A DNA stretch of 64,000 nucleotides from Pseudoruegeria aquimaris. Its GTDB lineage: Bacteria; Pseudomonadota; Alphaproteobacteria; Rhodobacterales; Rhodobacteraceae. The stretch covers positions 62,001 to 126,000 of the forward strand of contig NZ_FWFQ01000007.1 in NCBI RefSeq assembly GCF_900172235.1. The letters are read 5' to 3'. This document shows positions 1-64,000 of the stretch, piece by piece. The stretch's first letter is position 1, and each line of letters opens with the position of its first letter. The translations under genes were made by a program, and so were the position numbers. The notes under the pieces are model-generated. The model had not been told where the DNA came from. It did no database searches and saw only the letters and a program-made list of their open reading frames with translations.

Positions 1-372
1 GAGGCCGCCCCCGAAGCCCTGAAGCGGGTGATCGAACGGGTGGAGCGCAACTTCCGCGATGTCTATTTCCCGATGGAGGTGCGCACGGTGGCGCCGGACG
101 ATCTCTGGCTGTCCCCGTTCTTCGAGCGCCCCACGGTCTCCATCGCCGTTCATCACGAGGCCGGCCGGCCATTCGGGGCACTTCTGGCCGAGATAGAGAC
201 GATTTTTGCCGATTATGAGGGCCGCCCGCATTGGGGCAAGATGCATGGCCTGAAAGCCGGACAGCTCCGGAAGCTCTATCCCAAGTGGGACGAGGCGATA
301 GCCGCGCGGCGCGAACTGGATCCGAAGGGCCTGTTCCTGACGCCCTACATGCGGGAGTTGCTGGGGCAGTGA
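1..372 (+). CDS. Aldonolactone oxidase (D-arabinono-1,4-lactone oxidase type), C-terminal part
   Basis: The visible 123 residues are the C-terminal end of an FAD-linked aldonolactone oxidase; the 5' part lies outside the window. The best evidence is the HWGKMH stretch at visible residues 77-82, which matches the HWGKxH signature close to the C-terminus of the D-arabinono-1,4-lactone/L-gulonolactone oxidase family, followed by a DPKGLF tail motif also typical of it. The family oxidises a sugar lactone using covalent or tight FAD and reduces oxygen or another acceptor; the true substrate here is unknown. The stop codon overlaps a GTG that fits as the start of the next gene, so the two are probably translationally coupled. 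Confidence 0.8.
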   Translation, partial: EAAPEALKRVIERVERNFRDVYFPMEVRTVAPDDLWLSPFFERPTVSIAVHHEAGRPFGALLAEIETIFADYEGRPHWGKMHGLKAGQLRKLYPKWDEAIAARRELDPKGLFLTPYMRELLGQ

Positions 373-1493
373 GCTGCTACTTCGAAGCCATCGCGCGGGC
401 GATGAAGGAGGCAGGTATCTTTCGGCCGGCGCTCGTTCTGGATACCGCACGCATGAACCGCAACCTTGCCACGTTGCGCAAGGGGCTGCCCAAGGGCTAC
501 GCCGTGCGGCTGGCCGACAAATCGCTGCCCGCGCCCTACCTGCTGCAGGCAGGCTTCAACGGGTTGGATACGCAGGCGGTGATGTCCTTCCACCTGCCGA
601 TCACCCGCGCCGTGCTCGGGCGGTTTCCGAATACGCAGGTTCTGATGGGCAAGCCGATGCCGGTGGCCGAAGCGGCCCGTTTCCTGAAGCAAGAGCCGCG
701 GGCCGGGCAACTCACCTGGCTGGTGGATTCGCTCTCGACGCTGGCCGAGTATCGCGCCTTGGCCGAGCAGCGTGGGCAGGCGATGCGCATTGCCTTCGAG
801 GTGGATATCGGCCTTGGCCGGGGCGGGCTGCCGGCGCCCGAGGATCTTGCCTCCGCGCTTCGGGCCTGCGACCCCCTCAAGCCCGTGGGCCTGATGGGAT
901 ACGAAGCCCATGTCAATGCCCTGCCGGGGCTTCTGGGCCGGGGCGAAAAGGCGGCGCGCGCTGCGCGGGAGAGGCTTGCGCAGTTCAAGCGCATCCTGCC
1001 TGAAGGTGCGGCGGAGATCATCAACACCGGTGGTTCGACCACGGTGCTCGAGCTGCCTGAGGGCGGCCCGGCAAATGACCTGACCGTCGGGTCGCTGATC
1101 GTGAAGCCGTCGGACTTCGATCAGCCCAAAAACGCCCAAATAGAGCCTGCTTTGTGGATCGTCAGCCCGGTTCTGAAGAGGCACCCACACGGGCTGCCCG
1201 GCCATCCCCGGCTGTCCGAAGTGCTGCGCCGATGCGGGGTGATCGCCCCGAAGATTGCCTTCCTCTACGGCGGCAAATGGATGGCCGCGCCGGTCTGGCC
1301 CGAGGGGTTGAAGCAGAGCCCGTTCTTCGGGCCGTCGTCCAACCAGCAGGGCTTCACCTATCGCGCGGGGACGCCGGAGACGGTGGTGCTGCGGCCCACG
1401 CAATCGGAGGCCGTGATCCAGCATTTCCCGGAGCTTTGGCTGTTTGACGGAGTGCGGATCACAGGTAGCGAGCAGCCGTTTCCGATCTTGTAA
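369..1493 (+). CDS. PLP-dependent fold-III enzyme (amino acid deaminase/aldolase, D-threonine aldolase-like)
   Basis: This 374-residue protein looks like an alanine-racemase-fold PLP enzyme of the D-threonine aldolase / D-serine dehydratase group (COG3616). The N-terminal barrel holds the likely Schiff-base lysine in RLADKSL (K51 from the chosen start); the later INTGGSTT stretch fits the phosphate-binding loop, and the C-terminal part is a beta domain. I chose GTG 369 because GTG and the upstream TGA overlap by four bases; ATG 402 is a fallback. The reaction (retro-aldol cleavage or deamination of a D-hydroxy amino acid) is inferred from the family only. Tight coupling with the lactone oxidase suggests a shared pathway that I cannot name. 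Confidence 0.75.
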   Translation: MSCYFEAIARAMKEAGIFRPALVLDTARMNRNLATLRKGLPKGYAVRLADKSLPAPYLLQAGFNGLDTQAVMSFHLPITRAVLGRFPNTQVLMGKPMPVAEAARFLKQEPRAGQLTWLVDSLSTLAEYRALAEQRGQAMRIAFEVDIGLGRGGLPAPEDLASALRACDPLKPVGLMGYEAHVNALPGLLGRGEKAARAARERLAQFKRILPEGAAEIINTGGSTTVLELPEGGPANDLTVGSLIVKPSDFDQPKNAQIEPALWIVSPVLKRHPHGLPGHPRLSEVLRRCGVIAPKIAFLYGGKWMAAPVWPEGLKQSPFFGPSSNQQGFTYRAGTPETVVLRPTQSEAVIQHFPELWLFDGVRITGSEQPFPIL

Positions 1494-1531
1494 CGAGAGG
1501 CGCGCCCGGCCCTGGGTGGGTGCAGAATGCG

Positions 1532-1585
1532 CCCTCCCGGGGGGAGGGTCGGGCGCGGCTCGGGCGTACCGCCCAAGCTGTTTTT
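1532..1585. terminator. Convergent terminator region between the aldolase-like gene and rlmN
   Basis: Two hairpins lie between the converging genes. CCCTCCC (1532-1538) pairs with GGGAGGG (1542-1548) around a GGG loop. GGGCG (1562-1566) pairs with CGCCC (1570-1574), followed by a run of five T at 1581-1585. The second can terminate the plus-strand unit; the first could serve rlmN on the minus strand but lacks a U tract in that direction. Confidence 0.5.
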
Positions 1586-2774
1586 ATCCCAGCCCGGCTT
1601 CGCTTTCGATCTGCTTGCGGCTCTTGCGGGCGCGCTCGGTTTCGCTCTTCAGCTGGCCGCAGGCAGCCATGATGTCCTCGCCGCGCGGGGTGCGGATCGG
1701 CGTGGCATAGCCGGCCTGGTAGATGATGTTGGCGAAGGCGCGGATCCGGTTGTTGGACGAGCGCTGGTAGGGCGCGCCGGGCCATTCGTTGAAGGGGATC
1801 AGGTTGATCTTGGCCGGAACGTTGTAATCCTTGATCAGCTTGATCAGCCGGTGCGCGTCCTCGTCGGAATCGTTCACGTCCTTCAGCATCACGTATTCGA
1901 AGGTGATCCGCTCGGAGTTCGAGGCCTTCGGATAGCTGGCCAGCGCCTGCATCAGCTGTTCGATGTTCCAGCGTTTGTTGATCGGCACCAGAACGTCGCG
2001 CACTTCGTCGGTGGTGGCGTGGAAGCTGATCGCGAGCTGGCAGCCGATCTCCTCGGCGGTGCGGGCGATCTCGGGCACCACGCCGGAGGTCGAAAGGGTG
2101 ATGCGGCGGCGGGAGAGCGAGATGCCCTCCGGATCCATCGCGATCTTCATCGCGTCGCGCACGTTTTCGAAATTGTAGAGCGGTTCGCCCATGCCCATCA
2201 GCACGATGTTGGACAGAAGCCGCGTTTCGTTCTTCGGGTTGCGCCCGGGCTCGGGCCATTCGCCGAGGTCGTCACGGACGAGCAGCACCTGGCCGACGAT
2301 CTCGCCGGCGGTCAGATTGCGCACCAGTTTCTGGGTGCCGGTGTGGCAGAAGGAGCAGGTGAGCGTGCAGCCGACCTGCGAGGACACGCAGAGCGTGCCG
2401 CGATCTTCCTCGGGAATGTAGACGATTTCCACCTCGTGGCCGCCGGCGATCCGCACGAGATACTTGCGCGTGCCGTCTTCGCTGACGAGCTTGCGCACCA
2501 GTTCGGGGCGGGCAATGACGAAGTTCTCTTCCAGCATGGCGCGGTAGGGCTTGGCGAGATTCGTCATCTCGCTGAACTCCTGCACGCCTTTCTGGTAGAT
2601 CCACTGCCAGACCTGCCCGACCCGCATCTTCGCCTGCTTCTCGGGCGTGCCGGCTTCGATCAGGGTTTCGCGCAGCTGCTCGCGGGTCAGCCCCACGAGG
2701 TTTTTCTTCCCGCTGCCGTCAAGCTTGCGGGGGAGTGTCAGAACGTCCTGCGTGATCGGTGCCGTCGCCGTCAT
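1584..2774 (-). CDS. rlmN: Dual-specificity 23S rRNA/tRNA A2503/A37 methyltransferase RlmN
   Basis: RlmN is a radical-SAM enzyme that makes 2-methyladenosine at 23S rRNA A2503 and at A37 of some tRNAs. The 396-residue protein carries the [4Fe-4S] CxxxCxxC motif at C136, C140 and C143 ([11 protein letters not shown]). C372 in AACGQL fits the family's methyl-carrying cysteine, and C129 in GTLCVSSQ is another conserved cysteine in this region. The MGMGEPL SAM-binding stretch and the GVVPEI segment are also present. Length and order are normal for Rhodobacteraceae, where the protein is longer than in E. coli. It reads alone on the minus strand, converging with the upstream plus-strand unit. Confidence 0.96.
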
Positions 2775-2846
2775 GATACGTGCCTTTCGAGGAATCGAAG
2801 GGGGCTGTTACACCATTCTGTCGCAAAACGGAATGGCCCGCAAAGA

Positions 2847-3899
2847 TCAGGCGGCGTCGGGCAGTTCCATCAGCCTCAGGGCGAGGCGGGTTTCGTGGCG
2901 GCGCAGGGAGGGGGTCTCTGCCGGTGCGTGCTCCTCGCTGGGGGAGATCAGATCCGGGAAGCGCAACAGCAGCTCGCGCCTTGCCGGGCGCGAAAGATGC
3001 ACCGCCGCGCGCGAGGCCGGGTGGAAGCACTCCGCCATGAAGCCGTTGGCCGAGACGGTGCAGGGGGTGTCGAACAGCAGTTGGATGTAGGTGATCCTGT
3101 TCAGGCGCCTCGCCGGGCGGACCCCTTTCCAGCCCACGAGCTGTTCGGCCGGAACAAGCACCTGTTCCCGATCGAAGAAGGCCGGGAACCGCGCATTGCC
3201 GAAGCAGAGCCTCTGGTTCGGCGACACGTAGAGATCATGCATCGGCGTGTTGGTTTCGAAGGCATGGGCCGGGATCCTGATCGGCATCAGGTTGTGCGCC
3301 ACCGCGTAGGCGGCCGTCAACGTGCGGCGACCGACCCAGCGCAGGATGTGCAGGCCTTCCTCCGTCATCAGGACATCCCCGCTGCGCAGCTCTTCCACCG
3401 GCCGGGGTCCGTAGGGCGTCTTTACCACGGTGCCTTCGAGAAAGCCGGGCACGAGCGAACTGCCCTCGCCGGCGTGCACGCGGTAGGCGCGGCCATCGCC
3501 GGAAACGAGAGTTTCGCCGGTGGCATCGACGACGCCGACGCGGCGGGAGCTTCGCCCGATCGCGGGGCCTTCCACCGCGGTCACCGAGCGTTCGAACGAC
3601 AGGAAGCTGGCGAGAACGCCACCGTGGGTCAGCGCCACGGCGCCTTCCCGCGAGATGCCGTTCGTCCGGACGACATGCAGATCGTAGCCGCAGACATGCG
3701 CCGTGATCGGGCCGAGCGCGTAGATGCCGCGCATGGTTCCGTTCGGGTGATACACGATGAGCTGGATCCCGGCCTTCAGGCTGTCGGGATCCACGGCTAC
3801 TTCAACAAAATCGCCGGTTGCCGGCCCCGCGTAGCGGATCTCGGAGAGAAAAGGGTCTGCCATGCTGCTCTGCACTCGTTCCATGGGTGCGCTGTGCAC
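2847..3899 (-). CDS. Hint-domain protein with degenerate active site
   Basis: A 350-residue protein of the Rhodobacteraceae Hint_2 type. The N-terminal 140 residues are beta-rich and have no fold I recognise. The Hint-like core runs from about residue 151 (PGFLEGTVVKTPYG, then PVEELRSGDVL and ILRWVGRRTL) to about 280. In active members the core starts with cysteine and carries an SPxH histidine. Here those positions read PGF (G152) and SPNQ (Q229), so autoprocessing is unlikely. No signal peptide is visible. The start is uncertain: GTG 3899 has an AAGG just upstream, while ATG at 3884 or 3863 would shorten it by 5 or 12 residues. Function unknown. Confidence 0.8.
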   Translation of the reverse strand: MHSAPMERVQSSMADPFLSEIRYAGPATGDFVEVAVDPDSLKAGIQLIVYHPNGTMRGIYALGPITAHVCGYDLHVVRTNGISREGAVALTHGGVLASFLSFERSVTAVEGPAIGRSSRRVGVVDATGETLVSGDGRAYRVHAGEGSSLVPGFLEGTVVKTPYGPRPVEELRSGDVLMTEEGLHILRWVGRRTLTAAYAVAHNLMPIRIPAHAFETNTPMHDLYVSPNQRLCFGNARFPAFFDREQVLVPAEQLVGWKGVRPARRLNRITYIQLLFDTPCTVSANGFMAECFHPASRAAVHLSRPARRELLLRFPDLISPSEEHAPAETPSLRRHETRLALRLMELPDAA

Positions 3900-3956
3900 C
3901 TTCTGATGTTGCAGAGACGCTAGCCGGAAATCGTGGCAAAATTTTGGGCGAAGATG

Positions 3957-4493
3957 TTATCCGCCGCACCGTTTTGCGGCTTCTTCGAGTGCAGCCGTGA
4001 AGCCGAGCAGCGAGAAAGTGTCCTCGGTGCGGGTGCCGCGGGAGGAGCGCCCGACAACCTTTGCTTCCGCGCCCCGTTTCATCGCCGCGATGATCGCCTT
4101 GTCCTGCTCGGGGGAGCTGGGCCAGGCGTTCTCGCCCTGCGTGAGGAAATCGAACTTGGAGTCGCCGATCTCGACGGACACGGTCGAGCCCGTGGCGAAG
4201 GGGTAGCCGCCGGTGAAGGAGACTTCGCCTTCCACGCCGGCGCCGGGGCGGTAGGTGACGAACAGCAGGATGTCGCTGCGGCGCACGGCGACCACGCGGC
4301 CATCCTTCGTGTTCACGGTCTTCTTTGGGCTGGAGACGGCCCAGCATTCGGTGGGATCATCCTCGACGAAAACGCTCCAGTCCGTTTTCGCGGCCACGCG
4401 GTTGGTGGATTCCGCGGTTTCCTGTGCGTTCGCGCCCGCGGCGAAACACACCAGCACCATCGCGCCAAATCCACGAGCAACGATCGATTTCAT
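3957..4493 (-). CDS. IalB-like secreted protein (invasion-associated locus B family)
   Basis: A 178-residue exported protein. The first 23 residues form a clear signal peptide (positively charged start, hydrophobic core, GANA-Q cleavage site). The mature part has the WSVFVEDDPTECWAVSSP opening and the RxxDILLFVTYRP block typical of the IalB family, and a C-terminal cysteine. The family was named in Bartonella but is common in free-living alphaproteobacteria, so the name does not imply virulence. The start ATG 4493 has a GGAGG nine bases upstream. The open frame continues upstream antisense to the asparaginase gene, but that part is a shadow. It shares orientation with the Hint gene and diverges from the asparaginase gene. 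Confidence 0.85.
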   Translation of the reverse strand: MKSIVARGFGAMVLVCFAAGANAQETAESTNRVAAKTDWSVFVEDDPTECWAVSSPKKTVNTKDGRVVAVRRSDILLFVTYRPGAGVEGEVSFTGGYPFATGSTVSVEIGDSKFDFLTQGENAWPSSPEQDKAIIAAMKRGAEAKVVGRSSRGTRTEDTFSLLGFTAALEEAAKRCGG

Positions 4494-4665
4494 GATTTTG
4501 CTGCCTCCAGCTGGTATTGCCTCATGCCTGCGCCCGCCCGCTGCCTGTTTTGGCTTTTCAAAGGGTGGCGCATTCTTTACCCGATTGCGCGGACAATAGC
4601 TTGAAATCGGCCTGCGATGAAAGGCCTGTTGGCGGAAAATCGCGCAAGGGTGAAGGGAGAATGCA

Positions 4666-5667
4666 ATGGCGGATCCGGTTGAAATGGTGGAGCTCTGGCG
4701 CGGCCCCTTCCTTGAATCCGTCCACCGCGGCCATGCGGTGGTGTGCGACGCCTCCGGCCGGATCGTCGCGGCCTGGGGCGATCCGGAGCAGCTGATCTTT
4801 CCGCGCTCCTCCTGCAAGATGATCCAGGCGCTGCCGCTGGTCGAAAGCGGGGCGGCCGGGGCCTTCGGGCTTACGCAGGAGCACCTGGCGCTTTCCTGCG
4901 CGTCGCACAACGGGGCGGCGATCCACACCGATCGGGTCAACCGTTGGCTGTCGGACCTCGGAATGACGGACGCGGATCTGCGCTGCGGCACCCAGGTGCC
5001 GGACGACAAGGAAGCGAAATTCGCGCTCATCCGCTCACATGCCGAGCCCTGCCAGGTGCACAACAACTGTTCCGGAAAGCACGCCGGTTTCCTGACCTTC
5101 GGCAAGCATATGGGGTGGGGGCCGGAATACACCGAGATCGATCACCCTCTTCAGCAGGAGATTCGCACGGTCTTCTCCGAGGTGACGGGGCTGGATACGC
5201 CGGGCTACGGCATTGATGGGTGTTCGGCGCCGAACTTCGCCACCACGGTCCACGGGCTGGCACGGGCGATGGCATTCTTCGCGAAGGCACAGCCTGACGC
5301 AGCGAGCGCGCGCGAGCGTGCGGCCGCGGCCCTGCGCGAGGCGATGGTCACCTATCCGGAACTGGTGGCCGGCGAGGGCCGGGCCTGCACCGAGTTGATG
5401 CGCGCGATGGGCGGCAAGGTGGCGATCAAGACCGGCGCGGAGGCGGTTTTCACCGCGATTCTGCCGGAACAGGGTCTAGGTGTGGCACTCAAGATCGTCG
5501 ATGGCGCCACCCGCGCGTCCGAATGCGCGATCGCGGCGATTCTGGTGAAGCTGGGCGTGCTGGACGCCGCTCACCCGGCCACGCGCAAGCGGATGAACGC
5601 GGCGGTGCTGAGCCGCCGGGGTCTTGAGGCCGGCGTCATCAAGCCGGCGGCGGCGCTGCTGGCCTGA
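4666..5667 (+). CDS. L-asparaginase, class 3 (Rhizobium etli inducible type)
   Basis: This 333-residue enzyme belongs to the asparaginase family of R. etli ReAV (PF06089), unrelated to the E. coli enzymes, and should hydrolyse L-asparagine to aspartate and ammonia. The catalytic residues known from ReAV are present at the same numbers: S48 and K51 in PRSSCKMIQ and C135 and K138 in HNNCSGKH. C186 in GIDGCSAP is the likely partner of the third zinc-site ligand (189 in ReAV). There is no signal peptide, so it is cytoplasmic. The start has a GAAGGGAG ribosome site. It diverges from the IalB-like gene and ends two bases before the converging exporter gene. Confidence 0.92.
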   Translation: MADPVEMVELWRGPFLESVHRGHAVVCDASGRIVAAWGDPEQLIFPRSSCKMIQALPLVESGAAGAFGLTQEHLALSCASHNGAAIHTDRVNRWLSDLGMTDADLRCGTQVPDDKEAKFALIRSHAEPCQVHNNCSGKHAGFLTFGKHMGWGPEYTEIDHPLQQEIRTVFSEVTGLDTPGYGIDGCSAPNFATTVHGLARAMAFFAKAQPDAASARERAAAALREAMVTYPELVAGEGRACTELMRAMGGKVAIKTGAEAVFTAILPEQGLGVALKIVDGATRASECAIAAILVKLGVLDAAHPATRKRMNAAVLSRRGLEAGVIKPAAALLA

Positions 5668-5669
5668 GC

Positions 5670-6431
5670 CTACTGGAACCAATCCCACATCAGGCGCAGG
5701 GCAAGGGCGGAGGAGGACAGCACCAGAAGCGGCTTGATCAGCCGCGCGCCCTTTTTCTGCGCCAGGCGGGAGCCAACCCGCGCGCCCGCGATCTGGGCGC
5801 CCCCCATCGCCAGCCCGGTGGCCCACCAGGGCGTGGCCACGAAGGCGAAAACGAAGATGGCTCCTGCGTTCGAGGCGAAGTTCAGCAGCTTGGTGCGTGC
5901 CGTCGCCTTGAGCACCCCGGCGCCGCCGAGGGTCACGAAGGCCAGCATGAAGAAGCTGCCGGTGCCGGGTCCGAGCACGCCGTCGTAGAAGGCCAGAAGC
6001 GGCACCATCGTGAGGCTGAAGACCATCGGAGAAAGCCGCTCGTGCCGGTCGGTATCGTCCAGCCCTTTCTTGAGCGCGAAATAGAGGGCTATTGCGATCA
6101 TCAGGAAGGGCAACGTGTAGCGGATCCATTGCGTCGGGATCCAGCTCACGACGAGTGCGCCGATCATCGAGGCGGTGAAGGCGATGGCGGCCGGCAGGGC
6201 CTGCCGCCGCAGGCTGACGTGCCCCCCGGCGGCATAGGCCCAGGCCGCCGTGGCGGTGCCGAACATGCCCTGAAGCTTGTTGGTGGCAAGCGCCGTGACG
6301 GGCGGCGCTCCGGCCAGCATCAAAGCAGGAAGAGCGATCAGCCCGCCGCCGCCGGCGATGGAATCGAGAAACCCCGCGAAGAACGCCGCGCCGAGCAGGA
6401 GGATCAGGATCTCGGCGCTCACCTCGAACAT
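5670..6431 (-). CDS. TauE/SafE-family (TSUP) anion exporter
   Basis: A 253-residue integral membrane protein with about eight hydrophobic segments. The opening FFAGFLDSIAGGGGLIALPALMLAG is the TSUP (TauE/SafE) signature, with the glycine-rich loop and the following PPVTALATNKLQG repeat; a second half-repeat appears near GVLGPGTGSFF. Members export sulfite, sulfoacetate or other small anions; the substrate cannot be read from the sequence. Its ATG lies only four bases after the serB stop, so it is probably the second gene of a serB operon. A direct link with serine synthesis is not obvious. Confidence 0.85.
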   Translation of the reverse strand: MFEVSAEILILLLGAAFFAGFLDSIAGGGGLIALPALMLAGAPPVTALATNKLQGMFGTATAAWAYAAGGHVSLRRQALPAAIAFTASMIGALVVSWIPTQWIRYTLPFLMIAIALYFALKKGLDDTDRHERLSPMVFSLTMVPLLAFYDGVLGPGTGSFFMLAFVTLGGAGVLKATARTKLLNFASNAGAIFVFAFVATPWWATGLAMGGAQIAGARVGSRLAQKKGARLIKPLLVLSSSALALRLMWDWFQ

Positions 6432-6435
6432 CGGA

Positions 6436-7314
6436 TCAGGCGCCTGCGAATTCGGATACGCTGTAGCCCTGGAGGTAGAGAAGCGCGGTCAGATCGCCGA
6501 AGTTGATCCGCAGGTCGCATTGGGCGGCGACCGAGGGTTTGGCGTGCAGGGCCACCCCGGCCCCGGCGCGCCCCAGCATCCCCAGATCGTTGGCCCCGTC
6601 CCCCACGGCGATCACGTCGGCCTCGCTGATCCCCAGCCGTGCGGTGATCTCTTCCAATGCCTGCACCTTGGCTTCGCGGCCGAGAATCGGCATCCCGACG
6701 GTTCCGCTCAGCACGCCGTTCTCGACGTTGAGCGTGTTGGCCCGGTTCTCGTCGAAGCCCAGCTCCGTGGCCACCTTGGCGGTGAAGGCGGTGAATCCGC
6801 CGGACACCAGCACGGCGTACCCGCCGTTGGCCTTCATCGTCGCCAGCAGAACGCGCCCGCCCGGCATGAAGGTGATGCGTTCGGCCAAAACCTTGGCGAT
6901 CACGCTTTCCGGCAGGCCTTTCAGCAGGCCGACGCGCTCCTTCAGGGCGCCTTCGAAATCCAGTTCGCCGTTCATCGCGCGGGCCGTGATCTCCGCGACC
7001 CGCGGGCCGACGCCGGCTTCCGCGGCAAGTTCGTCGATGCATTCCTGCTGGATCATCGTGCTGTCCATGTCGGCCAGCAGCATTTTCTTGCGGCGGTTCT
7101 CGGCCGGTTGAACGGCCATGTCGATGCCGAGATCCTGAAGTTCCCGCCACACCTCCCATTGGTTGGACGGCACGGTTTCCACGGGAAATTCGGCGGCTTC
7201 ATCGATGCAGAGCCAGCGTGCCGTGCCCCCGCCCCAGGCGTTGCGCAGCGCTTCGACGGTGGGGCCGGTGAGTGCGCCGGAGCCGGGCGCGGCGAGCAGG
7301 GTCACGATATGCAT
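6436..7314 (-). CDS. serB: Phosphoserine phosphatase SerB
   Basis: SerB removes phosphate from O-phosphoserine in the last step of serine synthesis. The 292-residue protein has an N-terminal regulatory region (about residues 1-75) and a HAD phosphatase domain with the nucleophile motif DMDSTM, the SGG motif of the second HAD block, and [10 protein letters not shown] for the third. The ATG at 7314 was chosen because [10 protein letters not shown] matches the usual start of alphaproteobacterial SerB; the frame upstream overlaps the serC leader and is a shadow. It diverges from serC, so all three serine-pathway enzymes lie within 4 kb. Confidence 0.95.
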
Positions 7315-7400
7315 GGGCGTGTTTCCGATAGTGGACGCTCGAAGCGCGGATTTGTGTGTCAGCGGCGCTTTAGCGCAGAAAAGCGTCTTGCGCCATCCCC

Positions 7401-7447
7401 ACGCTTGGGCGTATCCGGGCTGCGGGACACCCCTCCCCAACGAGGGG
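7401..7447 (+). promoter_or_regulatory. Two-hairpin leader upstream of serC (candidate serC RNA motif)
   Basis: Between the divergent serB and serC starts, two hairpins precede serC. ACGC (7401-7404) pairs with GCGT (7409-7412) around TTGG, and CCCCT (7430-7434) pairs with AGGGG (7443-7447) around an 8-base loop. The GGAAGG ribosome site follows the second hairpin by about ten bases. A conserved serC leader RNA has been described in alphaproteobacteria; the location fits, but I cannot confirm a covariance-model match. Confidence 0.45.
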
Positions 7448-7471
7448 CGCTTATCTGGAAGGATACCACTG

Positions 7472-8626
7472 ATGGTTATCGAAACACCGGCCGTTCGCCC
7501 GGCCAACCCCCGTTTCTCCTCTGGCCCCTGCGCCAAACCCCCCACCTGGACTCCCGATGCGCTTGCCGATGCCCCGCTGGGCCGCAGCCACCGTGCCGCC
7601 GTGGGCAAGGACAAGCTGAAAGCCGCCATCGAGGAAACGCGCGAGATTCTCGGAATCCCCGCCGACTACAAGATCGGCATCGTGCCGGCCTCCGATACCG
7701 GGGCTGTCGAGATGGCCATGTGGAGCCTCCTGGGCGCGCGCCCGGTCGAGATGCTCGCATGGGAAAGCTTCGGTGCCGGCTGGGTGACCGATGTCGTCAA
7801 GCAGCTCAAGCTCGACGCCGTGGTGAAGACCGCCGACTACGGCGAGATCGTCGATCTTGCCTCCGTGGATTTCAACAATGACGTCGTCTTCACCTGGAAC
7901 GGCACCACCTCCGGCGTGCGCGTGCCCAACGGTGATTTCATCCCGGCCGACCGTGAAGGCCTGACGATCTGCGATGCCACCTCGGCCGCCTTCGCGATGG
8001 ATCTGCCGTGGGACAAGCTCGATGTCACCACCTTCTCCTGGCAGAAGGTGCTGGGCGGTGAAGCGGCCCACGGGATGCTCATCCTGTCGCCCCGCGCGGT
8101 GGAACGGCTCGAAAGCTACACCCCGGCCTGGCCCCTGCCCAAGATCTTCCGCCTCACCAAGGGCGGCAAGCTGATCGACGGTATCTTCTCGGGCGCCACG
8201 ATCAACACGCCGTCGATGCTCTGCGTCGAGGATTACCTCTTCGCCCTGAACTGGGCCCGCGAGCAGGGCGGCCTGAAAGGGCTGATCGCCCGCGCCGACG
8301 CGAACACGGCGGAAGTGGCGAAGTTCGTCGAGGCCCATGACTGGATCGATTTCCTGGCCGAAGATCCGGCGATCCGGTCCAACACGTCGGTCTGCCTGAA
8401 GTTCACCGATCCGCGCATCACCGATGGCGCAGCCTTTGCCAAGGCCGTGGCCAAGCGGCTGGAGGCCGAGGGCGTGGCGCTCGACATCGGCGCCTACCGC
8501 GATGCGCCCGCCGGCCTTCGCATCTGGTGCGGTGGCACGGTGGAGACCGCCGACGTGGCTGCGCTGATGCCCTGGCTGAACTGGGCCTTCGAGGCCGAGA
8601 TCGCCGCGCTGGCCGAGGCCGCCTGA
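7472..8626 (+). CDS. serC: Phosphoserine aminotransferase SerC
   Basis: SerC transfers an amino group from glutamate to 3-phosphohydroxypyruvate. The 384-residue protein shows the class V fold: [13 protein letters not shown] at the N-terminus, the GTTSGV phosphate-binding segment, and the PLP lysine in [15 protein letters not shown]. It is the long alphaproteobacterial form. The start ATG 7472 has GGAAGG nine bases upstream; the open frame extends further upstream but that part overlaps the leader region. It is followed by serA in the same direction, separated by a structured repeat. Confidence 0.96.
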
Positions 8627-8640
8627 TCCCAAGCATGAAC

Positions 8641-8721
8641 GCCCGGCGGGGCACCGCCGGGCAGCGCCCGCCCCGCCCCATGGGCGGGCGCTTCGCCCCC
8701 ACCCCGGGACGGGCGCTGCCC
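8641..8721 (+). repeat. Structured intergenic repeat, copy 1 of family 1
   Basis: Two perfect hairpins stand side by side, separated by a single A: GCCCGGCGG (8641-8649) with CCGCCGGGC (8654-8662), and GCGCCCGCCC (8664-8673) with GGGCGGGCGC (8682-8691). An alternative outer pairing joins GGGCAGCGCCCG (8659-8670) to CGGGCGCTGCCC (8710-8721), twelve of twelve bases. No U tract follows. A second copy with the same plan lies near 48.76 kb. It sits between serC and serA and could act as an mRNA processing or stability element. Confidence 0.8.
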
Positions 8722-8765
8722 TATGTGAGATGCGCGCGCCGTCCGCCTTCGAAAGGACACAGCCA

Positions 8766-10361
8766 ATGGCTCCCAAAGTTCTCGTATCCGACAAGCTCTC
8801 CGAAACCGCCGTCCAGATCTTCCGCGATCGCGGCATCGAGGTGGATTTCATGCCCGAACTGGGCAAGGACAAGGAAAAGCTCGCCGAGGTGATCGGCGAA
8901 TATGATGGCCTCGCCATCCGCTCCGCCACCAAGGTCACCGCCAAGCTTCTTGAGGCCGCGACGAAGCTGAAGGTCGTCGGGCGCGCCGGGATCGGCACCG
9001 ACAACGTTGACAAGGAAGCGGCCTCCAAGAAGGGCGTGATCGTGATGAACACGCCGTTCGGCAACATGATCACCACCGCCGAGCACGCCATCGCTATGAT
9101 GTTCGCCGTGGCGCGCCAGATCCCCGAGGCCTCTGCCTCCACCCATGCCGGCAAGTGGGAGAAATCCAAGTTCATGGGTGTCGAGCTGACCGGCAAGACG
9201 CTGGGCGTGATCGGCGCCGGCAACATCGGCGGCATCGTCTGCGATCGCGCCCGCGGCCTGAAGATGAAGGTCATCGCCTACGATCCCTTCCTCTCCGAGG
9301 AGAAGGCGCAGAAGATGGGCGTTGAAAAGGTCGAGCTGGACGAACTTCTGAAGCGTGCCGATTTCATCACCCTGCACGTGCCGCTGACCGACAGCACCCG
9401 CAACATTCTCTCCGCCGAGAACCTTGCGAAAACGAAGAAGGGCGTGCGGATCATCAACTGTGCCCGCGGCGGCCTCGTGGACGAGGAGGCCCTGGCCGAA
9501 CTGCTTAAATCCGGCCACGTGGCCGGCGCGGCCTTCGACGTGTTCTCCGTCGAGCCCGCCACCGAGAACCCGCTCTTCGGTCTGCCCAACGTCGTCTGCA
9601 CGCCGCACCTCGGCGCTGCTACGACGGAAGCCCAGGAGAACGTGGCGCTCCAGGTGGCCGAGCAGATGTCCAACTACCTGCTCACCGGGGCCGTGGAAAA
9701 CGCGCTCAACATGCCCTCCGTCACCGCCGAGGAGGCCAAGATCATGGGCCCGTGGATCAAGCTGGCCGATCACCTCGGTGCCTTTGCCGGCCAGATGACG
9801 GATGAGCCGATCAAGGCGATCAACATCCTGTATGACGGCGTGGTGTCCGAGATGAACCTCGAAGCGCTGAACTGCGCCGTGATCGCCGGGATCATGAAGA
9901 AGGCGAACCCCGACGTGAACATGGTCTCCGCGCCTGTCATCGCGAAGGAGCGCGGCATCCAGATCTCCACCACCAGCCAGGACAAGTCCGGCACCTTCGA
10001 CGGCTACATCAAGATCACCGTCGTGACCGAGAAGATGGACCGCTCGGTCGCAGGCACCGTCTTCTCCGACGGCAAGCCGCGCTTCATCCAGATCAAGGGT
10101 ATCAACATCGACGCCGAAGTTGGGGCGCACATGCTCTACACCACCAATGACGACGTGCCGGGCATCATCGGCACGCTTGGTCAGACGATGGGCGAGAACG
10201 GCGTCAACATCGCCAACTTCACCCTCGGCCGCTCAGATGTGGGCGGTGGCGCCATCGCTCTGCTCTACGTGGACGAACCGGTGCCGGCTCCTGTGATCGA
10301 GAAGCTCTGCCAGACGGGCAAGTTCCGGCAGGTGAAGCCGCTGGCATTCGACGTCGCCTGA
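8766..10361 (+). CDS. serA: D-3-phosphoglycerate dehydrogenase SerA (long form with ACT domain)
   Basis: SerA oxidises 3-phosphoglycerate with NAD, the first step of serine synthesis. The 531-residue protein is the long form. It has a substrate/NAD-binding core with GVIGAGNIGG, the INCARGGLVDEEAL catalytic segment and the CTPHLGAAT histidine block, then an intervening (ASB) domain from about residue 315. A C-terminal ACT domain follows from about residue 455 (LYTTNDDVPGIIGTLGQ) and probably senses serine. ATG 8766 was chosen for its AAAGGA site and the normal MAPKVLVSDKLS opening. A strong terminator follows the stop. Confidence 0.97.
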   Translation: MAPKVLVSDKLSETAVQIFRDRGIEVDFMPELGKDKEKLAEVIGEYDGLAIRSATKVTAKLLEAATKLKVVGRAGIGTDNVDKEAASKKGVIVMNTPFGNMITTAEHAIAMMFAVARQIPEASASTHAGKWEKSKFMGVELTGKTLGVIGAGNIGGIVCDRARGLKMKVIAYDPFLSEEKAQKMGVEKVELDELLKRADFITLHVPLTDSTRNILSAENLAKTKKGVRIINCARGGLVDEEALAELLKSGHVAGAAFDVFSVEPATENPLFGLPNVVCTPHLGAATTEAQENVALQVAEQMSNYLLTGAVENALNMPSVTAEEAKIMGPWIKLADHLGAFAGQMTDEPIKAINILYDGVVSEMNLEALNCAVIAGIMKKANPDVNMVSAPVIAKERGIQISTTSQDKSGTFDGYIKITVVTEKMDRSVAGTVFSDGKPRFIQIKGINIDAEVGAHMLYTTNDDVPGIIGTLGQTMGENGVNIANFTLGRSDVGGGAIALLYVDEPVPAPVIEKLCQTGKFRQVKPLAFDVA

Positions 10362-10391
10362 CGCGAATTCCGCATGAACAGAGACTGTTTC

Positions 10392-10424
10392 ACCCCGGCC
10401 TTCGCGCCGGGGTGTTTCGTTTTC
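10392..10424 (+). terminator. Rho-independent terminator after serA
   Basis: CACCCCGGC (10392-10400) pairs perfectly with GCCGGGGTG (10407-10415) around CTTCGC, followed by the T-rich tail TTTCGTTTTC. Confidence 0.9.
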
Positions 10425-10480
10425 GGGGGCATGGCGGTAAGAAAGCCCCATTGGCAGGGGCGATTTCGAGCGAGGCGGCG

Positions 10481-11239
10481 ATGCGCTATTACGCGATCGG
10501 GGATGTGCATGGGCATCTCGAGCAATTGAAACGGGCGCATGAGCTTATCCGCGCCGATATCGCGCGCTGCGGCCAGCCCGCGCCCGTCGTCCACCTCGGC
10601 GACCTGATCGACAGGGGGCCGGAGTCGCGTGGCGTGATCGACTACCTGATGAAGGGGATCGCGGCCGGCGAGCCATGGCATGTGCTGAAGGGCAACCACG
10701 ATCGCTATCTCGAGCGCTTCTATCGCGAGCGCATCACGTTTGATCCGAACACGCGCACCGGGCTCGTTTGGTTCGATCACCGGCTCGGCGGCGCGCAGAC
10801 GCTCGCGTCCTATGGCGTCGAGGCTTCGGAGAACCGCGATCCAGCGCAGATCCAGCGGGACGCCCATGCCGCCGTGCCGGAAGCGCATATCCGCTTCATC
10901 GAGGGGCTTCCGCTCTGTCTCGAAACCGAGGATCTGATCTTCGTGCATGCAGGCATCCGGCCCGGCGTGCCGATGGCGCAGCAGGCGGAGGACGATCTGC
11001 TCTGGATCCGGGACGGATTTCTGGATGACGACACCGATCACGGCCGCCTGGTGGTGCATGGCCATACCGCGCTGGAGGCGCCCGAACACTTCGGCAACCG
11101 GGTGGATCTGGATGGCGGCACGGGATATGGCCGCCCGCTGATCCCGGCGCTGTTCGAGGGCCGCGATGCCTGGCTTCTCGGTGAAGGCGGCCGCAGCCCG
11201 CTCCTGCCCCCCGAGCATCGGTTGCAGCGCGGCGCCTGA
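10481..11239 (+). CDS. Metallophosphoesterase, serine/threonine protein phosphatase (PPP) family
   Basis: A 252-residue phosphatase with all the PPP/bis(5'-nucleosyl)-tetraphosphatase motifs in order: GDVHG (residues 7-11), GDLIDRG, GNHDR, an HAG segment and VVHGHT. These supply the two-metal site. The family dephosphorylates phosphoproteins or dinucleoside polyphosphates; nothing here chooses between them. The start ATG 10481 has GAGG a few bases upstream. The gene lies alone after the serA terminator. The protein has no signal peptide and is cytoplasmic. Confidence 0.88.
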   Translation: MRYYAIGDVHGHLEQLKRAHELIRADIARCGQPAPVVHLGDLIDRGPESRGVIDYLMKGIAAGEPWHVLKGNHDRYLERFYRERITFDPNTRTGLVWFDHRLGGAQTLASYGVEASENRDPAQIQRDAHAAVPEAHIRFIEGLPLCLETEDLIFVHAGIRPGVPMAQQAEDDLLWIRDGFLDDDTDHGRLVVHGHTALEAPEHFGNRVDLDGGTGYGRPLIPALFEGRDAWLLGEGGRSPLLPPEHRLQRGA

Positions 11240-11387
11240 GCAAAAGCGCGCCCGTGGGGCACCCGCAAAAGGCGAACGGGATTGCAACACCTTGCGCCGC
11301 TTCTGGCAGGCCGGCAGCCAAGGGTGTGGATTTATGGCGGCAATCCTCTAGCCTGCCCTCATTCTTCGCATAGGAAGGGACGGAAGA

Positions 11388-11945
11388 ATGACAGCAACAG
11401 ACACGACTCCGGCCAAATCCCCCTCTTGGATCTGGCTTCTCATCCTCGGCATCCTGCTCACCGTCGGTGGGCTGATGTGCCTTTTCAATCCCCTGGCGTC
11501 CACGTTCACGGCGCTGATCCTCGCGGGCGCGACCTTCATGGCCGCCGGCATCATCCAACTCATCGCCGCCGTCGCCGACAAGGAAGACAGCACCGGCAGC
11601 CGCATTCTCGGGGCTCTGCTTGGCCTCGTTCTGGTTGTTTTCGCCATCTCGCTCATGCGGCATCCGCTGGCAGGCATCGTTTCGCTTACCCTTTTGGTGG
11701 CAATTCTGTTCCTGATCTCCGGCCTTGTGCGCGTGATCCTCGGCTTCCAGCTGCGCCCGACCACCGGTTGGGTCTTCGTGCTGATCTCCGGGATCATTTC
11801 CATCGTGCTGTCGATCATGGTGTTCAACAACATGCCGGAAATCGCGGCCGGCCTGCTGGGCATTTTGCTCGGCGTGGATCTGCTCTCCTCCGGGATCACC
11901 ACGCTCTTGATGGCCTTCGGCGTCCGGTCGCTTGCCAAGGGCTGA
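11388..11945 (+). CDS. HdeD-family membrane protein (DUF308)
   Basis: A 185-residue protein that is almost entirely membrane, with six hydrophobic segments arranged as three helix pairs, each containing the G-I/L-L-x-G-V/I pattern of DUF308/HdeD. HdeD in E. coli is linked to acid resistance, but the biochemical role of the family is not known and acid resistance should not be assumed here. The N-terminus is short and polar. A good AGGAAGGGA ribosome site precedes ATG 11388. The gene ends at a bidirectional terminator shared with tdh. Confidence 0.85.
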   Translation: MTATDTTPAKSPSWIWLLILGILLTVGGLMCLFNPLASTFTALILAGATFMAAGIIQLIAAVADKEDSTGSRILGALLGLVLVVFAISLMRHPLAGIVSLTLLVAILFLISGLVRVILGFQLRPTTGWVFVLISGIISIVLSIMVFNNMPEIAAGLLGILLGVDLLSSGITTLLMAFGVRSLAKG

Positions 11946-11991
11946 CCTCTCACGTCAGGCCATTTTCGGCTTGCTTGGAGCCTGAAAACGG

Positions 11992-12021
11992 AAAGCCCCG
12001 GCGCATCCGCCGGGGCTTTTT
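11992..12021. terminator. Bidirectional terminator between the HdeD-like gene and tdh
   Basis: GCCCCGGCG (11995-12003) pairs perfectly with CGCCGGGGC (12008-12016) around a CATC loop. It is flanked by AAA on the left and TTTTT on the right, so it can work on both strands. The tdh stop codon follows immediately. Confidence 0.92.
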
Positions 12022-13050
12022 CTATGTCCAGTCCAGCACCACCTTGCCGCTCTTGCCGGATTTCATCGCGGCGAAGCCTTCGCGGAAATCGGCCACCTTG
12101 AAGCGGTGGGTGATGACCTTGCTCACGTCGAGCCCGTTCTGCAGCATGGCGATCATCTTGTACCAGGTTTCGAACATCTCCCGGCCGTAGACGCCCTTGA
12201 TGGTGATCGCCTTGAAGACGATGCGGCTCCAGTCCACGGGGGATTTGCCGGGCGGGATGCCCAGAAGCGCGATCTTTCCGCCCATGACCATGGACTCCAC
12301 CATCTGATCCAGCGCCGCCTGGTTGCCTGACATCTCAAGCCCCACGTCGAAGCCCTCCTTCATCCCAAGCTCGTGGATGACGTCATTCAGATCCTCCTCG
12401 GCCACGTTCACCGTCCGGACGTTGGGCACAACGTGGCGGGCGAGCGCCAGCCTGTCGGGGTTGACGTCGGTGATCACCACCCGGCGGGCGCTGGCGTGGC
12501 GGGCCACGGCGGCGGCCATGATCCCGATCGGGCCCGCCCCCGTGATGAGCACGTCCTCCCCAAGCAGATCGAAACTCAGCGCCGTGTGAACGGCGTTGCC
12601 CAGGGGGTCGAGGATGGCGCCGATCTCGTCGGAAATGTCGTCGGGCAGGGGCACGACGTTGAAGGCGGGCAGGCGCAGATACTGCGCGAAAGCTCCCTGC
12701 ACGTTCACGCCGATCCCGCGCGTTCCGGGATCGAGGTGGAACTTGCCCGCCCGGCTCTGGCGGCTCTCGGTGCCGATCAGGTGGCCTTCGCCCGAGCAGC
12801 GCTGGCCCACCGAAAGCCCCGTCACGTCCCGCCCGATCTCCACGATCTCGCCGGCGAACTCATGGCCGGTGATCATCGGCACGGGCACCGTGTGCGAGGC
12901 CCAGTCGTCCCAGTTCCAGATGTGGATGTCGGTGCCGCAGATCCCCGTCTTGTTGATCTTGATCAGCACGTCGTCGGGCCCGATCTCCGGCACCGGCGCG
13001 TCCACCATCCAGAGGCCTTCCTCAGGGCGGGATTTCTCCAGTGCGGTCAT
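12022..13050 (-). CDS. tdh: L-threonine 3-dehydrogenase Tdh
   Basis: Tdh oxidises threonine to 2-amino-3-ketobutyrate with NAD; Kbl then splits this to glycine and acetyl-CoA. The 342-residue protein follows the E. coli enzyme closely: catalytic zinc ligand C38 in TGICGTD, the GHE motif, the [15 protein letters not shown] Rossmann loop and the [11 protein letters not shown] signature. The four cysteines of the structural zinc lobe are absent: that segment reads [19 protein letters not shown], with G, S, S and D at the four places. ATG 13050 was chosen because it gives E. coli numbering and has AGGA about seven bases upstream; ATG 13065, overlapping the kbl stop, is the alternative. Confidence 0.95.
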
Positions 13051-13064
13051 CGTGTTCCTGCGCA

Positions 13065-14258
13065 TCACAGCACCCCCACGCGTTTGCCGGCGGTGCCGAA
13101 GGCCTCCAGCGCCCTGTCGAGATCCGCCCGGGTGAGGGCCGCGTTCATCTGGGTGCGGATGCGCGCCGTGCCGCGGGGCACCACCGGGAAGAAGAAGCCG
13201 GCCACGTAGACGCCTTCGTCGTAGAGCGCCGATGCCATCTGCTGGCTGAGCCGCGCATCGCCCAGCATGACGGGCACGATGGGATGTTCTCCTGGCAGCA
13301 GTTCGAAGCCGAGCGCCTCAAGCCCGGCGCGCCAGTAGGCGGTGTTCTCGAACAGCCGGGCGCGCAGATCGTCGCCTGCTTCCACGAGATCCAGCGCCAC
13401 CAGCCCCGCCGCCACGACGGAGGGCGGCAGCGCGTTGGAAAACAGGTAGGGGCGTGCGCGCTGGCGCAGGAGGTCGATCACGGCCTGAGGCCCTGCGATG
13501 TAGCCGCCGATCGCGCCGCCGAGCGCCTTGCCCAGCGTGCCGGTAAGGATGTCCACCTTGTCGGCCACGCCGGCGTGATGGGGCGTGCCGCGCCCCTGCG
13601 GCCCCATGAAGCCGGTGGCGTGGCAATCATCCACCATGACCACGGCGTCGTAGCGCTCCGCGAGGGCGGTGATCTCGCCCAGCCGGGCAAGGTAGCCATC
13701 CATGGAGAACACCCCGTCCGTGGCGATCATGATGTGCCGCGCGCCATCGCCGCGGGCCTGTTTGAGCGCTTCCTCCAGCGCCTGCATGTCGGAGTTCGGG
13801 TAACGGTAGCGCTTCGCCTTGCACAGCCGGATCCCGTCGATGATGGAAGCGTGGTTCAGCGAGTCCGAGATCACCGCGTCTTCCGGGCCCAGAAGAGGCT
13901 CGAACAAGGCGCCATTGGCATCGAAGCAGGCGGCGAAGAGGATGGCGTCGTCCTTGCCCAGGAAGCGGGCGAGGGCGGTTTCCAGCTGACGGTGCAGATC
14001 CTGCGTGCCGCAGATGAAGCGTACCGAGGCCATGCCGAAGCCGTGGCTGTCCATGCCGGCCTTGGCCGCTTCGATGAGGGCCGGGTGATCCGCGAGGCCG
14101 AGGTAGTTGTTGGCGCAGAGGTTGATCACCTCGCGCTCGCCTTCCACGGTGATCCTGCCCCCCTGCGGCGAGAGGATCGGGCGCTCCGTCTTGGTCAGGC
14201 CCTCGGCCTCGATCTCGGCGAGCGTCTGGCGAAGGGCGGTGATGAAAGCATCAGACAT
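13065..14258 (-). CDS. kbl: 2-amino-3-ketobutyrate CoA ligase (glycine C-acetyltransferase) Kbl
   Basis: Kbl converts 2-amino-3-ketobutyrate and CoA to glycine and acetyl-CoA, the second step of threonine breakdown. The 397-residue protein matches the E. coli length (398). The PLP lysine is K244 in TLGKALGG, the same number as in E. coli, and the [19 protein letters not shown] and [11 protein letters not shown] blocks of the alpha-oxoamine synthase family are present. ATG 14258 has a GGAG eight bases upstream. It is the first gene of a kbl-tdh operon whose stop and start regions touch. Confidence 0.97.
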
Positions 14259-14283
14259 GGGAAACTCCGCTTCGGTTGTCCGG

Positions 14284-14313
14284 AGAATATGGGCCAATTG
14301 GCGCGCGATGCAA
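14284..14313 (-). promoter_or_regulatory. Candidate kbl-tdh promoter with a palindrome in the spacer
   Basis: On the minus strand a TTGCAT -35-like box (14313-14308) and a TATTCT -10-like box (14289-14284) are 18 bases apart, about 25 bases upstream of the kbl start. The spacer contains the perfect 10-base palindrome GCCAATTGGC (14293-14302), a possible operator. Confidence 0.45.
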
Positions 14314-14341
14314 TGCGCCGGGGGCGACCTCCGGTGGCGCA
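14314..14341 (-). terminator. Hairpin downstream of pbpC
   Basis: TGCGCC (14314-14319) pairs with GGCGCA (14336-14341), with a weaker inner CCGG/CCGG pairing. It lies after the pbpC stop and before the kbl promoter. No T tract is evident, so it may be a processing end rather than an intrinsic terminator. Confidence 0.35.
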
Positions 14342-14358
14342 ATCGGGCTTCGTGCCGC

Positions 14359-16392
14359 TCAATCGGGGGCAAGCAGCCGGAAATCCACCTGCGCACGGGC
14401 GCCGCGCGCGTCGATCGCGGTCACCACGTGAAATCCGGGGCCATCAAGGGGCAGCACCGTTTCGCGCTGCCGCGTGCCGGGCAGGGGCTGGCCATTGGCG
14501 AGCCAGGTGAAGGGCGGGGTGCCATGCCGAAGCTTGGCGACGATCGGTGCGCCGGGCAGCAGCTCCGCACCCGACGGCGGGAAGGCGATCGACAGCTTCG
14601 GCACCGAGGCATCTTCCGGCCCGGCCGCGATCCGCAGCGCCTGTGGCAGCTGGGCGGTGCCGACGGTCAGCGCCTCCGGCGGTGGTGGGGGCAGCGGTGT
14701 GCGCCGTGCCGAGAGCCGCGCGAAAGCTTCGAACAGAACCGGCGCGGCGAGGTCGCCCCCGAAGGCTCCGGGCACCGGGGTTCCATCCGGTCGCCCCATC
14801 CAGACGCCGACGGTATGCGCCCCGTCGAAGCCGATGGCCCAGGCATCGCGATGGCCGTAGGACGTCCCGGTCTTGAAGGCGATTTCCCCTTTGTCAGAGC
14901 CGATTGGGGATGGCATCCCCCGCAGTATGTCCGCGACATACCAGGCCGCCAGCGGGCCCATGAACTGCCGGTTTTCGGGAGATGCCACGGCGCCCGGCGC
15001 CCATGTGAGCGCGGTTGCGCGGCCGCCGTTTGCAAGCCCGGCGTAGAGGCTGACGAGTTCCTCAAGCGACACGCCGACGCCGCCGAGCGCCAATGCCAGA
15101 CCGGGCGTCGAACCGGGTAGATCCGGCGCCATGCCTGCCCGCTTCATCGCCTGCAACAGCCGGGCCGGCCCGATCTGTTCGGTCAGCGAAACCACGGGCG
15201 TGTTGAGCGAGAGTTGCAGCGCCTCGCGCACGCGCAACCGGCCGCGGAACACACCGTCGAAATTCTGCGGAGCATAGGTGCCGAACTGACGCGGCCTGTC
15301 GTCGATGAGGCTTTCGGGATGGGCGAGCCCCTGATCGAAAGCCAGGCCATAGACCAGCGGCTTGAGCGTGGAGCCCGGCGACCGGCGCGCCTGCGTGAGA
15401 TCGACGAAACCGGCATGGGGGCCGGTGATCCCTGCGGAACCGACGGAGGCCAGGATCCGGCCGGTGTCGTTCTCGACGGCAAGCAGCGCGATCTGCACCG
15501 CCCCGTCGTGCTCCGTGAGCCTGTCTCGCGCCAGCGCCTCCAACCCATGCTGGATCCGGGCATCGATCCCGATCCGAACCACGCCTTGCCCGGGAAAGGC
15601 GGCAAGGGCCCTGTCCGATAGATGCGGAGCAAGCTTGGGGAAAGGGTGGCGCCGGGTAGGAACAGGCTCTGACAAGGCCCGATCGTGGGTTTCCGGCGAG
15701 ATTACCCCGGCCAGTGCCGCACGGTGCAGAACGCGGTCCCGCGCTGCCTTGGCGGCGGCCGATGCATGGTCCGGCCTGCGCGCCTCAGGGGATTGGGGGA
15801 GCGCCACCAGCAGCGCGGCTTCCGCCCGGCTCAACCGCCGGCAGGGCTTCGCGAGCCAGGCCCGGCAGGCGGCGGCGATCCCCTCGATGTTGCCTCCGAA
15901 AGGCGCACGCTGAAGGTAGAGGTCGAGTATCTCCCGCTTCGTCAGCCGCTTTTCCAACGCCAGCGCCAGCCGGATCTGTTCACGCTTCGCGGCGAAGCTG
16001 CGCGTTGATCCTCCGATCAGCAGCCGGGCCACCTGCATCGTGATGGTAGAGCCACCGCTCCTGATTTCGCCGGAAAGCGCCGCCTGTGCCGCTGCCCGCA
16101 GCAGGGCGCGCAGGTCCACGCCGCCATGGCCATGGAACCGTTTGTCCTCGTAGGCGAGCAGCATCGCGACATAGGTCTTGTCCACCTCGTCGGCGCGCGC
16201 GGGCAGCCGCCAGTAGCCGTCAGACGTCAGGTAGGCGCGCAGCAGGGTGCCGTCTTCGGTCTTCACCTGCCGGGACGTCTCCGTAATCAGCGCGGGCACA
16301 GGCGCCGTGGCGACCCAGTGGCGAAAGCCGTCCAGCGCAAGGGCGCCCGACCAGAGCGCCAGAACAGGCATGAAGAGCCAGCCGCGTCTCAC
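14359..16392 (-). CDS. pbpC: Penicillin-binding protein 1C
   Basis: PbpC is a periplasmic, inner-membrane-anchored peptidoglycan synthase. The 677-residue protein has one N-terminal membrane segment (about residues 4-20) and a GT51 glycosyltransferase domain with [12 protein letters not shown] and [14 protein letters not shown] transpeptidase domain follows with the SxxK motif in SPGSTLKPL, the SLN motif and KTGTSYG. The C-terminal beta domain (BiPBP_C) starts after a proline-rich linker ([10 protein letters not shown]). The start overlaps the stop of the macroglobulin gene by four bases, the conserved pairing also seen in E. coli. Confidence 0.95.
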
Positions 16393-19300
16393 GGCGCGGC
16401 GGCCGTCACCGTCAGCCGGCCCGGGGCCGTCTGGGCGCGATAGATGGGGCGATACATGTCTTCCACATGGGCCGCCGGGTGATGGTAGCTGCCGGGCCGG
16501 ACGGCGCGCACCGTATAGGCCAGCGTGAAGGGGGCATTGCCGGCCCAGTTGACCGCGGCAAGAAATCTGTCGCTGCGAAACTCCGTCATTTCCGTCTCTG
16601 TTTCGGCGGAAAGCCAGTCTAGGGCGCGGATGTCGCCCGCGCGCAGCAGCGCCGGGTTGTCGATTTCGAAGCCGGCGGGCAGGGGATCGTCCACCATCAG
16701 GCGCGCGGCCCGATCACCGAAGAGCTGGATTGTCAGAACGGCGACGGCCCGCGTGCCGGCCGGCACGGACCCGATGTCCAGCGGCTCGCCCTCCAACGTG
16801 AAATAAGCGCGCGTGATCGCATAGCCCTCACCGCCGGCGCCCTCCGGCGTTTCCGGCACCCCGAAGCGGGCGACGGTGATCTCCACCGGCTCGCTGCCGC
16901 TGTTGGTGAACCGGGTTTCGCCCGGATCCCCGCTTTGCCGGAACTTCACGAGCGGCCCTTCGGCCGGGAGCCCGTCAACCAGGATCGCGCCGTCGGGGCT
17001 GTCCAACAGGGCGTGAGCGGCCAGAAGCGTCCAGCTCAACTCCTGCGGCGAGGCGTGGGCCAAACCTTCCGGCGGCGTGACCTCGGCCAGAAGCGCCGGC
17101 AGGGCCAACGCCTGGCTGCCGCTTTCCACCGCGAGAGCCAGCAGCGCGGCGCTGTCTCGCCGCGGTGAGCCGAAATCGGCCCGCATCACGAAGGGCTCAT
17201 CGTCAGGCGGGGTGGAGATTCGGCTCTGTGCACGGGCAAAGAGCCGGTCCGCCCGCTGTTGATCGCCGTATTGCGCGAGCGCGGCGCCCAGCTGTGCAAG
17301 CGCCATCGGGGTGGCGAAAGCCTCCGCTTTCGTATCCGCGTAATACCGCAGATCGCTCATGGCCGCCTGCCCCTCGCGCGCCAGAACATGAAGCGCATAG
17401 GCAAGCCCCTCGCCGCCGATGTCGAAATCCGGCGCGTAGTTGACCTGGTTGCGCAGGTTGTCCATCGCGGCGCGGAAGGCCGGGTCCGGCACCTCATGGC
17501 CGAGGGCGCGCGCGCGGGACAGGAAATCGCTCACGTAGGCATCCAGCCAAAGCGCGCTCCCCTCCGCGCGCCACAATCCGAAGCCGCCGCCGGACGTCTG
17601 GCGCGCGAGCACGCCTGAGATGGCGCTTGATATGGCCTCGTCGCCTTGTGCGGGCAACGGCAGTCCGCTCTGCCGCGCCACATCCGACAGGTAGAGCAGC
17701 GGCAGCGCCTTCGAGGTGATCTGTTCGGTGCAGCCATAGGGGTAGCGTGACAGCCCCGCCAGAAGCGAAGGCGCATCCAGCTGGGCGAGCGGGCCGAGGC
17801 TGACCGTCGCCGTTGCGCTGCCCTTGCGCAGACCGCTGAACACCTCTTCGTCGAAAACGAAGGTCTTCCCCGGCTCCAGCAGGAATCGGCTGCGCCGGGC
17901 GATGGCAGGATCGTTCTCCACGACGGCAAGGCGCAGCTCCCTCTGCAGGGTTTCGCCCCCGGGAGTCGTGACCGTGAGGCGTATGAGGCCTTCGCCCGGA
18001 TCGGCTGCGGCAATGGGCAGGCGCAGGTGCCGGGTTTCGCCCTCTGACAGCGGCACGTCGACGGAGGGGCTGCCGGAAAGGATGATGTTTTCCCCTGTCA
18101 CAGAGACAGAAACGACCCCGCTCGCGCCGCTGGAATGGGTGAGCGAGAGGGCAAGCTCGGATTGATCCCCGGGAGAGAGGAAACGCGGCAGGCTGGGGCT
18201 GACGACGATCGGATCGCGGACGAGAATGTCTTTCGTGGCGGCGCCGACGCCGCTTTCGGACCAGAGCATGGCCGACAGTCGAAGCGTACCATTGAACGGC
18301 GGCAGATCGAGCGGCAGCCGAAAGCTTCCGTCGGCATCCGGCTCCAGTGGGCCCGCGAAGAAGGCAAGCAGATCCTCCGTCGGCGGTGGGGACTGCATCC
18401 GGAGCGCGGCACCGGCGTCTCCCCCCGACCGCAAGCGGCCCTCCGCCCCGACACTGCCATCGATCAGCCGCCCGTAGAGATCGCGCAGTTCCACGCCCAG
18501 TTTCCGCTGCCCGAAGAAGTGGGCGGCAGGATCGGGCGGCCTGTGGCCGGTGATGTTCAGGATGCCCAGATCGGTGGCGGCGATGGTCGCATAGATCGGG
18601 GTGCTGCCATCGTGGCCATCAAGCGTGAGTCGGATTTCGGCGGGCCTGTTGGGGCGCAGCTCCGCTGGCGCTTCGAACCGCGCGCTCAGGCGTCGTGCGC
18701 CGGGATCGACCGGCGCGTAGGCGATGCCCATCTGCCGCGCGGGCAAGGGGGCATCCAGCCGCGTGGAGGGCGCGATCAGCGTCGCGCTCAAGTAGGCACC
18801 GGCGCCCCATTCCTCGGTGACGGGCAGGGAGATTTCATTCTCTCCTTCCGCCAGTCTGGCCGTTTCCATGGCGATCACCCTGTCGCTCATCACGGTGATC
18901 AGCGCTTCGCCGGCCATGCGCGGCGTGATCTTCAGGCGCGCGGTTTCCCCGATGGCGTAGCCGGGTTTGTCGAGCGCGATGGCAAGGACATCCGGCGTCG
19001 TCGTCGTGTCGGCCGGGGCATACCAGCCGGCGTAGAACCGATGGGACGTTGCGGTATAGGGGCCGCTGGCGGTTTCCAGCTCCAGCTCGTATTCGCCCCA
19101 GTCAACGGGAACGGACAGCGCGACGCCTTGCTCCGGATCGGTTTGCAGCGCCCCTTCCGCCACCCGTTTGCGCGACGTGATGGGCTCCCACTGCCATTCG
19201 CCGTAGAGCTGATACCACTGATACCGTGTTTCAAGGCGGTTGAGCTGCCACTTCAGGGCCCTGGCGCTGCCTTCGCCTGCCGGAGCAACCGTGATGATCC

Positions 19301-21827
19301 TGAACTGGGCCTCACCGCCTTCGGGGGCCGCGTCATCGAACGCGGGGCGCAGGCCGATCACGTCCCGGTCCGGCGGGAGCGCTTGCGTGAGGCGCCGCTC
19401 CACCGGGCGGCCCGAGGCCTCGGAAAGGCGCAGGGTGAACTCCGCCGTCAGAAGATCGGATTCAGTCTCTGTTTCAGGGAAACCAGCGCTGACAACGGCG
19501 TTTCCCTCCGCATCCGTTTCGAAGGCCCCCTCGATGCTCCGGCGGGATGTCCGGCCGGTCTGATCGTAGCGCCCGAAGAGAAAGCCCTCGTAGCCTGCGA
19601 TGCTTCGGCTGGGTGAAAGCGCCACTTCGCCTTCCACGGGCAGGCCTGGGGCGGGGGCGCCGAACAGGTAGCGTGCGGAGAGGGCGATCCGGGCGGGCAG
19701 ATCCCGGCGAAGGGGGAGACCATCGGCGAGCGACAGGTCGAAATCGATGCGCTCGGGCAGGAAATCTTCCACCAGCACGCGCGCACGGGCAATCGCTGGG
19801 GCCTCGGGATCGGCATGGAGGCTGAGCAGCCAGGTGCCGCGCGGGGCGTCCGGCGCTACGGGAAAGCTGAACACGTGGCCGCCGGCCTTGCCGCTTTCAG
19901 AGCGCTGGCGGCTGTACTCGAGCCCGTCCGGGCGTTCGAGGATGGCGGTAGCCGGGAGGCCGTCCAGTGCCTGGGCACGCGCATCGCGCAACAGGGCCGT
20001 GGCGTGGATCGTGTCGCCCGCGCGGTAGGCGCCCCGATCGGTGGCGAGATAGCCATCGATCGGCCCCGGTGCGGCGCGCCCCTCTACGCCACGGTCCGAC
20101 AGGTCGAAGGCCGGATCGGACAGGGACAGGAAGTTGGCGTCCTCTCCGGCCTCGACGAGAATCATCGCAGCTTCCCCGGCTCCGCTCCCGCGCAGAAGGG
20201 CCGGTGCAAATCGGGCAATCCCGCCTGAATTCGTCTCTGTTTCGGCCAAGATCTCGTTGCCACGGCTCAGAAGCCGCACCTTGGCTTCCGCCACCGGCAG
20301 GGCGGTCCTGAGGCTGCGGGCCACCACGTGCAGCCCATCGGCGCCGCCCATCGTGGCGAGCCCGAGATCGCTCAGCACGAACCACTGGAGCGCGGGCGGG
20401 GTCTCGTATGGATCCGCACCCGGAACGCGGGCCTCCAGGGCGTAGATCCCGGCCGGCTGGCCGTCGATGATCCCGCTCACCGGGAGGCGCGTGGTGATCT
20501 TGCGGTTGAGTTCCATCCCGGTTTCGCCCTCGCCCTCCCAGATCGGGGCGGCGATGCGGTTGCCGAATTCCGCGCTGCGGTAGGAGGGAAGCGATTGCCC
20601 GAAGAAATCCTCCTGCAGCGCGCGCAGGAGATTGCGCTCGCTCATGCGGTAGAGCTTGAGATCGAGGCGGTCGGTGTTGACGGTATCGACTGGCAGTGCC
20701 GCCGGGCCGTGCCGGGGCAGCACGTAGGCCCGCCCCGGAAAGCGCACCGAGGGGCTTCGGTCCCGCACGTAGAGGGCCAGCTCCACGGTCCGGACGAGGG
20801 ACTCCCCGCTCTCCGCCGGCAGGCCTTCGCGGAACCGCAGTTGATACCGTGCGCCATGGGTCAAGCCGCCGATGCAGATGCGGCGCCCCTGCGCCTCGAC
20901 GGTCAGCCCCGGTTCGGGCAGGCCCACGAAGGGCGTGTAATCCTGCCCGTCCGCGAGCGCCTCCGAGAACCGCGCGCAGATCCTCGGGCTCTCGAGTTCG
21001 TTCTCCACCTCGTGCTCGACGATGCGGAAGCCGTAGCGGCCGATGGCCTTCGTCAGCAGGCTCTCGGCGGCATCGCTCCGGTGTTCGGAAAGCGCCAGTC
21101 GCAGGGCCGGAATCATTTCCTTGCCGCGCCCCGTCTCCTCAAGGCCGAGCGCAAGCAGGTAGAGGCTGGCGGCCACATCTTCGCCGGTCTCGGCGCGCAG
21201 ATAGGCGTTGAGCGCTGCCGAGAGGGCCCGCGCTTTCATCCGCCGCTTGGCCTCGGAAGACTCGGAATCGAGCGCCAGCGCGGTGCGCGCGTAGTCCTGC
21301 CAGAGTGCACTGGTGTCGGCCGCTGAGACAGCCGAGCCGAAGAAGCGGTGAGCGGTCTGCATGTCGCCCTGGCCCTCTCTCTCACGCGCCGCTCGGGCCA
21401 GATCCTCGGCGGGCCAACGTCCGGCCGGGTGACGAAACCCAAGGGTTTTGGCCTGTATCAGAGCCTGTTCAAGATCTTCCGGCCGAAGGAAATCCAGCCG
21501 ATCCGCCCGCGCCGGGGCGTTGGCAAGAATGCCGGGATCCGTGGCCACGACACGACCCGAAGTCGCGCCTTCGTAGGCTGAGGGCGGGCCGGGATCGGCC
21601 TTGGGGAAGCAGCTCGCCGAGCGCGCGTTGAAGGTGAGGGCCGTGCAGGACGGATCCGCGAGGCAGGCCGTCTGGCAGGCGTCGAAGGTCGTGTCGAACA
21701 GGCTGGCGATGTCGCCGCCCGGAAGGTCTACATCCTGCTCGGTCACGAGGCGCCGCTCGGGCACGGGCTGTGCGATGGCTGCGGATGCAAGAAAAAAACA
21801 AAAAAATCCAAAGAGTATGCGGCGCAT
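16389..21827 (-). CDS. Bacterial alpha-2-macroglobulin with thioester motif and N-terminal PAN/Apple domain
   Basis: At 1812 residues this is the largest gene in the window. It encodes an exported protease trap of the YfhM type. Residues 1-19 are a signal peptide ending AIA-Q. There is no lipobox cysteine there, so unlike E. coli YfhM it may be soluble or held by partners. Residues 29-77 form a cysteine-rich PAN/Apple-like domain. Macroglobulin-like beta domains follow. The thioester motif GCTEQ (C1366 and Q1369) in YPYGCTEQITSK precedes the alpha-helical thioester domain. Members trap proteases that breach the outer membrane while PBP1C repairs the wall; the two genes overlap by four bases. 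An AGGGAGG ribosome site precedes ATG 21827. Confidence 0.93.
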   Translation of the reverse strand: MRRILFGFFCFFLASAAIAQPVPERRLVTEQDVDLPGGDIASLFDTTFDACQTACLADPSCTALTFNARSASCFPKADPGPPSAYEGATSGRVVATDPGILANAPARADRLDFLRPEDLEQALIQAKTLGFRHPAGRWPAEDLARAAREREGQGDMQTAHRFFGSAVSAADTSALWQDYARTALALDSESSEAKRRMKARALSAALNAYLRAETGEDVAASLYLLALGLEETGRGKEMIPALRLALSEHRSDAAESLLTKAIGRYGFRIVEHEVENELESPRICARFSEALADGQDYTPFVGLPEPGLTVEAQGRRICIGGLTHGARYQLRFREGLPAESGESLVRTVELALYVRDRSPSVRFPGRAYVLPRHGPAALPVDTVNTDRLDLKLYRMSERNLLRALQEDFFGQSLPSYRSAEFGNRIAAPIWEGEGETGMELNRKITTRLPVSGIIDGQPAGIYALEARVPGADPYETPPALQWFVLSDLGLATMGGADGLHVVARSLRTALPVAEAKVRLLSRGNEILAETETNSGGIARFAPALLRGSGAGEAAMILVEAGEDANFLSLSDPAFDLSDRGVEGRAAPGPIDGYLATDRGAYRAGDTIHATALLRDARAQALDGLPATAILERPDGLEYSRQRSESGKAGGHVFSFPVAPDAPRGTWLLSLHADPEAPAIARARVLVEDFLPERIDFDLSLADGLPLRRDLPARIALSARYLFGAPAPGLPVEGEVALSPSRSIAGYEGFLFGRYDQTGRTSRRSIEGAFETDAEGNAVVSAGFPETETESDLLTAEFTLRLSEASGRPVERRLTQALPPDRDVIGLRPAFDDAAPEGGEAQFRIITVAPAGEGSARALKWQLNRLETRYQWYQLYGEWQWEPITSRKRVAEGALQTDPEQGVALSVPVDWGEYELELETASGPYTATSHRFYAGWYAPADTTTTPDVLAIALDKPGYAIGETARLKITPRMAGEALITVMSDRVIAMETARLAEGENEISLPVTEEWGAGAYLSATLIAPSTRLDAPLPARQMGIAYAPVDPGARRLSARFEAPAELRPNRPAEIRLTLDGHDGSTPIYATIAATDLGILNITGHRPPDPAAHFFGQRKLGVELRDLYGRLIDGSVGAEGRLRSGGDAGAALRMQSPPPTEDLLAFFAGPLEPDADGSFRLPLDLPPFNGTLRLSAMLWSESGVGAATKDILVRDPIVVSPSLPRFLSPGDQSELALSLTHSSGASGVVSVSVTGENIILSGSPSVDVPLSEGETRHLRLPIAAADPGEGLIRLTVTTPGGETLQRELRLAVVENDPAIARRSRFLLEPGKTFVFDEEVFSGLRKGSATATVSLGPLAQLDAPSLLAGLSRYPYGCTEQITSKALPLLYLSDVARQSGLPLPAQGDEAISSAISGVLARQTSGGGFGLWRAEGSALWLDAYVSDFLSRARALGHEVPDPAFRAAMDNLRNQVNYAPDFDIGGEGLAYALHVLAREGQAAMSDLRYYADTKAEAFATPMALAQLGAALAQYGDQQRADRLFARAQSRISTPPDDEPFVMRADFGSPRRDSAALLALAVESGSQALALPALLAEVTPPEGLAHASPQELSWTLLAAHALLDSPDGAILVDGLPAEGPLVKFRQSGDPGETRFTNSGSEPVEITVARFGVPETPEGAGGEGYAITRAYFTLEGEPLDIGSVPAGTRAVAVLTIQLFGDRAARLMVDDPLPAGFEIDNPALLRAGDIRALDWLSAETETEMTEFRSDRFLAAVNWAGNAPFTLAYTVRAVRPGSYHHPAAHVEDMYRPIYRAQTAPGRLTVTAAAP

Positions 21828-21907
21828 GTCTGGCCCTCCCTACCGGGAAAGGCTCTCACAGTGCGGCGCTCAAGGCAAATTCTGGGTTCGGACGTGCCGC
21901 CGTGGGC

Positions 21908-22705
21908 TCAGGATGCCAGCCTGCGGGGGGCGGCTTCCGGGTAGTCCCGCAGGAACACGAGCCGTTCCGGGGTGCTTTCGGCCTGCGACAGCCGGTAGCC
22001 GCCGTAGCTGAAATCCCGCAACCCCTCAGGCCGCGTGACGCGCTGATCGATGATGTAGCGGGCCATGGAGCCGCGCGCCTTCTTGGCGAAGAAGCTGACG
22101 ACCTTGGCTGTTCCGTCGCGCTCCTCCATGAAAACAGGCTCTATTACGGCTGTTTTCAGGGCGTTCCGATCGACGGCGCCGAAGTATTCCTGCGAGGCAC
22201 AGTTCACCAGAGTGTCCGTTCCCGCCGCTTCGGCGGCCTCGTTCAGGGCGTAAGCGATCTTGCTGCCCCAGAAGTCGTAGAGCGATTTCCCTTTGCCGGT
22301 TTCCAGGCGGCTTCCCATTTCGAGGCGGTAGGGCTGGATCAGGTCGAGCGGGCGCAGCAGGCCGTAGAGCCCCGACAAGATGCGCAGGTGGGTTTGCGCG
22401 AAGCGGAAATCCTCCTGCGATAGGCTTTGCGCGTCCAGCCCGGTGTAGGTGTCGCCCGCGAAGATCAGCGCGGCCTGCTTTGCGTTGCCCGGGTGCGATT
22501 CAGGCTCGAATTCGGCGAAACGCTCGGCGTTCAGCCGCGCCAGCTTGTCGGAAAGCTTCATCAGCTTTCCAAGCTTCTCGGCCCCCAACGCGCGGGCATG
22601 TCCGGCCAGTTCATTGGCCTCGGCCTGAAAGGCGGGCAGTGAATGCGGAACGCCTTGTGCCGGGGTTTCGTCGAGTTTCTTGGCGGGGGAAATGACGGTG
22701 AGCAT
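21908..22705 (-). CDS. yaaA: Peroxide stress protein YaaA
   Basis: A 265-residue member of the YaaA/DUF328 family. The N-terminus MLTVISPAKKLDE is nearly diagnostic, and LSGLYGLLRPLDLIQPYRLEMG and FFAKKARGSMARYI are further conserved blocks. In E. coli YaaA limits free iron and DNA damage under hydrogen peroxide and binds DNA; the same role is inferred here. Its start lies eight bases after the recQ stop, so it is probably co-transcribed with recQ, which would join two DNA-damage functions in one unit. Confidence 0.95.
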   Translation of the reverse strand: MLTVISPAKKLDETPAQGVPHSLPAFQAEANELAGHARALGAEKLGKLMKLSDKLARLNAERFAEFEPESHPGNAKQAALIFAGDTYTGLDAQSLSQEDFRFAQTHLRILSGLYGLLRPLDLIQPYRLEMGSRLETGKGKSLYDFWGSKIAYALNEAAEAAGTDTLVNCASQEYFGAVDRNALKTAVIEPVFMEERDGTAKVVSFFAKKARGSMARYIIDQRVTRPEGLRDFSYGGYRLSQAESTPERLVFLRDYPEAAPRRLAS

Positions 22706-22713
22706 GGTATCTT

Positions 22714-24753
22714 TCAGGCGTTCTGCAGCACATCGAAGAAGGCGGGGCCGAAGCGCTCGGCGCGTTTCGCCCCCAGGAGCCGTTCCAGCGCTCCCATGTC
22801 GGGGTCACGTAGGGCGGCGACCTTGGCAAGCAAGCCCGCCGGGCAGGACATCGGCTTGTCGAGCCCGTCGGGCCCGCGGGCAAGCTCCGCCTGCACCTTG
22901 AGAAGCTCGTCGTAGATGCCGCCGGCCGCGCGGCCCGAGAGCGCCCGCCGTGCGGGATGCTCCGGCGCCGGGGCATCGCCGGTGATGACCGACAGGAAGG
23001 CATCGCCGTATTTCTCGAGCTTCGTCGCCCCGACCCCTGTGATCCGCGCCATGGCATCGCGCGTGGCCGGGCGTTTTTCGGCCATTTCGATCAGGGTGCG
23101 ATCGTTGAACACCATGTAGGCGGGGAACCCCGCGGCCTCGGCGAGGGCGCGCCGCTTGGCTTTCAGGGCGGACAGCAGCGGCGCGTCTTCCTCGCTCACG
23201 AGCATCTTGGCCGCCGGCCGGCTCTTCGCCGCCTTCACGGTATCCTTGCGCAGGGTGATGCTTTCCTCGCCCCGCAGGATAGGCCGGGCGGGCTCCGTCA
23301 TGCGCAGGGCGCCGTGGCGTTCCGGATCGGGGCGCACCAGATCCTGCGCCATCATCTGCCGGAAGATCGCCTGCCACTGGCTGCGGGTGAACTCCTTGCC
23401 GACGCCGAATGTGGGCAGCGCATCATGGCCGCGCTCCCGGACCTTCGCCGTTTCGTTGCCGAGCAGGATGTCGGTTAGGTGGCCGGAGCCGAAATACTCG
23501 CCGGTGCGCAGGATCGCCGAAAGCGCTTTGCGCACGGCCTCGGTGGCGTCGAACAGCTCGGGCGGGCTTTCGCAGAGATCACAGTTTCCGCAGGCCGCGC
23601 CGCTTTCGCCGAAGTAGGCGAGCAGGCTCTCGCGCCGGCATTTCTGGGCTTCCGCGAGCCCGAGCAGCGCGTTCAGCCGCGCGTGATCGGCAGCGCGGCG
23701 TTCGGGCGGGGCGAGGCCCTCGTCGATCTGGGCGCGGCGCAGGCGGATGTCGTCGGCGCCGTAGAGCGTCAGGGTTTCGGCGGGCGCCCCGTCGCGGCCG
23801 GCGCGCCCGATCTCCTGGTAGTAGGCCTCGATGGATTTCGGCAGGTCGGCGTGGGCGACCCAGCGGATGTCGGGTTTGTCCACGCCCATGCCGAAGGCCA
23901 CGGTCGCAACGACGATCAGGCCGTCTTCCTGCTGGAATCGTGCCTCTACGGCACGGCGCGCGTCCGGCTCCATGCCGCCATGGTAATGGCAGGCCGGGTG
24001 GCCGTCTTCGCTCAGGGCCTTGGCAAGGCTTTCGGTCTTGGCTCGGGTTGCGCAGTAGACGATGCCGGATTGCCCGCGGCGGGCATCGGCAAAGGCCAGG
24101 ATCTGGCGGCGGGGGCTGTCCTTCGCGGCGAAAGCGAGGTGGATGTTGGGGCGATCGAAACCGTGCAGGAAGGTGTCGGGCGTTTCGCCGTCAAACAGCC
24201 GCGTGATGATCTCCGAGCGGGTCTCGGCATCGGCGGTGGCGGTGAAGGCGGCCAGCGGCACGCCGAGCGCCCGGCGCAATTCGCCGATCCGCAGGTAGTC
24301 GGGGCGGAAATCGTGCCCCCACTGGGAAACGCAGTGCGCCTCGTCCACCGCGATCAGCGAGGTGCCGATCCGGCGCAGCAGTGGCAGGGTTCCCCCCGAG
24401 GCCAGCCGTTCGGGCGCCATGTAGAGTAGCTTGAGGCGGTTCTCGTCGAGCGCCGCGAAGACGGCATCCGTCTCTTCCTCGGTGTTGCCCGAAGTCAGCG
24501 CGCCGGCCTCGACGCCGGCCTCGCGCAACGCCCGGACCTGATCGCGCATCAGGGCGATGAGCGGCGAGATCACCACCGTCACGCCCTCGCGCGCCAGCGC
24601 CGGCAGCTGGTAGCAGAGCGATTTCCCGCCCCCCGTGGGCATGATCGCGAGCGTGTTGCGCCCCGCGATCACCGCGTTCACGATCTCCTCCTGCCCGGGC
24701 CGGAAGGCCGGGAAGCCGAAAACCGAAGAGAGAAGCGTGTCCGCTGCGGGCAT
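22714..24753 (-). CDS. recQ: ATP-dependent DNA helicase RecQ
   Basis: RecQ is a 3'-5' DNA helicase in recombination repair. The 679-residue protein has helicase motif I MPTGGGKSLCYQ, motif II VDEAHCVSQWGHDFR (DEAH), motif VI YYQEIGRAGRDG, the zinc-binding cysteines around CRRESLLAYFGE and CGNCDLC, a winged-helix region and an HRDC domain at about residues 525-600. The C-terminal 70 residues look like a second, weaker HRDC repeat. The ribosome site is weak. A near-consensus alphaproteobacterial LexA box lies about 60-75 bases upstream of the start, suggesting SOS control of recQ-yaaA. Confidence 0.96.
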   Translation of the reverse strand: MPAADTLLSSVFGFPAFRPGQEEIVNAVIAGRNTLAIMPTGGGKSLCYQLPALAREGVTVVISPLIALMRDQVRALREAGVEAGALTSGNTEEETDAVFAALDENRLKLLYMAPERLASGGTLPLLRRIGTSLIAVDEAHCVSQWGHDFRPDYLRIGELRRALGVPLAAFTATADAETRSEIITRLFDGETPDTFLHGFDRPNIHLAFAAKDSPRRQILAFADARRGQSGIVYCATRAKTESLAKALSEDGHPACHYHGGMEPDARRAVEARFQQEDGLIVVATVAFGMGVDKPDIRWVAHADLPKSIEAYYQEIGRAGRDGAPAETLTLYGADDIRLRRAQIDEGLAPPERRAADHARLNALLGLAEAQKCRRESLLAYFGESGAACGNCDLCESPPELFDATEAVRKALSAILRTGEYFGSGHLTDILLGNETAKVRERGHDALPTFGVGKEFTRSQWQAIFRQMMAQDLVRPDPERHGALRMTEPARPILRGEESITLRKDTVKAAKSRPAAKMLVSEEDAPLLSALKAKRRALAEAAGFPAYMVFNDRTLIEMAEKRPATRDAMARITGVGATKLEKYGDAFLSVITGDAPAPEHPARRALSGRAAGGIYDELLKVQAELARGPDGLDKPMSCPAGLLAKVAALRDPDMGALERLLGAKRAERFGPAFFDVLQNA

Positions 24754-24812
24754 GGCCTGTGGGTATGCTGACGTTTTTCGTTAAGTCTGCTCTACCCTCG
24801 AATCTTTCACAC

Positions 24813-24827
24813 TAACGAAGCGTGAAC
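24813..24827 (-). promoter_or_regulatory. Candidate LexA (SOS) box upstream of recQ
   Basis: TAAC (24813-24816), seven bases, GAAC (24824-24827) on the plus strand, that is GTTC-N7-GTTA on the recQ strand. The alphaproteobacterial LexA consensus is GTTC-N7-GTTC / GAAC-N7-GAAC, so seven of eight defined bases match. Confidence 0.4.
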
Positions 24828-24837
24828 AAGGGCCGGC

Positions 24838-25125
24838 TCAGAAGAAGAGCGCCGCGTTGTTGGCCAGGATGATGCGCAGGGCGTAGAGGCCGAGAAGGGC
24901 GATCAGCGGCGCCAGATCCAGCCCGCCGGTATCGGGCAGGAACTGCCGGATCCGCCCGTAGACGGGCTCCAGAAGCCGGTTCAGCCCGTACCAGAGCTGC
25001 GCGACAAGGGGTTGCCTCAGGTTCAGAACCTGGAAATTGATCAGCCAGCTCATGATGATATGCGCGATCATGATGAACCATGCCACGTCGATCAGCAGCA
25101 TCAGGATCTGGAATAGCGAGGTCAT
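24838..25125 (-). CDS. YggT-family membrane protein
   Basis: A 95-residue protein with two hydrophobic segments (about residues 5-30 and 67-90) joined by the conserved amphipathic block NRLLEPVYGRIRQFLPDTGGLDLAPLI, the YggT signature. In other bacteria YggT proteins are linked to osmotic tolerance or to cell division and chloroplast-like membrane organisation; the function is not settled. ATG 25125 was chosen for its AAAGGA site at a normal distance; the longer upstream frame overlaps the next gene in antisense and is not credible. Confidence 0.85.
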   Translation of the reverse strand: MTSLFQILMLLIDVAWFIMIAHIIMSWLINFQVLNLRQPLVAQLWYGLNRLLEPVYGRIRQFLPDTGGLDLAPLIALLGLYALRIILANNAALFF

Positions 25126-25282
25126 TTGGCGTCCTTTGTCTGTCTTGCGCACCAAACACCTAAGGCCGCCGCCGGGGCATGGCAAGAAGCTGCCGCGACG
25201 TTTCCCTTGTGCGCCGCTTTCCGTGAGGGGAAGGTGCGCCCGAAACGCCCCTTTCCGGGCCCCAGAATAGCCGGACACGCGC

Positions 25283-25819
25283 ATGTACCCTGTCATCCGA
25301 ATGCTCAAGGAAATCGTCATCGCCCGCCGCCGCCCGCCGATGGGCATTCTCGAGGTCAACGAAACCGAACACATCTGCTGGCCTTGGGACATCGACATCT
25401 TCATGGAGCTCAACAACGGCCGCACGCTTACGCTCTACGACTTGGGCCGCATCCCGATGGCGATCCGAATGGGGTTCGACAAGGCTCTGAAAAGGCAGAA
25501 ATGGGGTCTGACGATTGCCGGATCCTCCGTGCGCTATCGCCGCCGGATCCGCATGTTCCAGAAGTTTCGGATGAAAACCCGGGTGATCGGATGGGACGAG
25601 CGTTTCATCTACATCGATCAGACGATGTGGCGAAACGGGGAGTGCACCAGCCAGGCGCTGCTGCGGTCCGCGATCACCGACAGGAACGGGATCGTATCTC
25701 CGGAGAGGTTCTGCGCGGCGGTTGGCGCGGATCCACAAAGCCCACCGTTGCCGGCCTGGGTGGTGGCCTGGATCGAGGCCGAGAATACGCGGGTTTGGCC
25801 CCCGGTCCTTCCGGGGTGA
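25283..25819 (+). CDS. Acyl-CoA thioesterase-like (hot-dog fold) protein
   Basis: A 178-residue protein of the thioesterase-like superfamily (4HBT_2, THEM6-like). The recognisable parts are the WPWDIDIFMELNNGRTLTLYDLGR helix region, with the acidic/asparagine residues typical of the hot-dog active site, and the following RRRIRMFQKFRMKTRVIGWDERFIYIDQ strand region. The substrate is not predictable. It has no signal peptide. It diverges from the YggT gene. A CCCCGG/CCGGGG hairpin spans its stop codon region and another follows. Confidence 0.78.
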   Translation: MYPVIRMLKEIVIARRRPPMGILEVNETEHICWPWDIDIFMELNNGRTLTLYDLGRIPMAIRMGFDKALKRQKWGLTIAGSSVRYRRRIRMFQKFRMKTRVIGWDERFIYIDQTMWRNGECTSQALLRSAITDRNGIVSPERFCAAVGADPQSPPLPAWVVAWIEAENTRVWPPVLPG

Positions 25820-25857
25820 ACAGGCTCTGTATCTGAGGGACTCGCCCTAAAGGCGAG
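25800..25857 (+). terminator. Two short hairpins at the end of the thioesterase gene
   Basis: CCCCGG (25800-25805) pairs with CCGGGG (25811-25816), overlapping the last codons. CTCGCC (25841-25846) pairs with GGCGAG (25852-25857) around CTAAA. Neither is followed by a T run, so termination is uncertain. Confidence 0.3.
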
Positions 25858-25868
25858 CACAAGGCCCC

Positions 25869-25909
25869 TTGCCCACATCGAACTAATCGGTTTACCTCAA
25901 GTTGGGCAA
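25869..25909. promoter_or_regulatory. Long inverted repeat upstream of the MFS gene
   Basis: TTGCCCA (25869-25875) and TGGGCAA (25903-25909) are inverted copies 27 bases apart. An inner AACT/AGTT pair lies inside, so a long interrupted hairpin is possible. The enclosed stretch is richer in A and T than its surroundings. It could be an operator or a leader structure for the MFS gene 60 bases downstream. Confidence 0.35.
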
Positions 25910-25970
25910 ACCCGGCGCGCGGGCACCGTGCGCTGGCATGATCCGTAAAAGGGTCTATCAGGGGGCGGCG

Positions 25971-27332
25971 ATGACGGAAAACGTGGCGAAACGCCGGGTC
26001 TGGGGCTGGATGATGTTCGATTGGGCCAGCCAGCCCTATGCCACCCTGCTTCTGACCTTCATCTTCGGCCCCTATTTCGCGGAAGTCGTCACGCAGTCTC
26101 TCGTGAACGAGGGGATGGAGCGCCCCGCTGCGGCCGCGCAGGCCCAGGCCTACTGGGGCTACGGGCTGACGGCGACAGGGCTGGCCATCGCCTTTCTCGC
26201 CCCTGTGCTGGGGGCTCTGGCCGATGGCGCCGGGCGAAGGATGCCCTGGATCCGCGTTTTTTCGCTGTTCTACATCGTCGGGGCCGCGGGGCTTTGGTTT
26301 ACCGCGCCAGACCAGTTCAGCGTGCCGCTTGCGCTGATGTTTTTCGGCATCGGGCTTTTCGGTGCGGAGTTTGCCACCATCTTCACGAATGCCCTGCTGC
26401 CGACCCTCGGCCCCCGCGACCAGATCGGGCGGATATCGGGCTCGGGCTGGGCGCTGGGCTACGCCGGCGGCGTGCTGGCGCTGGCGCTGATGCTGCTGTT
26501 CCTCGCCGAGAACGCGAACGGGGTGACGCTTCTGGGCAACCCGCCGGCCCTCGGCCTCGATCCGGAGGCACGCGAGGGCACACGCTCGGTCGGCCCGCTC
26601 ACGGCCGTCTGGTATGCCGTCTTCATGATCCCCTTCTTCCTCTGGGTGAAGGAGCCGCCGGTGCCGCGGGGGGCGGGCGTCCGCCTCGGGGATGCGCTGC
26701 GCGATCTGTGGAACACCCTGTCCTCGCTGCCGAGCAATCCAAGCTTCCTCGCCTATCTCACCTCGTCCATGTTCTACCGGGATGCGCTGAACGGCCTCTA
26801 CACGTTCGGCGGCATCTACGCGCTCGGAGTGCTTGGCTGGTCCGTGGTGGAGATCGGCGTCTTCGGCATCATGGCCGCCATCACCGGCGCGATCTTCGCC
26901 TGGGTGGGGGGGCGCGCCGACCAGCGCTTCGGGCCGCGGCCGGTGATCGTCACCAGCATCATCGCGCATCTCATCGTCTGCGCGCTGATCGTGTCCATTT
27001 CCCGCGACAGCGTGATGGGTGTGCCGCTGCCGGAAGGGTCGAAACTGCCCGACATCCTGTTCTTCGTCTCCGGCGGCGTGATCGGCGCGGCCGGCGGGGC
27101 ACTGCAATCGGCAAGCCGAACGATGCTTGTCCTGCAGGCCAATCCGGCGCGGATGACCGAGGGCTTCGGCCTCTACGCGCTGGCCGGTAAGGCCACCTCC
27201 TTCCTCGCGCCGGCGGCCATCGCCGTCGCATCCGACGTGAGCGGCTCGCAGCGGGTCGGCATCCTTCCCCTGATCGCCCTCTTCCTTATTGGGCTGGTTC
27301 TGTTACGCTGGGTCAAAACACCAAGCGATTAA
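25971..27332 (+). CDS. MFS transporter, UMF1/Atg22-like family
   Basis: A 453-residue membrane protein with about twelve hydrophobic segments. The N-terminal VWGWMMFDWASQPYATLLLTFIF is the diagnostic start of the UMF1 (BtlA/Atg22-like) branch of the major facilitator superfamily, and GAVxDGAGRRMPW matches the loop 2-3 motif. In fungi Atg22 exports amino acids from the vacuole; bacterial substrates are unknown. ATG 25971 was chosen because it has AGGGGG six bases upstream and gives the family's usual start; an in-frame ATG at 25938 is less likely. The last residues include VLLRWVKTPSD. Confidence 0.85.
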   Translation: MTENVAKRRVWGWMMFDWASQPYATLLLTFIFGPYFAEVVTQSLVNEGMERPAAAAQAQAYWGYGLTATGLAIAFLAPVLGALADGAGRRMPWIRVFSLFYIVGAAGLWFTAPDQFSVPLALMFFGIGLFGAEFATIFTNALLPTLGPRDQIGRISGSGWALGYAGGVLALALMLLFLAENANGVTLLGNPPALGLDPEAREGTRSVGPLTAVWYAVFMIPFFLWVKEPPVPRGAGVRLGDALRDLWNTLSSLPSNPSFLAYLTSSMFYRDALNGLYTFGGIYALGVLGWSVVEIGVFGIMAAITGAIFAWVGGRADQRFGPRPVIVTSIIAHLIVCALIVSISRDSVMGVPLPEGSKLPDILFFVSGGVIGAAGGALQSASRTMLVLQANPARMTEGFGLYALAGKATSFLAPAAIAVASDVSGSQRVGILPLIALFLIGLVLLRWVKTPSD

Positions 27333-27360
27333 GCATTACTGATAGAGAAAGAGCAGCCCT

Positions 27361-28230
27361 ATGTTTCGCCAGATGATCGGCGCGCTGTTTGCCCTCTGTC
27401 TGGCAACGAGTGCGCAGGCGGAAACAGCGGCCAAGCAATACTTCGGAAAGGCCACCGGAGGATCCCGACAGAACGCGGCCCCCTACGGCAGTTACGCCAA
27501 GGGCTGCCTCGCAGGCGGTGTGCAACTGCCCGAAACGGGCCCGCGCTGGCAGGCCATGCGCCTGAGCCGCAACCGCAACTGGGGCCATCCCGAAACCATC
27601 AAGTTCATCGAGCGCCTCAGCAAGAAGGCCGCGGCGCAACCGGGCTGGAACGGCCTCTACATCGGCGATATCTCGCAGCCACGGGGCGGCCCGATGCTCT
27701 CGGGCCACCGGTCCCACCAGATCGGGCTGGACATCGACATCTGGATGCGCCCGGCCACCGATCTGAAGCTCTCCCGCCGCACGCGGGAAAACATCTCCTC
27801 CATCTCCATGCGCCGCAACGAAGGAGCCTTCGTGAACGGCAACTGGACCCGGGCGCACCATGAAATCCTGAAGGCCGCCGCGAAAGACAAGGCCGTGGCC
27901 CGGATCTTCGTCTTTCCCGGCGCGAAGGTTCAGATGTGCAAGGACGAGAAGGGCAACAAGGCCTACCTGCGCAAGATCCGCCCGTGGTGGGGCCATCACT
28001 ACCATTTCCACGTGCGCCTTGCCTGCCCCCGCGGGGCCAAGGGCTGCGTCGATCAGGCGCCGCCGCCCAAGGGCGACGGCTGCGCCGAGGCCCAGCAGTG
28101 GGTCGACAACATCCTCAATCCGCCCCCGCCCAAGCCGCGCGATCCCAATGCGCCGGCGCCGAAACCGCGGCGGGAGCTGACACTTGCGGATCTTCCCAAG
28201 CAATGCACAAGCGTCTTGCGGTCGCGTTGA
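27361..28230 (+). CDS. mepA: Penicillin-insensitive murein endopeptidase MepA
   Basis: MepA is a periplasmic zinc endopeptidase (peptidase M74) that cuts D-Ala-mDAP cross-links in peptidoglycan. The 289-residue precursor has a signal peptide (residues 1-20, ending AQA-E). The metal site motifs [11 protein letters not shown] and [13 protein letters not shown] are intact. Paired cysteines in the second half fit the family's disulfides. The C-terminus has a proline-rich [18 protein letters not shown] extension not needed for catalysis. Its end overlaps the next gene by 28 bases in another frame. Confidence 0.96.
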
Positions 28231-29099
28231 CCCTGTTCCTGGCCGTGTGCCCGGCGGCGGCCGTCGGCCCCGCCACCTCGGGCCCGCGCGTCGAGCTGAT
28301 GAGCCAGACCGTCTGGCGCGACGGCGATGCGCGGTTCGGCGGGTTCTCTGGGCTGCATGTCTACCCCGGCGGGCTGCGCTTTCTCGCCATCTCCGATCGC
28401 GGCAGCATCGCCGAGGGGCATTTCCTGCGCGCGGGCGGGCGGATCTCGCGGGTGGCGCTGGACAGGCTGCAACCCCTGAACGATCCCGACAAACGCCCCG
28501 TGGCCGGTGGGGCCGGAGATGCCGAGGGGCTTGCCGTTCGCTCCGATGGCCGGATCTTCGTCTCCTTCGAGGGGCAGCACCGGGTCTGGACCTATACCAG
28601 CCCTTCCGGCGAGGCGGCCTGGCTGCCCCGGCATGAAGATTTCAGACGGATGCAGAACAATTCTTCGCTGGAAGCGCTTGCGGTGGATGCGGCCGGGGCG
28701 CTCTATACGCTGCCAGAACGGTCGGGCCGGCTGGACAGGCCCTTCCCCGTCTACCGCTACAGGAAGGGCACTTGGCGGCGGGCCTTTTCCGTGCCCCGGC
28801 ACGGGCCGCATCTGCCGGTAGGGGCCGATATCGGCCCGGACGGGAAATTCTACCTGCTCGAACGCAATCTGAGCGGGCTGCTCGGCTTCGAAACGCGCCT
28901 GCGCCGTTTCACCTTCAGGGGCGGGCAATTGGGTGACGAGGAGATCCTGCTCGCCACGCGCTCCGGCACCCACGACAACCTCGAAGGGCTTTCGGTATGG
29001 CGGGACGGCGACGGAAACCTGCGCTTCACCATGATCTCCGACGACAACTTCAAGCTGTTCCAGCGCACGGAGGTCGTGGAGTATCGAATCCACGAATAG
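28203..29099 (+). CDS. Exported esterase-like activity of phytase family protein
   Basis: A 298-residue secreted protein of the PF13449 (esterase-like activity of phytase) family. Residues 1-20 form a signal peptide ending AAA-V. The mature protein has the beta-propeller-like blocks [49 protein letters not shown] and [25 protein letters not shown] typical of the family. The activity of these proteins is poorly known. ATG 28203 lies inside the end of mepA, so the 28-base overlap suggests coupled expression. Confidence 0.85.
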
Positions 29100-29197
29100 C
29101 TTGCTATTCTGCAAGCGGGCCGTTAAACGCGCGCCCTTAGCGCCCGAACCGCGGCGCCCCAAGTCTCCGCGACCTTGTAAAAAACGGACAACAGAAA

Positions 29198-29821
29198 ATG
29201 CAACGAGCCCTCATTCCCGGCGTTCTCGCCATGGCCGCCATCGTGGTGGCCTCCAACATCCTGGTGCAGTTCCTCTTCGGCAACTGGCTGACCTGGGGTG
29301 CCTTTACCTACCCGCTTGCCTTCCTCGTGACCGATGTGATGAACCGCGTCTACGGTGCCGCCACCGCCCGCAAGGTGGTGTTTGCCGGTTTCGTGACGGG
29401 CATCATCTGTTCCTTCATCGGCACCCAGATCATGGGCGAGTTCGGCCCCCTCGTGACGCTGCGGATCGCGCTTGGCTCCGGCCTCGCCTTCCTGACCGCG
29501 CAGCTGATGGACGTGGCGATCTTCGACCGCCTGCGCGAGGGCCGCTGGTGGCGCGCGCCGCTGGCCTCCACGCTGGTCGGCTCCACGCTGGACACCGCCA
29601 TCTTCTTCACCGTCGCATTCTCGGCCACGCTCACCTTCCTGGAGCCCGGCAACGACGTGTCCTGGGCCGGTGAGATTCTGCCCATCCTCGGCGTCGGGCC
29701 GGAAGCGCCGCTCTGGGTTTCTCTCGCGATTGCCGACTGGATGGTCAAACTGGCGCTCGCATTGATCGCTTTGGTGCCGTTTCGCGCAATCGTGCACCGT
29801 TTGATGCCAGATGCTGCGTAA
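29198..29821 (+). CDS. Queuosine precursor transporter (YhhQ/VUT family)
   Basis: A 207-residue inner-membrane protein with about six hydrophobic segments. FTYPLAFLVTDVMNRVYGAATARKVVFAGF is the signature of the YhhQ (VUT) family, which imports the queuosine precursors preQ0/preQ1. SFIGTQIMGE and the STLVGSTLDTAIFF stretch complete the match. I looked for a preQ1 riboswitch in the 98 bases upstream and did not see one. The small transcription unit described next starts within a few bases of its stop codon. Confidence 0.9.
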   Translation: MQRALIPGVLAMAAIVVASNILVQFLFGNWLTWGAFTYPLAFLVTDVMNRVYGAATARKVVFAGFVTGIICSFIGTQIMGEFGPLVTLRIALGSGLAFLTAQLMDVAIFDRLREGRWWRAPLASTLVGSTLDTAIFFTVAFSATLTFLEPGNDVSWAGEILPILGVGPEAPLWVSLAIADWMVKLALALIALVPFRAIVHRLMPDAA

Positions 29822-29847
29822 AATGTTTTGACAAACACCAGATCTGT

Positions 29848-29890
29848 GGCACCCTCCTATTACGTTCAGAACAACCAGAAAGGAGGTGCC
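29848..29890 (+). promoter_or_regulatory. Anti-Shine-Dalgarno element sequestering the small ORF ribosome site
   Basis: GGCACCCTCC (29848-29857) is complementary to the ribosome site GGAGGTGCC (29882-29890), nine pairs with one bulged C. CACCTCC at 30009-30015 could pair with the same site instead. A consensus TTGACA lies at 29828-29833, but I see no convincing -10 box at the right distance, so the transcription start is unknown. Confidence 0.4.
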
Positions 29891-29891
29891 A

Positions 29892-29996
29892 ATGATCATT
29901 GGGAAACAGGAGCAGCTGGTGAAGGTTACGAGCGAGGTGAAAGTTTAGGGGGCAGCCCCTCTATGCAATCCCTGGCTTCGGGCTCTGCTATCTAGG
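29892..29996 (+). CDS. Small ORF of 34 codons with perfect ribosome site (unknown)
   Basis: I do not recognise this gene. ATG 29892 has AAAGGAGGTG immediately upstream with near-ideal spacing. The peptide begins MIIGKQEQLV and ends SLASGSAI; it is hydrophilic, has a KSLGGSP segment in the middle, and lacks a membrane segment, signal peptide or cysteine. It could be a small protein, a regulatory leader peptide, or the message part of a dual-function RNA. It sits in its own unit between the queuosine-precursor transporter and arfB. A strong terminator follows, and the two anti-Shine-Dalgarno stretches around it imply translational control. Confidence 0.5.
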
Positions 29997-30027
29997 AGTA
30001 CCGCTTGCCACCTCCAATTCTCGAGAG

Positions 30028-30066
30028 GAGCCCCCGCGCAGATGCCGCGGGGGCTCTTTCATTTTT
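30028..30066 (+). terminator. Strong Rho-independent terminator after the small ORF
   Basis: GAGCCCCCGCG (30028-30038) pairs perfectly over eleven bases with CGCGGGGGCTC (30046-30056), then TTTCATTTTT. From 30067 to the arfB start at 30265 I see no other supported feature. Confidence 0.92.
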
Positions 30067-30264
30067 GGCACAAGTCGGTTGAAGGCACCTGTTGCGCAAA
30101 AAAACAGATACGCGCCTGCCCGTCTCGTCGCGCCACGGCTGTGTTTCAAGCCCAATCGCAGGTGCGCTCCGCTCCCGCCCGGGCCGCCGCTCATCGACAA
30201 ATATTTCAAGGTGGCTTTCGTTCCCGATCTGGTCGCCCGCCGCATGCGCCGCTAGGGTGCGCCC

Positions 30265-30687
30265 ATGTTGCGGATCAACGACGATATCACCCTTGCCGAC
30301 TGGGAACTGACCGAAAGCTTCAGCCGTTCCTCGGGGCCTGGCGGGCAGAACGTGAACAAGGTGTCCACGGCCGTCGAGCTGCGCTTCGAGGCCGAGCGCA
30401 GCCCCAATCTTCCGGCCCATGCCAAGGCCCGTCTGAAGCGCATCGCGGGGCGGAAATGGACGACCGACGGCGCCATCGTGATCCGCGTGGAAGACACCCG
30501 CAGCCAGGCCCGCAACCGCGAAATCGCGCAGGAACGGCTGGCGGAGATGATCCGGCAATCCCTGATCCGGCCCAAGCGGCGGATCAAGACACGGCCCACG
30601 CTTGCCTCCAAGCGCCGCCGCGTGGATACGAAGGTCAGGCGCGGGCAGGTCAAGGCCCTGCGCGGCAAAGTGGACAAGGAAGACTGA
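30265..30687 (+). CDS. arfB: Alternative ribosome-rescue factor ArfB (peptidyl-tRNA hydrolase)
   Basis: ArfB (YaeJ) frees ribosomes stalled on non-stop mRNAs by hydrolysing peptidyl-tRNA. The 140-residue protein has the GGQ catalytic motif at residues 26-28 within FSRSSGPGGQNVNKVSTAVELRF. Its long basic C-terminal tail (KRRIKTRPTLASKRRR...) enters the mRNA channel of the stalled ribosome. The length matches the E. coli protein. It precedes the aminotransferase-like gene with a one-base overlap (TGATG), so all three genes 30265-32950 probably form one operon. Confidence 0.95.
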   Translation: MLRINDDITLADWELTESFSRSSGPGGQNVNKVSTAVELRFEAERSPNLPAHAKARLKRIAGRKWTTDGAIVIRVEDTRSQARNREIAQERLAEMIRQSLIRPKRRIKTRPTLASKRRRVDTKVRRGQVKALRGKVDKED

Positions 30688-31961
30688 TGGACGATCTGCA
30701 AACGCGGCGCCAGCGCGCCATGGGGCGCCACGTGACGACCTTCTACCGGGAGCCTGTCCACGTGGTGCGCGGCGAGGGCCCATGGCTGTGGGATGCGAAT
30801 GGGCGCAGGTATCTGGACTGCTACAACAACGTGCCGCACGTGGGCCATTGCCACCCGAAGGTGGTGGAGGCGATCGCGGCGCAGGCCGCCACGCTCAACG
30901 TTCACACCCGCTACATGAACGAACGCGTGGTGGAGTATCTGGAGGCCCTGTTCGCGAAATTCGATCACGGGCTCTCCAGCGCGATCATGGTCTGCTCGGG
31001 CTCCGAAGCCAATGATCTGGCGCTGCGCTTCGCCCAGGCCGTCACCGGCAGGACGGGCCTGATCGGGACGGACAACACCTATCACGGCAACACCGCCGCC
31101 GTGAGCCAGCTAAATGCCTCCAAGGTGCCGATCGGCGGCTATGCCGATCACGTGCGCAAGGTGCCGGCGCCCGACAACCTGAACCCTGTCGGCGGCAGCC
31201 GCGACGGGCAGGGCGCGGCCTTCGCGGCCCATGTGAAAGCCGCCATCGCGGAGCTTGAAGCCAGCGGCCACGGCGTATCGGCCCTGATCGTCTGCCCCTA
31301 TTTCGCCAACGAAGGCTTCCCCACGCTTGAGCGTGGTTTCCTCGACGAGGCCATCGCCGCGGTGCGCGCCGCAGGCGGGTTGATCATCGCCGACGAGGTG
31401 CAGCCGGGCTTCGGGCGGCTAGGCAGCCATTGGTGGGGGCATGAGAAGCTCGGTTTTGCGCCGGATATCGTCACGCTGGGCAAGCCCATGGCCAACGGCC
31501 ACCCGGTCGCCGCCGCCGTCACCCGGCCCGAGATTCTTGAGGCGTTTCAGGAGTCCTTTAAATATTTCAATACCTTCGGCGGAAACCCCGTTTCCGCGGC
31601 CGCAGCCCATGCCACGCTCAGGGTGATCGAAGAGGAAGGCATCCGCGAGAACGCTGAAAGCACCGGGGCCTACGCGGTTTCGCTGCTGTGCGATCTGGCT
31701 TCGCGCCACGATTGCATCGCCGACGTGCGCGGCTCGGGCCTGTTCTTCGGGGCGGAACTGGTTGAGGAGGGTGCCCCGGCCACCGCGCTGTGCGACGCCG
31801 TCATCAACGAGATGCGCCGGCGCGGTGTCCTGCTGCACAGCGAAGGCCGGCACGACAACATCCTGAAGGTGCGCCCGCCCTGCGTGTTCTCGCGCGAAAA
31901 CGCGGATCTTCTGGTGGACACGCTGGACGCCGCCCTGACGGCCGTGCGGGCCGCGCGATGA
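30687..31961 (+). CDS. AGXT2L-type PLP phospholyase (class III aminotransferase fold)
   Basis: This 424-residue protein has a class III aminotransferase fold but resembles the animal phospholyases ETNPPL and PHYKPL (AGXT2L1/2). Matching blocks are [69 protein letters not shown]-like [12 protein letters not shown], and [17 protein letters not shown]. The PLP lysine is K266 in [11 protein letters not shown]. Those enzymes split phosphoethanolamine or 5-phosphohydroxylysine into an aldehyde, ammonia and phosphate rather than transaminating. The next gene encodes a kinase and overlaps it by four bases, which supports the phospholyase reading. The exact substrate is not fixed by the sequence. Confidence 0.82.
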
Positions 31962-32950
31962 AGGATGCAGAGGCCATCGCCTTCGCCCGGGCGGCGCTCA
32001 GGGCTTGGGATGCCCCGGCGCAGCGGCCACGCCTCATCAAGAACCGCGAGAACGCGGTGTTCGAAGTGCGCGGCCCCGGCGGCGCCCGTGCCGCGCTGCG
32101 CCTGCATCGCCCCGGGTATCAATCCGCCGGTGCCGTCCGGTCCGAACTGGTCTGGACGCAGTTGCTGGCCCGCGAGGGCATGGCTCTGCCGCGCCCCCTG
32201 CCCACCGCTGAAGGGCACCTCTGCGTCGAGGTGCCGGAGGCCGGCCGGCTCGCCAGCATGGTGGGCTGGGTCGATGGACACCAGCTCGGTGAAGGCGGCG
32301 CGCCGCTGGGCGGCAGCCCGGCGGATCAGTCGCGCCTGTTCCACGCGCTGGGCCGTGAACTGGGCCGCCTGCACCGGTTGAGCGATTCCCTTGCGCTGCC
32401 TGCGGGCTTCACCCGGCCCCGCCTCGATGCCGAAGGCCTTCTCGGTGATGCCCCGCTCTGGGGCCGGTTCTGGGAAAACCCGGCGCTGTCCGAGGCGGAG
32501 TCGGCGCAGCTGATCTCGCTGCGCGCCATGCTGCGCGATGCCGTCGCCACGGCTTCGGCCCTGCCCGGCGGCTTCGGCCTGATCCATGCCGATGCCCTGC
32601 GCGAGAACGTCTTCGTCTCCGGCGACGCCCTTTGCCTGATCGATTTCGACGATGGCGCCTTCGGGCCTCGGCTCTACGAGCTGGGTGTTGCCATGTCGCA
32701 GAACTGGGAGCTTGCCAATGCACGCGAACTCGCGGCGGCGCTCTGCTCCGGCTACCGGGAGGAAATGCCCCTTTCCGCGGATGCGGAAGCCCTGTTGCCG
32801 GCCTTCACGCTGCTGCGCTGCCTTGCGTCCTGCGGCTGGGTGATCGGCCGCTACCCGCCCGAGGCGCCGGAAACCGCGGACTACGCTGCGCGTGCCTGCC
32901 GTGCGGCAGAGGCGTTCGCGGGGGGCGATTTCTTCGGGGCGGGTGCCTAG
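31958..32950 (+). CDS. APH-family small-molecule kinase, hydroxylysine-kinase (HYKK/AGPHD1)-like
   Basis: A 330-residue kinase of the aminoglycoside-phosphotransferase fold. An N-terminal nucleotide-binding lobe ([21 protein letters not shown]) is followed by the catalytic loop [13 protein letters not shown] and the metal motif [12 protein letters not shown]. In animals, kinases of this type (HYKK/AGPHD1) make 5-phosphohydroxylysine for the phospholyase PHYKPL. The ATGA overlap with the phospholyase-like gene suggests the same two-step logic. Related APH proteins include homoserine and ethanolamine kinases, so the substrate remains open. Its stop overlaps the end of converging pncB by four bases. 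Confidence 0.75.
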
Positions 32951-34239
32951 ACCACGACCTCGATCCGCTCCTGGTCGGCCACGCCGAACACGCGCTTGTA
33001 GCGGGCGACCTCATCCGCCGGCCCCATCGCCTTGTTGGGATTGTCCGACAGCTTCACCGTCGGGCGGCCGTCGGCGCTGACGGCTTTGCAGACGAGGGAG
33101 AAGGGCGCGAGCGCGTCGTTCGGCGTGAGGTCGCGGAAATCATTCGTCATCAACGTGCCCCAACCGAAGGAGATGCGCGCGCGGCCGGCGAACTGGGCGG
33201 AAAGCTCGGCGATCTTGTCCACGTCCAGCCCGTCGGAGAAGATGATCAGCTTGTTGCGCGGGTCCTCGCCGCGTTCCTGCCACCAGCGGATGGCGGTTTC
33301 CGCCCCTTTCGCGGGGTCGCCGGAATCGATGCGGATGCCCGTCCAGCCGGCCAGCCAGTCGGGCGCGTCCCGCAGGAAGCCCTCGGTGCCGTATGTATCG
33401 GGCAGGATGATGCGCAGGTTGCCGGAGTGCTCTTCCTGCCAGTCCGCCAGAACGTCATAGGGCGCGCGCTTGAGCGCGGCGTCGTCCTCGGCGAGGGCGG
33501 TGTAGACCATGGGCAGCTCGTGGGCGTTGGTGCCGATCGCCTCCACCTCGCGGCGCATCGCGATCAGGCAGTTCGACGTGCCGATGAACTTTCCACCCAA
33601 GCCTTCCAGCATCGCCTGCACGCACCAGTCCTGCCACAGGAAGCTGTGCCGGCGGCGGGTGCCGAAATCGGCGAGCCGCAGGTCGGGCAGCTGGCGCAGG
33701 CGTTCGACCTTCTCCCAGAGTTTCGTCATCGCACGGGCGTAGAGCACCTGCAGTTCGAAACGCCCCATCGGCGCCAGGACCGCCCGCGAGCGCAGCTCCA
33801 TCAGCACCGCCAGCGCCGGGATCTCCCACAGCATGACCTCGGGCCAGCGGCCTTCGAACGTCAGCTCGTATTGGCCGTCTCGTTTTTCCAGGTGGTAGGG
33901 CGGCAGGCGCAGCGCTTCGAACCACTCCATGAAATCCGGGCGGAACATCTGGCGCTTTCCGTAGAAGGTGTTGCCGCGCAGCCAGGTGCTTTCGCCGCGG
34001 GACAGCGAGAGGGAGCGGATGTGATCCAGTTGTTCCCGCAACTCGCCTTCGTCGATCAGCTCGGCGAGCCGGATGTGCTTGCTGCGGTTGATCAGGCTGA
34101 AGGTGACATGGGTGTCGGGCTTGTTGCGGAAGACCGATTGGCACATCAGCAGCTTGTAGAAATCGGTGTCGATCAACGAGCGGACGATCGGATCGATCTT
34201 CCACTTGTGATTGTAGACGCGCGTCGCGATGTCGACCAA
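32947..34239 (-). CDS. pncB: Nicotinate phosphoribosyltransferase
   Basis: PncB joins nicotinate to PRPP to make nicotinate mononucleotide in the NAD salvage (Preiss-Handler) route. The 430-residue protein has the N-terminal [16 protein letters not shown] block, [14 protein letters not shown], and GTNAHELPM, whose histidine is the one that becomes phosphorylated in the ATP-coupled enzyme. [10 protein letters not shown] and [12 protein letters not shown] form the phosphate-binding barrel end. The gene lies 48 bases downstream of the hybrid kinase gene on the same strand, and pncA is just beyond that. Confidence 0.96.
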
Positions 34240-34287
34240 GGCACCGCCCCTCCCTGCGATTTTCGCTTGGTTCGGGTATCGCAGGCC

Positions 34288-36549
34288 CTAGGCCCGCGCG
34301 CAAGTTTCGCCTGTGCCCGGTTGCGGCACATGGCGCGCGATCTCGGCGAAAAGCGCTTCGCGCCGGATGGGTTTCGCGAGGAAGCCGTTCATGCCGGCCG
34401 CATCGCAGGCCGCGCGGTCTGCGTCGGAGGCGTTGGCCGTCACCGCGACGATGGGCGTGGGCGTGCTCTGGCGGCGCTGCTCCTCGGCGCGGATGGCGGC
34501 GGTGGCCTCGAGCCCGGTGCAGACCGGCATGGCGAGATCCATGAGAATGATGTCGGGCTTGTCGGCGCGCCACTTCTCGATGGCTTCCTGCCCGTTCTCC
34601 GCGAATTCGGGCGAAAGCCCGCCGGCTTCCAGCATCTTGCGCAGCAGAAGCCTGTTGGTGCGGTTGTCTTCCGCCACGAGCACGCGCAGCCCGGAGGGAA
34701 GGGGCCGGCCGGGCGCTTTCGGGCGGGTGGCGGCGCCCTCCGAAGCGGTGGCCTCGCCGCCAGTCAGCGGCAGATCGAGGTGGAAGGTCGCGCCGGCGCC
34801 GGGGGTGGACTCGGCGCTCAGATCCCCTCCCATGCGCTTGGCGAGCGTCCGGCAGATCGCGAGCCCGAGCCCGACGCCCCCCTGCTCGCGGCGCTGGGGC
34901 GAATCCGCCGTCTGGAAAGGCTGGAACAGCCGCTCCAGCACCTCCGGGTCCATGCCCTTTCCGGTATCCTTGACCGTGATTCGGCAGGAGGCGTCACCGC
35001 GCCGTGTGAGCGAAACCGCGATGCAGCCGGCCTCGGTGAACTTGATGGCATTCGTCAGAAGGTTGAGCAGGATCTGCCGGACCCGGCCGGCATCGCCGCA
35101 GGTTTCCAGCGGGCCGTCGGGCACGTCACAGGCCAGCACGAGCCCCTTTTCGCGCGCGTTGGGCTGCATCAAGGTGCAGGTTTCCAGAACGCAGGCCGCA
35201 AGATCGTAGGGCTCGGGCCGTATTACCAGCCGGTCGGTTTCCAGCGCGGTGAAATCGAGGATGTCCGAAAGGATGCCGAGCAGGGCTGCGCCGGAGTTCT
35301 CGATCGTCCGCACGAGCAGCGCCTGATCTTCGGTAAGCTCGGTGTCCAGCAGTAGTTCCGTGGTGCCGATGATGCCGTTCATCGGCGTGCGCAGCTCGTG
35401 GCTCATCATCGCGAGGAAATCCGATTTCGCCCGGTTGGCCCGCTCCGCGTCGCGCCGCGCCCGCGCCAGCTCGGCTTCGCGGGCCTTGGCTTCCGTGATG
35501 TCGCGCTCGATGGCGACGCGCATGAGGACGTTGCCGCGATTGTCGAGGATCGGGGAGATCGAGGTTTCGACCCAGATCAGGCGCCCGTCCTTGCAGCGGT
35601 TCCGGATCTCCGTCCGGATGGGGGCGTTGCGGGCCACGGCGAGCTGGATCCGTTTGATCGTCTCCGGCGAGGTTTCCGGTGCGTTCAGCAGATCGCCGGG
35701 GCGTTTCCCGATCGCCTCTTCGCGGCTGTAGCCCGTCAGGCGCGTGAAGGTTTCGTTGACCCACTCGATGCGCCCTTCCGGATCGCTGATGATCACGCTG
35801 TCATTGGCGCGCTTGGCCACGTGGGCGAGCCGCAGCGCCTGCCGCGAATGCGCTTCGATGGCGGTCGCGGCTTCTTCCAGCCTGCGCCTGCCTTCCAGCA
35901 TCCGGCGCTTGTCTTCGGTGCGGGCGAAATAGCTCCGGACGACGTAGCTCAGGAAAACGCCAGACACGTAGAACAGCAGCGCGGCGGCCAGCGTGTCGAA
36001 CAGGAGCCGCGGGTTGATGACGCCGGTTTCGATCCAGTCGAACAGGAAGAAACTGCAGACGGCGCCGAATATGATGGCCATGCGGGCCCTTGACGCCAAG
36101 GGGCAATGGGGCAGGACGAGCCCGGCGTTGAGCAGGGCGCCGACCATGAAAGCGACGGTGAAGAAGCGCGTTTCTCCGCCCGGCGCTCCAAACCAGGCCA
36201 GAGCGCCGCAGGCTGCAAGCGTGCTGGCCTGAAAGGCGCCGGTGACGGCGGACCAGAACCTTATTCTTTCAAAGGGCCAGCCGTTGGTGCGCAGGCGGCC
36301 GAGCTGCAACAGAAACAGGCAATCCACCGCTTCACCGAAGAGCGCGAGGCAGACCGCCAGGGCCCCCACGGCCGGCGAAACCAGCCAGGCAAGCGCGATG
36401 CCGCCGATGGCCGTGGGGATCTGGCGCGACAGAAACTGCTCCACGCGACGGCGCGCGTAGCGCCGCAGGCGGCCCTCTTCGCTGTTGCGCCGTTCAAAGA
36501 GCGCCAGTTGCTCGGCGGCTCTTCCGCTGTCTGTCTGTTCCGCGGCCAA
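34288..36549 (-). CDS. Hybrid sensor histidine kinase with PAS and receiver domains
   Basis: A 753-residue membrane sensor. About residues 40-215 hold some five to six hydrophobic segments with no named fold. A helical linker leads to a PAS-PAC sensor (about 240-355, WVNETFTRLTGYSREEAIG). HisKA follows with H384 in MSHELRTPMNG, then the ATPase domain with NLLTNAIKF, DTGKGM and GVGLGLAICRTLAKRMGG. The receiver domain carries the likely phospho-acceptor D671 in ILMDLAMPV and the lysine in FLAKPI. There is no HPt domain, so an external HPt and regulator must exist elsewhere. It sits between pncB and pncA on the same strand. Confidence 0.92.
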   Translation of the reverse strand: MAAEQTDSGRAAEQLALFERRNSEEGRLRRYARRRVEQFLSRQIPTAIGGIALAWLVSPAVGALAVCLALFGEAVDCLFLLQLGRLRTNGWPFERIRFWSAVTGAFQASTLAACGALAWFGAPGGETRFFTVAFMVGALLNAGLVLPHCPLASRARMAIIFGAVCSFFLFDWIETGVINPRLLFDTLAAALLFYVSGVFLSYVVRSYFARTEDKRRMLEGRRRLEEAATAIEAHSRQALRLAHVAKRANDSVIISDPEGRIEWVNETFTRLTGYSREEAIGKRPGDLLNAPETSPETIKRIQLAVARNAPIRTEIRNRCKDGRLIWVETSISPILDNRGNVLMRVAIERDITEAKAREAELARARRDAERANRAKSDFLAMMSHELRTPMNGIIGTTELLLDTELTEDQALLVRTIENSGAALLGILSDILDFTALETDRLVIRPEPYDLAACVLETCTLMQPNAREKGLVLACDVPDGPLETCGDAGRVRQILLNLLTNAIKFTEAGCIAVSLTRRGDASCRITVKDTGKGMDPEVLERLFQPFQTADSPQRREQGGVGLGLAICRTLAKRMGGDLSAESTPGAGATFHLDLPLTGGEATASEGAATRPKAPGRPLPSGLRVLVAEDNRTNRLLLRKMLEAGGLSPEFAENGQEAIEKWRADKPDIILMDLAMPVCTGLEATAAIRAEEQRRQSTPTPIVAVTANASDADRAACDAAGMNGFLAKPIRREALFAEIARHVPQPGTGETCARA

Positions 36550-36673
36550 AACGAATGCTCATGGTTTCCAATGCCGCGAGGGTCGCAGGCGGAACTTAAG
36601 AAAACGCTACGGCGGCAGGAGGCTGCCCGATTTTTAAGGCCGGCCATTCAGCCCGGTTCCCCAGCCTGTTTTC

Positions 36674-36720
36674 TCGGGCCACTGTCTTTCTCAGGCCAGT
36701 GTCTTTTTCAGGCCAGTGTC
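36674..36720. repeat. 17-bp tandem repeat across the pncA stop codon
   Basis: Nearly three copies of a 17-base unit: tcgggccactgtctttc (36674), tcaggccagtgtctttt (36691) and the start of a third, tcaggccagtgtc (36708-36720). The third contains the last codons and stop of pncA, so the gene's 3' end has been duplicated downstream. Confidence 0.8.
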
Positions 36721-37313
36721 ACGCCGGCCTTGGCCATGGCGTCGCAGGCCGCGGCAAGCGATCCATCCAGGTCGATGGCCCGGCAAAGCGCCATCTCGAC
36801 GGTGACCTCGAAACCGAGCCGCGCGGCGTCCAGCGCCGAATAGTTCACGCAGAAATCCGTGGCGAGGCCCACGAGCGTGACCCGCCGGACGCCGCGTTCG
36901 CGCAGGTAGCCTTCGAGGCCCGTCGGCGTGCTGCGATCGTTTTCGAAGAAGGCGGAATAGCTGTCGATGGCGCTGCGGAACCCCTTGCGCAGGATCAGAT
37001 CGGCCGGCTCGGTGGCGAGGGCGGGATGAAACGCGGCGCCCGGCGTGCCCTGAACGCAGTGATCGGGCCAGAGCACCTGCGGGCCGTAGGGCATTTCCAC
37101 CATGTCGAAGGGCGATTTTCCCGGATGGCTGCTGGCGAAGGAGGAGTGGCCGGCCGGGTGCCAATCCTGTGTCAGAACGCGCACCGCGAAATCCGCCATG
37201 CGGGCGTTGATCCCGGCCACGATTTCGTCGCCGCCCGCAACGGCGAGCGCGCCGCCGGGGCAGAAATCCTGCTGAACGTCGATCACGATGAGGGCTTCGT
37301 CTGGCTGGGGCAT
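36708..37313 (-). CDS. pncA: Nicotinamidase
   Basis: PncA deamidates nicotinamide to nicotinate, feeding PncB. The 201-residue isochorismatase-fold enzyme has the catalytic triad D12 (VIDVQQDF), K110 (ILRKGF) and C155 (ATDFCVNY), and the metal-site stretch TQDWHPAGH. The length and motifs match E. coli PncA. A 17-bp tandem repeat spans the stop codon. It diverges from trhO. Together with pncB it gives a complete nicotinamide salvage pair, interrupted only by the hybrid kinase gene on the same strand. Confidence 0.96.
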
Positions 37314-37390
37314 GGGCTGGCTCCGTTTTGAAGGTGCCCCAAGGCCTAGGCAATGGCCTGCCGCCCGTCAACGCCGGGTGCCGCCGCCCC

Positions 37391-37419
37391 TTGTGCCCGA
37401 ACGCCCTTTTGCCTAGATG
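37391..37419 (+). promoter_or_regulatory. Candidate promoter placing trhO on a leaderless mRNA
   Basis: TTGTGC (37391-37396), a 17-base spacer, and TAGATG (37414-37419). The start codon ATG 37427 follows the -10 box by seven bases, and there is no ribosome site between them, so transcription would begin at or next to the start codon. Confidence 0.45.
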
Positions 37420-37426
37420 CGCGGCT

Positions 37427-38338
37427 ATGTTTACCGTTGCCGCCCTCTATCACTTCACCCGGTTCGAAGATCCCGCCGCGCTCAAGGCGCCGTTGCAGGC
37501 GCTGTGCGACGCGCAGGGGATCAAGGGCACGCTCCTTCTGGCGCAGGAGGGCATCAACGGCACCGTTGCCGGCTCCCGCGCGGGGATCGATGCGCTGCTG
37601 GCCCATGTCCGGAGCCTGCCGGGCTGCGCCGATCTCGAACACAAGGAAAGCCTGTCCGAGGAGATGCCCTTCATCCGGATGAAAGTCCGCCTGAAGAAGG
37701 AGATCGTGACGATGGGCCAGCCCGACGTGGATCCGCGCGCCGCCGTCGGCCGCTACGTGGCTCCGAAGGAGTGGAACGACTTGATCCGCTCCGAGGATGT
37801 CGTCGTGATCGATACGCGCAACGACTACGAGGTGGCCATCGGCACGTTCGAAGGCGCGGTGGACCCGAAGACGAAGACTTTCGGCGAGTTTCCGGCCTGG
37901 TGGGAGGCCAACAAGGACAGGTTCCACAACAAGCGCGTGGCGATGTTCTGCACCGGCGGGATCCGCTGCGAGAAATCGACGAACTACCTGCTGGGGCAGG
38001 GGGTCGAGGAGGTGTTTCACCTGAAGGGCGGAATCCTGAAGTATCTCGAAGAGGTGCCGAAGGAGGAGAGCCTGTGGTCGGGGGAGTGCTTCGTCTTCGA
38101 CGGGCGCGTGTCCGTCGGCCATGGGCTGGTGGAAGGGCCGCATGAGCTGTGCCACGCCTGCCGCCGTCCGATCACGCCGGAAGACATGCAGCGGCCGGAC
38201 TACGAGGCCGGCGTGTCGTGCCGCCATTGCATCGACGAGCGCAGCGAGGCGGATCGGGCGCGCTTCCGGGAACGGCAGAAGCAGATCATGCTCGCGGCAA
38301 GGCGCGGCGCCCGCCACGTCGGGCCGGGGGCCGGCTGA
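37427..38338 (+). CDS. trhO: tRNA uridine(34) hydroxylase TrhO (rhodanese family)
   Basis: TrhO (YceA) uses oxygen to hydroxylate U34 of tRNAs, giving 5-hydroxyuridine. The 303-residue protein has an N-terminal acylphosphatase-like domain ([17 protein letters not shown]) and a rhodanese domain ([15 protein letters not shown]) with the active-site loop [14 protein letters not shown]-terminal cysteine cluster (CHACRRPI and CRHC) may bind zinc. ATG 37427 has no Shine-Dalgarno, and a promoter-like sequence ends just before it. It diverges from pncA and ends at an intergenic repeat. Confidence 0.94.
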
Positions 38339-38352
38339 CGGCGGGTCTTGCA

Positions 38353-38410
38353 GGGGCTCCGCCCCCGCTCCCTGCGGGAGCTCCCCCGAGGTATTTTCAG
38401 CGAGAGGAAA
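38353..38410 (+). repeat. Intergenic repeat family 2, copy A
   Basis: Two hairpins, GGGGC/GCCCC (38353-38357 with 38361-38365) and GCTCCC/GGGAGC (38367-38372 with 38376-38381), are followed by the conserved tail CCCGAGGTATTTTCAGCGAG and AGGAAA. The same plan occurs in reverse orientation at 61553-61610. Both copies lie between converging genes, so they may serve as 3' ends. Confidence 0.75.
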
Positions 38411-38426
38411 GCCCGGGCGCGGCGCC

Positions 38427-39626
38427 TCAGCTGCGCCCGGCGAGTTTGGACCAGGCCGACTTCGCCAGTGTGCGCGCCATCATCGGCAGGGTGAATTCGC
38501 TGCGGAAGGCGGCCGCAAGTTCGTCTTCTCCGAGGCGGCGGATGCGGCGCACGGCGCGGTCCCAATCCTCGGGGCCGTAGGCGGCGGCGCGCTGGTTGGT
38601 CAGGTAGCCGAAGCGGTAGTTGCGCGCGTAGCGGCGGGCGCAGTCGCGCTCCCACTTGCCCAAGGCGGCGGCGTCGCCGTCAAGCGCCTTGCCGAGGGCC
38701 TTGCCGAGGGCCTTTCCGGAAGCGATGGCGGTGCGGATGCCTTCGCCCAGCGTGGGGGTGGCCATGTTGGCGCTGTCGCCGACGCGCACGACCGGGCCGA
38801 AGACCAGCCGGGGATCGTAGGGCGCGGAGGGCAGGATGCCGGCGTTGACATGCATCTCGGTGGGCCTGGGCAGCCCCATGCGTTCCAGTTCGCCGCTGGC
38901 GAGAAAACCCTCCATCAGGGCCTTGGGGCTTTCGGCGCTGTCGGGTTGTATGATGCCGATGCCGAGGCGCAGGGTGCCCTGACCGGTGGGCAGGGCCCAT
39001 CCGTAGGCGGAGAGCGCGTGGCGCCCGAAGAAAAGCACGACGCGGTGCGGGTCCATGCCCTGGAGCGGGTATTCGTATTCGATGCCCACGGCCCGGCGCT
39101 CCGGGGGACTTGCGAGGCCGAGGGCGTTCAGGGCCGCGCAATGCCAGCCGGAGGCATCGACGAGGTAGCGTGACGTCACCTCGCGCTCGCCGTCCTTGGC
39201 CCGCAAGCGAGAGATGATCCGCGCGCCGTCCTGCCGGCTGCCGAGGTATTTCGTTGCGAGGAGCAGCTGCCTGTCGTGCCCGTCGGAGAGGCTTGCGAGG
39301 TGGCGGTAGGTCTGGGTCACGTCCAGCGCGACGACGGTGCGGCGCCGGATCTCGAAATGGGCGGATTCGTTGTCGGAGTAGATGTCCGTCCGGTGGATCG
39401 GGTGGAGGCAGTGATCGGGCAGGCCGAGGGCCTTTGCATCCGAGAGCCAGCTGACGCCGCTCGTGCGCACCGGCAGGCCGATGGCCTTGTCCTGGTGGGC
39501 GATCACGCAGCGCACCTGCGGGGGCAGGCCGGCGGCCACCGAAAGGCCGGCGGGGCCTCCGCCGACGATGAGAACATCGCACTCCGGCCGTGGCGGGCGC
39601 GTGGCATCCGGGGAAGCAGGTGGCAT
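38427..39626 (-). CDS. FAD-dependent oxidoreductase, geranylgeranyl-reductase-like (paralog 1)
   Basis: A 399-residue flavoprotein. The N-terminal FAD dinucleotide-binding loop CDVLIVGGGPAGLSVA is followed by the PVRTSGVSWL segment resembling the substrate-side motif of the geranylgeranyl-reductase group. VDASGWHCAAL and VRVGDSANMATPTLGEGIRTAIASGKALG form the second flavin-binding region. No quinone- or chlorophyll-pathway gene is near. A paralog with the same blocks lies at 57.96 kb. The reaction is unknown. No signal peptide is visible. It converges on trhO across an intergenic repeat. Confidence 0.8.
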   Translation of the reverse strand: MPPASPDATRPPRPECDVLIVGGGPAGLSVAAGLPPQVRCVIAHQDKAIGLPVRTSGVSWLSDAKALGLPDHCLHPIHRTDIYSDNESAHFEIRRRTVVALDVTQTYRHLASLSDGHDRQLLLATKYLGSRQDGARIISRLRAKDGEREVTSRYLVDASGWHCAALNALGLASPPERRAVGIEYEYPLQGMDPHRVVLFFGRHALSAYGWALPTGQGTLRLGIGIIQPDSAESPKALMEGFLASGELERMGLPRPTEMHVNAGILPSAPYDPRLVFGPVVRVGDSANMATPTLGEGIRTAIASGKALGKALGKALDGDAAALGKWERDCARRYARNYRFGYLTNQRAAAYGPEDWDRAVRRIRRLGEDELAAAFRSEFTLPMMARTLAKSAWSKLAGRS

Positions 39627-39696
39627 GGCGGCTCTTCAAATCACTGGCCCGGGCTTGGCCCGGATAATCCCTGCCGAGGCTACAGGGGCGGGCCGG

Positions 39697-40224
39697 CTAC
39701 TTCAACGGTAGCCTTGGATCGCGCACCTGTGCCGATTCGTAGCTTGCGATCAGGAATTCGGCGCGCTTCAGGACGCGTTTCAGCTGGCAGTAGAGCTGTT
39801 CCATGTCCCTGGTGGCGGGGGCGAAATCCATGGCGTTGAAAGCGCAGGCGCTGGCATCGTAGCGGGCCCAGTCGGCCACGTAGCGTTTGAACCTCGCCTG
39901 GTGTTCACCGCTGTAGGTTGCGGCGGCGCGGCGCATCAGCCCTTCATGGATGCCATCCCATGCGCTGGTGAGCCGCACCAGGCAGCTGCGCTGGGCGCCC
40001 GCCGTCTCTGACGTGGATTTGGCCTCTTCCAGGCATTGGCTGGCGAATTCTTCGGAACAGGTGCCGGGATCACCGCCGCCGTCGAAACACAGCATGATCT
40101 GCACCACGTCCCCTTCGTCGGCGTTGGCGGGGGAGATGGCTCCGGACGACAGGAACCCGGCTGCGGCGAACAGCACGGCAGCCGCCGCCGCAATCGGGCC
40201 GGATATGGCAGGGCGCGTTGGAAT
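39697..40224 (-). CDS. Small exported cysteine-containing protein, LprI/DUF1311-like
   Basis: The mature part (about 140 residues) has six cysteines and blocks such as CSEEFASQCLEE and WARYDASACAF resembling the lysozyme-inhibitor-like LprI family (DUF1311). The only standard start is GTG 40176, which would leave a signal peptide without a charged n-region. An ATT codon at 40224 has AAGGAGG five bases upstream and gives an arginine followed by a long alanine-rich core and a SPANA-D cleavage site. No ATG, GTG or TTG exists in frame between 40176 and the upstream stop at about 40329. I therefore propose an ATT start; a sequence error (ATG read as ATT) is the alternative. Confidence 0.6.
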   Translation of the reverse strand: MPTRPAISGPIAAAAAVLFAAAGFLSSGAISPANADEGDVVQIMLCFDGGGDPGTCSEEFASQCLEEAKSTSETAGAQRSCLVRLTSAWDGIHEGLMRRAAATYSGEHQARFKRYVADWARYDASACAFNAMDFAPATRDMEQLYCQLKRVLKRAEFLIASYESAQVRDPRLPLK

Positions 40225-40337
40225 CGGGGCCTCCTTCAGGGTAACGGCCGAATGTGATGCGCGCCCAACTTGCCGCCCGAGAGTGAGAGTCTGGTTAACC
40301 GCATTCCCGCGCGGGCGCGCATTTGGCTAAAATGCGC

Positions 40338-41396
40338 TTAAACTTGGAGGCAAATGCCATGGGGCACCGGCTCCGCCACCAAGCCGGGCATGACGCCTTC
40401 GGAAGGAAGCGCCGCGGGGGCAGCCCCGGTGGCAGTGGTGATGACGACCGCGCCCTTGCGGTGCCGCCTCTGCACGTAGGCATGGGCATCGGGCACGTCC
40501 TGCAGGGGGTAGATTCTGTCGATCACGGGGCGCAGCTGCCCGTTCCAGACCATCTCGGCGAGGGTTTCCAGATCCTCCGCCCTGTCTGCGTTGACGCCGA
40601 TGTGGACGCGCGGCCCGCCGAACATGCGGCCACGCAGCGCATGGTAGATCTCGGGCAGGGAGAAATTGAGCGGCAGGAAAAGCCCGCCGGGCTTCAGGAT
40701 TGCGCGCGAGGCAGGCACGTTCATGGCGCCGACGGTATCGAAAACGACGTCGTAGCGGCGGGGGCGATCAAGGGGCGATTCGGTGTGGTAGTCGATCACA
40801 TCCTCTGCGCCCAGATCCCGGGCGAGCCAGCCGTTCGCGGCGCTGCACACGGCCGTCACCCGCGCACCGAGCGCCCTGGCGATCTGCACGGCATAGCTGC
40901 CCACGCCACCCGTCGCCCCGACCACCAGCACGTCCTGGCCGGGCGAGACCCGGGCGAAATCCCGCAGGAAGACGAGCGCGGCCAGCCCGCCGAAGGGCAG
41001 GGCGGCGGCTTCGGCGAAGCTCAGAGAGGCCGGGCTGGGCGCGACGCAGGCGTCTTCGCGGATGGCGAGGAACTCGGCGTTCGCCCCGTGGCCGCTGAAG
41101 CCGAACACGCTGTCGCCCGGTTTGAAGCGGCGCACCGCGCGCCCGGTTTCCACGACCCGCCCGGCGAACTCTCCGCCCGGGATGGCGTGGCGGGGCCGGA
41201 ACAGGCCCGTCATCAGCCGGCCCGGAAGCCAGAGTGCGGGCGGAAAGGCGGCGGCGCGCATCCGCCAGTCCGCCGTGGTCACCGAACTCGCGTGAACCTT
41301 CACCAGGATCTCGTCCTCTCCGGTTTTGGGCAGCGGCGCCTCGCCCAGGCTGAGGACTTCAGGGCCGCCGTACCGCGTGTGAACAATCGCTTTCAT
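40338..41396 (-). CDS. NAD(P)-dependent medium-chain dehydrogenase (quinone-oxidoreductase-like)
   Basis: A 352-residue MDR-superfamily oxidoreductase. The N-terminal MKAIVHTRYGGPEVLSLGEAP start and VTTADWRMRAA, PGGEFAGRVVETG, and the Rossmann loop VVGATGGVGSYAVQIARALGA put it with the zinc-independent quinone oxidoreductase/NAD(P)-dependent alcohol dehydrogenase group; the catalytic-zinc CGxD is absent. It likely reduces a quinone, enone or aldehyde with NADPH. It is divergently transcribed from a LysR regulator gene only 82 bases away, which probably controls it. Confidence 0.85.
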   Translation of the reverse strand: MKAIVHTRYGGPEVLSLGEAPLPKTGEDEILVKVHASSVTTADWRMRAAAFPPALWLPGRLMTGLFRPRHAIPGGEFAGRVVETGRAVRRFKPGDSVFGFSGHGANAEFLAIREDACVAPSPASLSFAEAAALPFGGLAALVFLRDFARVSPGQDVLVVGATGGVGSYAVQIARALGARVTAVCSAANGWLARDLGAEDVIDYHTESPLDRPRRYDVVFDTVGAMNVPASRAILKPGGLFLPLNFSLPEIYHALRGRMFGGPRVHIGVNADRAEDLETLAEMVWNGQLRPVIDRIYPLQDVPDAHAYVQRRHRKGAVVITTATGAAPAALPSEGVMPGLVAEPVPHGICLQV

Positions 41397-41478
41397 CCGT
41401 CTGTCTCCGTGCTTCGATCACGGCGGAAGATAGACGGCCGACCGGCGCGGCAGAATTGACGGAATTCAGATAATCGCT

Positions 41479-42381
41479 ATGCGTATCTGCATGGATTGGC
41501 GCTCTGTCGGATTTGACTGGAACCGGGCGCGGGCTTTTCTGGTGACCGCCGAGGAGGGTTCGCTCTCCGCGGCTGCGCGGGCGCTGGGGATGACCCAGCC
41601 GACGCTGGGCCGGCAGGTCTCCGCGCTGGAGGAGGAACTGGGCGTCGCCCTGTTCGAGCGCGAGGGCACGCGGCTGGCGCTCACCCCCGCGGGGCGCGAG
41701 ATGGTTGAGCATGTGCGCGCGATGGGCGAGGCCGCGGCGAACGTGGCGCTCACCGCTTCGGGGCAGTCGCAATCGCTGGAGGGCAACCTCTGCATCACCG
41801 CCAGCGAGTTCTTTTCGGCGCGGATCCTCGCGGAGTTGATGGTGGGATTCCGGGCCCGGCATCCCGGCATCCAGATCGAGATCGTGGCGGCCAACGACGT
41901 GCGGGACCTGCGCCGGAGAGAAGCCGACATCGCGATCCGCAACACGCAGCCCACGCAGCCTGATCTCATCGCCCGCAAGCTGGGCGACAGCACCGGCGGC
42001 TTCTATGCCGCGAAATCCCTGCTGGATCGCCGGGGTCGCCCACGGGACGCGGCCGAAATGCTGGCGCTGGGGATGATCGGCTTCTGCGACAATGCGCAGA
42101 TGGTGGCCGGGTTGAACCGGATGGGATACCCCGCGCAGGACGGCGATTTCGTGGCCTTGAGCAACAGTCACCTCGTGCAGTGGGACATGGTGCGCGCCGG
42201 GCTGGGCGTCGGGGTCTTTCCCTGCCTGCAGGCCGATGCGGCACCAGACGTGGAGCGGGTGCTGCCCGAGGCCGATCCCATGCGCTTTCCGGTGTGGCTG
42301 GTGGCCCATCGCGAAGTGAAATCGAACCGGCGCGTGCGGCTGGCCTTCGATTACCTCGCCGAGCATTTCCCGATCGGGTGA
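41479..42381 (+). CDS. LysR-family transcriptional regulator
   Basis: A 300-residue LTTR. The N-terminal winged helix-turn-helix is at about residues 13-72 (WNRARAFLVTAEEGSLSAAARALGMTQPTLGRQVSALEEELGVALFER). The co-inducer domain follows, ending with the helix DYLAEHFPIG. The likely target is the divergent dehydrogenase gene. An ATG five codons downstream (41491) is an alternative start. A TTGACG at 41456-41461 is a possible -35 box. I see no clear T-N11-A operator in the short intergenic region. Confidence 0.9.
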   Translation: MRICMDWRSVGFDWNRARAFLVTAEEGSLSAAARALGMTQPTLGRQVSALEEELGVALFEREGTRLALTPAGREMVEHVRAMGEAAANVALTASGQSQSLEGNLCITASEFFSARILAELMVGFRARHPGIQIEIVAANDVRDLRRREADIAIRNTQPTQPDLIARKLGDSTGGFYAAKSLLDRRGRPRDAAEMLALGMIGFCDNAQMVAGLNRMGYPAQDGDFVALSNSHLVQWDMVRAGLGVGVFPCLQADAAPDVERVLPEADPMRFPVWLVAHREVKSNRRVRLAFDYLAEHFPIG

Positions 42382-42421
42382 GGCGCGCGCAGCCGTTTGG
42401 ACGATGCCAAAAACGAAAAGA

Positions 42422-42445
42422 CCGGAGCTGATGCTCCGGCCTTTT
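42422..42445. terminator. Terminator between lysR and the NYN gene
   Basis: CCGGAGC (42422-42428) pairs with GCTCCGG (42433-42439) around TGAT, with AAAAG on the left and CTTTTC on the right, so it can act in both directions. Confidence 0.85.
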
Positions 42446-42466
42446 CGCAGTCTGGTGTGTCGCGGC

Positions 42467-43045
42467 TTACTGGCGTTCTTCTGCCATCTGGGCCGGCGCG
42501 GCTTCCTCGCGCGGTTCGCGCGGGGGGCGGCCGATCACTTCGCGCAGTTCGTCCAGCTCGATGAAGTTGTCGGCCTGACGGCGGAGTTCATCGGCGATCA
42601 TCGGCGGCTGCGAACGGATCGTGGAGACAACGGAGACCCGCACGCCCTGGCGTTGCAGGCTTTCCACGAGCGGCCGGAAATCCCCATCCCCGGAGAACAG
42701 CACGATGTGATCCACATGCGGAGCAAGCTCCATGGCATCCACCGTCAGCTCGATGTCCATGTTCCCCTTGACCTTGCGGCGGCCCTGGGAGTCCGTGTAC
42801 TCCTTGGCCGGCTTGGTCACCATGGTGAAGCCGTTGTAGTTGAGCCAGTCCACCAGCGGGCGGATCGGCGAGTAGTCGTCGTTTTCCAGAAGCGCCGTGT
42901 AGTAAAAGGCGCGAAGGAGTTTGCCCCGACGCATGAATTCCTGACGGAGGAGCTTGTAATCGATGTCAAACCCAAGCGCTTTGGCAGCGGCATACAGGTT
43001 CGAACCATCGATGAACAGCGCAAGCCGTTCGTCTCGGTAGAACAT
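42467..43045 (-). CDS. NYN/PIN-like ribonuclease domain protein (LabA/DUF88 type)
   Basis: A 192-residue protein of the NYN (LabA) group, PIN-like nucleases thought to cut RNA. The acidic metal-site motifs are present: D13 in ALFIDGSNLY, KGNMDIELTVDAM in the middle, and VLFSGDGDFRPLVE. The last 25 residues are disordered and charged (RPPREPREEAAPAQ). It has a GGAAGG ribosome site. It diverges from folK across about 100 bases that contain two inverted repeats. Its RNA target is not predictable from sequence. Confidence 0.88.
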   Translation of the reverse strand: MFYRDERLALFIDGSNLYAAAKALGFDIDYKLLRQEFMRRGKLLRAFYYTALLENDDYSPIRPLVDWLNYNGFTMVTKPAKEYTDSQGRRKVKGNMDIELTVDAMELAPHVDHIVLFSGDGDFRPLVESLQRQGVRVSVVSTIRSQPPMIADELRRQADNFIELDELREVIGRPPREPREEAAPAQMAEERQ

Positions 43046-43072
43046 CTATCTAAACCTTCCAACTAAGGTAGA

Positions 43073-43114
43073 CGCGATCGTGTTGTGAGTGAGTGAAAAA
43101 TAGAGATGATCGCG
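43073..43114. promoter_or_regulatory. Inverted repeat in the NYN-folK divergent promoter region
   Basis: CGCGATC (43073-43079) and GATCGCG (43108-43114) are inverted copies 28 bases apart, and ACCTT/AAGGT (43054-43058 with 43065-43069) lies nearer the NYN start. The region is locally AT-rich, as expected for divergent promoters, so these may be operator sites. Confidence 0.35.
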
Positions 43115-43142
43115 AAACCACCTTAAAAATAGGGCAATCGCC

Positions 43143-43757
43143 GTGGTGCCTCAACCCTCGTCCAGTCACAAAACCGAAACAATTGCCCTGATAGCGCTGG
43201 GCGGTAACGTAACGTCATCCATCGGGACGCCGCTTCAGACGCTGCAATCGGCGATCCGGGAGCTCGCCGCCGAGGTGGGCACGATTCGCCGAAGAAGCCG
43301 CTTTTTCCGCACCCCTTGCTTTCCGGCCGGCGCCGGGCCGGACTACGTGAACGCGGCCATCGCGCTGGAAACGCGCCTTGCGCCGCGCCCGCTTCTGGAC
43401 GCCCTGCACCGGATCGAAGCCGCCTTCGGGCGCGAGCGGGTCGAGCGCTGGGGTCAGCGCACACTGGACCTTGATCTGCTGGCCTACGGGGATCTCGTCC
43501 TGCCCGATCTCGCCACGCAGGATCGTTGGCGCAACCTGCCCGAGCAGGAGCAGCGCCTGCGCGCGCCCGATGATCTGGTGCTGCCGCATCCCCGCCTCCA
43601 GGAGCGTGCCTTCGTGCTGATTCCCCTCGCCGAGGTCGCGCCGGAGTGGCGCCATCCCGTTCTGGGGCTCACGGTGGCGCAGATGCGCGAATCCCTGTCT
43701 GCCGAGGCCTGCGAAGGGGTCGAGCCGCTGGCGGAGAGCCGCCGGGCCGGTGCGTGA
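43143..43757 (+). CDS. folK: 6-hydroxymethyl-dihydropterin pyrophosphokinase FolK
   Basis: FolK transfers pyrophosphate from ATP to hydroxymethyl-dihydropterin in folate synthesis. The 204-residue protein has the family's IALGGN opening, FFRTPCFPAGAGPDYVNAAI, the signature RWGQRTLDLDLLAYG and LPHPRLQERAFVLIPLAEVAP. It is longer than the E. coli enzyme, with extra residues at both ends. GTG 43143 is the first start; GTG 43146 is equally possible. There is no close neighbour in the folate pathway. It ends 113 bases before rpoZ. Confidence 0.94.
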   Translation: MVPQPSSSHKTETIALIALGGNVTSSIGTPLQTLQSAIRELAAEVGTIRRRSRFFRTPCFPAGAGPDYVNAAIALETRLAPRPLLDALHRIEAAFGRERVERWGQRTLDLDLLAYGDLVLPDLATQDRWRNLPEQEQRLRAPDDLVLPHPRLQERAFVLIPLAEVAPEWRHPVLGLTVAQMRESLSAEACEGVEPLAESRRAGA

Positions 43758-43803
43758 ACCGTTCAAATCCGTGAAATATGGGGCAAACGCCCCTGTTTTG
43801 CGC

Positions 43804-43832
43804 TTGTCAATACCCGTCCGAGGGCCTAGATA
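43804..43832 (+). promoter_or_regulatory. Likely housekeeping promoter of rpoZ-rsh
   Basis: TTGTCA (43804-43809), an exact 17-base spacer, and TAGATA (43827-43832), 38 bases upstream of the rpoZ start codon. Each box has five of six consensus bases. Confidence 0.65.
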
Positions 43833-43870
43833 GGCGGCTTCGACACACCCTGCAGGAAAATGGAGTCGTC

Positions 43871-44224
43871 ATGGCCCGCGTTACCGTAGAAGATTGCGTA
43901 GACAAGGTTCCGAACCGGTTCGAGCTGGTCATGCTCGCCGCGCACCGTGCTCGCGAAATCTCCGCCGGCGCCGAGATCACCGTGGATCGTGACAACGACA
44001 AGAACCCCGTCGTCGCCCTGCGCGAGATCGCCGAGGAAACCCAGTCGGCACAGGAGCTGCGCGAGCGCCTGATCGAATCCAACCAGACCCAGATCGAGGT
44101 GGACGAGCCGGAAGAAGACGCGATGGCGCTTCTGATGGGTGCCGAGCAGGACAAGCCGGCGCAGGACGACATGAGCGAAGAGAAACTGCTGCGCGCGCTG
44201 ATGGAAGCGCAGGGGCAGCGCTGA
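43871..44224 (+). CDS. rpoZ: RNA polymerase omega subunit
   Basis: Omega helps assemble RNA polymerase and forms part of a ppGpp-binding site. The 117-residue protein begins [31 protein letters not shown], the canonical omega start, and continues with [12 protein letters not shown]. The acidic C-terminal extension is normal for alphaproteobacteria. GGAG precedes ATG 43871 by seven bases. It is directly followed by rsh, 45 bases on, as rpoZ is by spoT in E. coli. Confidence 0.97.
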
Positions 44225-44269
44225 GGCAACGTCAGGAACCTCACAACCCGTGAAGGGCGCGGACCGGAG

Positions 44270-46396
44270 ATGATCGCAGTCGAAGACCTGATCGCGCTGG
44301 TCCGCAACTACAATCCCAATACCGACGCGGAACGCATCCGGAAGGCCTATGCCTACGGGATGGCCATGCACGAGGGGCAGTTCCGCCGCTCCGGCGAGCC
44401 CTATTTCACCCATCCGGTGGCCGTCGCCGCGATCCTGACCGAGCAGCGGCTCGATGACGATACGATCATCACCGCGCTCCTGCACGACACCATCGAGGAC
44501 ACCAAATCCACTTATGGCGAAGTGGCCGAGATGTTCGGCACCGAGGTCGCGGAGCTGGTGGATGGCGTCACCAAGCTGACGAACCTGCAGCTGTCCTCCT
44601 CCGGCACCAAGCAGGCCGAGAACTTCCGCAAGCTGTTCATGGCGATGAGCAAGGATCTGCGGGTGATCCTCGTCAAGCTCGCCGACCGCCTGCACAACAT
44701 GCGCACCATCAAGGCGATGAGCCCGGAGAAGCAGGCCCAGAAGGCCCGCGAAACGATGGACATTTTCGCGCCGCTGGCCGGGCGCATGGGGATGCACTGG
44801 ATGCGCGAGGAGCTTGAGGATCTCGCTTTCCGCGTGCTCAACCCCGAGGCCCGCAACTCGATCATCCGCCGCTTCATCACGCTCCAGCGCGAAACCGGCG
44901 ACGTGATCCACAAGATCACCCGCGACATCCGCAAGGAACTGGACGACGCCGGCATCGAGGCCGACGTCTTCGGCCGGGCCAAGAAGCCCTATTCGATCTG
45001 GCGCAAGATGGAGGCCAAGCACATCGGCTTCTCCCGCCTCTCCGACATCTACGGCTTCCGGGTCATCACCAAGTCGGACGCGGATTGCTACCGGGTGCTC
45101 GGCGCGATCCACCGCCGCTGGCGCGCGGTGCCGGGGCGGTTCAAGGATTACATCAGCCAGCCGAAATCCAACGGCTACCGCTCGATCCACACCACGGTAT
45201 CCGGCCGGGACGGCAAACGCGTCGAAGTCCAGATCCGGACGCGCCAGATGCACGAGGTGGCCGAATCCGGCGTCGCGGCGCATTGGGCCTACCGTGACGG
45301 CGTGCGCGGCGAGAACCCCTTCGCGGTGGACCCGGCGAAATGGGTCGCCGGGCTGACGGAGCGGTTCGACAGCGCCGAGAACACCGATGAATTCCTCGAG
45401 CACGTGAAGCTCGAGATGTATTCGGACCAGGTCTTCTGCTTCACGCCCAAGGGCGAGGTGGTCAAGCTGCCGCGCGGGGCGACGCCGCTCGATTTCGCCT
45501 ACGCGATCCACACCCGCATCGGCGACAGCTGCGTGGGCGCCAAGGTCGATGGGCTGCGCGTGCCGCTCTGGACGCGTCTGAAGAACGGCCAGTCGGTGGA
45601 GATCATCACCGCCGAGGGCCAGCGCCCGCAGGCCACGTGGCTCGACATCGTGACGACGGGGCGCGCCAAGGCCGCCATCCGCCGGTCGCTGCGCGAGGAG
45701 GATCGCGAGCGCTTCATCAAGCTCGGCCGCGAACTGGCGCGCGTGGCCTTCGAGCATGTCGGCAAGAAGGTGACGGACAAAGCGCTGCGCACCGCCGCCG
45801 CCAACCTGCGCCTGAAGGACGCCGAGGAACTGCTGGCGCGGCTGGGCAGCGCGGAGCTGAAAGCGCGGGACGTGGTGGAAGTGCTCTACCCGGATCTCGC
45901 CCCCGAAAGCGGTGCGGAGATCGACGCCTCCCGCGCCGTGATCGGCCTGTCCGAAGACCAGAGCTTCCACCGGGCGCCCTGCTGCCAGCCCGTTCCGGGC
46001 GAACGGATCGTGGGGCTCACCTTCCGCGGGGCAGGGGTCGTGGTGCACGCCATCGACTGCCCGCGCATGGGCGACTACGAAGACCAGATGGAGCGCTGGG
46101 TGGATCTGCACTGGCACTCCGGGCGGCACAAGGCGGCCTACGACGTGACGCTGGACGTGACTCTTTCCAACGATGCCGGCGTGCTGGGACGAATCTGCAC
46201 ATTGATCGGGGAGCAGAAGGCCAATATCTCGGATCTGCACTTCAAGGATCGCAAGCCGGATTTCTACCGCCTGTACATCGACGTCGAGGTGAGGGACGTG
46301 GAGCATCTCCATGCCATCATCACCGCCCTGGACGCCGAGACGGACGTTGCCGCGGTGGAGCGCCTGCGCGACCTGACCCGCAAGGACAACCCCTAG
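44270..46396 (+). CDS. rsh: Bifunctional (p)ppGpp synthetase/hydrolase (Rsh, RelA/SpoT)
   Basis: This 708-residue protein makes and breaks (p)ppGpp. The hydrolase domain is intact, with H48 in YFTHPV and H72-D73 in LLHDTIED. The synthetase domain shows YSIWRKM, DIYGFRVI, and YISQPKSNGYRSIHTTV. The TGS domain starts at VFCFTPKGEVVKLPRGATPLDFAYAIH and a C-terminal ACT domain ends the protein. Alphaproteobacteria usually have this single long enzyme. It is preceded by rpoZ, so the alarmone enzyme and its polymerase target share a transcript. GGAG precedes ATG 44270. Confidence 0.97.
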   Translation: MIAVEDLIALVRNYNPNTDAERIRKAYAYGMAMHEGQFRRSGEPYFTHPVAVAAILTEQRLDDDTIITALLHDTIEDTKSTYGEVAEMFGTEVAELVDGVTKLTNLQLSSSGTKQAENFRKLFMAMSKDLRVILVKLADRLHNMRTIKAMSPEKQAQKARETMDIFAPLAGRMGMHWMREELEDLAFRVLNPEARNSIIRRFITLQRETGDVIHKITRDIRKELDDAGIEADVFGRAKKPYSIWRKMEAKHIGFSRLSDIYGFRVITKSDADCYRVLGAIHRRWRAVPGRFKDYISQPKSNGYRSIHTTVSGRDGKRVEVQIRTRQMHEVAESGVAAHWAYRDGVRGENPFAVDPAKWVAGLTERFDSAENTDEFLEHVKLEMYSDQVFCFTPKGEVVKLPRGATPLDFAYAIHTRIGDSCVGAKVDGLRVPLWTRLKNGQSVEIITAEGQRPQATWLDIVTTGRAKAAIRRSLREEDRERFIKLGRELARVAFEHVGKKVTDKALRTAAANLRLKDAEELLARLGSAELKARDVVEVLYPDLAPESGAEIDASRAVIGLSEDQSFHRAPCCQPVPGERIVGLTFRGAGVVVHAIDCPRMGDYEDQMERWVDLHWHSGRHKAAYDVTLDVTLSNDAGVLGRICTLIGEQKANISDLHFKDRKPDFYRLYIDVEVRDVEHLHAIITALDAETDVAAVERLRDLTRKDNP

Positions 46397-46445
46397 CCCT
46401 GCACCCGCACTGAACCCGCCCCGAAACCCGGCAAGGATACGCCCG

Positions 46446-47102
46446 TTGGTTTTCAAACGCCGAGACAGACGCCCACTGCACCACGCCGTGATGGATTTCG
46501 TCTATCCGCGGCGGGGCTGGGGCCGGGGATTCAGCTACCTCAAGCACCGGCTGCGCCGCCTGCCGGACACCCCCGAGAAGATAGCGCGCGGCATCTTCGC
46601 CGGCGTCTTCGTGTGTTTCACCCCGTTCTTCGGGCTGCATTTCTTCGCCGCGGCCCTCCTCGCGATGATCCTGCGCGGCAATGTCGTGGCCTCTCTGCTG
46701 GCCACCTTCTTCGGCAACCCGATCACCTTCCCCTTCATCGCCGTCGTTTCGATGAAGACGGGCCACTTCCTGATCGGGGAGACATACAGCGCAGAGGAAA
46801 GCCGCTCGCTCTACCAGAATTTCCGGGGCGCGGCGGCCGACGTGAAGGACAACTTCCTCGCCATCTTTTCCGATCGCACCGCGGACTGGTCCCAGCTGGG
46901 CCAGTTCTACCACGATGTCTACCTGCCCTATCTCGTGGGTGGGCTGATCCCCGGCCTGATTGCCGGCATCGTGGCCTACTACATGAGCGTTCCGGTGATC
47001 GCGGCCTACCAGAAACGCCGCAAGGGCCGGCTGAAGAAGAAACTCGAACAACTCCGCTCCAAGGCCGCGAAGGCGGCTGACGAGGCCGCCTCCGGGCGTT
47101 AA
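46446..47102 (+). CDS. DUF2062 membrane protein
   Basis: A 218-residue protein with four hydrophobic segments and a basic C-terminal tail ([25 protein letters not shown]). The block [49 protein letters not shown] is the DUF2062 signature. The function is unknown. The start is TTG 46446, with AAGGA about nine bases upstream; no ATG fits the conserved N-terminus. It follows rsh by 49 bases and precedes pdxJ by 47, so it is probably in the same transcript. Confidence 0.85.
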
Positions 47103-47149
47103 CCTGCGCATCGCAGACCCGGCGCGACAGAGGAAGGAAACACCGCACC

Positions 47150-47905
47150 ATGACGACCGCCCCCCTTGGCAAGCTGCGGCTTGGCGTCAACATCGATCAC
47201 GTGGCCACCGTGCGCAACGCCCGCGGCGGGGCCTACCCCGATCCGCTGCGCGCGGCCAAACTGGCCGAAGAGGCCGGGGCCGATGGCATCACCGCGCACC
47301 TGCGCGAGGATCGCCGTCACATCTCGGACGCCGACATCGAGGGGCTGATGGAGGTGCTCACCGTGCCGCTGAACTTCGAGATGGCGGCCACCGAAGAAAT
47401 GCAGGCCATCGCCTTGCGCCACAAGCCCCATGCCGTGTGCATCGTGCCGGAGAAACGCGAGGAGCGGACCACCGAGGGCGGGCTGGAAGTCGCGCGGGAG
47501 GAAAACCGCCTGGCCCATTTCATCGCGCCGCTGCGCGATGCGGGCTGCCGGGTGTCGATCTTCATCGCCGCCGACAAGCGCCAGATCGAGGCGGCGCACC
47601 GGATCGGCGCGGCGGTGATCGAGCTGCACACCGGTGCCTATTGCGATGCCCATGCCGAGGGGCGCTTCGCCGACCGCGACCGCGAGCTGGAGGCCCTGCG
47701 CGAGATGTCGGCCTTCGCGCATTCGCTGGGGCTTGAGGTGCACGCGGGCCACGGGCTGACCTATGAAACCGTGCAGCCGGTGGCGGCTTTTCCGGAAGTC
47801 ATGGAGCTCAACATCGGCCATTTCCTGATCGGCGAAGCGATCTTCCGCGGTCTGTCTCCGGCAATCGCCGAAATGCGGCGGCTGATGGACGAGGCCCGCG
47901 CATGA
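47150..47905 (+). CDS. pdxJ: Pyridoxine 5'-phosphate synthase PdxJ
   Basis: PdxJ joins 1-deoxyxylulose 5-phosphate and 3-amino-2-oxopropyl phosphate into pyridoxine phosphate. The 251-residue TIM barrel has [51 protein letters not shown] and [13 protein letters not shown], covering the catalytic histidines and glutamates. Its stop overlaps the next gene by four bases (ATGA). In alphaproteobacteria it heads the conserved pdxJ-acpS-lepB-rnc-era run. Confidence 0.97.
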
Positions 47906-48333
47906 AGCCGAACCTGATCCGCTACGGCGGCACCGTGATCGCCACCGTCTTCGCTCTGGCGATCCTGAACGCGCTGACGCTTCAGTACCTGGGCGTCCGA
48001 ATCCCGCCGGCGGCGACGGTTCTCGTGCCGCTGATGCTGGCGGCGGCCCGCGAGGGGCAGATCGCTGCGCGCGGAAAGGCCCCGGCGCCGGATCTCAAGA
48101 TGCTCGCCGGTGCGGCGGGCCTCTGCACGCTGATCTTCGCCGTGATCGCCCTTTGCCTGTTCGTGATCCTGCGCCTCACGCTGGGCGAGGCCTTCACCAT
48201 GCCGGGCGGCGGCGCGGCGCGCTACGGGCTCACGCTCTTCACGCTCGTCGCGGCCTTCGTCGTCAACGCGTCCTTCCTCTCGATCGGGCATCGGACCGAG
48301 GCCCGCAAGCTGGCGCAGAAGGCAGGCGAATGA
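47902..48333 (+). CDS. Four-helix membrane protein of unknown function
   Basis: I do not recognise this 143-residue protein with certainty. It has four hydrophobic segments (about 10-28, 35-48, 68-90 and 108-130) and a cytoplasmic [20 protein letters not shown] loop. It resembles the small ABZJ_00895-type membrane proteins. It overlaps pdxJ by four bases upstream and acpS by four bases downstream (ATGA both times), so it is certainly transcribed with them. Confidence 0.75.
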
Positions 48334-48737
48334 TCCTCGGCATCGGCACCGATCTGGCCAACATCGAGCGGATCGAGGCCACGCTGGAACGCTTTGGCGA
48401 TCGCTTCCGCAACCGCGTCTTCACCGAGGCGGAGCAGGCCAAGGCCGAGCGCCGGCGGGATACGGCTGGCACCTATGCCAAGCGCTGGGCCGCGAAGGAG
48501 GCCTGTTCCAAGGCGCTGGGCACCGGCCTGCGCATGGGCATCGCCTGGAAGGACATGAGCGTCACCAATCTGCGCAGCGGCCAGCCGGTCATGCATGTCA
48601 CGGGCTGGGCGGCGGAGCGGCTGAAGGCGATGACTCCCGAGGGCCACGAGGCGATCATCCATGTAACCCTGACAGACGATCACCCCTGGGCGCAGGCCTT
48701 CGTGGTGATCGAGGCGCGGCCCATTGTGCGTGTCTGA
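48330..48737 (+). CDS. acpS: Holo-acyl-carrier-protein synthase AcpS
   Basis: AcpS attaches phosphopantetheine from CoA to acyl carrier protein. The 135-residue protein has [26 protein letters not shown] (the magnesium-binding aspartate in GTDL) and the second motif [26 protein letters not shown] 48330 is chosen from the ATGA overlap with the previous gene; the frame continues upstream only as a shadow. A structured repeat separates it from lepB. Confidence 0.97.
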
Positions 48738-48758
48738 CGAATCCCTTTGCCGGTGTCG

Positions 48759-48833
48759 CCCGGCGGCACGCCGGGCAGCGCCTGCCTGCCCCCCGGCAGG
48801 CGCTTTCGCGCCCGCCCAGGCACGCGCCGCCCT
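48759..48833 (+). repeat. Structured intergenic repeat, copy 2 of family 1
   Basis: Same plan as the copy at 8641. GCCCGGCG (48759-48766) pairs with CGCCGGGC (48770-48777), then a single A, then GCGCCTGCC (48779-48787) pairs with GGCAGGCGC (48796-48804). The bases differ in the loops and in paired positions of the arms, so pairing is kept while sequence changes. It lies between acpS and lepB. Confidence 0.75.
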
Positions 48834-48940
48834 TCGGTTCGACGCACAACCCTGTCAGGTCTTCGCCCGCCCCCCGGGTTGACACCCCGCGGCGCTGAGG
48901 CCAAGACAAACCCAACCAATCCCGAGCAGGAATCCCTTTC

Positions 48941-49719
48941 ATGGCCGCGAAAGCAGAAAAAGAAGAAGGCATCATGGAGACCGTCAAGACGGTCGTCTAC
49001 GCGCTTCTGATCGCCGGCGTCTTCCGGACGCTCTTCTTCCAGCCCTTCTGGATCCCCTCGGGCTCGATGAAGGACACGCTGCTGATCGGCGATTTCCTTT
49101 TCGTCAACAAGATGGCCTATGGCTACTCCAAGCACTCCTGCCCCTTCTCCATGTGCCCGATCCCGGGCCGGATCTTCGGCAGCGAGCCGGAACGCGGGGA
49201 TGTCGTCGTGTTCCGCCACCCGGTGAACAACACCGATTTCATCAAGCGCCTGATCGGCCTGCCCGGCGACAGAATCCAGGTGCGCGACGGCGTGCTTTTC
49301 ATCAATGGCGAAGAGGCCGTGCAGACGCCTGCCGGCACCTTCACCGAGACCTTCGAAAAGCAGGGCCCGGTGGGCAACATGCCGCGCTGCACCACGCCCG
49401 TGGGCATCGGGGCCGACTGCGAGAAGGACAAGTTCATCGAAACGCTGCCCGGCGGCGTCTCGCATTCCATTCTCAACATCACCAATTCCGCCACCGACAA
49501 CACCGGCGTCTTCACGGTGCCCGAAGGCCACTACTTCTTCATGGGCGACAACCGCGACAACTCCACCGACAGCCGCGTGTCCCAGCAGGTGGGCGGGGTC
49601 GGCTTCGTGCCCTACGAAAACCTGATCGGCCGCGCCGACCGGGTGATGTTCTCTTCCGCCGGCCGCTCCCTGTTCTACGTCTGGACGTGGCGCGGCGACC
49701 GTTTCTTCAAGAGGATCGA

Positions 49720-49723
<4 letters not shown>
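48941..49723 (+). CDS. lepB: Signal peptidase I
   Basis: LepB cleaves signal peptides at the outer face of the inner membrane. The 260-residue protein has one N-terminal membrane segment (about residues 14-30), the nucleophile S42 in [10 protein letters not shown] and the general base K102 in [11 protein letters not shown]. It also has the [11 protein letters not shown] block. The insert [19 protein letters not shown] and two further cysteines are usual for alphaproteobacteria. Its stop overlaps the rnc start by four bases. Confidence 0.97.
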
Positions 49724-50401
<678 letters not shown>

Positions 50402-50409
<8 letters not shown>

Positions 50410-51313
50410 TACGCGTGCCGGCTTCGTTGCCCTGATCGGGGAACCCAACGCCGGGAAATCGACGCTGCTGAACCGCATGGTCGGGGCCAAGGTCTCGATC
50501 GTGACGCACAAGGTGCAGACAACCCGCGCCCGCATCCGCGGCGTCGCGATCGAGGGCGAAAGCCAGATCGTCTTCGTGGACACGCCCGGCCTGTTCCGTC
50601 CGCGCCGCCGGCTGGACCGCGCCATGGTCGCCGCCGCCTGGACGGGTGCCGCCGATGCCGATGTCGTGGTGATGATGGTGGAGGCCCACCGGGGCATCAC
50701 CGAAGGCGTCGAGGCCATTCTCGACGGGCTGAAGGAGCGCGAAACCGGCCGGAAGGTCGCGCTGGCGATCAACAAGATCGACCGCGTGGCCTCGGAGGTT
50801 CTGCTGAAGCTCACCAAGGATCTGAACGAGCGCTTCGCCTTTGCCGAGACCTTCATGATTTCCGCCGAGAAGGGCCACGGCGTGGAGGATCTGCGCAAGT
50901 GGCTGGCGCAGGAGGTGCCCGCCGGGCCGTGGCTCTACCCGGAAGATCAGATCGCCGATCTGCCCATGCGCATGATCGCCGCCGAGATGACCCGCGAAAA
51001 ACTCACCCTGCGCCTGCACCAGGAGCTGCCCTACCAGCTCACCGTGGAAACAGAGAACTGGGAAGAGCGCAAGGACGGCTCCGCCCGCATCGATCAGGTG
51101 ATCTACGTGGCGCGCGATGGCCACAAGGGGATCATCCTCGGCAAGAAGGGCGAAACCATCAAGGGCGTCTCGCAGGCGGCCCGCGCCGAGCTTCAGGAGT
51201 TCCTGGGCCGTCCGGTGCACCTGTTCCTCCAGGTGAAGGTGCGCCCGAACTGGCTTGAGGAGAAGGAGCGCTACTCCGAGATGGGCCTCGATTTCAAAGA
51301 CGGCAACGCATGA
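50402..51313 (+). CDS. era: GTPase Era
   Basis: Era is a ribosome-assembly GTPase that binds the 3' end of 16S rRNA. The 303-residue protein has the G1 loop [10 protein letters not shown]3 DTPG, G4 NKID and G5 SAEKG, then a KH domain ([29 protein letters not shown]). ATG 50402 is chosen over the adjacent ATG 50399 because the GGAG is then seven bases away. Its stop overlaps the DUF1491 gene by four bases. Confidence 0.97.
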
Positions 51314-51642
51314 GCCGGCTGACGGCGGAGTTCTGGGTCTCTGCCTACCTCACGCGGCTGCGGCTGCGCGACATTCCGGCCTTTGTCACCGCCAAGGGCG
51401 ATCTCACGGCCGGCGCCGTCCTGGTCAAGCTCAACACGCTCGACGGCCAGGCCCGCGCCTTCCAGCGCAGCTTCGACCTGATGACGGGCGAGCGCGCCTG
51501 GGTGGTGCTGGCCGAAGGGGCCGAGGCGGATGTGGACGCCGCCATCGCGCGCCAGCGCTCCTTCGATCCGGATCTCTGGGTCATCGAAGTGGAGGATCGC
51601 GCCGGGCGCCACCTGCTTGAGGAAGACGGGCTTGCCGGCTGA
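51310..51642 (+). CDS. DUF1491 family protein
   Basis: A 110-residue cytoplasmic protein of the DUF1491 family, restricted mostly to alphaproteobacteria. Blocks such as WVSAYLTRLRLRDIPAFVTAKGDLTAGAVLVKLN and DPDLWVIEVEDRAGRHLLEEDGL define it. The function is unknown. It overlaps era by four bases (ATGA) and lies before recO, a position that is conserved in this group. Confidence 0.88.
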   Translation: MSRLTAEFWVSAYLTRLRLRDIPAFVTAKGDLTAGAVLVKLNTLDGQARAFQRSFDLMTGERAWVVLAEGAEADVDAAIARQRSFDPDLWVIEVEDRAGRHLLEEDGLAG

Positions 51643-51681
51643 GGCCCTCGCGGGAAGAATGCCGTGCAGGGTAACTGACCT

Positions 51682-51705
51682 GCTGAGCGGAAAGCTGAGC
51701 GGAAA
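51682..51705. repeat. 12-bp tandem repeat upstream of recO
   Basis: GCTGAGCGGAAA occurs twice in tandem (51682-51693 and 51694-51705), 20 bases before the recO start codon. It could be a recent slippage product or a small regulatory duplication. Confidence 0.7.
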
Positions 51706-51724
51706 GGCGCGGTGAACTGACGGC

Positions 51725-52459
51725 ATGGAGTGGCGGGAAGAAGGCATGTTGGTCGCCGTGCGGCGCCACGGGGAGACCTCCGCGATCATCGAGGTGTTCA
51801 CCGAGGGGCATGGGCGGCACGCCGGCGTGGTGCGCGGCGGCACCAGCCGCAAGATCGCGCCGATCCTGCAACCGGGGGCGCAGCTGGATCTGACCTGGCG
51901 CGCGCGGCTGGAAGATCACATCGGCGCCTTCACGGTCGAGCCGCGCCGGAGCCGCGCGGGGTTGCTGGCGGAACGGGTGCCGCTGGCTGGGCTCAACGCC
52001 ATCTGCGCCCTGATCAGTTTCGCCCTGCCAGAGCGCGAACCCCACCCCCGCCTCTACGAACAGACCCAGACGGTGCTGGATCTGCTTGGCGAAAGCGCGC
52101 ACTGGCCCTACGCCTACCTGCAATGGGAACTGGCGCTTCTGCGGGCGCTGGGGTTCGGCCTGTCGCTGGATGTCTGCGCGGTGACGGGGGCGCAAAGCGG
52201 CCTTGCCTACGTCTCTCCCAAGACGGGCCGCGCGGTGAGCGCCGCGGGTGCCGGGGAGTGGGCCGACCGGCTTCTGCCGCTGCCCGCCTTCCTCGCCGAG
52301 GGCCGGCCGCCGGAACCGGGGGAGCTTTCGCAGGGCTTCGCGCTTTCGGGCCATTTTCTCGACAGCCGCATTGCGCGGGGCCTCGCCGGCAAGCCGCTGC
52401 CGGCCGCGCGCCAGCGGTTGCTGGATCTGCTGGGGCGTCAGTCGGGCGCGGCGCGATAG
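51725..52459 (+). CDS. recO: DNA repair protein RecO
   Basis: RecO helps load RecA in the RecF pathway. The 244-residue protein has an N-terminal OB fold ([39 protein letters not shown]) and a helical domain with [12 protein letters not shown]. The zinc-ribbon cysteines of some RecO proteins are not all kept here. Its last 22 bases overlap the end of the converging META-lipoprotein gene. Confidence 0.95.
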
Positions 52460-52830
52460 ACGAGCTGCATCCCGGCCTCGTTCGACAGGATCAGCGTATC
52501 GCCGGCGACTTCCGAAAGACTCATGCTCATCAGCATGGCGAAATAGGTGCCCTCCAGTTCCAGTTCGGGGCAGGCCGCGCGCGTGGCCGCCAGGCCTTCG
52601 ATCTTGAACCACGGATAGGGCAGCGTCTGCCGTGCGGTGTAGGCGTTGCAGGGGGCGTGGCCGGCGATCTCGCCCTCTTCCGGGAAGGTCAGGGTGATCC
52701 GCTGGGTGATCGGCTGGCCAACGGCCTCGACGAGCCGCCATTCGCGGTCCGTGCCGGCATAGCCCGAGATCGTCTCGTCGGGTTGGCAGGCGGAAAGTCC
52801 GAGGGCAAGCAGGAAGGTGGCGCGCAGCAT
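52438..52830 (-). CDS. META-domain lipoprotein (HslJ-like)
   Basis: A 130-residue predicted lipoprotein. Residues 1-14 are the signal peptide ending in the lipobox LGLSAC. The rest is one META domain with [18 protein letters not shown] and the closing strand [20 protein letters not shown]. coli HslJ is a heat-induced envelope protein linked to novobiocin resistance. ATG 52830 was preferred to the upstream ATG 52851 because it gives a normal signal peptide and a ribosome site. It converges on recO with a 22-base overlap. Confidence 0.82.
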
Positions 52831-52919
52831 GGCACATGCCTGCCACAGCATGGCGTCCGGCGCCAGCCCCTTCGCTTCGCGGGCTTGATCGCGCCGCGCC
52901 GCGCAGGCATCGCTGGGGC

Positions 52920-52933
52920 AAAGGAGGTGATCC
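52920..52933 (+). promoter_or_regulatory. Maximal Shine-Dalgarno site for the NUDIX gene
   Basis: AAAGGAGGTGATCC is complementary over fourteen bases to the usual 3' end of bacterial 16S rRNA. The start codon ATG 52935 follows the GGAGG core by seven bases, so translation of the NUDIX gene should be very efficient. Confidence 0.85.
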
Positions 52934-52934
52934 C

Positions 52935-53573
52935 ATGGAAGATCCCCGGCTCACGCGCCTCAAGCGCCTTCAGGCGCTCGCCGCCACAGGGTTGCATTTC
53001 ACGCAGGATGCCTACGACCGCGAACGCTACGCGGAAATCGGTGCCATCGCCGAGGCGCTTCTGGCCGATCTGCTCTCGATGCCGATCCCGGATCTGCACG
53101 GCCTGCCGCGCCCCGAAGAGGGATACGCGACGCCCCGCGTGGAAGTGCGCGGCGCGGTGATCCGCGATGGCCGGATCCTGCTGGTGAAGGAGGCCACGGA
53201 CGGGCTCTGGTCGCTTCCCGGCGGCTATTGCGACGTGGGGCTTTCGCCCGCGGAGAACATCGAGAAGGAAATCCGGGAGGAAGCCGGGCTGACCGTGCGC
53301 GCCCGGCACCTCTACCTGCTGCGGCACAAGGCCAAGGGGCCTTTCCCGCCCGATCCGCGGGATTTCTACAAACTCTACTTCCTCTGCGAAGAAGCGGGGG
53401 CGGCGGAGCCCAGCCCGGCCCACGAGACCACCGAGGCGGCCTTCTTCGCCCCCGAAGCCCTGCCGCCGCTCTCGGCGGTCCGGGTGCACGCGAGCGACAT
53501 CGAGATGGCCTTCCGCCATGCCGCCGACCCCGCGCGCGCCACGGATTTCGACGAAACCGCGCCGATCAGATAA
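52935..53573 (+). CDS. NUDIX hydrolase with N-terminal Nudix_N domain
   Basis: A 212-residue NUDIX hydrolase. The N-terminal 60 residues (RLTRLKRLQALAATGLHFTQDAYDRERYAEIGAIAEALLADL) are the helical Nudix_N domain. The catalytic Nudix box is complete in GGYCDVGLSPAENIEKEIREEAGL. Members cleave nucleoside diphosphates linked to another group, such as ADP-ribose or NADH. The start is fixed by an exceptionally strong ribosome site. It has no close functional neighbour. Confidence 0.9.
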   Translation: MEDPRLTRLKRLQALAATGLHFTQDAYDRERYAEIGAIAEALLADLLSMPIPDLHGLPRPEEGYATPRVEVRGAVIRDGRILLVKEATDGLWSLPGGYCDVGLSPAENIEKEIREEAGLTVRARHLYLLRHKAKGPFPPDPRDFYKLYFLCEEAGAAEPSPAHETTEAAFFAPEALPPLSAVRVHASDIEMAFRHAADPARATDFDETAPIR

Positions 53574-53630
53574 AGGCCGGGGCCGCCCAGGGCGAGGCGG
53601 CGCCGGGCACCGTATCGCCCTGGCCTCGCG

Positions 53631-53972
53631 TCAGCCCTCGCCGAGGTCCGAAATCTCGCGCTCAAGGAAGCGCTCGAAGGCCTCGAGGTTCACCGCCTCG
53701 AACTGCCCGAAGCTCTGCATCCAGATCGAGGCATCGCGCAGGGCGTCCGGTTCGAGCTTGCACCATTTCACGCGGCCGCGTTTCTCCTGGCTGATGAGCC
53801 CGGCATTGGTGAGCACGTTCAGATGTTTGGAGATCGCCGCGAGCGACATGTCGAACGGCTCCGCCACGTCGGTGACGGCCATGTCATCCTCGAGGAGCAT
53901 GGAGAGGATCTGCCGCCGCGTTGGGTCCGCGAGGGCGGCAAAGACGGTATCGAGGGGCACGCTTCTGGTCAC
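53631..53972 (-). CDS. ArsR-family transcriptional regulator
   Basis: A 113-residue winged-helix regulator of the ArsR/SmtB type. The helix-turn-helix is in ALADPTRRQILSMLLEDDMAVTDVAEPFDMSLAAISKHLNVLTNAGLISQEKRGR. The metal-binding cysteine pair of ArsR/SmtB is absent (only one cysteine, in VKWCKLE). It therefore resembles the non-metal-sensing subgroup that often pairs with SRPBCC (AHSA1) proteins, though none is adjacent. It diverges from the EamA transporter gene, which it may regulate. Confidence 0.88.
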   Translation of the reverse strand: MTRSVPLDTVFAALADPTRRQILSMLLEDDMAVTDVAEPFDMSLAAISKHLNVLTNAGLISQEKRGRVKWCKLEPDALRDASIWMQSFGQFEAVNLEAFERFLEREISDLGEG

Positions 53973-54153
53973 CCTTCTGGCCTAGCGGCGCGCTGCGCGG
54001 CGGTCAAGCTGGCGGGGATGCGCCGGAAACGGATTGGCGGCTGCTGCCCGGTGGCGCAAAGGGGGGCGATGATGATGGCGGCCATCAGCAAATGCGATTG
54101 GCCAAGGCGGCGCGCCACGTCTAGGAAAGCGAAACACGGTGAAAGGACGCCAC

Positions 54154-55050
54154 ATGCAACTGCGCTACTGGGGGCTCATTCTTCTGCTCGGGTTGGGGTG
54201 GGGGTCTTCCTTCTTCTTCAACGAGATCCTGCTGCGCGAACTGGGGCCGCTCACCGTGGCGCTCGGCCGTGTCGGCACGGGGGCGCTGGGCTGCTGGATC
54301 TGGCTGCTGGCCCGGAGGGCGCCGATGCGCATTCCGGCGGGCAGCCTCGGCGTGTTGACCCTGTTTGCCGCGATCCAATACGCCATTCCTCTCACGGTCT
54401 TCCCGGTGACGCAGCAATACATCACCTCCTCCGCCGCCGGCATCGTCAACGCGACGACCCCGGTGATGGCCGTCGCCGTCAGCCATTTCTGGCCCGGCGG
54501 CGAGCGGGCCACCTGGATGAAGTCCATCGGCGTGGGGCTGGGGCTGGCGGGGATCGTCGTGCTCGTGTCGCCGGCGTTCCGGGGGCAGGGGGCCTCTGAT
54601 CCCTGGGCGCTTCTGGCCACCATGATCGCACCCTTCTGCTACGGTATCGCGCTCAACCTGATGCGCCGCTTCGACGGGATGAACCGCACGCTGCTCACCG
54701 CGTGGTCACTGTTGATCGGCACGGCGATGCTTGCGCCCGTTGCGCTGGGGCTGGAAGGCATGCCCCACATCGAGCGCGCCGAAACCTGGGCCGCGCTCTT
54801 CGTCATCGGCTTCGTTCTGACGGCCGGGGCCTTCATCCTGCTGTTCTGGCTGATCCCCATCGTCGGCGGCACCACGGCCAGCACGATCACCTTCCTCACG
54901 CCGGTGTCCGCGGTGCTGCTCGGGGTGCTGATCCTCGCAGAGCCGATCGGCCCCGCGCAGATCGCCGGCATGGCGGTGATCTTCTCCGGCCTGATCTTCA
55001 TCGACGGACGGCTCCCGCGGCGCTTCCTGAAACCTCAACCGGATGGTTGA
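54154..55050 (+). CDS. EamA/DMT-family transporter
   Basis: A 298-residue membrane protein with ten hydrophobic segments in two EamA repeats. Typical blocks are LGLGWGSSFFFNEILLRELGPLTVALGRV and GGTTASTITFLTPVSAVLLGVLILAEPI. Members move amino acids, nucleosides or other metabolites; the substrate is unknown. ATG 54154 has an AAAGGA site; an in-frame GTG at 54139 is less likely. It diverges from the ArsR gene. Confidence 0.88.
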   Translation: MQLRYWGLILLLGLGWGSSFFFNEILLRELGPLTVALGRVGTGALGCWIWLLARRAPMRIPAGSLGVLTLFAAIQYAIPLTVFPVTQQYITSSAAGIVNATTPVMAVAVSHFWPGGERATWMKSIGVGLGLAGIVVLVSPAFRGQGASDPWALLATMIAPFCYGIALNLMRRFDGMNRTLLTAWSLLIGTAMLAPVALGLEGMPHIERAETWAALFVIGFVLTAGAFILLFWLIPIVGGTTASTITFLTPVSAVLLGVLILAEPIGPAQIAGMAVIFSGLIFIDGRLPRRFLKPQPDG

Positions 55051-55106
55051 ATATCGTTTCCGGGCGCTCCGGGCGTCACCTGCGGCAATGTGTGCCGGCG
55101 CGGGCT

Positions 55107-55115
55107 TGCTATAAC
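55107..55115 (+). promoter_or_regulatory. Candidate extended -10 promoter of the F0 ATP synthase operon
   Basis: TGCTATAAC (55107-55115) is an extended -10 element (TGnTATAAT with one mismatch). It precedes the AtpI start by about 90 bases. No clear -35 box is visible, which extended -10 promoters do not need. Confidence 0.5.
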
Positions 55116-55204
55116 TGTTTTTAATCAATACCTTAGGTAGGTCGCCTACACCGTTGACTCTGAGCTTCGGACTCCCTAGCAAGGCACTCGAAACGAAGGG
55201 AGCC

Positions 55205-55540
55205 TTGCGCCTGTCTGAGCATGACCACAAAGAGCGGCTGAAGCGCCTCGAAGAGCGCATCTCGGCCCTGAAGGGTGGCCCGCAGGTCAAGCACCATTCG
55301 GAAGAACACTACTCGCAGGCCCAGATGGGCTGGCGCATGGTGATCGAGCTTGTGGCTGGCCTCGGGGTCGGCTTCGGCATCGGGTACGGCTTGGACAAGC
55401 TGTTCGGCACATTGCCGATATTCCTGGTGCTCTTTGTATTTTTGGGCTTCGCGGCCGGCGTGAACACGATGCTTCGCACCGCCAAGGAGTTTCAGGAGAA
55501 ACAGGCGGCAGAGCCCGCCGAGGACGACGAGAGGGCATAA
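55205..55540 (+). CDS. atpI: ATP synthase protein I (F0 assembly factor)
   Basis: AtpI helps assemble the c-ring. The 111-residue protein has a charged N-terminal helix ([20 protein letters not shown]), then two membrane segments ([19 protein letters not shown] and [17 protein letters not shown]). No ATG start fits. TTG 55205 lies only two bases after a GGGAG, too close for an ideal start. CTG 55211 sits eight bases after AAGGGAG and would give the usual Rhodobacter start [12 protein letters not shown] 55154 is a third option with a weak site. Non-ATG initiation is therefore likely in any case. Confidence 0.85.
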
Positions 55541-55541
55541 C

Positions 55542-56297
55542 GTGGCAAGCGAAGCACACGGCGAAGAAGGCGGTCTGGTTTTCCACCCGATGGATCAGTT
55601 CATCGTGAAGCCCCTGTTCGGGGACGGTCCGGTGCACTGGTACACCATCACCAACGTGACGCTCTGGATGGGCATTGCCGTTCTGGGCATCTTCCTTCTC
55701 ATGGTCGTCGGCACCCGCGGCCGCGCGATCGTGCCCTCGCGCATCCAGTCCGTGGCCGAACTGGCCTACGGTTTCGTATACAAGATGGTCGAGGACGTGA
55801 CCGGCAAGGATGCCGTGCGCTTCTTCCCCTACATCTTCACGCTCTTCATGTTCATCGTCTTCGCCAACTTCCTCGGCCTGATCCCGATGAGCTTCACTAC
55901 CACGTCGCACTTCGCGGTGACGGCCGTGCTCGCCCTCGCCGTGTTCATCACCGTGACGGTGCTGGGCTTCGTGCTCAACGGCACCAAGTTCCTCGGCCTG
56001 TTCTGGGTGTCTTCCGCACCGCTGGCGCTGCGCCCGATCCTGGCCATCATCGAGCTGATTTCCTACTTCGTGCGCCCGGTGAGCCACTGCATCCGTCTTG
56101 CCGGCAACGTCATGGCAGGCCACGCGGTGATCAAGGTGTTCGCCGGCTTCGCCGCCATCGCCGTGATCTCGCCGGTCTCCGTGCTCGCGATCACGGCCAT
56201 GTACGGCCTCGAAGTGCTGGTGGCCTTCATCCAGGCCTACGTGTTCACGATCCTCACCTGCGTCTACCTGAAAGACGCCCTGCACCCCTCTCACTGA
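55542..56297 (+). CDS. atpB: ATP synthase F0 subunit a
   Basis: Subunit a forms the proton half-channels of the F0 motor. The 251-residue protein has the [12 protein letters not shown]-terminal block, about five membrane segments, and the essential arginine in [20 protein letters not shown]. It starts at GTG 55542, right after the atpI stop. The F1 genes atpHAGDC are not in the window; alphaproteobacteria usually keep them in a separate operon. Confidence 0.97.
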
Positions 56298-56379
56298 GCG
56301 CGCGGCGGGCCCGCCCCGCCCTCGCTTCCCGAACGACACACAAGTTTTCAAAGCTTCCAACCTGTAAGGAGATATCACA

Positions 56380-56604
56380 ATGGAAGGCGAACTCGCACAC
56401 ATCGGCGCTGGTCTGGCTGCAATCGGTTCTGGCGCTGCTGCCATCGGTGTTGGCAACGTGGCCGGCAACTTCCTGTCCGGCGCCCTGCGCAACCCCTCCG
56501 CCGCCGGCGGTCAGACTGCGACCCTCTTCATCGGCATCGCCTTTGCAGAAGCCCTGGGGATCTTCTCGTTCCTCGTCGCTCTGCTGCTGATGTTCGCCGT
56601 CTAA
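56380..56604 (+). CDS. atpE: ATP synthase F0 subunit c
   Basis: Subunit c forms the rotating ring. The 74-residue protein is a helical hairpin: [37 protein letters not shown], then [24 protein letters not shown] with the proton-carrying E57. The charged loop ALRNPS is the usual F1 contact. A strong AAGGAG precedes the start. Confidence 0.98.
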
Positions 56605-56682
56605 GAGCTCCGAACGATCCTTACGGTCGGGTGAGCCGCCTCACGGCTCACCCGTTCTTCCACAAGGTTCCTGGAGAACGAG

Positions 56683-57237
56683 ATGGCAACCGAGACCCAC
56701 GACGCCGCAACGGACGCCGCACACACCGCGGGTCACGCTGCAGAATCCGCCGGGATGCCCCAGCTGGATTTTTCCACCTATTCGAACCAGATCGTCTGGC
56801 TCGTGGTCGCGCTCGTCGCGATCTACTTCATCCTGACCCGTATCGCGCTGCCGCGCGTCGCGGCCGTTCTGGCCGAGCGTCAGGGTACCATCACGAATGA
56901 CATCGCCGCGGCCGAAGAGCTGAAGCTGAAAGCGCAGGAGGCGGAAGCCGCCTACCAGCAGGCGCTCGCCGATGCCCGTGCCGAGGCCGCCCGGATCGTG
57001 GCCGAGACCAAGGCCGAGATTCAGGCTGAACTGGACGCCGCCACGGCCAGGGCCGATGCCGAGATCGCAGCGAAAGCCGCGGAATCGGAGAAGGCCATCG
57101 CGGAAATCCGCGAAGGTGCCATGGCTGCCGTCAAGGACGTGGCGCAGGAAACCGCCGCCGAAATCGTTTCGGCGCTGGGTATGAAAGCCGACGCCGAAGC
57201 CATCTCCGCAGCCGTTGCTGCGCGTGTGAAAGGGTAA
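56683..57237 (+). CDS. ATP synthase F0 subunit b'
   Basis: Alphaproteobacteria have two different b-type subunits; this is the first, b'. The 184-residue protein has a 30-residue polar N-terminus and one membrane segment ([20 protein letters not shown]). A long alanine- and glutamate-rich coiled coil (about residues 60-170) forms the peripheral stalk. It is followed five bases later by the b gene. Confidence 0.93.
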
Positions 57238-57242
57238 GCAAG

Positions 57243-57797
57243 ATGAAGAAACTGATCCTTGCCTTCACCCTCGCCGCCACCCCGGCGCTTGCCGCTTCCG
57301 GCCCCTTCTTCTCGCTCGGCAACACCGATTTCATCGTGACGCTGGCGTTCCTGCTGTTCATCGCGGTGCTGTTCTACTTCAAGGTGCCGGGCATGATCGG
57401 CGGGATGCTGGACAAGCGTGCCGACGACATCAAGTCCGAGCTGGACGAAGCCCGCGCCCTGCGTGAGGAAGCGCAGACTGTCCTGGCCTCCTACGAGCGC
57501 AAGCAGCGCGAAGTTCAGGAACAGGCCGAGCGCATCGTCGCCCATGCCCGCGAAGAGGCCAAGCTGGCTGCGGAAGCTGCCAAGAAGGATCTCGAAGCTT
57601 CCATCAAGCGCCGCATGGCCGCCGCGGAAGATCAGATCGCGTCCGCCGAGGCCTCCGCGGTGAAGGAAGTCCGTGACACCGCGGTGAACGTGGCCGTGGC
57701 CGCCGCCGCTGAAGTCGTGGCGAAGCAGATGACCGCCGCCGAAGGCAACGCGCTCATCGACGCCGCCATCAAGGACGTCTCCGCGAAACTGCACTGA
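57243..57797 (+). CDS. atpF: ATP synthase F0 subunit b
   Basis: The 184-residue b subunit pairs with b' in the stator stalk. Its N-terminus [20 protein letters not shown] looks like a cleavable signal peptide (ALA-AS), which is usual for alphaproteobacterial b subunits. A membrane segment ([17 protein letters not shown]) follows, then a long coiled coil. A strong terminator ends the operon. Confidence 0.95.
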
Positions 57798-57822
57798 GGC
57801 ACGCCTGCATCAAGGCTGCTCG

Positions 57823-57850
57823 AAAACCCGGCGCCCCGCGCCGGGTTTTT
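57823..57850 (+). terminator. Rho-independent terminator after the F0 operon
   Basis: CCCGGCGC (57827-57834) pairs with GCGCCGGG (57838-57845) around CCC, with AAAA before and TTTTT after. Confidence 0.93.
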
Positions 57851-57963
57851 GCTTTTTCTTGGGGCCGCGGCCCCGCCCTCCCGGGATGTTTTCCGTCACA
57901 AGATGGGATGGGTGCGCACCCGAGCGGGTGACGCGCGGGGCGTCATTGCCTAGGCTTCCTGCC

Positions 57964-59178
57964 ATGCAGGAGGCGGAGTCATATGATGTTCTGATCGTCG
58001 GAGGCGGGCCGGCGGGGCTTTCCGTGGCGGAGGCGCTGGATCCGGCCCTGCGCGTGCTCGTGGTGCATCAGGATCGCGAGATCGGGGAGCCCGTCCGGAC
58101 TTCGGGCTGCTCCTGGGTGGCCGACCTCGAAGCGCTGGGCATTCCACGGCATCTCTATCACGTGCTCAACCGCATGGAGTTCTACTCGGACGGCGAACAA
58201 TGCGGCCATGATCTTCTCCGGCACAAGGCGGCGGTTCTGGATGTGACCGGCCTCTACCGGTGGCTGGCGGCGCGCTCCGAGCGCGAGGGCCGGACGCTGC
58301 TGTGCGCCACCAAGTTCCTCACGGCCGAGCGCGCGCCGGCGGGGGTCCGGGCCGTGATCCGCCCGAGAGGCGCGGCGGAGCGGGCGGTGTTCGCGCGCAA
58401 GATCGTCGATGCGTCCGGCTGGCACGGCGCCGTCATGGCGGCCCTCGGCGATGTGCCCCGGCCGTCGCGCATCGGCGTGGGGATCGAATACGAGATGCCG
58501 ATCGGCAATGCGCGCCCTGACCGGGGGGTGCTCTTCCTCGGCAGTTCCGTGCCCGCCGGCTATGGCTGGGCCTTCCCGGATGCGCACGGGCGCATCCGGA
58601 TCGGGGCCGGGACCATCCACCCCGACAGCGATGCCAATCCCAGGAACCTGATGGCGCGCTTTCTTGCGAGCGACATGCCGGCGCGGATGGGGCTCGAGAT
58701 CGGACCCGTGCTGCGCGTGAACGCCGGTACCTTGCCCTCGGTACCATACGATCCCCGGCTCGTGTTCGGCGACGTGATCCGCACGGGAGACGCGGCCAAT
58801 TTCGCCACGCCGACCGTGGGCGAGGGGCTGCGGATCGTGATCGAGCAGGGGCGGGCACTGGGCCGGGCCCTGAGCGCCTGTCTCGTGGCGGGGGATCCCG
58901 AGGCGCTGGCGCGCCACGAGGCCGCCTGCACCCGGGCATTCAGGCGCAACTACCGCATCGGCTTCGAAGCCAACCAGCGCCTCGCACGGTACGGGCCAGC
59001 GGATTTCGACGGCACCGTGCGGCGCATCGGGGCCATGTCGGAGGCCGAGGCGGTGGCCTTGATCCGAAGCGAATTCCGGGCCTCGATGATGGCGGGGCTT
59101 GGCGCGCGCTTCCTCTCCCGCCGGCTGGCGCGGCTGCGCGACGGGTTGGGCCTGCGCCCACGCACGCGGTCAAAATGA
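57964..59178 (+). CDS. FAD-dependent oxidoreductase, geranylgeranyl-reductase-like (paralog 2)
   Basis: A 404-residue flavoprotein built like the one at 38.4 kb: YDVLIVGGGPAGLSVAEAL, PVRTSGCSWVADLEALG, VDASGWHGAVMAALG, GVGIEYEMP, VNAGTLPSVPYDPRLVFGDVIRTGDAANFATPTVGEGLR, and a similar C-terminus. The pair are clear paralogs. In this copy the SG-C-SW position is cysteine; in the other it is valine. The reaction is not known. ATG 57964 is chosen; the frame further upstream crosses the terminator and is not coding. It precedes the tupBCA operon. Confidence 0.8.
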   Translation: MQEAESYDVLIVGGGPAGLSVAEALDPALRVLVVHQDREIGEPVRTSGCSWVADLEALGIPRHLYHVLNRMEFYSDGEQCGHDLLRHKAAVLDVTGLYRWLAARSEREGRTLLCATKFLTAERAPAGVRAVIRPRGAAERAVFARKIVDASGWHGAVMAALGDVPRPSRIGVGIEYEMPIGNARPDRGVLFLGSSVPAGYGWAFPDAHGRIRIGAGTIHPDSDANPRNLMARFLASDMPARMGLEIGPVLRVNAGTLPSVPYDPRLVFGDVIRTGDAANFATPTVGEGLRIVIEQGRALGRALSACLVAGDPEALARHEAACTRAFRRNYRIGFEANQRLARYGPADFDGTVRRIGAMSEAEAVALIRSEFRASMMAGLGARFLSRRLARLRDGLGLRPRTRSK

Positions 59179-59288
59179 CCGTGGCGCAACGCCAAAATGT
59201 CCCTTTGCAGGGCCGGGCGTTTTTGCCACTCTGCCCGCGAGGCACCCGCGCGACCGGGTGCAGGGGGAAAGACGGCACTTGAACCAGC

Positions 59289-59993
59289 ATGAATGATATC
59301 CTCGCAGGCTTGGTCGAAGCCGGGCGGCTGGTGGTGACGCTTGACCCGGATCTCATCGAGATCACGCTGCGGTCTCTTCAGGTGACCGTGACGGCCACGG
59401 TGATCGCCGCCGCCATCGGCCTGCCCTTCGGCGCCTGGCTGGCGGTGAACCGCTTCCGGCACCGGCGCGCCACGATCGCGGTGATGAACGCGCTCATGGG
59501 GCTGCCGCCGGTGGTGGTGGGGCTGATCGTCTACATCCTGCTGTCGCGCTCGGGGCCCTTCGGCGTGTTCGGCCTTCTGTTCACCCCGGCCGCCATGATC
59601 ATCGCGCAGGTCATCATCATCACGCCGCTGATCGCCTCGATCAGCCACCAGGCGATCCGTGATCTCTGGGCGGAATACCATGACCTGCTGATCTCGCTGA
59701 ACACCACGAAGCGCCAGCGGATCCACGCCCTGTTGTGGGACGGTCGCCGCGCGCTTCTGACGGCCGCGCTGGCCGGTTTCGGCCGCGCCATCGGCGAAGT
59801 CGGGGCGATCATGATCGTGGGCGGCAACATCGATCACGCCACGCGCGTGCTCACCACGGCGATCGCACTGGAAACCGGCAAGGGCAACTTCGCGCTGGCG
59901 CTTGCGCTGGGGTTCGTGCTGATCGCGCTCGCCATCCTCGTCAATTTCCTGATCCACGGGCTCTCCCGCACGGAGAGCGAAAGCAGATGGTAG
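59289..59993 (+). CDS. tupB: Tungstate ABC transporter permease TupB
   Basis: A 234-residue permease with six hydrophobic segments. The loop GLPPVVVGLIVYILLSRSGPFG and the EAA-like region GRAIGEVGAIMIVGGNIDHATRVLTTAIALETGKG match the tungstate/molybdate permease family. Its end overlaps the ATPase gene by seven bases. The order here is permease, ATPase, binding protein. The energy-coupling role with TupC and the binding of tungstate by TupA are inferred from the three-gene set. Confidence 0.9.
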   Translation: MNDILAGLVEAGRLVVTLDPDLIEITLRSLQVTVTATVIAAAIGLPFGAWLAVNRFRHRRATIAVMNALMGLPPVVVGLIVYILLSRSGPFGVFGLLFTPAAMIIAQVIIITPLIASISHQAIRDLWAEYHDLLISLNTTKRQRIHALLWDGRRALLTAALAGFGRAIGEVGAIMIVGGNIDHATRVLTTAIALETGKGNFALALALGFVLIALAILVNFLIHGLSRTESESRW

Positions 59994-60703
59994 CGCCGAT
60001 CCTCCCCCTCACCTTGAGCGCCGCCATCGTGAAGCGGCAGGGCCGGCGGCTGATCGGCCCGGTGGACTGCACCATCGAAGCCGCGGGCACGACGATCGTC
60101 ATGGGCCCGAACGGCTCGGGCAAGACGACGCTGCTGCGGCTGATGCACGGGCTCGAACGCGCGCGGGAGGGCCGGGTGGCCTGGGCCGTGGACGAGCCGG
60201 CCACCCGCGCCCACCAGGCCTACGTGTTCCAGACCCCGATCATGATGCGGCGCAGCGTGGTGGAGTGCATCGCCTACCCGCTCCTCACCCACGGCACCGG
60301 GCGGCGGGAGGCGCGGGCGCGGGCCGAGGAATGGGCCGCACGTGTGGGCCTCGGCGATGCCCTCGGCCGCATGGCCACGGTGCTGTCGGGCGGGGAAAAG
60401 CAGAAACTCGCGCTCGCCCGCGCCCTGATCCGTCGGCCGCAGGTGCTGTTCCTCGACGAGCCCTGCGCCAACCTCGACGGCCGGGCCACGCGGGAGATCG
60501 AATCCATCCTGGCCGAGGCCCGCGCCGATGGCGTGCGCATCGTGATGTCCACCCATGACATGGGCCAGGCCCGGCGCCTCGCCGATGACGTGCTGTTCCT
60601 GCTGAACGGGCGCATCCACGAAGCCGCGATGGCCTGGCCGTTCTTCGCCGAACCGGCCACCCCTGAAGCGCGCGCCTTCCTGAAAGGAGATATCGTCGAA
60701 TGA
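59987..60703 (+). CDS. tupC: Tungstate ABC transporter ATP-binding protein TupC
   Basis: A 238-residue ABC ATPase with Walker A GPNGSGKTT, Q-loop YVFQTP, signature LSGGEKQK, Walker B VLFLDEP and the switch histidine in MSTHD. The N-terminal lead-in LTLSAAIVKRQGRRLIGPVDCTI is in the style of the tungstate/molybdate family. ATG 59987 overlaps tupB by seven bases and its own end overlaps tupA by four (ATGA). Confidence 0.93.
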   Translation: MVAPILPLTLSAAIVKRQGRRLIGPVDCTIEAAGTTIVMGPNGSGKTTLLRLMHGLERAREGRVAWAVDEPATRAHQAYVFQTPIMMRRSVVECIAYPLLTHGTGRREARARAEEWAARVGLGDALGRMATVLSGGEKQKLALARALIRRPQVLFLDEPCANLDGRATREIESILAEARADGVRIVMSTHDMGQARRLADDVLFLLNGRIHEAAMAWPFFAEPATPEARAFLKGDIVE

Positions 60704-61503
60704 TCCGCAAGTTGTTGACGGCCTGCTGGGCCATGTGCCTGATGACGGGGCTGGCCTCGGCCGACGGCCTCAAACTCGCCGTCACCACCTCCTTTCACAA
60801 CTCGGGGCTCGCCGAAGTGCTCCTGCCCGAGATCCTGAAAGACACCGGCATCGACGTGCAGTTGCTCGTGGTCGGCACCGGCCAGGCCCTGCGCCTCGGC
60901 GAGGCCGGCGACGTGGATGCGATCCTCGTGCATTCGAAAGCCGCCGAAGAGGCCTTCGTGGCGGCGGGCCACGGCACGCACCGCCGGGAGATCATGTACA
61001 ACGATTTCGTGCTGATCGGCCCCTCCGATGATCCCGCCGGGATCGCAGGGACGGCAACGGCGGCGGAGGCCCTGGAGCGGATCGCAGCCGAAAGCGCGCC
61101 CTTCGTGAGCCGTGGGGACGAAAGCGGCACCCACAAGGCCGAACGCGCGCTCTGGAAGGCTGCGGGCATCGCGCCGGAAGGGTCCTGGTATCGTGCGGCC
61201 GGGGCGGGCATGGGCGCTACCCTCAACACGGCCGCCGGCATGAACGCCTACGTCCTGTCGGATCGCGCGAGCTGGCTGAACTTCGGCAACAAGGGGGATC
61301 TGGCGCTGCTCTTCGCGGGCGATCCCGTGCTCTTCAATCAATATGCCTACATTCCGGTGAACCCGGCCAGACATCCCCACGTGAACGAGGATGCCGCCGC
61401 GCGGCTGGAAAGCTGGCTGACGAGCCCGCGCGCGAAAGCGCTTATCGGCGGCTACGAGATCGGCGGTGAAACGCTCTTCACCTTCAACGCGGTGCCCCAA
61501 TAG
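60700..61503 (+). CDS. tupA: Tungstate-binding protein TupA
   Basis: The periplasmic binding protein of the tungstate importer. Residues 1-21 are a signal peptide ending ASA-D. The mature part starts with LKLAVTTSFHNSGLAEVLLPEI, resembling the TupA TTS-x-x-SGL ligand loop, and continues with FVSRGDESGTHKAERALWKAAG, the second ligand-binding block. Tungsten would supply enzymes such as formate or aldehyde dehydrogenases, none of which is nearby. The gene ends before a family 2 repeat. Confidence 0.92.
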   Translation: MIRKLLTACWAMCLMTGLASADGLKLAVTTSFHNSGLAEVLLPEILKDTGIDVQLLVVGTGQALRLGEAGDVDAILVHSKAAEEAFVAAGHGTHRREIMYNDFVLIGPSDDPAGIAGTATAAEALERIAAESAPFVSRGDESGTHKAERALWKAAGIAPEGSWYRAAGAGMGATLNTAAGMNAYVLSDRASWLNFGNKGDLALLFAGDPVLFNQYAYIPVNPARHPHVNEDAAARLESWLTSPRAKALIGGYEIGGETLFTFNAVPQ

Positions 61504-61552
61504 CCGAAGAGAGGGCCTGCCCCGGGATGCTGTCGGTCAGAAGGTGAGGCAG

Positions 61553-61610
61553 CTTCCTCTCGCCGCAAATACCTCGGGAGCGCGAGGGCAGAGCCCTCGC
61601 TCCCCGTCCT
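61553..61610 (-). repeat. Intergenic repeat family 2, copy B
   Basis: Reverse-orientation copy of the repeat at 38353. On the plus strand AAATACCTC (61567-61575) is the complement of GAGGTATTT, next to the 8-bp hairpin GCGAGGGC (61582-61589) / GCCCTCGC (61593-61600). It lies between the converging ends of tupA and polA. Confidence 0.75.
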
Positions 61611-61613
61611 GCC

Positions 61614-64000
61614 TCAATGGGCTTCGGCCCAGTTCCTGCCCGTGCCCGCATCCACGACGAGCGGCACGTCGAGGTGCACGGCCGGCGCGGCCGCCGTTTC
61701 CATGACGTTGCGCACGCGCTCGATGGTTTCTTCGGCCGCCTGCTCTTCGACCTCAAAGATCAATTCGTCATGCACCTGCAACAGCATCTTCGCCGGCAGC
61801 CCTTCGATGGCGGCGGGCATCCGGATCATCGCGCGCCGGATGATGTCGGCCGCGGTGCCCTGGATCGGCGCGTTGATCGCGGCGCGTTTGGCAAAACCCG
61901 CCTTCGGGCCCTTGGCGGCGATTTCCGGCGTGTGGATCTTGCGCCCGAAGAGAGTCCGGACGTAGCCGTGCTCCTTGGCGAAGGCGACGGTTTCATCCAT
62001 GTAGCTGCGGATTCCGGGGAAGCGCTCGAAGTAGCGGTCGATGAATTCCTGCGCGTCCTTGCGCGGGATGCGCAGGTTGCGGGCGAGGCCGAAGCCGGAA
62101 ATGCCGTAGATCACCCCGAAGTTGATCGCCTTGGCCTGCCGCCGCACCATCGGATCCATCCCTTCGATCGGCACGCCGAACATCTCGCTCGCCGTCATGG
62201 CATGGATGTCGAGGCCGTCGCGGAAGGCCTGCTTCAGCGAATCGATTCCGGCGACATGGGCGAGGATGCGCAGCTCGATCTGCGAATAGTCGAGCGAGGC
62301 CAGCACCTTGCCCTCCGGGGCGACGAAGGCCTCGCGGATGCGCCGGCCCTCCTCGCTGCGCACCGGGATGTTCTGAAGGTTCGGATCGGTCGAGGCCAGC
62401 CGGCCCGTGTTGGCCCCGGTCTGCACGTAGGAGGTATGCACCCGGCCCGTTTCCGGGTTGATGTGATCCTGGAGCGCGTCCGTGTAGGTGGATTTCAGCT
62501 TGGACAGCTGCCGCCAATCCAGCACGAGGCCCGGCAGTTCGTGCTCCGTCGCGAGGTCTTCGAGGATGTCGGCGCCGGTGGAGTATTTCCCGTTCTTGCC
62601 GCGCTTGCCGCCGGGCAGTTCCAGCTTGTCGAACAGGATCTCGCCCAACTGCGCCGGCGAGCCGACGTTGAACGGCTGGCCGGCCTTCTCGTGGATCTCG
62701 GCTTCCAGCGCCGCCATCTTCTGAGCGAAGGCATTGGACATGCGCGAAAGCACGTCGCGATCGACCATCACCCCGTTCATCTCCATCTGCGCCAGCACCG
62801 GAGACAGCGGCCGTTCGAGCGTTTCGTAGACGGTCGTCACCTGTTTCACGTGTAGCTGGGGCTTGAAGAGCTGCCACAGCCTCAGGGTGATGTCGGCATC
62901 CTCGGCGGCGTATTTCACCGCGTCCTCGATCGGCACCTTGTCGAAGGTGACCGCGGATTTCCCGCTGCCCAGAAGCGATTTGATCGGGATCGGCTCATGG
63001 GACAGGTAGCGATCGGAGAGCGTGTCCATCCCGTGGCCGTGTTCCCCCGCGTGCAGCGCGTAGGACATCAGCATCGTGTCGTCGATCGGGGCCATCTCCA
63101 GCCCGTAGCGCTTCAGGATCTTGGCATCGTATTTCAGGTTCTGGCCGATCTTCAGGATGCTGGGATCGGCGAGGACCGGCTTGAGCATCTCCAGCGCCGT
63201 CTCCAGATCCATCTGCCCCTCCGCCAGCGCGTCGGAGGCGAAGAGATCATCCCCCGCCGAGGCCTTGTGGGCGAGCGGGATGTAGCAGGCGTGGCCGGCG
63301 TTCACGCAGAGGGAAATGCCCACGAGATCGGCCTGCATCTCGTCCAGCCCCGTGGTTTCGGTGTCGATGGCCACCCAGCCGCGGCTGTAGATCAGATCGA
63401 TCCACTCCTTCAGCGCGGCGGCATCCTTCACCCATTCGTAGGAGTCGGGCGTGATCGGGGGGGCGTCGGGGGCATCGGCCTGCGCGGCCTCGATGGCCCG
63501 GGGCGTATCCGGGATGACGGGGGTGTCCACGCCCAGCTTGTCCGCGATGCGCTTGGTGAGGGTGCGGAACTCCATCGAGGCAAGGAACTCCAGCAGGGCC
63601 TCGGCCTCCGGTTCGCGCACTTCGAGATCGTCGAGGGAGATGTCCAGATCCATGTCGCAGTCGAGCTTGACCAGATCGCGGGAGATCCGGATCAGCTCGG
63701 CATTGTCGATCAGGGTCTGGCGGCGCTTGGGCTGCTTGATCTCCTCGGCGCGCGCCAGAAGGCTGTCCAGATCGCCGTATTCGTTGATCAGCAGCGCGGC
63801 TGTCTTGATGCCGATGCCCGGCGCGCCGGGCACGTTGTCCACGCTGTCGCCGGCCAGCGCCTGCACGTCCACGACGCGCTCGGGACCCACGCCGAACTTC
63901 TCGACCACGCCGTCACGGTCGATGCGCTTGTTCTTCATCACGTCGAGCATTTCCACGCCGTCGCCCACGAGCTGCATCAGATCCTTGTCGGAGGAAATGA
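61614..64000 (-). CDS. polA: DNA polymerase I, 5' end outside the window
   Basis: The visible part is the C-terminal 795 residues or so of PolA; the start lies beyond the window edge. It begins inside the 5' nuclease domain (SSDKDLMQLVGDG). A 3'-5' exonuclease domain follows with VAIDTETTGLDEMQADL. The polymerase domain has motif A LASLDYSQIELRILAHVAG, motif B RRQAKAINFGVIYGISGFG and motif C LLQVHDELIFEV. The exonuclease acidic residues are kept, so proofreading is probably active. It converges on tupA. Confidence 0.97.
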   Translation of the reverse strand, partial: ISSDKDLMQLVGDGVEMLDVMKNKRIDRDGVVEKFGVGPERVVDVQALAGDSVDNVPGAPGIGIKTAALLINEYGDLDSLLARAEEIKQPKRRQTLIDNAELIRISRDLVKLDCDMDLDISLDDLEVREPEAEALLEFLASMEFRTLTKRIADKLGVDTPVIPDTPRAIEAAQADAPDAPPITPDSYEWVKDAAALKEWIDLIYSRGWVAIDTETTGLDEMQADLVGISLCVNAGHACYIPLAHKASAGDDLFASDALAEGQMDLETALEMLKPVLADPSILKIGQNLKYDAKILKRYGLEMAPIDDTMLMSYALHAGEHGHGMDTLSDRYLSHEPIPIKSLLGSGKSAVTFDKVPIEDAVKYAAEDADITLRLWQLFKPQLHVKQVTTVYETLERPLSPVLAQMEMNGVMVDRDVLSRMSNAFAQKMAALEAEIHEKAGQPFNVGSPAQLGEILFDKLELPGGKRGKNGKYSTGADILEDLATEHELPGLVLDWRQLSKLKSTYTDALQDHINPETGRVHTSYVQTGANTGRLASTDPNLQNIPVRSEEGRRIREAFVAPEGKVLASLDYSQIELRILAHVAGIDSLKQAFRDGLDIHAMTASEMFGVPIEGMDPMVRRQAKAINFGVIYGISGFGLARNLRIPRKDAQEFIDRYFERFPGIRSYMDETVAFAKEHGYVRTLFGRKIHTPEIAAKGPKAGFAKRAAINAPIQGTAADIIRRAMIRMPAAIEGLPAKMLLQVHDELIFEVEEQAAEETIERVRNVMETAAAPAVHLDVPLVVDAGTGRNWAEAH

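Follow-up and report, generated by a model that had tools for sequence, protein, structure and literature searches.

What lies in the short interval between a transporter gene and an arfB-type gene of Pseudoruegeria aquimaris, and does it act as an RNA, as a coding sequence or as both? The window analyzed here is a 64,000 nucleotide stretch of contig NZ_FWFQ01000007.1, and the original prediction for this interval was a short transcription unit with a tiny ORF and a ribosome site that can be sequestered. Sequence comparison indicates that the interval is an unannotated RNA gene between two housekeeping genes, which has its own 18-codon ORF and is common to most genera of the Rhodobacteraceae. 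The features of the locus, all on the forward strand, are as follows.

29198 to 29821, +: Vut_1 (PF02592) transporter gene of the YhhQ / queuosine-precursor-transporter type, the upstream neighbour (Pfam 2.5e-30)
29828 to 29833, +: -35 box TTGACA; 146 of 199 loci match it at five or all six positions
29847 to 29855, +: predicted extended -10 (TGG CACCCT) at a spacer of 16 nt, which is the spacer length in 157 of 199 loci
29879 to 29888, +: perfect Shine-Dalgarno (SD) sequence AAAGGAGGTG; GGAGGTG in 200 of 200 loci, with 29882-29888 as the 5' strand of closing helix P1
29889 to 29902, +: predicted helix P2 around the start codon, CCAATGATCATTGG; two-sided changes in relatives, invariant in the clade of the window
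29892 to 29948, +: predicted 18-codon ORF MIIGKQEQLVKVTSEVKV, from ATG 29892 to the stop TAG at 29946-29948
29930 to 29978, +: predicted hairpin arm P3/P4, apex GGGGCAGCCCC directly 3' of the stop codon (fold of seven close relatives)
29979 to 30003, +: predicted small hairpin, the third in the multibranched structure (from the fold of seven close relatives)
30009 to 30015, +: anti-SD CACCTCC, which forms the 3' side of closing helix P1; in 99% of cells it pairs with the SD
30028 to 30065, +: intrinsic terminator, an 11-bp GC-rich stem (30028-30056) and a T tract; stem-loop kept in relatives
30265 to 30687, +: arfB-type gene with an RF-1 domain (PF00472), the downstream neighbour (Pfam 1.2e-21)

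Distribution and genomic context

With the transporter gene as the only anchor, AGGAGGTG was found in 78 of 80 Rhodobacteraceae loci, in the corresponding position except for one rearranged locus that has it beside arfB, and one further transporter-anchored locus has GGGAGGTG in place of AGGAGGTG. A covariance model built from 22 of these loci matched 343 of 397 family genomes, belonging to nearly as many genera and almost always with a single copy each. The clade of the window is too diverged for the strict filters of this search; in a more sensitive search the element of the window aligned to the model over its full length with weak scores of 17-29 bits, and a sequence pattern located window-type elements in 8 of the 397 genomes. 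Outside the family, the model gave only matches of 22-27 bits in 337 genomes of the class, which is chance level for that many genomes. Further counts come from a non-random sample of 200 distinct loci, 80 of which were reached via the transporter gene while most others were top-scoring model matches. In this sample the Vut_1/YhhQ-type gene lies 5' of the element in 191 loci and arfB lies 3' on the same strand in 182, starting a median of 88 nt past the fold; the element was seen with the transporter gene alone or with arfB alone, never with neither. One relative (L082) has the transporter gene without an element directly 3' of it.

Comparison of the window with Rfam 15 at E<=5 gave a best score of 20 bits, far under the gathering cut-offs, and the loci of four relatives gave zero matches at the gathering cut-off; tmRNA, SRP RNA and 6S RNA were rejected as identities since no such match exists at the locus. 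No prior description was found in the searchable papers, and an unlabelled earlier listing in their supplements is possible. In their main texts, the sRNA lists of R. pomeroyi (PMC4809877), P. denitrificans (PMC5107571) and R. sphaeroides (PMC6238624) tie no entry to this locus, nor do papers on structured-RNA screens. The family is among the most abundant marine bacterial families, yet this RNA gene has no Rfam family.

Promoter and terminator

The TTGACA box on which the original prediction had remarked is present and conserved in relatives. The pattern TTGACA, 16-nt spacer and TGn-CAnnCT recurs also where the upstream gene differs or the transporter gene is absent, with the TG at -3/-2 in about 180 of 199 loci and the last T of the hexamer in 196 of 199. 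The -10 is itself a prediction, as the consensus in part guided its fitting and some of the same bases counted towards the choice of spacing; it would place the transcription start at about 29862, some 17 nt 5' of AAAGGAGG. At the other end, the 11-bp terminator stem from 30028 and its T tract are found as proposed, and a strong stem-loop follows the element in 200 of 200 loci. Promoter and terminator are conserved also in loci that lack one or other neighbour gene, and an independent promoter and terminator, as expected of a dual-function small RNA, are thus found at the level of sequence.

These findings bear on the reading of the element as a non-coding RNA or a 3'-UTR element of the transporter gene in which the ORF is incidental. 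The element does start only 48-80 nt past the transporter stop codon in most loci; against this stand the conserved promoter, the persistence of the element in nine loci without the transporter gene, and an ORF whose start, length and stop are kept beyond the needs of the RNA, and we regard such a reading as very improbable.

RNA fold

Folding of the window gives z = -4.2, and the comparative evidence for a fold is far stronger than this value. The predicted fold is multibranched, with a closing helix P1 (GGAGGUG/CACCUCC), helices P2 and P5, a long P3/P4 arm and a small hairpin. Across 100 loci 93% of cells pair and 27 of 43 pairs show two-sided changes, and in the helices homologous to the P3/P4 arm such changes occur in 7 of 9 and 8 of 9 pairs. 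Not one of 500 shuffles reached the observed covariation by any measure, with either 22 or 100 sequences, and structures slid along the alignment scored far lower. Fitting to the model biases the alignment of 100 loci in favour of the structure, but a MAFFT alignment of 22 sequences gives the same picture. The clade of the window has a like fold with a different sequence. By eye the P2 loop might also pair with the TCTCGA linker, but such pairing is not kept across clades, this being a judgement made without a formal test.

The Shine-Dalgarno sequence and its pairing partners

The SD AAAGGAGGTG is present before ATG 29892 as first described, and two anti-SD partners had been proposed to compete for it. 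Both can pair with it, and their conservation sets them apart. When folded from the predicted start at about 29862, the RNA pairs its SD with CACCTCC at 30009-30015 with a mean probability of 0.97, and when folded from the -35 box it pairs with the upstream partner GGCACCCTCC (29848-29857), whose duplex with the SD is calculated at -19.2 kcal/mol. This upstream segment overlaps the extended -10 (29847-29855) and would therefore be missing from an RNA that starts at about 29862. Among relatives the longest Watson-Crick run to the SD averages 4.6 nt upstream, against 4.2 in shuffles, and 6.6 nt downstream. The upstream partner was accordingly rejected as promoter DNA with near-chance pairing in relatives, and with it the two-partner switch; any relevance it has would be confined to readthrough transcripts and to the vicinity of this species. 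An internal GAGAGGTG considered as an alternative partner of CACCTCC was likewise plausible by eye and is not conserved across clades, again as judged without a formal test.

The two strands of P1 behave differently. The SD strand is fixed, whereas the anti-SD strand drifts (CACCTCC, CGCCTCC, CATCTCC and others), varying at five of seven positions and mostly towards G-U pairs. If only the RNA were constrained, drift would be expected in both strands, so the asymmetry suggests that something beyond pairing preserves the SD, as would be the case for a ribosome site. Anchoring on the motif partly favours the invariance of the SD, and the 80 transporter-anchored loci were not gathered by motif. 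The cost of opening the SD has a median of 6.3 kcal/mol, and the 10-nt duplex between the SD and the 16S tail is worth about -14.7, these being single-RNA folding energies that ignore co-transcriptional folding; as the duplex outweighs the cost, the ring could in principle be opened by 30S binding. The 16S 3' end used, GGCTGGATCACCTCCTTTCT, was taken from two other genomes of the family, the sole match to the 16S-tail pattern in the genome itself not being an rRNA 3' end.

The 18-codon ORF

The 34-codon frame of the original prediction proved to be a frame error: the frame of ATG 29892 ends at TAG 29946-29948 after 18 codons, and the TAG at 29993 belongs to another frame. This corrected length is exactly that of the ORF in 186 of 200 distinct loci, while the start is NTG in all 200 (GTG 179, ATG 13, TTG 8). 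Codon 19 is TAG in 84 loci, TGA in 72, TAA in 30 and TGG in one, and if the columns were independent their counts would predict about 34 cases of TGG. P4 contains the stop codon, whose third base covaries with its partner (A-U or G-C), so that pairing and stop identity are satisfied together; since G-G could still pair in P4, the rarity of TGG is not explained by pairing. A 190-tip tree of the neighbouring protein implies at least 58 switches of stop type, against nine changes of ORF length. The comparison thus points to strong selection on the start and stop of the predicted ORF, and indicates that its start, length and stop are conserved beyond the RNA's own needs.

The peptide itself is a different matter. 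The excess of amino-acid similarity is largest in frame 0 (z 17, against 9 and 6.5) and comes mostly from codons 2-13, while codons 14-18 drift freely. The 18-codon ORF is found in 10 of 13 elements of the window-type clade, but the main form of the peptide (V-S-R-x-x-L-E-R-G-V-G-T) and that of the window clade (MIIGKQEQLVKVT) are poorly conserved with respect to each other, which together with the drift of codons 14-18 makes a function of the peptide uncertain. The peptides of L231 (MSIGIQEQLVRIT) and L023 (VSNGIMERGVGTV) appear intermediate between the two types. In seven loci of Aliiroseovarius type (L004, L007, L010, L013, L014, L019 and L024) the ORF is shortened to 13 codons and the fold and terminator are kept. 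Codon usage sets the ORF apart from its surroundings, with a codon index of 0.33 versus 0.69 in neighbouring genes, and AGA, which makes up 1.5% of arginine codons in those genes, is dominant in the ORF.

Relation to arfB

The position of the element raises the alternative that it serves arfB as a 5' leader and attenuator, in which translation of the uORF would control readthrough of the terminator and so couple ArfB output to the state of the ribosome. Such an attenuator would show a conserved short ORF with an intrinsic terminator after it, and the element has both. Moreover arfB is downstream in 182 of 200 loci and often begins 9-60 nt from the end of the terminator, a distance so short that there is scant space for another promoter. 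One MAG, L070, has no detectable arfB; there the element is directly followed, 91 to 567 nt 3' of the fold, by smpB (PF01668, at 3901-4377), the gene of a further ribosome-rescue factor, though this may be due to chance. Bacillales offer a precedent, a uORF motif having been described there in front of hflX, a ribosome-rescue gene (PMC8632094). An attenuator should also have its regulated gene always directly 3' on the same strand, yet in the loci outside those 182 the following gene is convergent or unrelated, and in several genomes a convergent gene lies directly 3' of the terminator with arfB kilobases away or on another contig; the element in such genomes still scores about 95-112 bits. 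Nor does the terminator's 5' arm show the antiterminator pairing expected of this mechanism: its covariation with the RNA amounts to +0.31 +/- 0.21 kcal/mol, as compared to -3.40 for a true helix, and a search for a conserved antiterminator by this measure found none. The convergent genes and the lack of a covarying antiterminator imply that the element is probably not solely an arfB leader, and we consider the attenuator reading unlikely, if worth keeping in view. The frequent nearness of arfB and the presence of smpB in its place nevertheless make a link to ribosome rescue attractive, and with arfB as a rule so near, some role in cis is possible.

The spacing and identity of the next gene vary. 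From terminator to arfB there are about 200 nt in the window (30066-30264). The gap is shorter in the two congeneric genomes, at 122 and 56 nt, and in many relatives, at 9-60 nt. In one clade (L006, L009 and L077) a same-strand ORF of about 192 aa replaces arfB directly after the terminator, 55 nt from the fold; no Pfam family matches the first 70 residues of this ORF.

Proposed mechanism

The comparison supports the promoter, the terminator, the fold, the invariant SD and the start, length and stop of the ORF, and what had been foreseen as a small unit with a tiny ORF and a sequestrable ribosome site is strongly supported by them, with 18 codons instead of 34 and a single conserved partner for the SD. 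The ORF and the downstream pairing are indeed conserved in relatives, the result on which that prediction had been made to depend. We put a probability of roughly 55% on the reading that the element is a self-contained small structured mRNA and probably a dual-function RNA; its 3' end would keep the SD closed, and binding of the 30S subunit would open it. An RNA of about 200 nt would be made from its own promoter and end at its own terminator; the 5' GGAGGUG and the 3' CACCUCC would pair, closing the multibranched ring and shutting the perfect SD together with the start codon, which lies inside P2. The anti-SD of the 30S subunit would bind the SD more strongly than the lock does and open the ring, upon which the 18-codon ORF, rich in rare codons, would be translated. 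The ribosome would halt inside P4, and as long as it occupied the RNA it would keep P1 and P2 melted, together with the 5' strands of helices P3-P5. The RNA may therefore have two states, one closed and one held open by the ribosome with its C-rich anti-SD strand free, and switching between them would report or respond to 30S availability. We infer that such a ribosome-gated ring controls a regulatory output, with the RNA, the peptide or both acting in trans.

A bolder version would make the element a family-wide sensor of free ribosomes, an anti-SD-locked ring opened only by a 30S subunit that captures the SD and reads a slow ORF of fixed length, the open and closed forms differing in a regulatory output that possibly includes the adjacent ribosome-rescue gene; we see this as speculative and distinctly unlikely. 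Similarly doubtful is an RNA that acts in trans on ribosomes or SDs, its 5' end serving as a 16S decoy or its freed C-rich 3' strand blocking the SDs of other mRNAs, with an ORF that merely loads the ribosome and opens the fold. An invariant SD beside a weakly conserved peptide, the prominence of rare codons in the ORF and the 17 nt over which GAAAGGAGGTGATCCAG, the most frequent 5' sequence, is complementary to the 16S 3' end are all consistent with that role, but this extended complementarity is lost in several clades, that of the window included, and the anti-SD strand drifts, as opposed to the fixed anti-SD-like motif of CCUCCUCCC-type sRNAs. In the self-locked mRNA that we favour, fold, SD and ORF limits are held jointly while the peptide drifts, which makes the element a clean test case for a function that may lie in translation and not in the peptide.

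Comparison with known systems

The CCUCCUCCC-type anti-SD sRNAs of Rhizobiales (alpha-r14 / NfeR1) contain a C-rich anti-SD-like segment, and the element resembles them as an alphaproteobacterial small RNA with such a segment. Its segment, however, is predicted to pair with its own SD and drifts, so that the conserved exposed CCUCCUCCC motif of the alpha-r14 type is replaced by a paired and variable 3' strand, and its ORF is conserved. Pos19 of Rhodobacter is described as a 219-nt RNA of the RpoE regulon and is a small coding RNA (PMC5036791); it is likewise a small RNA gene with a short ORF in the same bacterial family, from which the element differs, judging by that description, in its sigma-70-like promoter, its fixed 18-codon ORF in a multibranched fold and its self-locking SD. 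The uORF attenuator motifs uORFC-8-2 (cysS, Rhodobacterales) and uORFC-6-1 (hflX, Bacillales) combine, as the element does, a conserved short ORF, structure and a terminator before a translation or rescue gene; the motifs in the main text of that work are all at other loci, an unlabelled earlier listing in its supplement being possible (PMC8632094). Compared with them the element has neither repeated regulatory codons nor a covarying antiterminator, and it survives away from arfB. RNAs of the yfr6 / Downstream-peptide type, whose conserved structure is in the 5' UTR of an ORF (PMC2864571), are similar in that a structured RNA is tied to a short conserved ORF; in the element described here the ORF would lie inside the fold itself.
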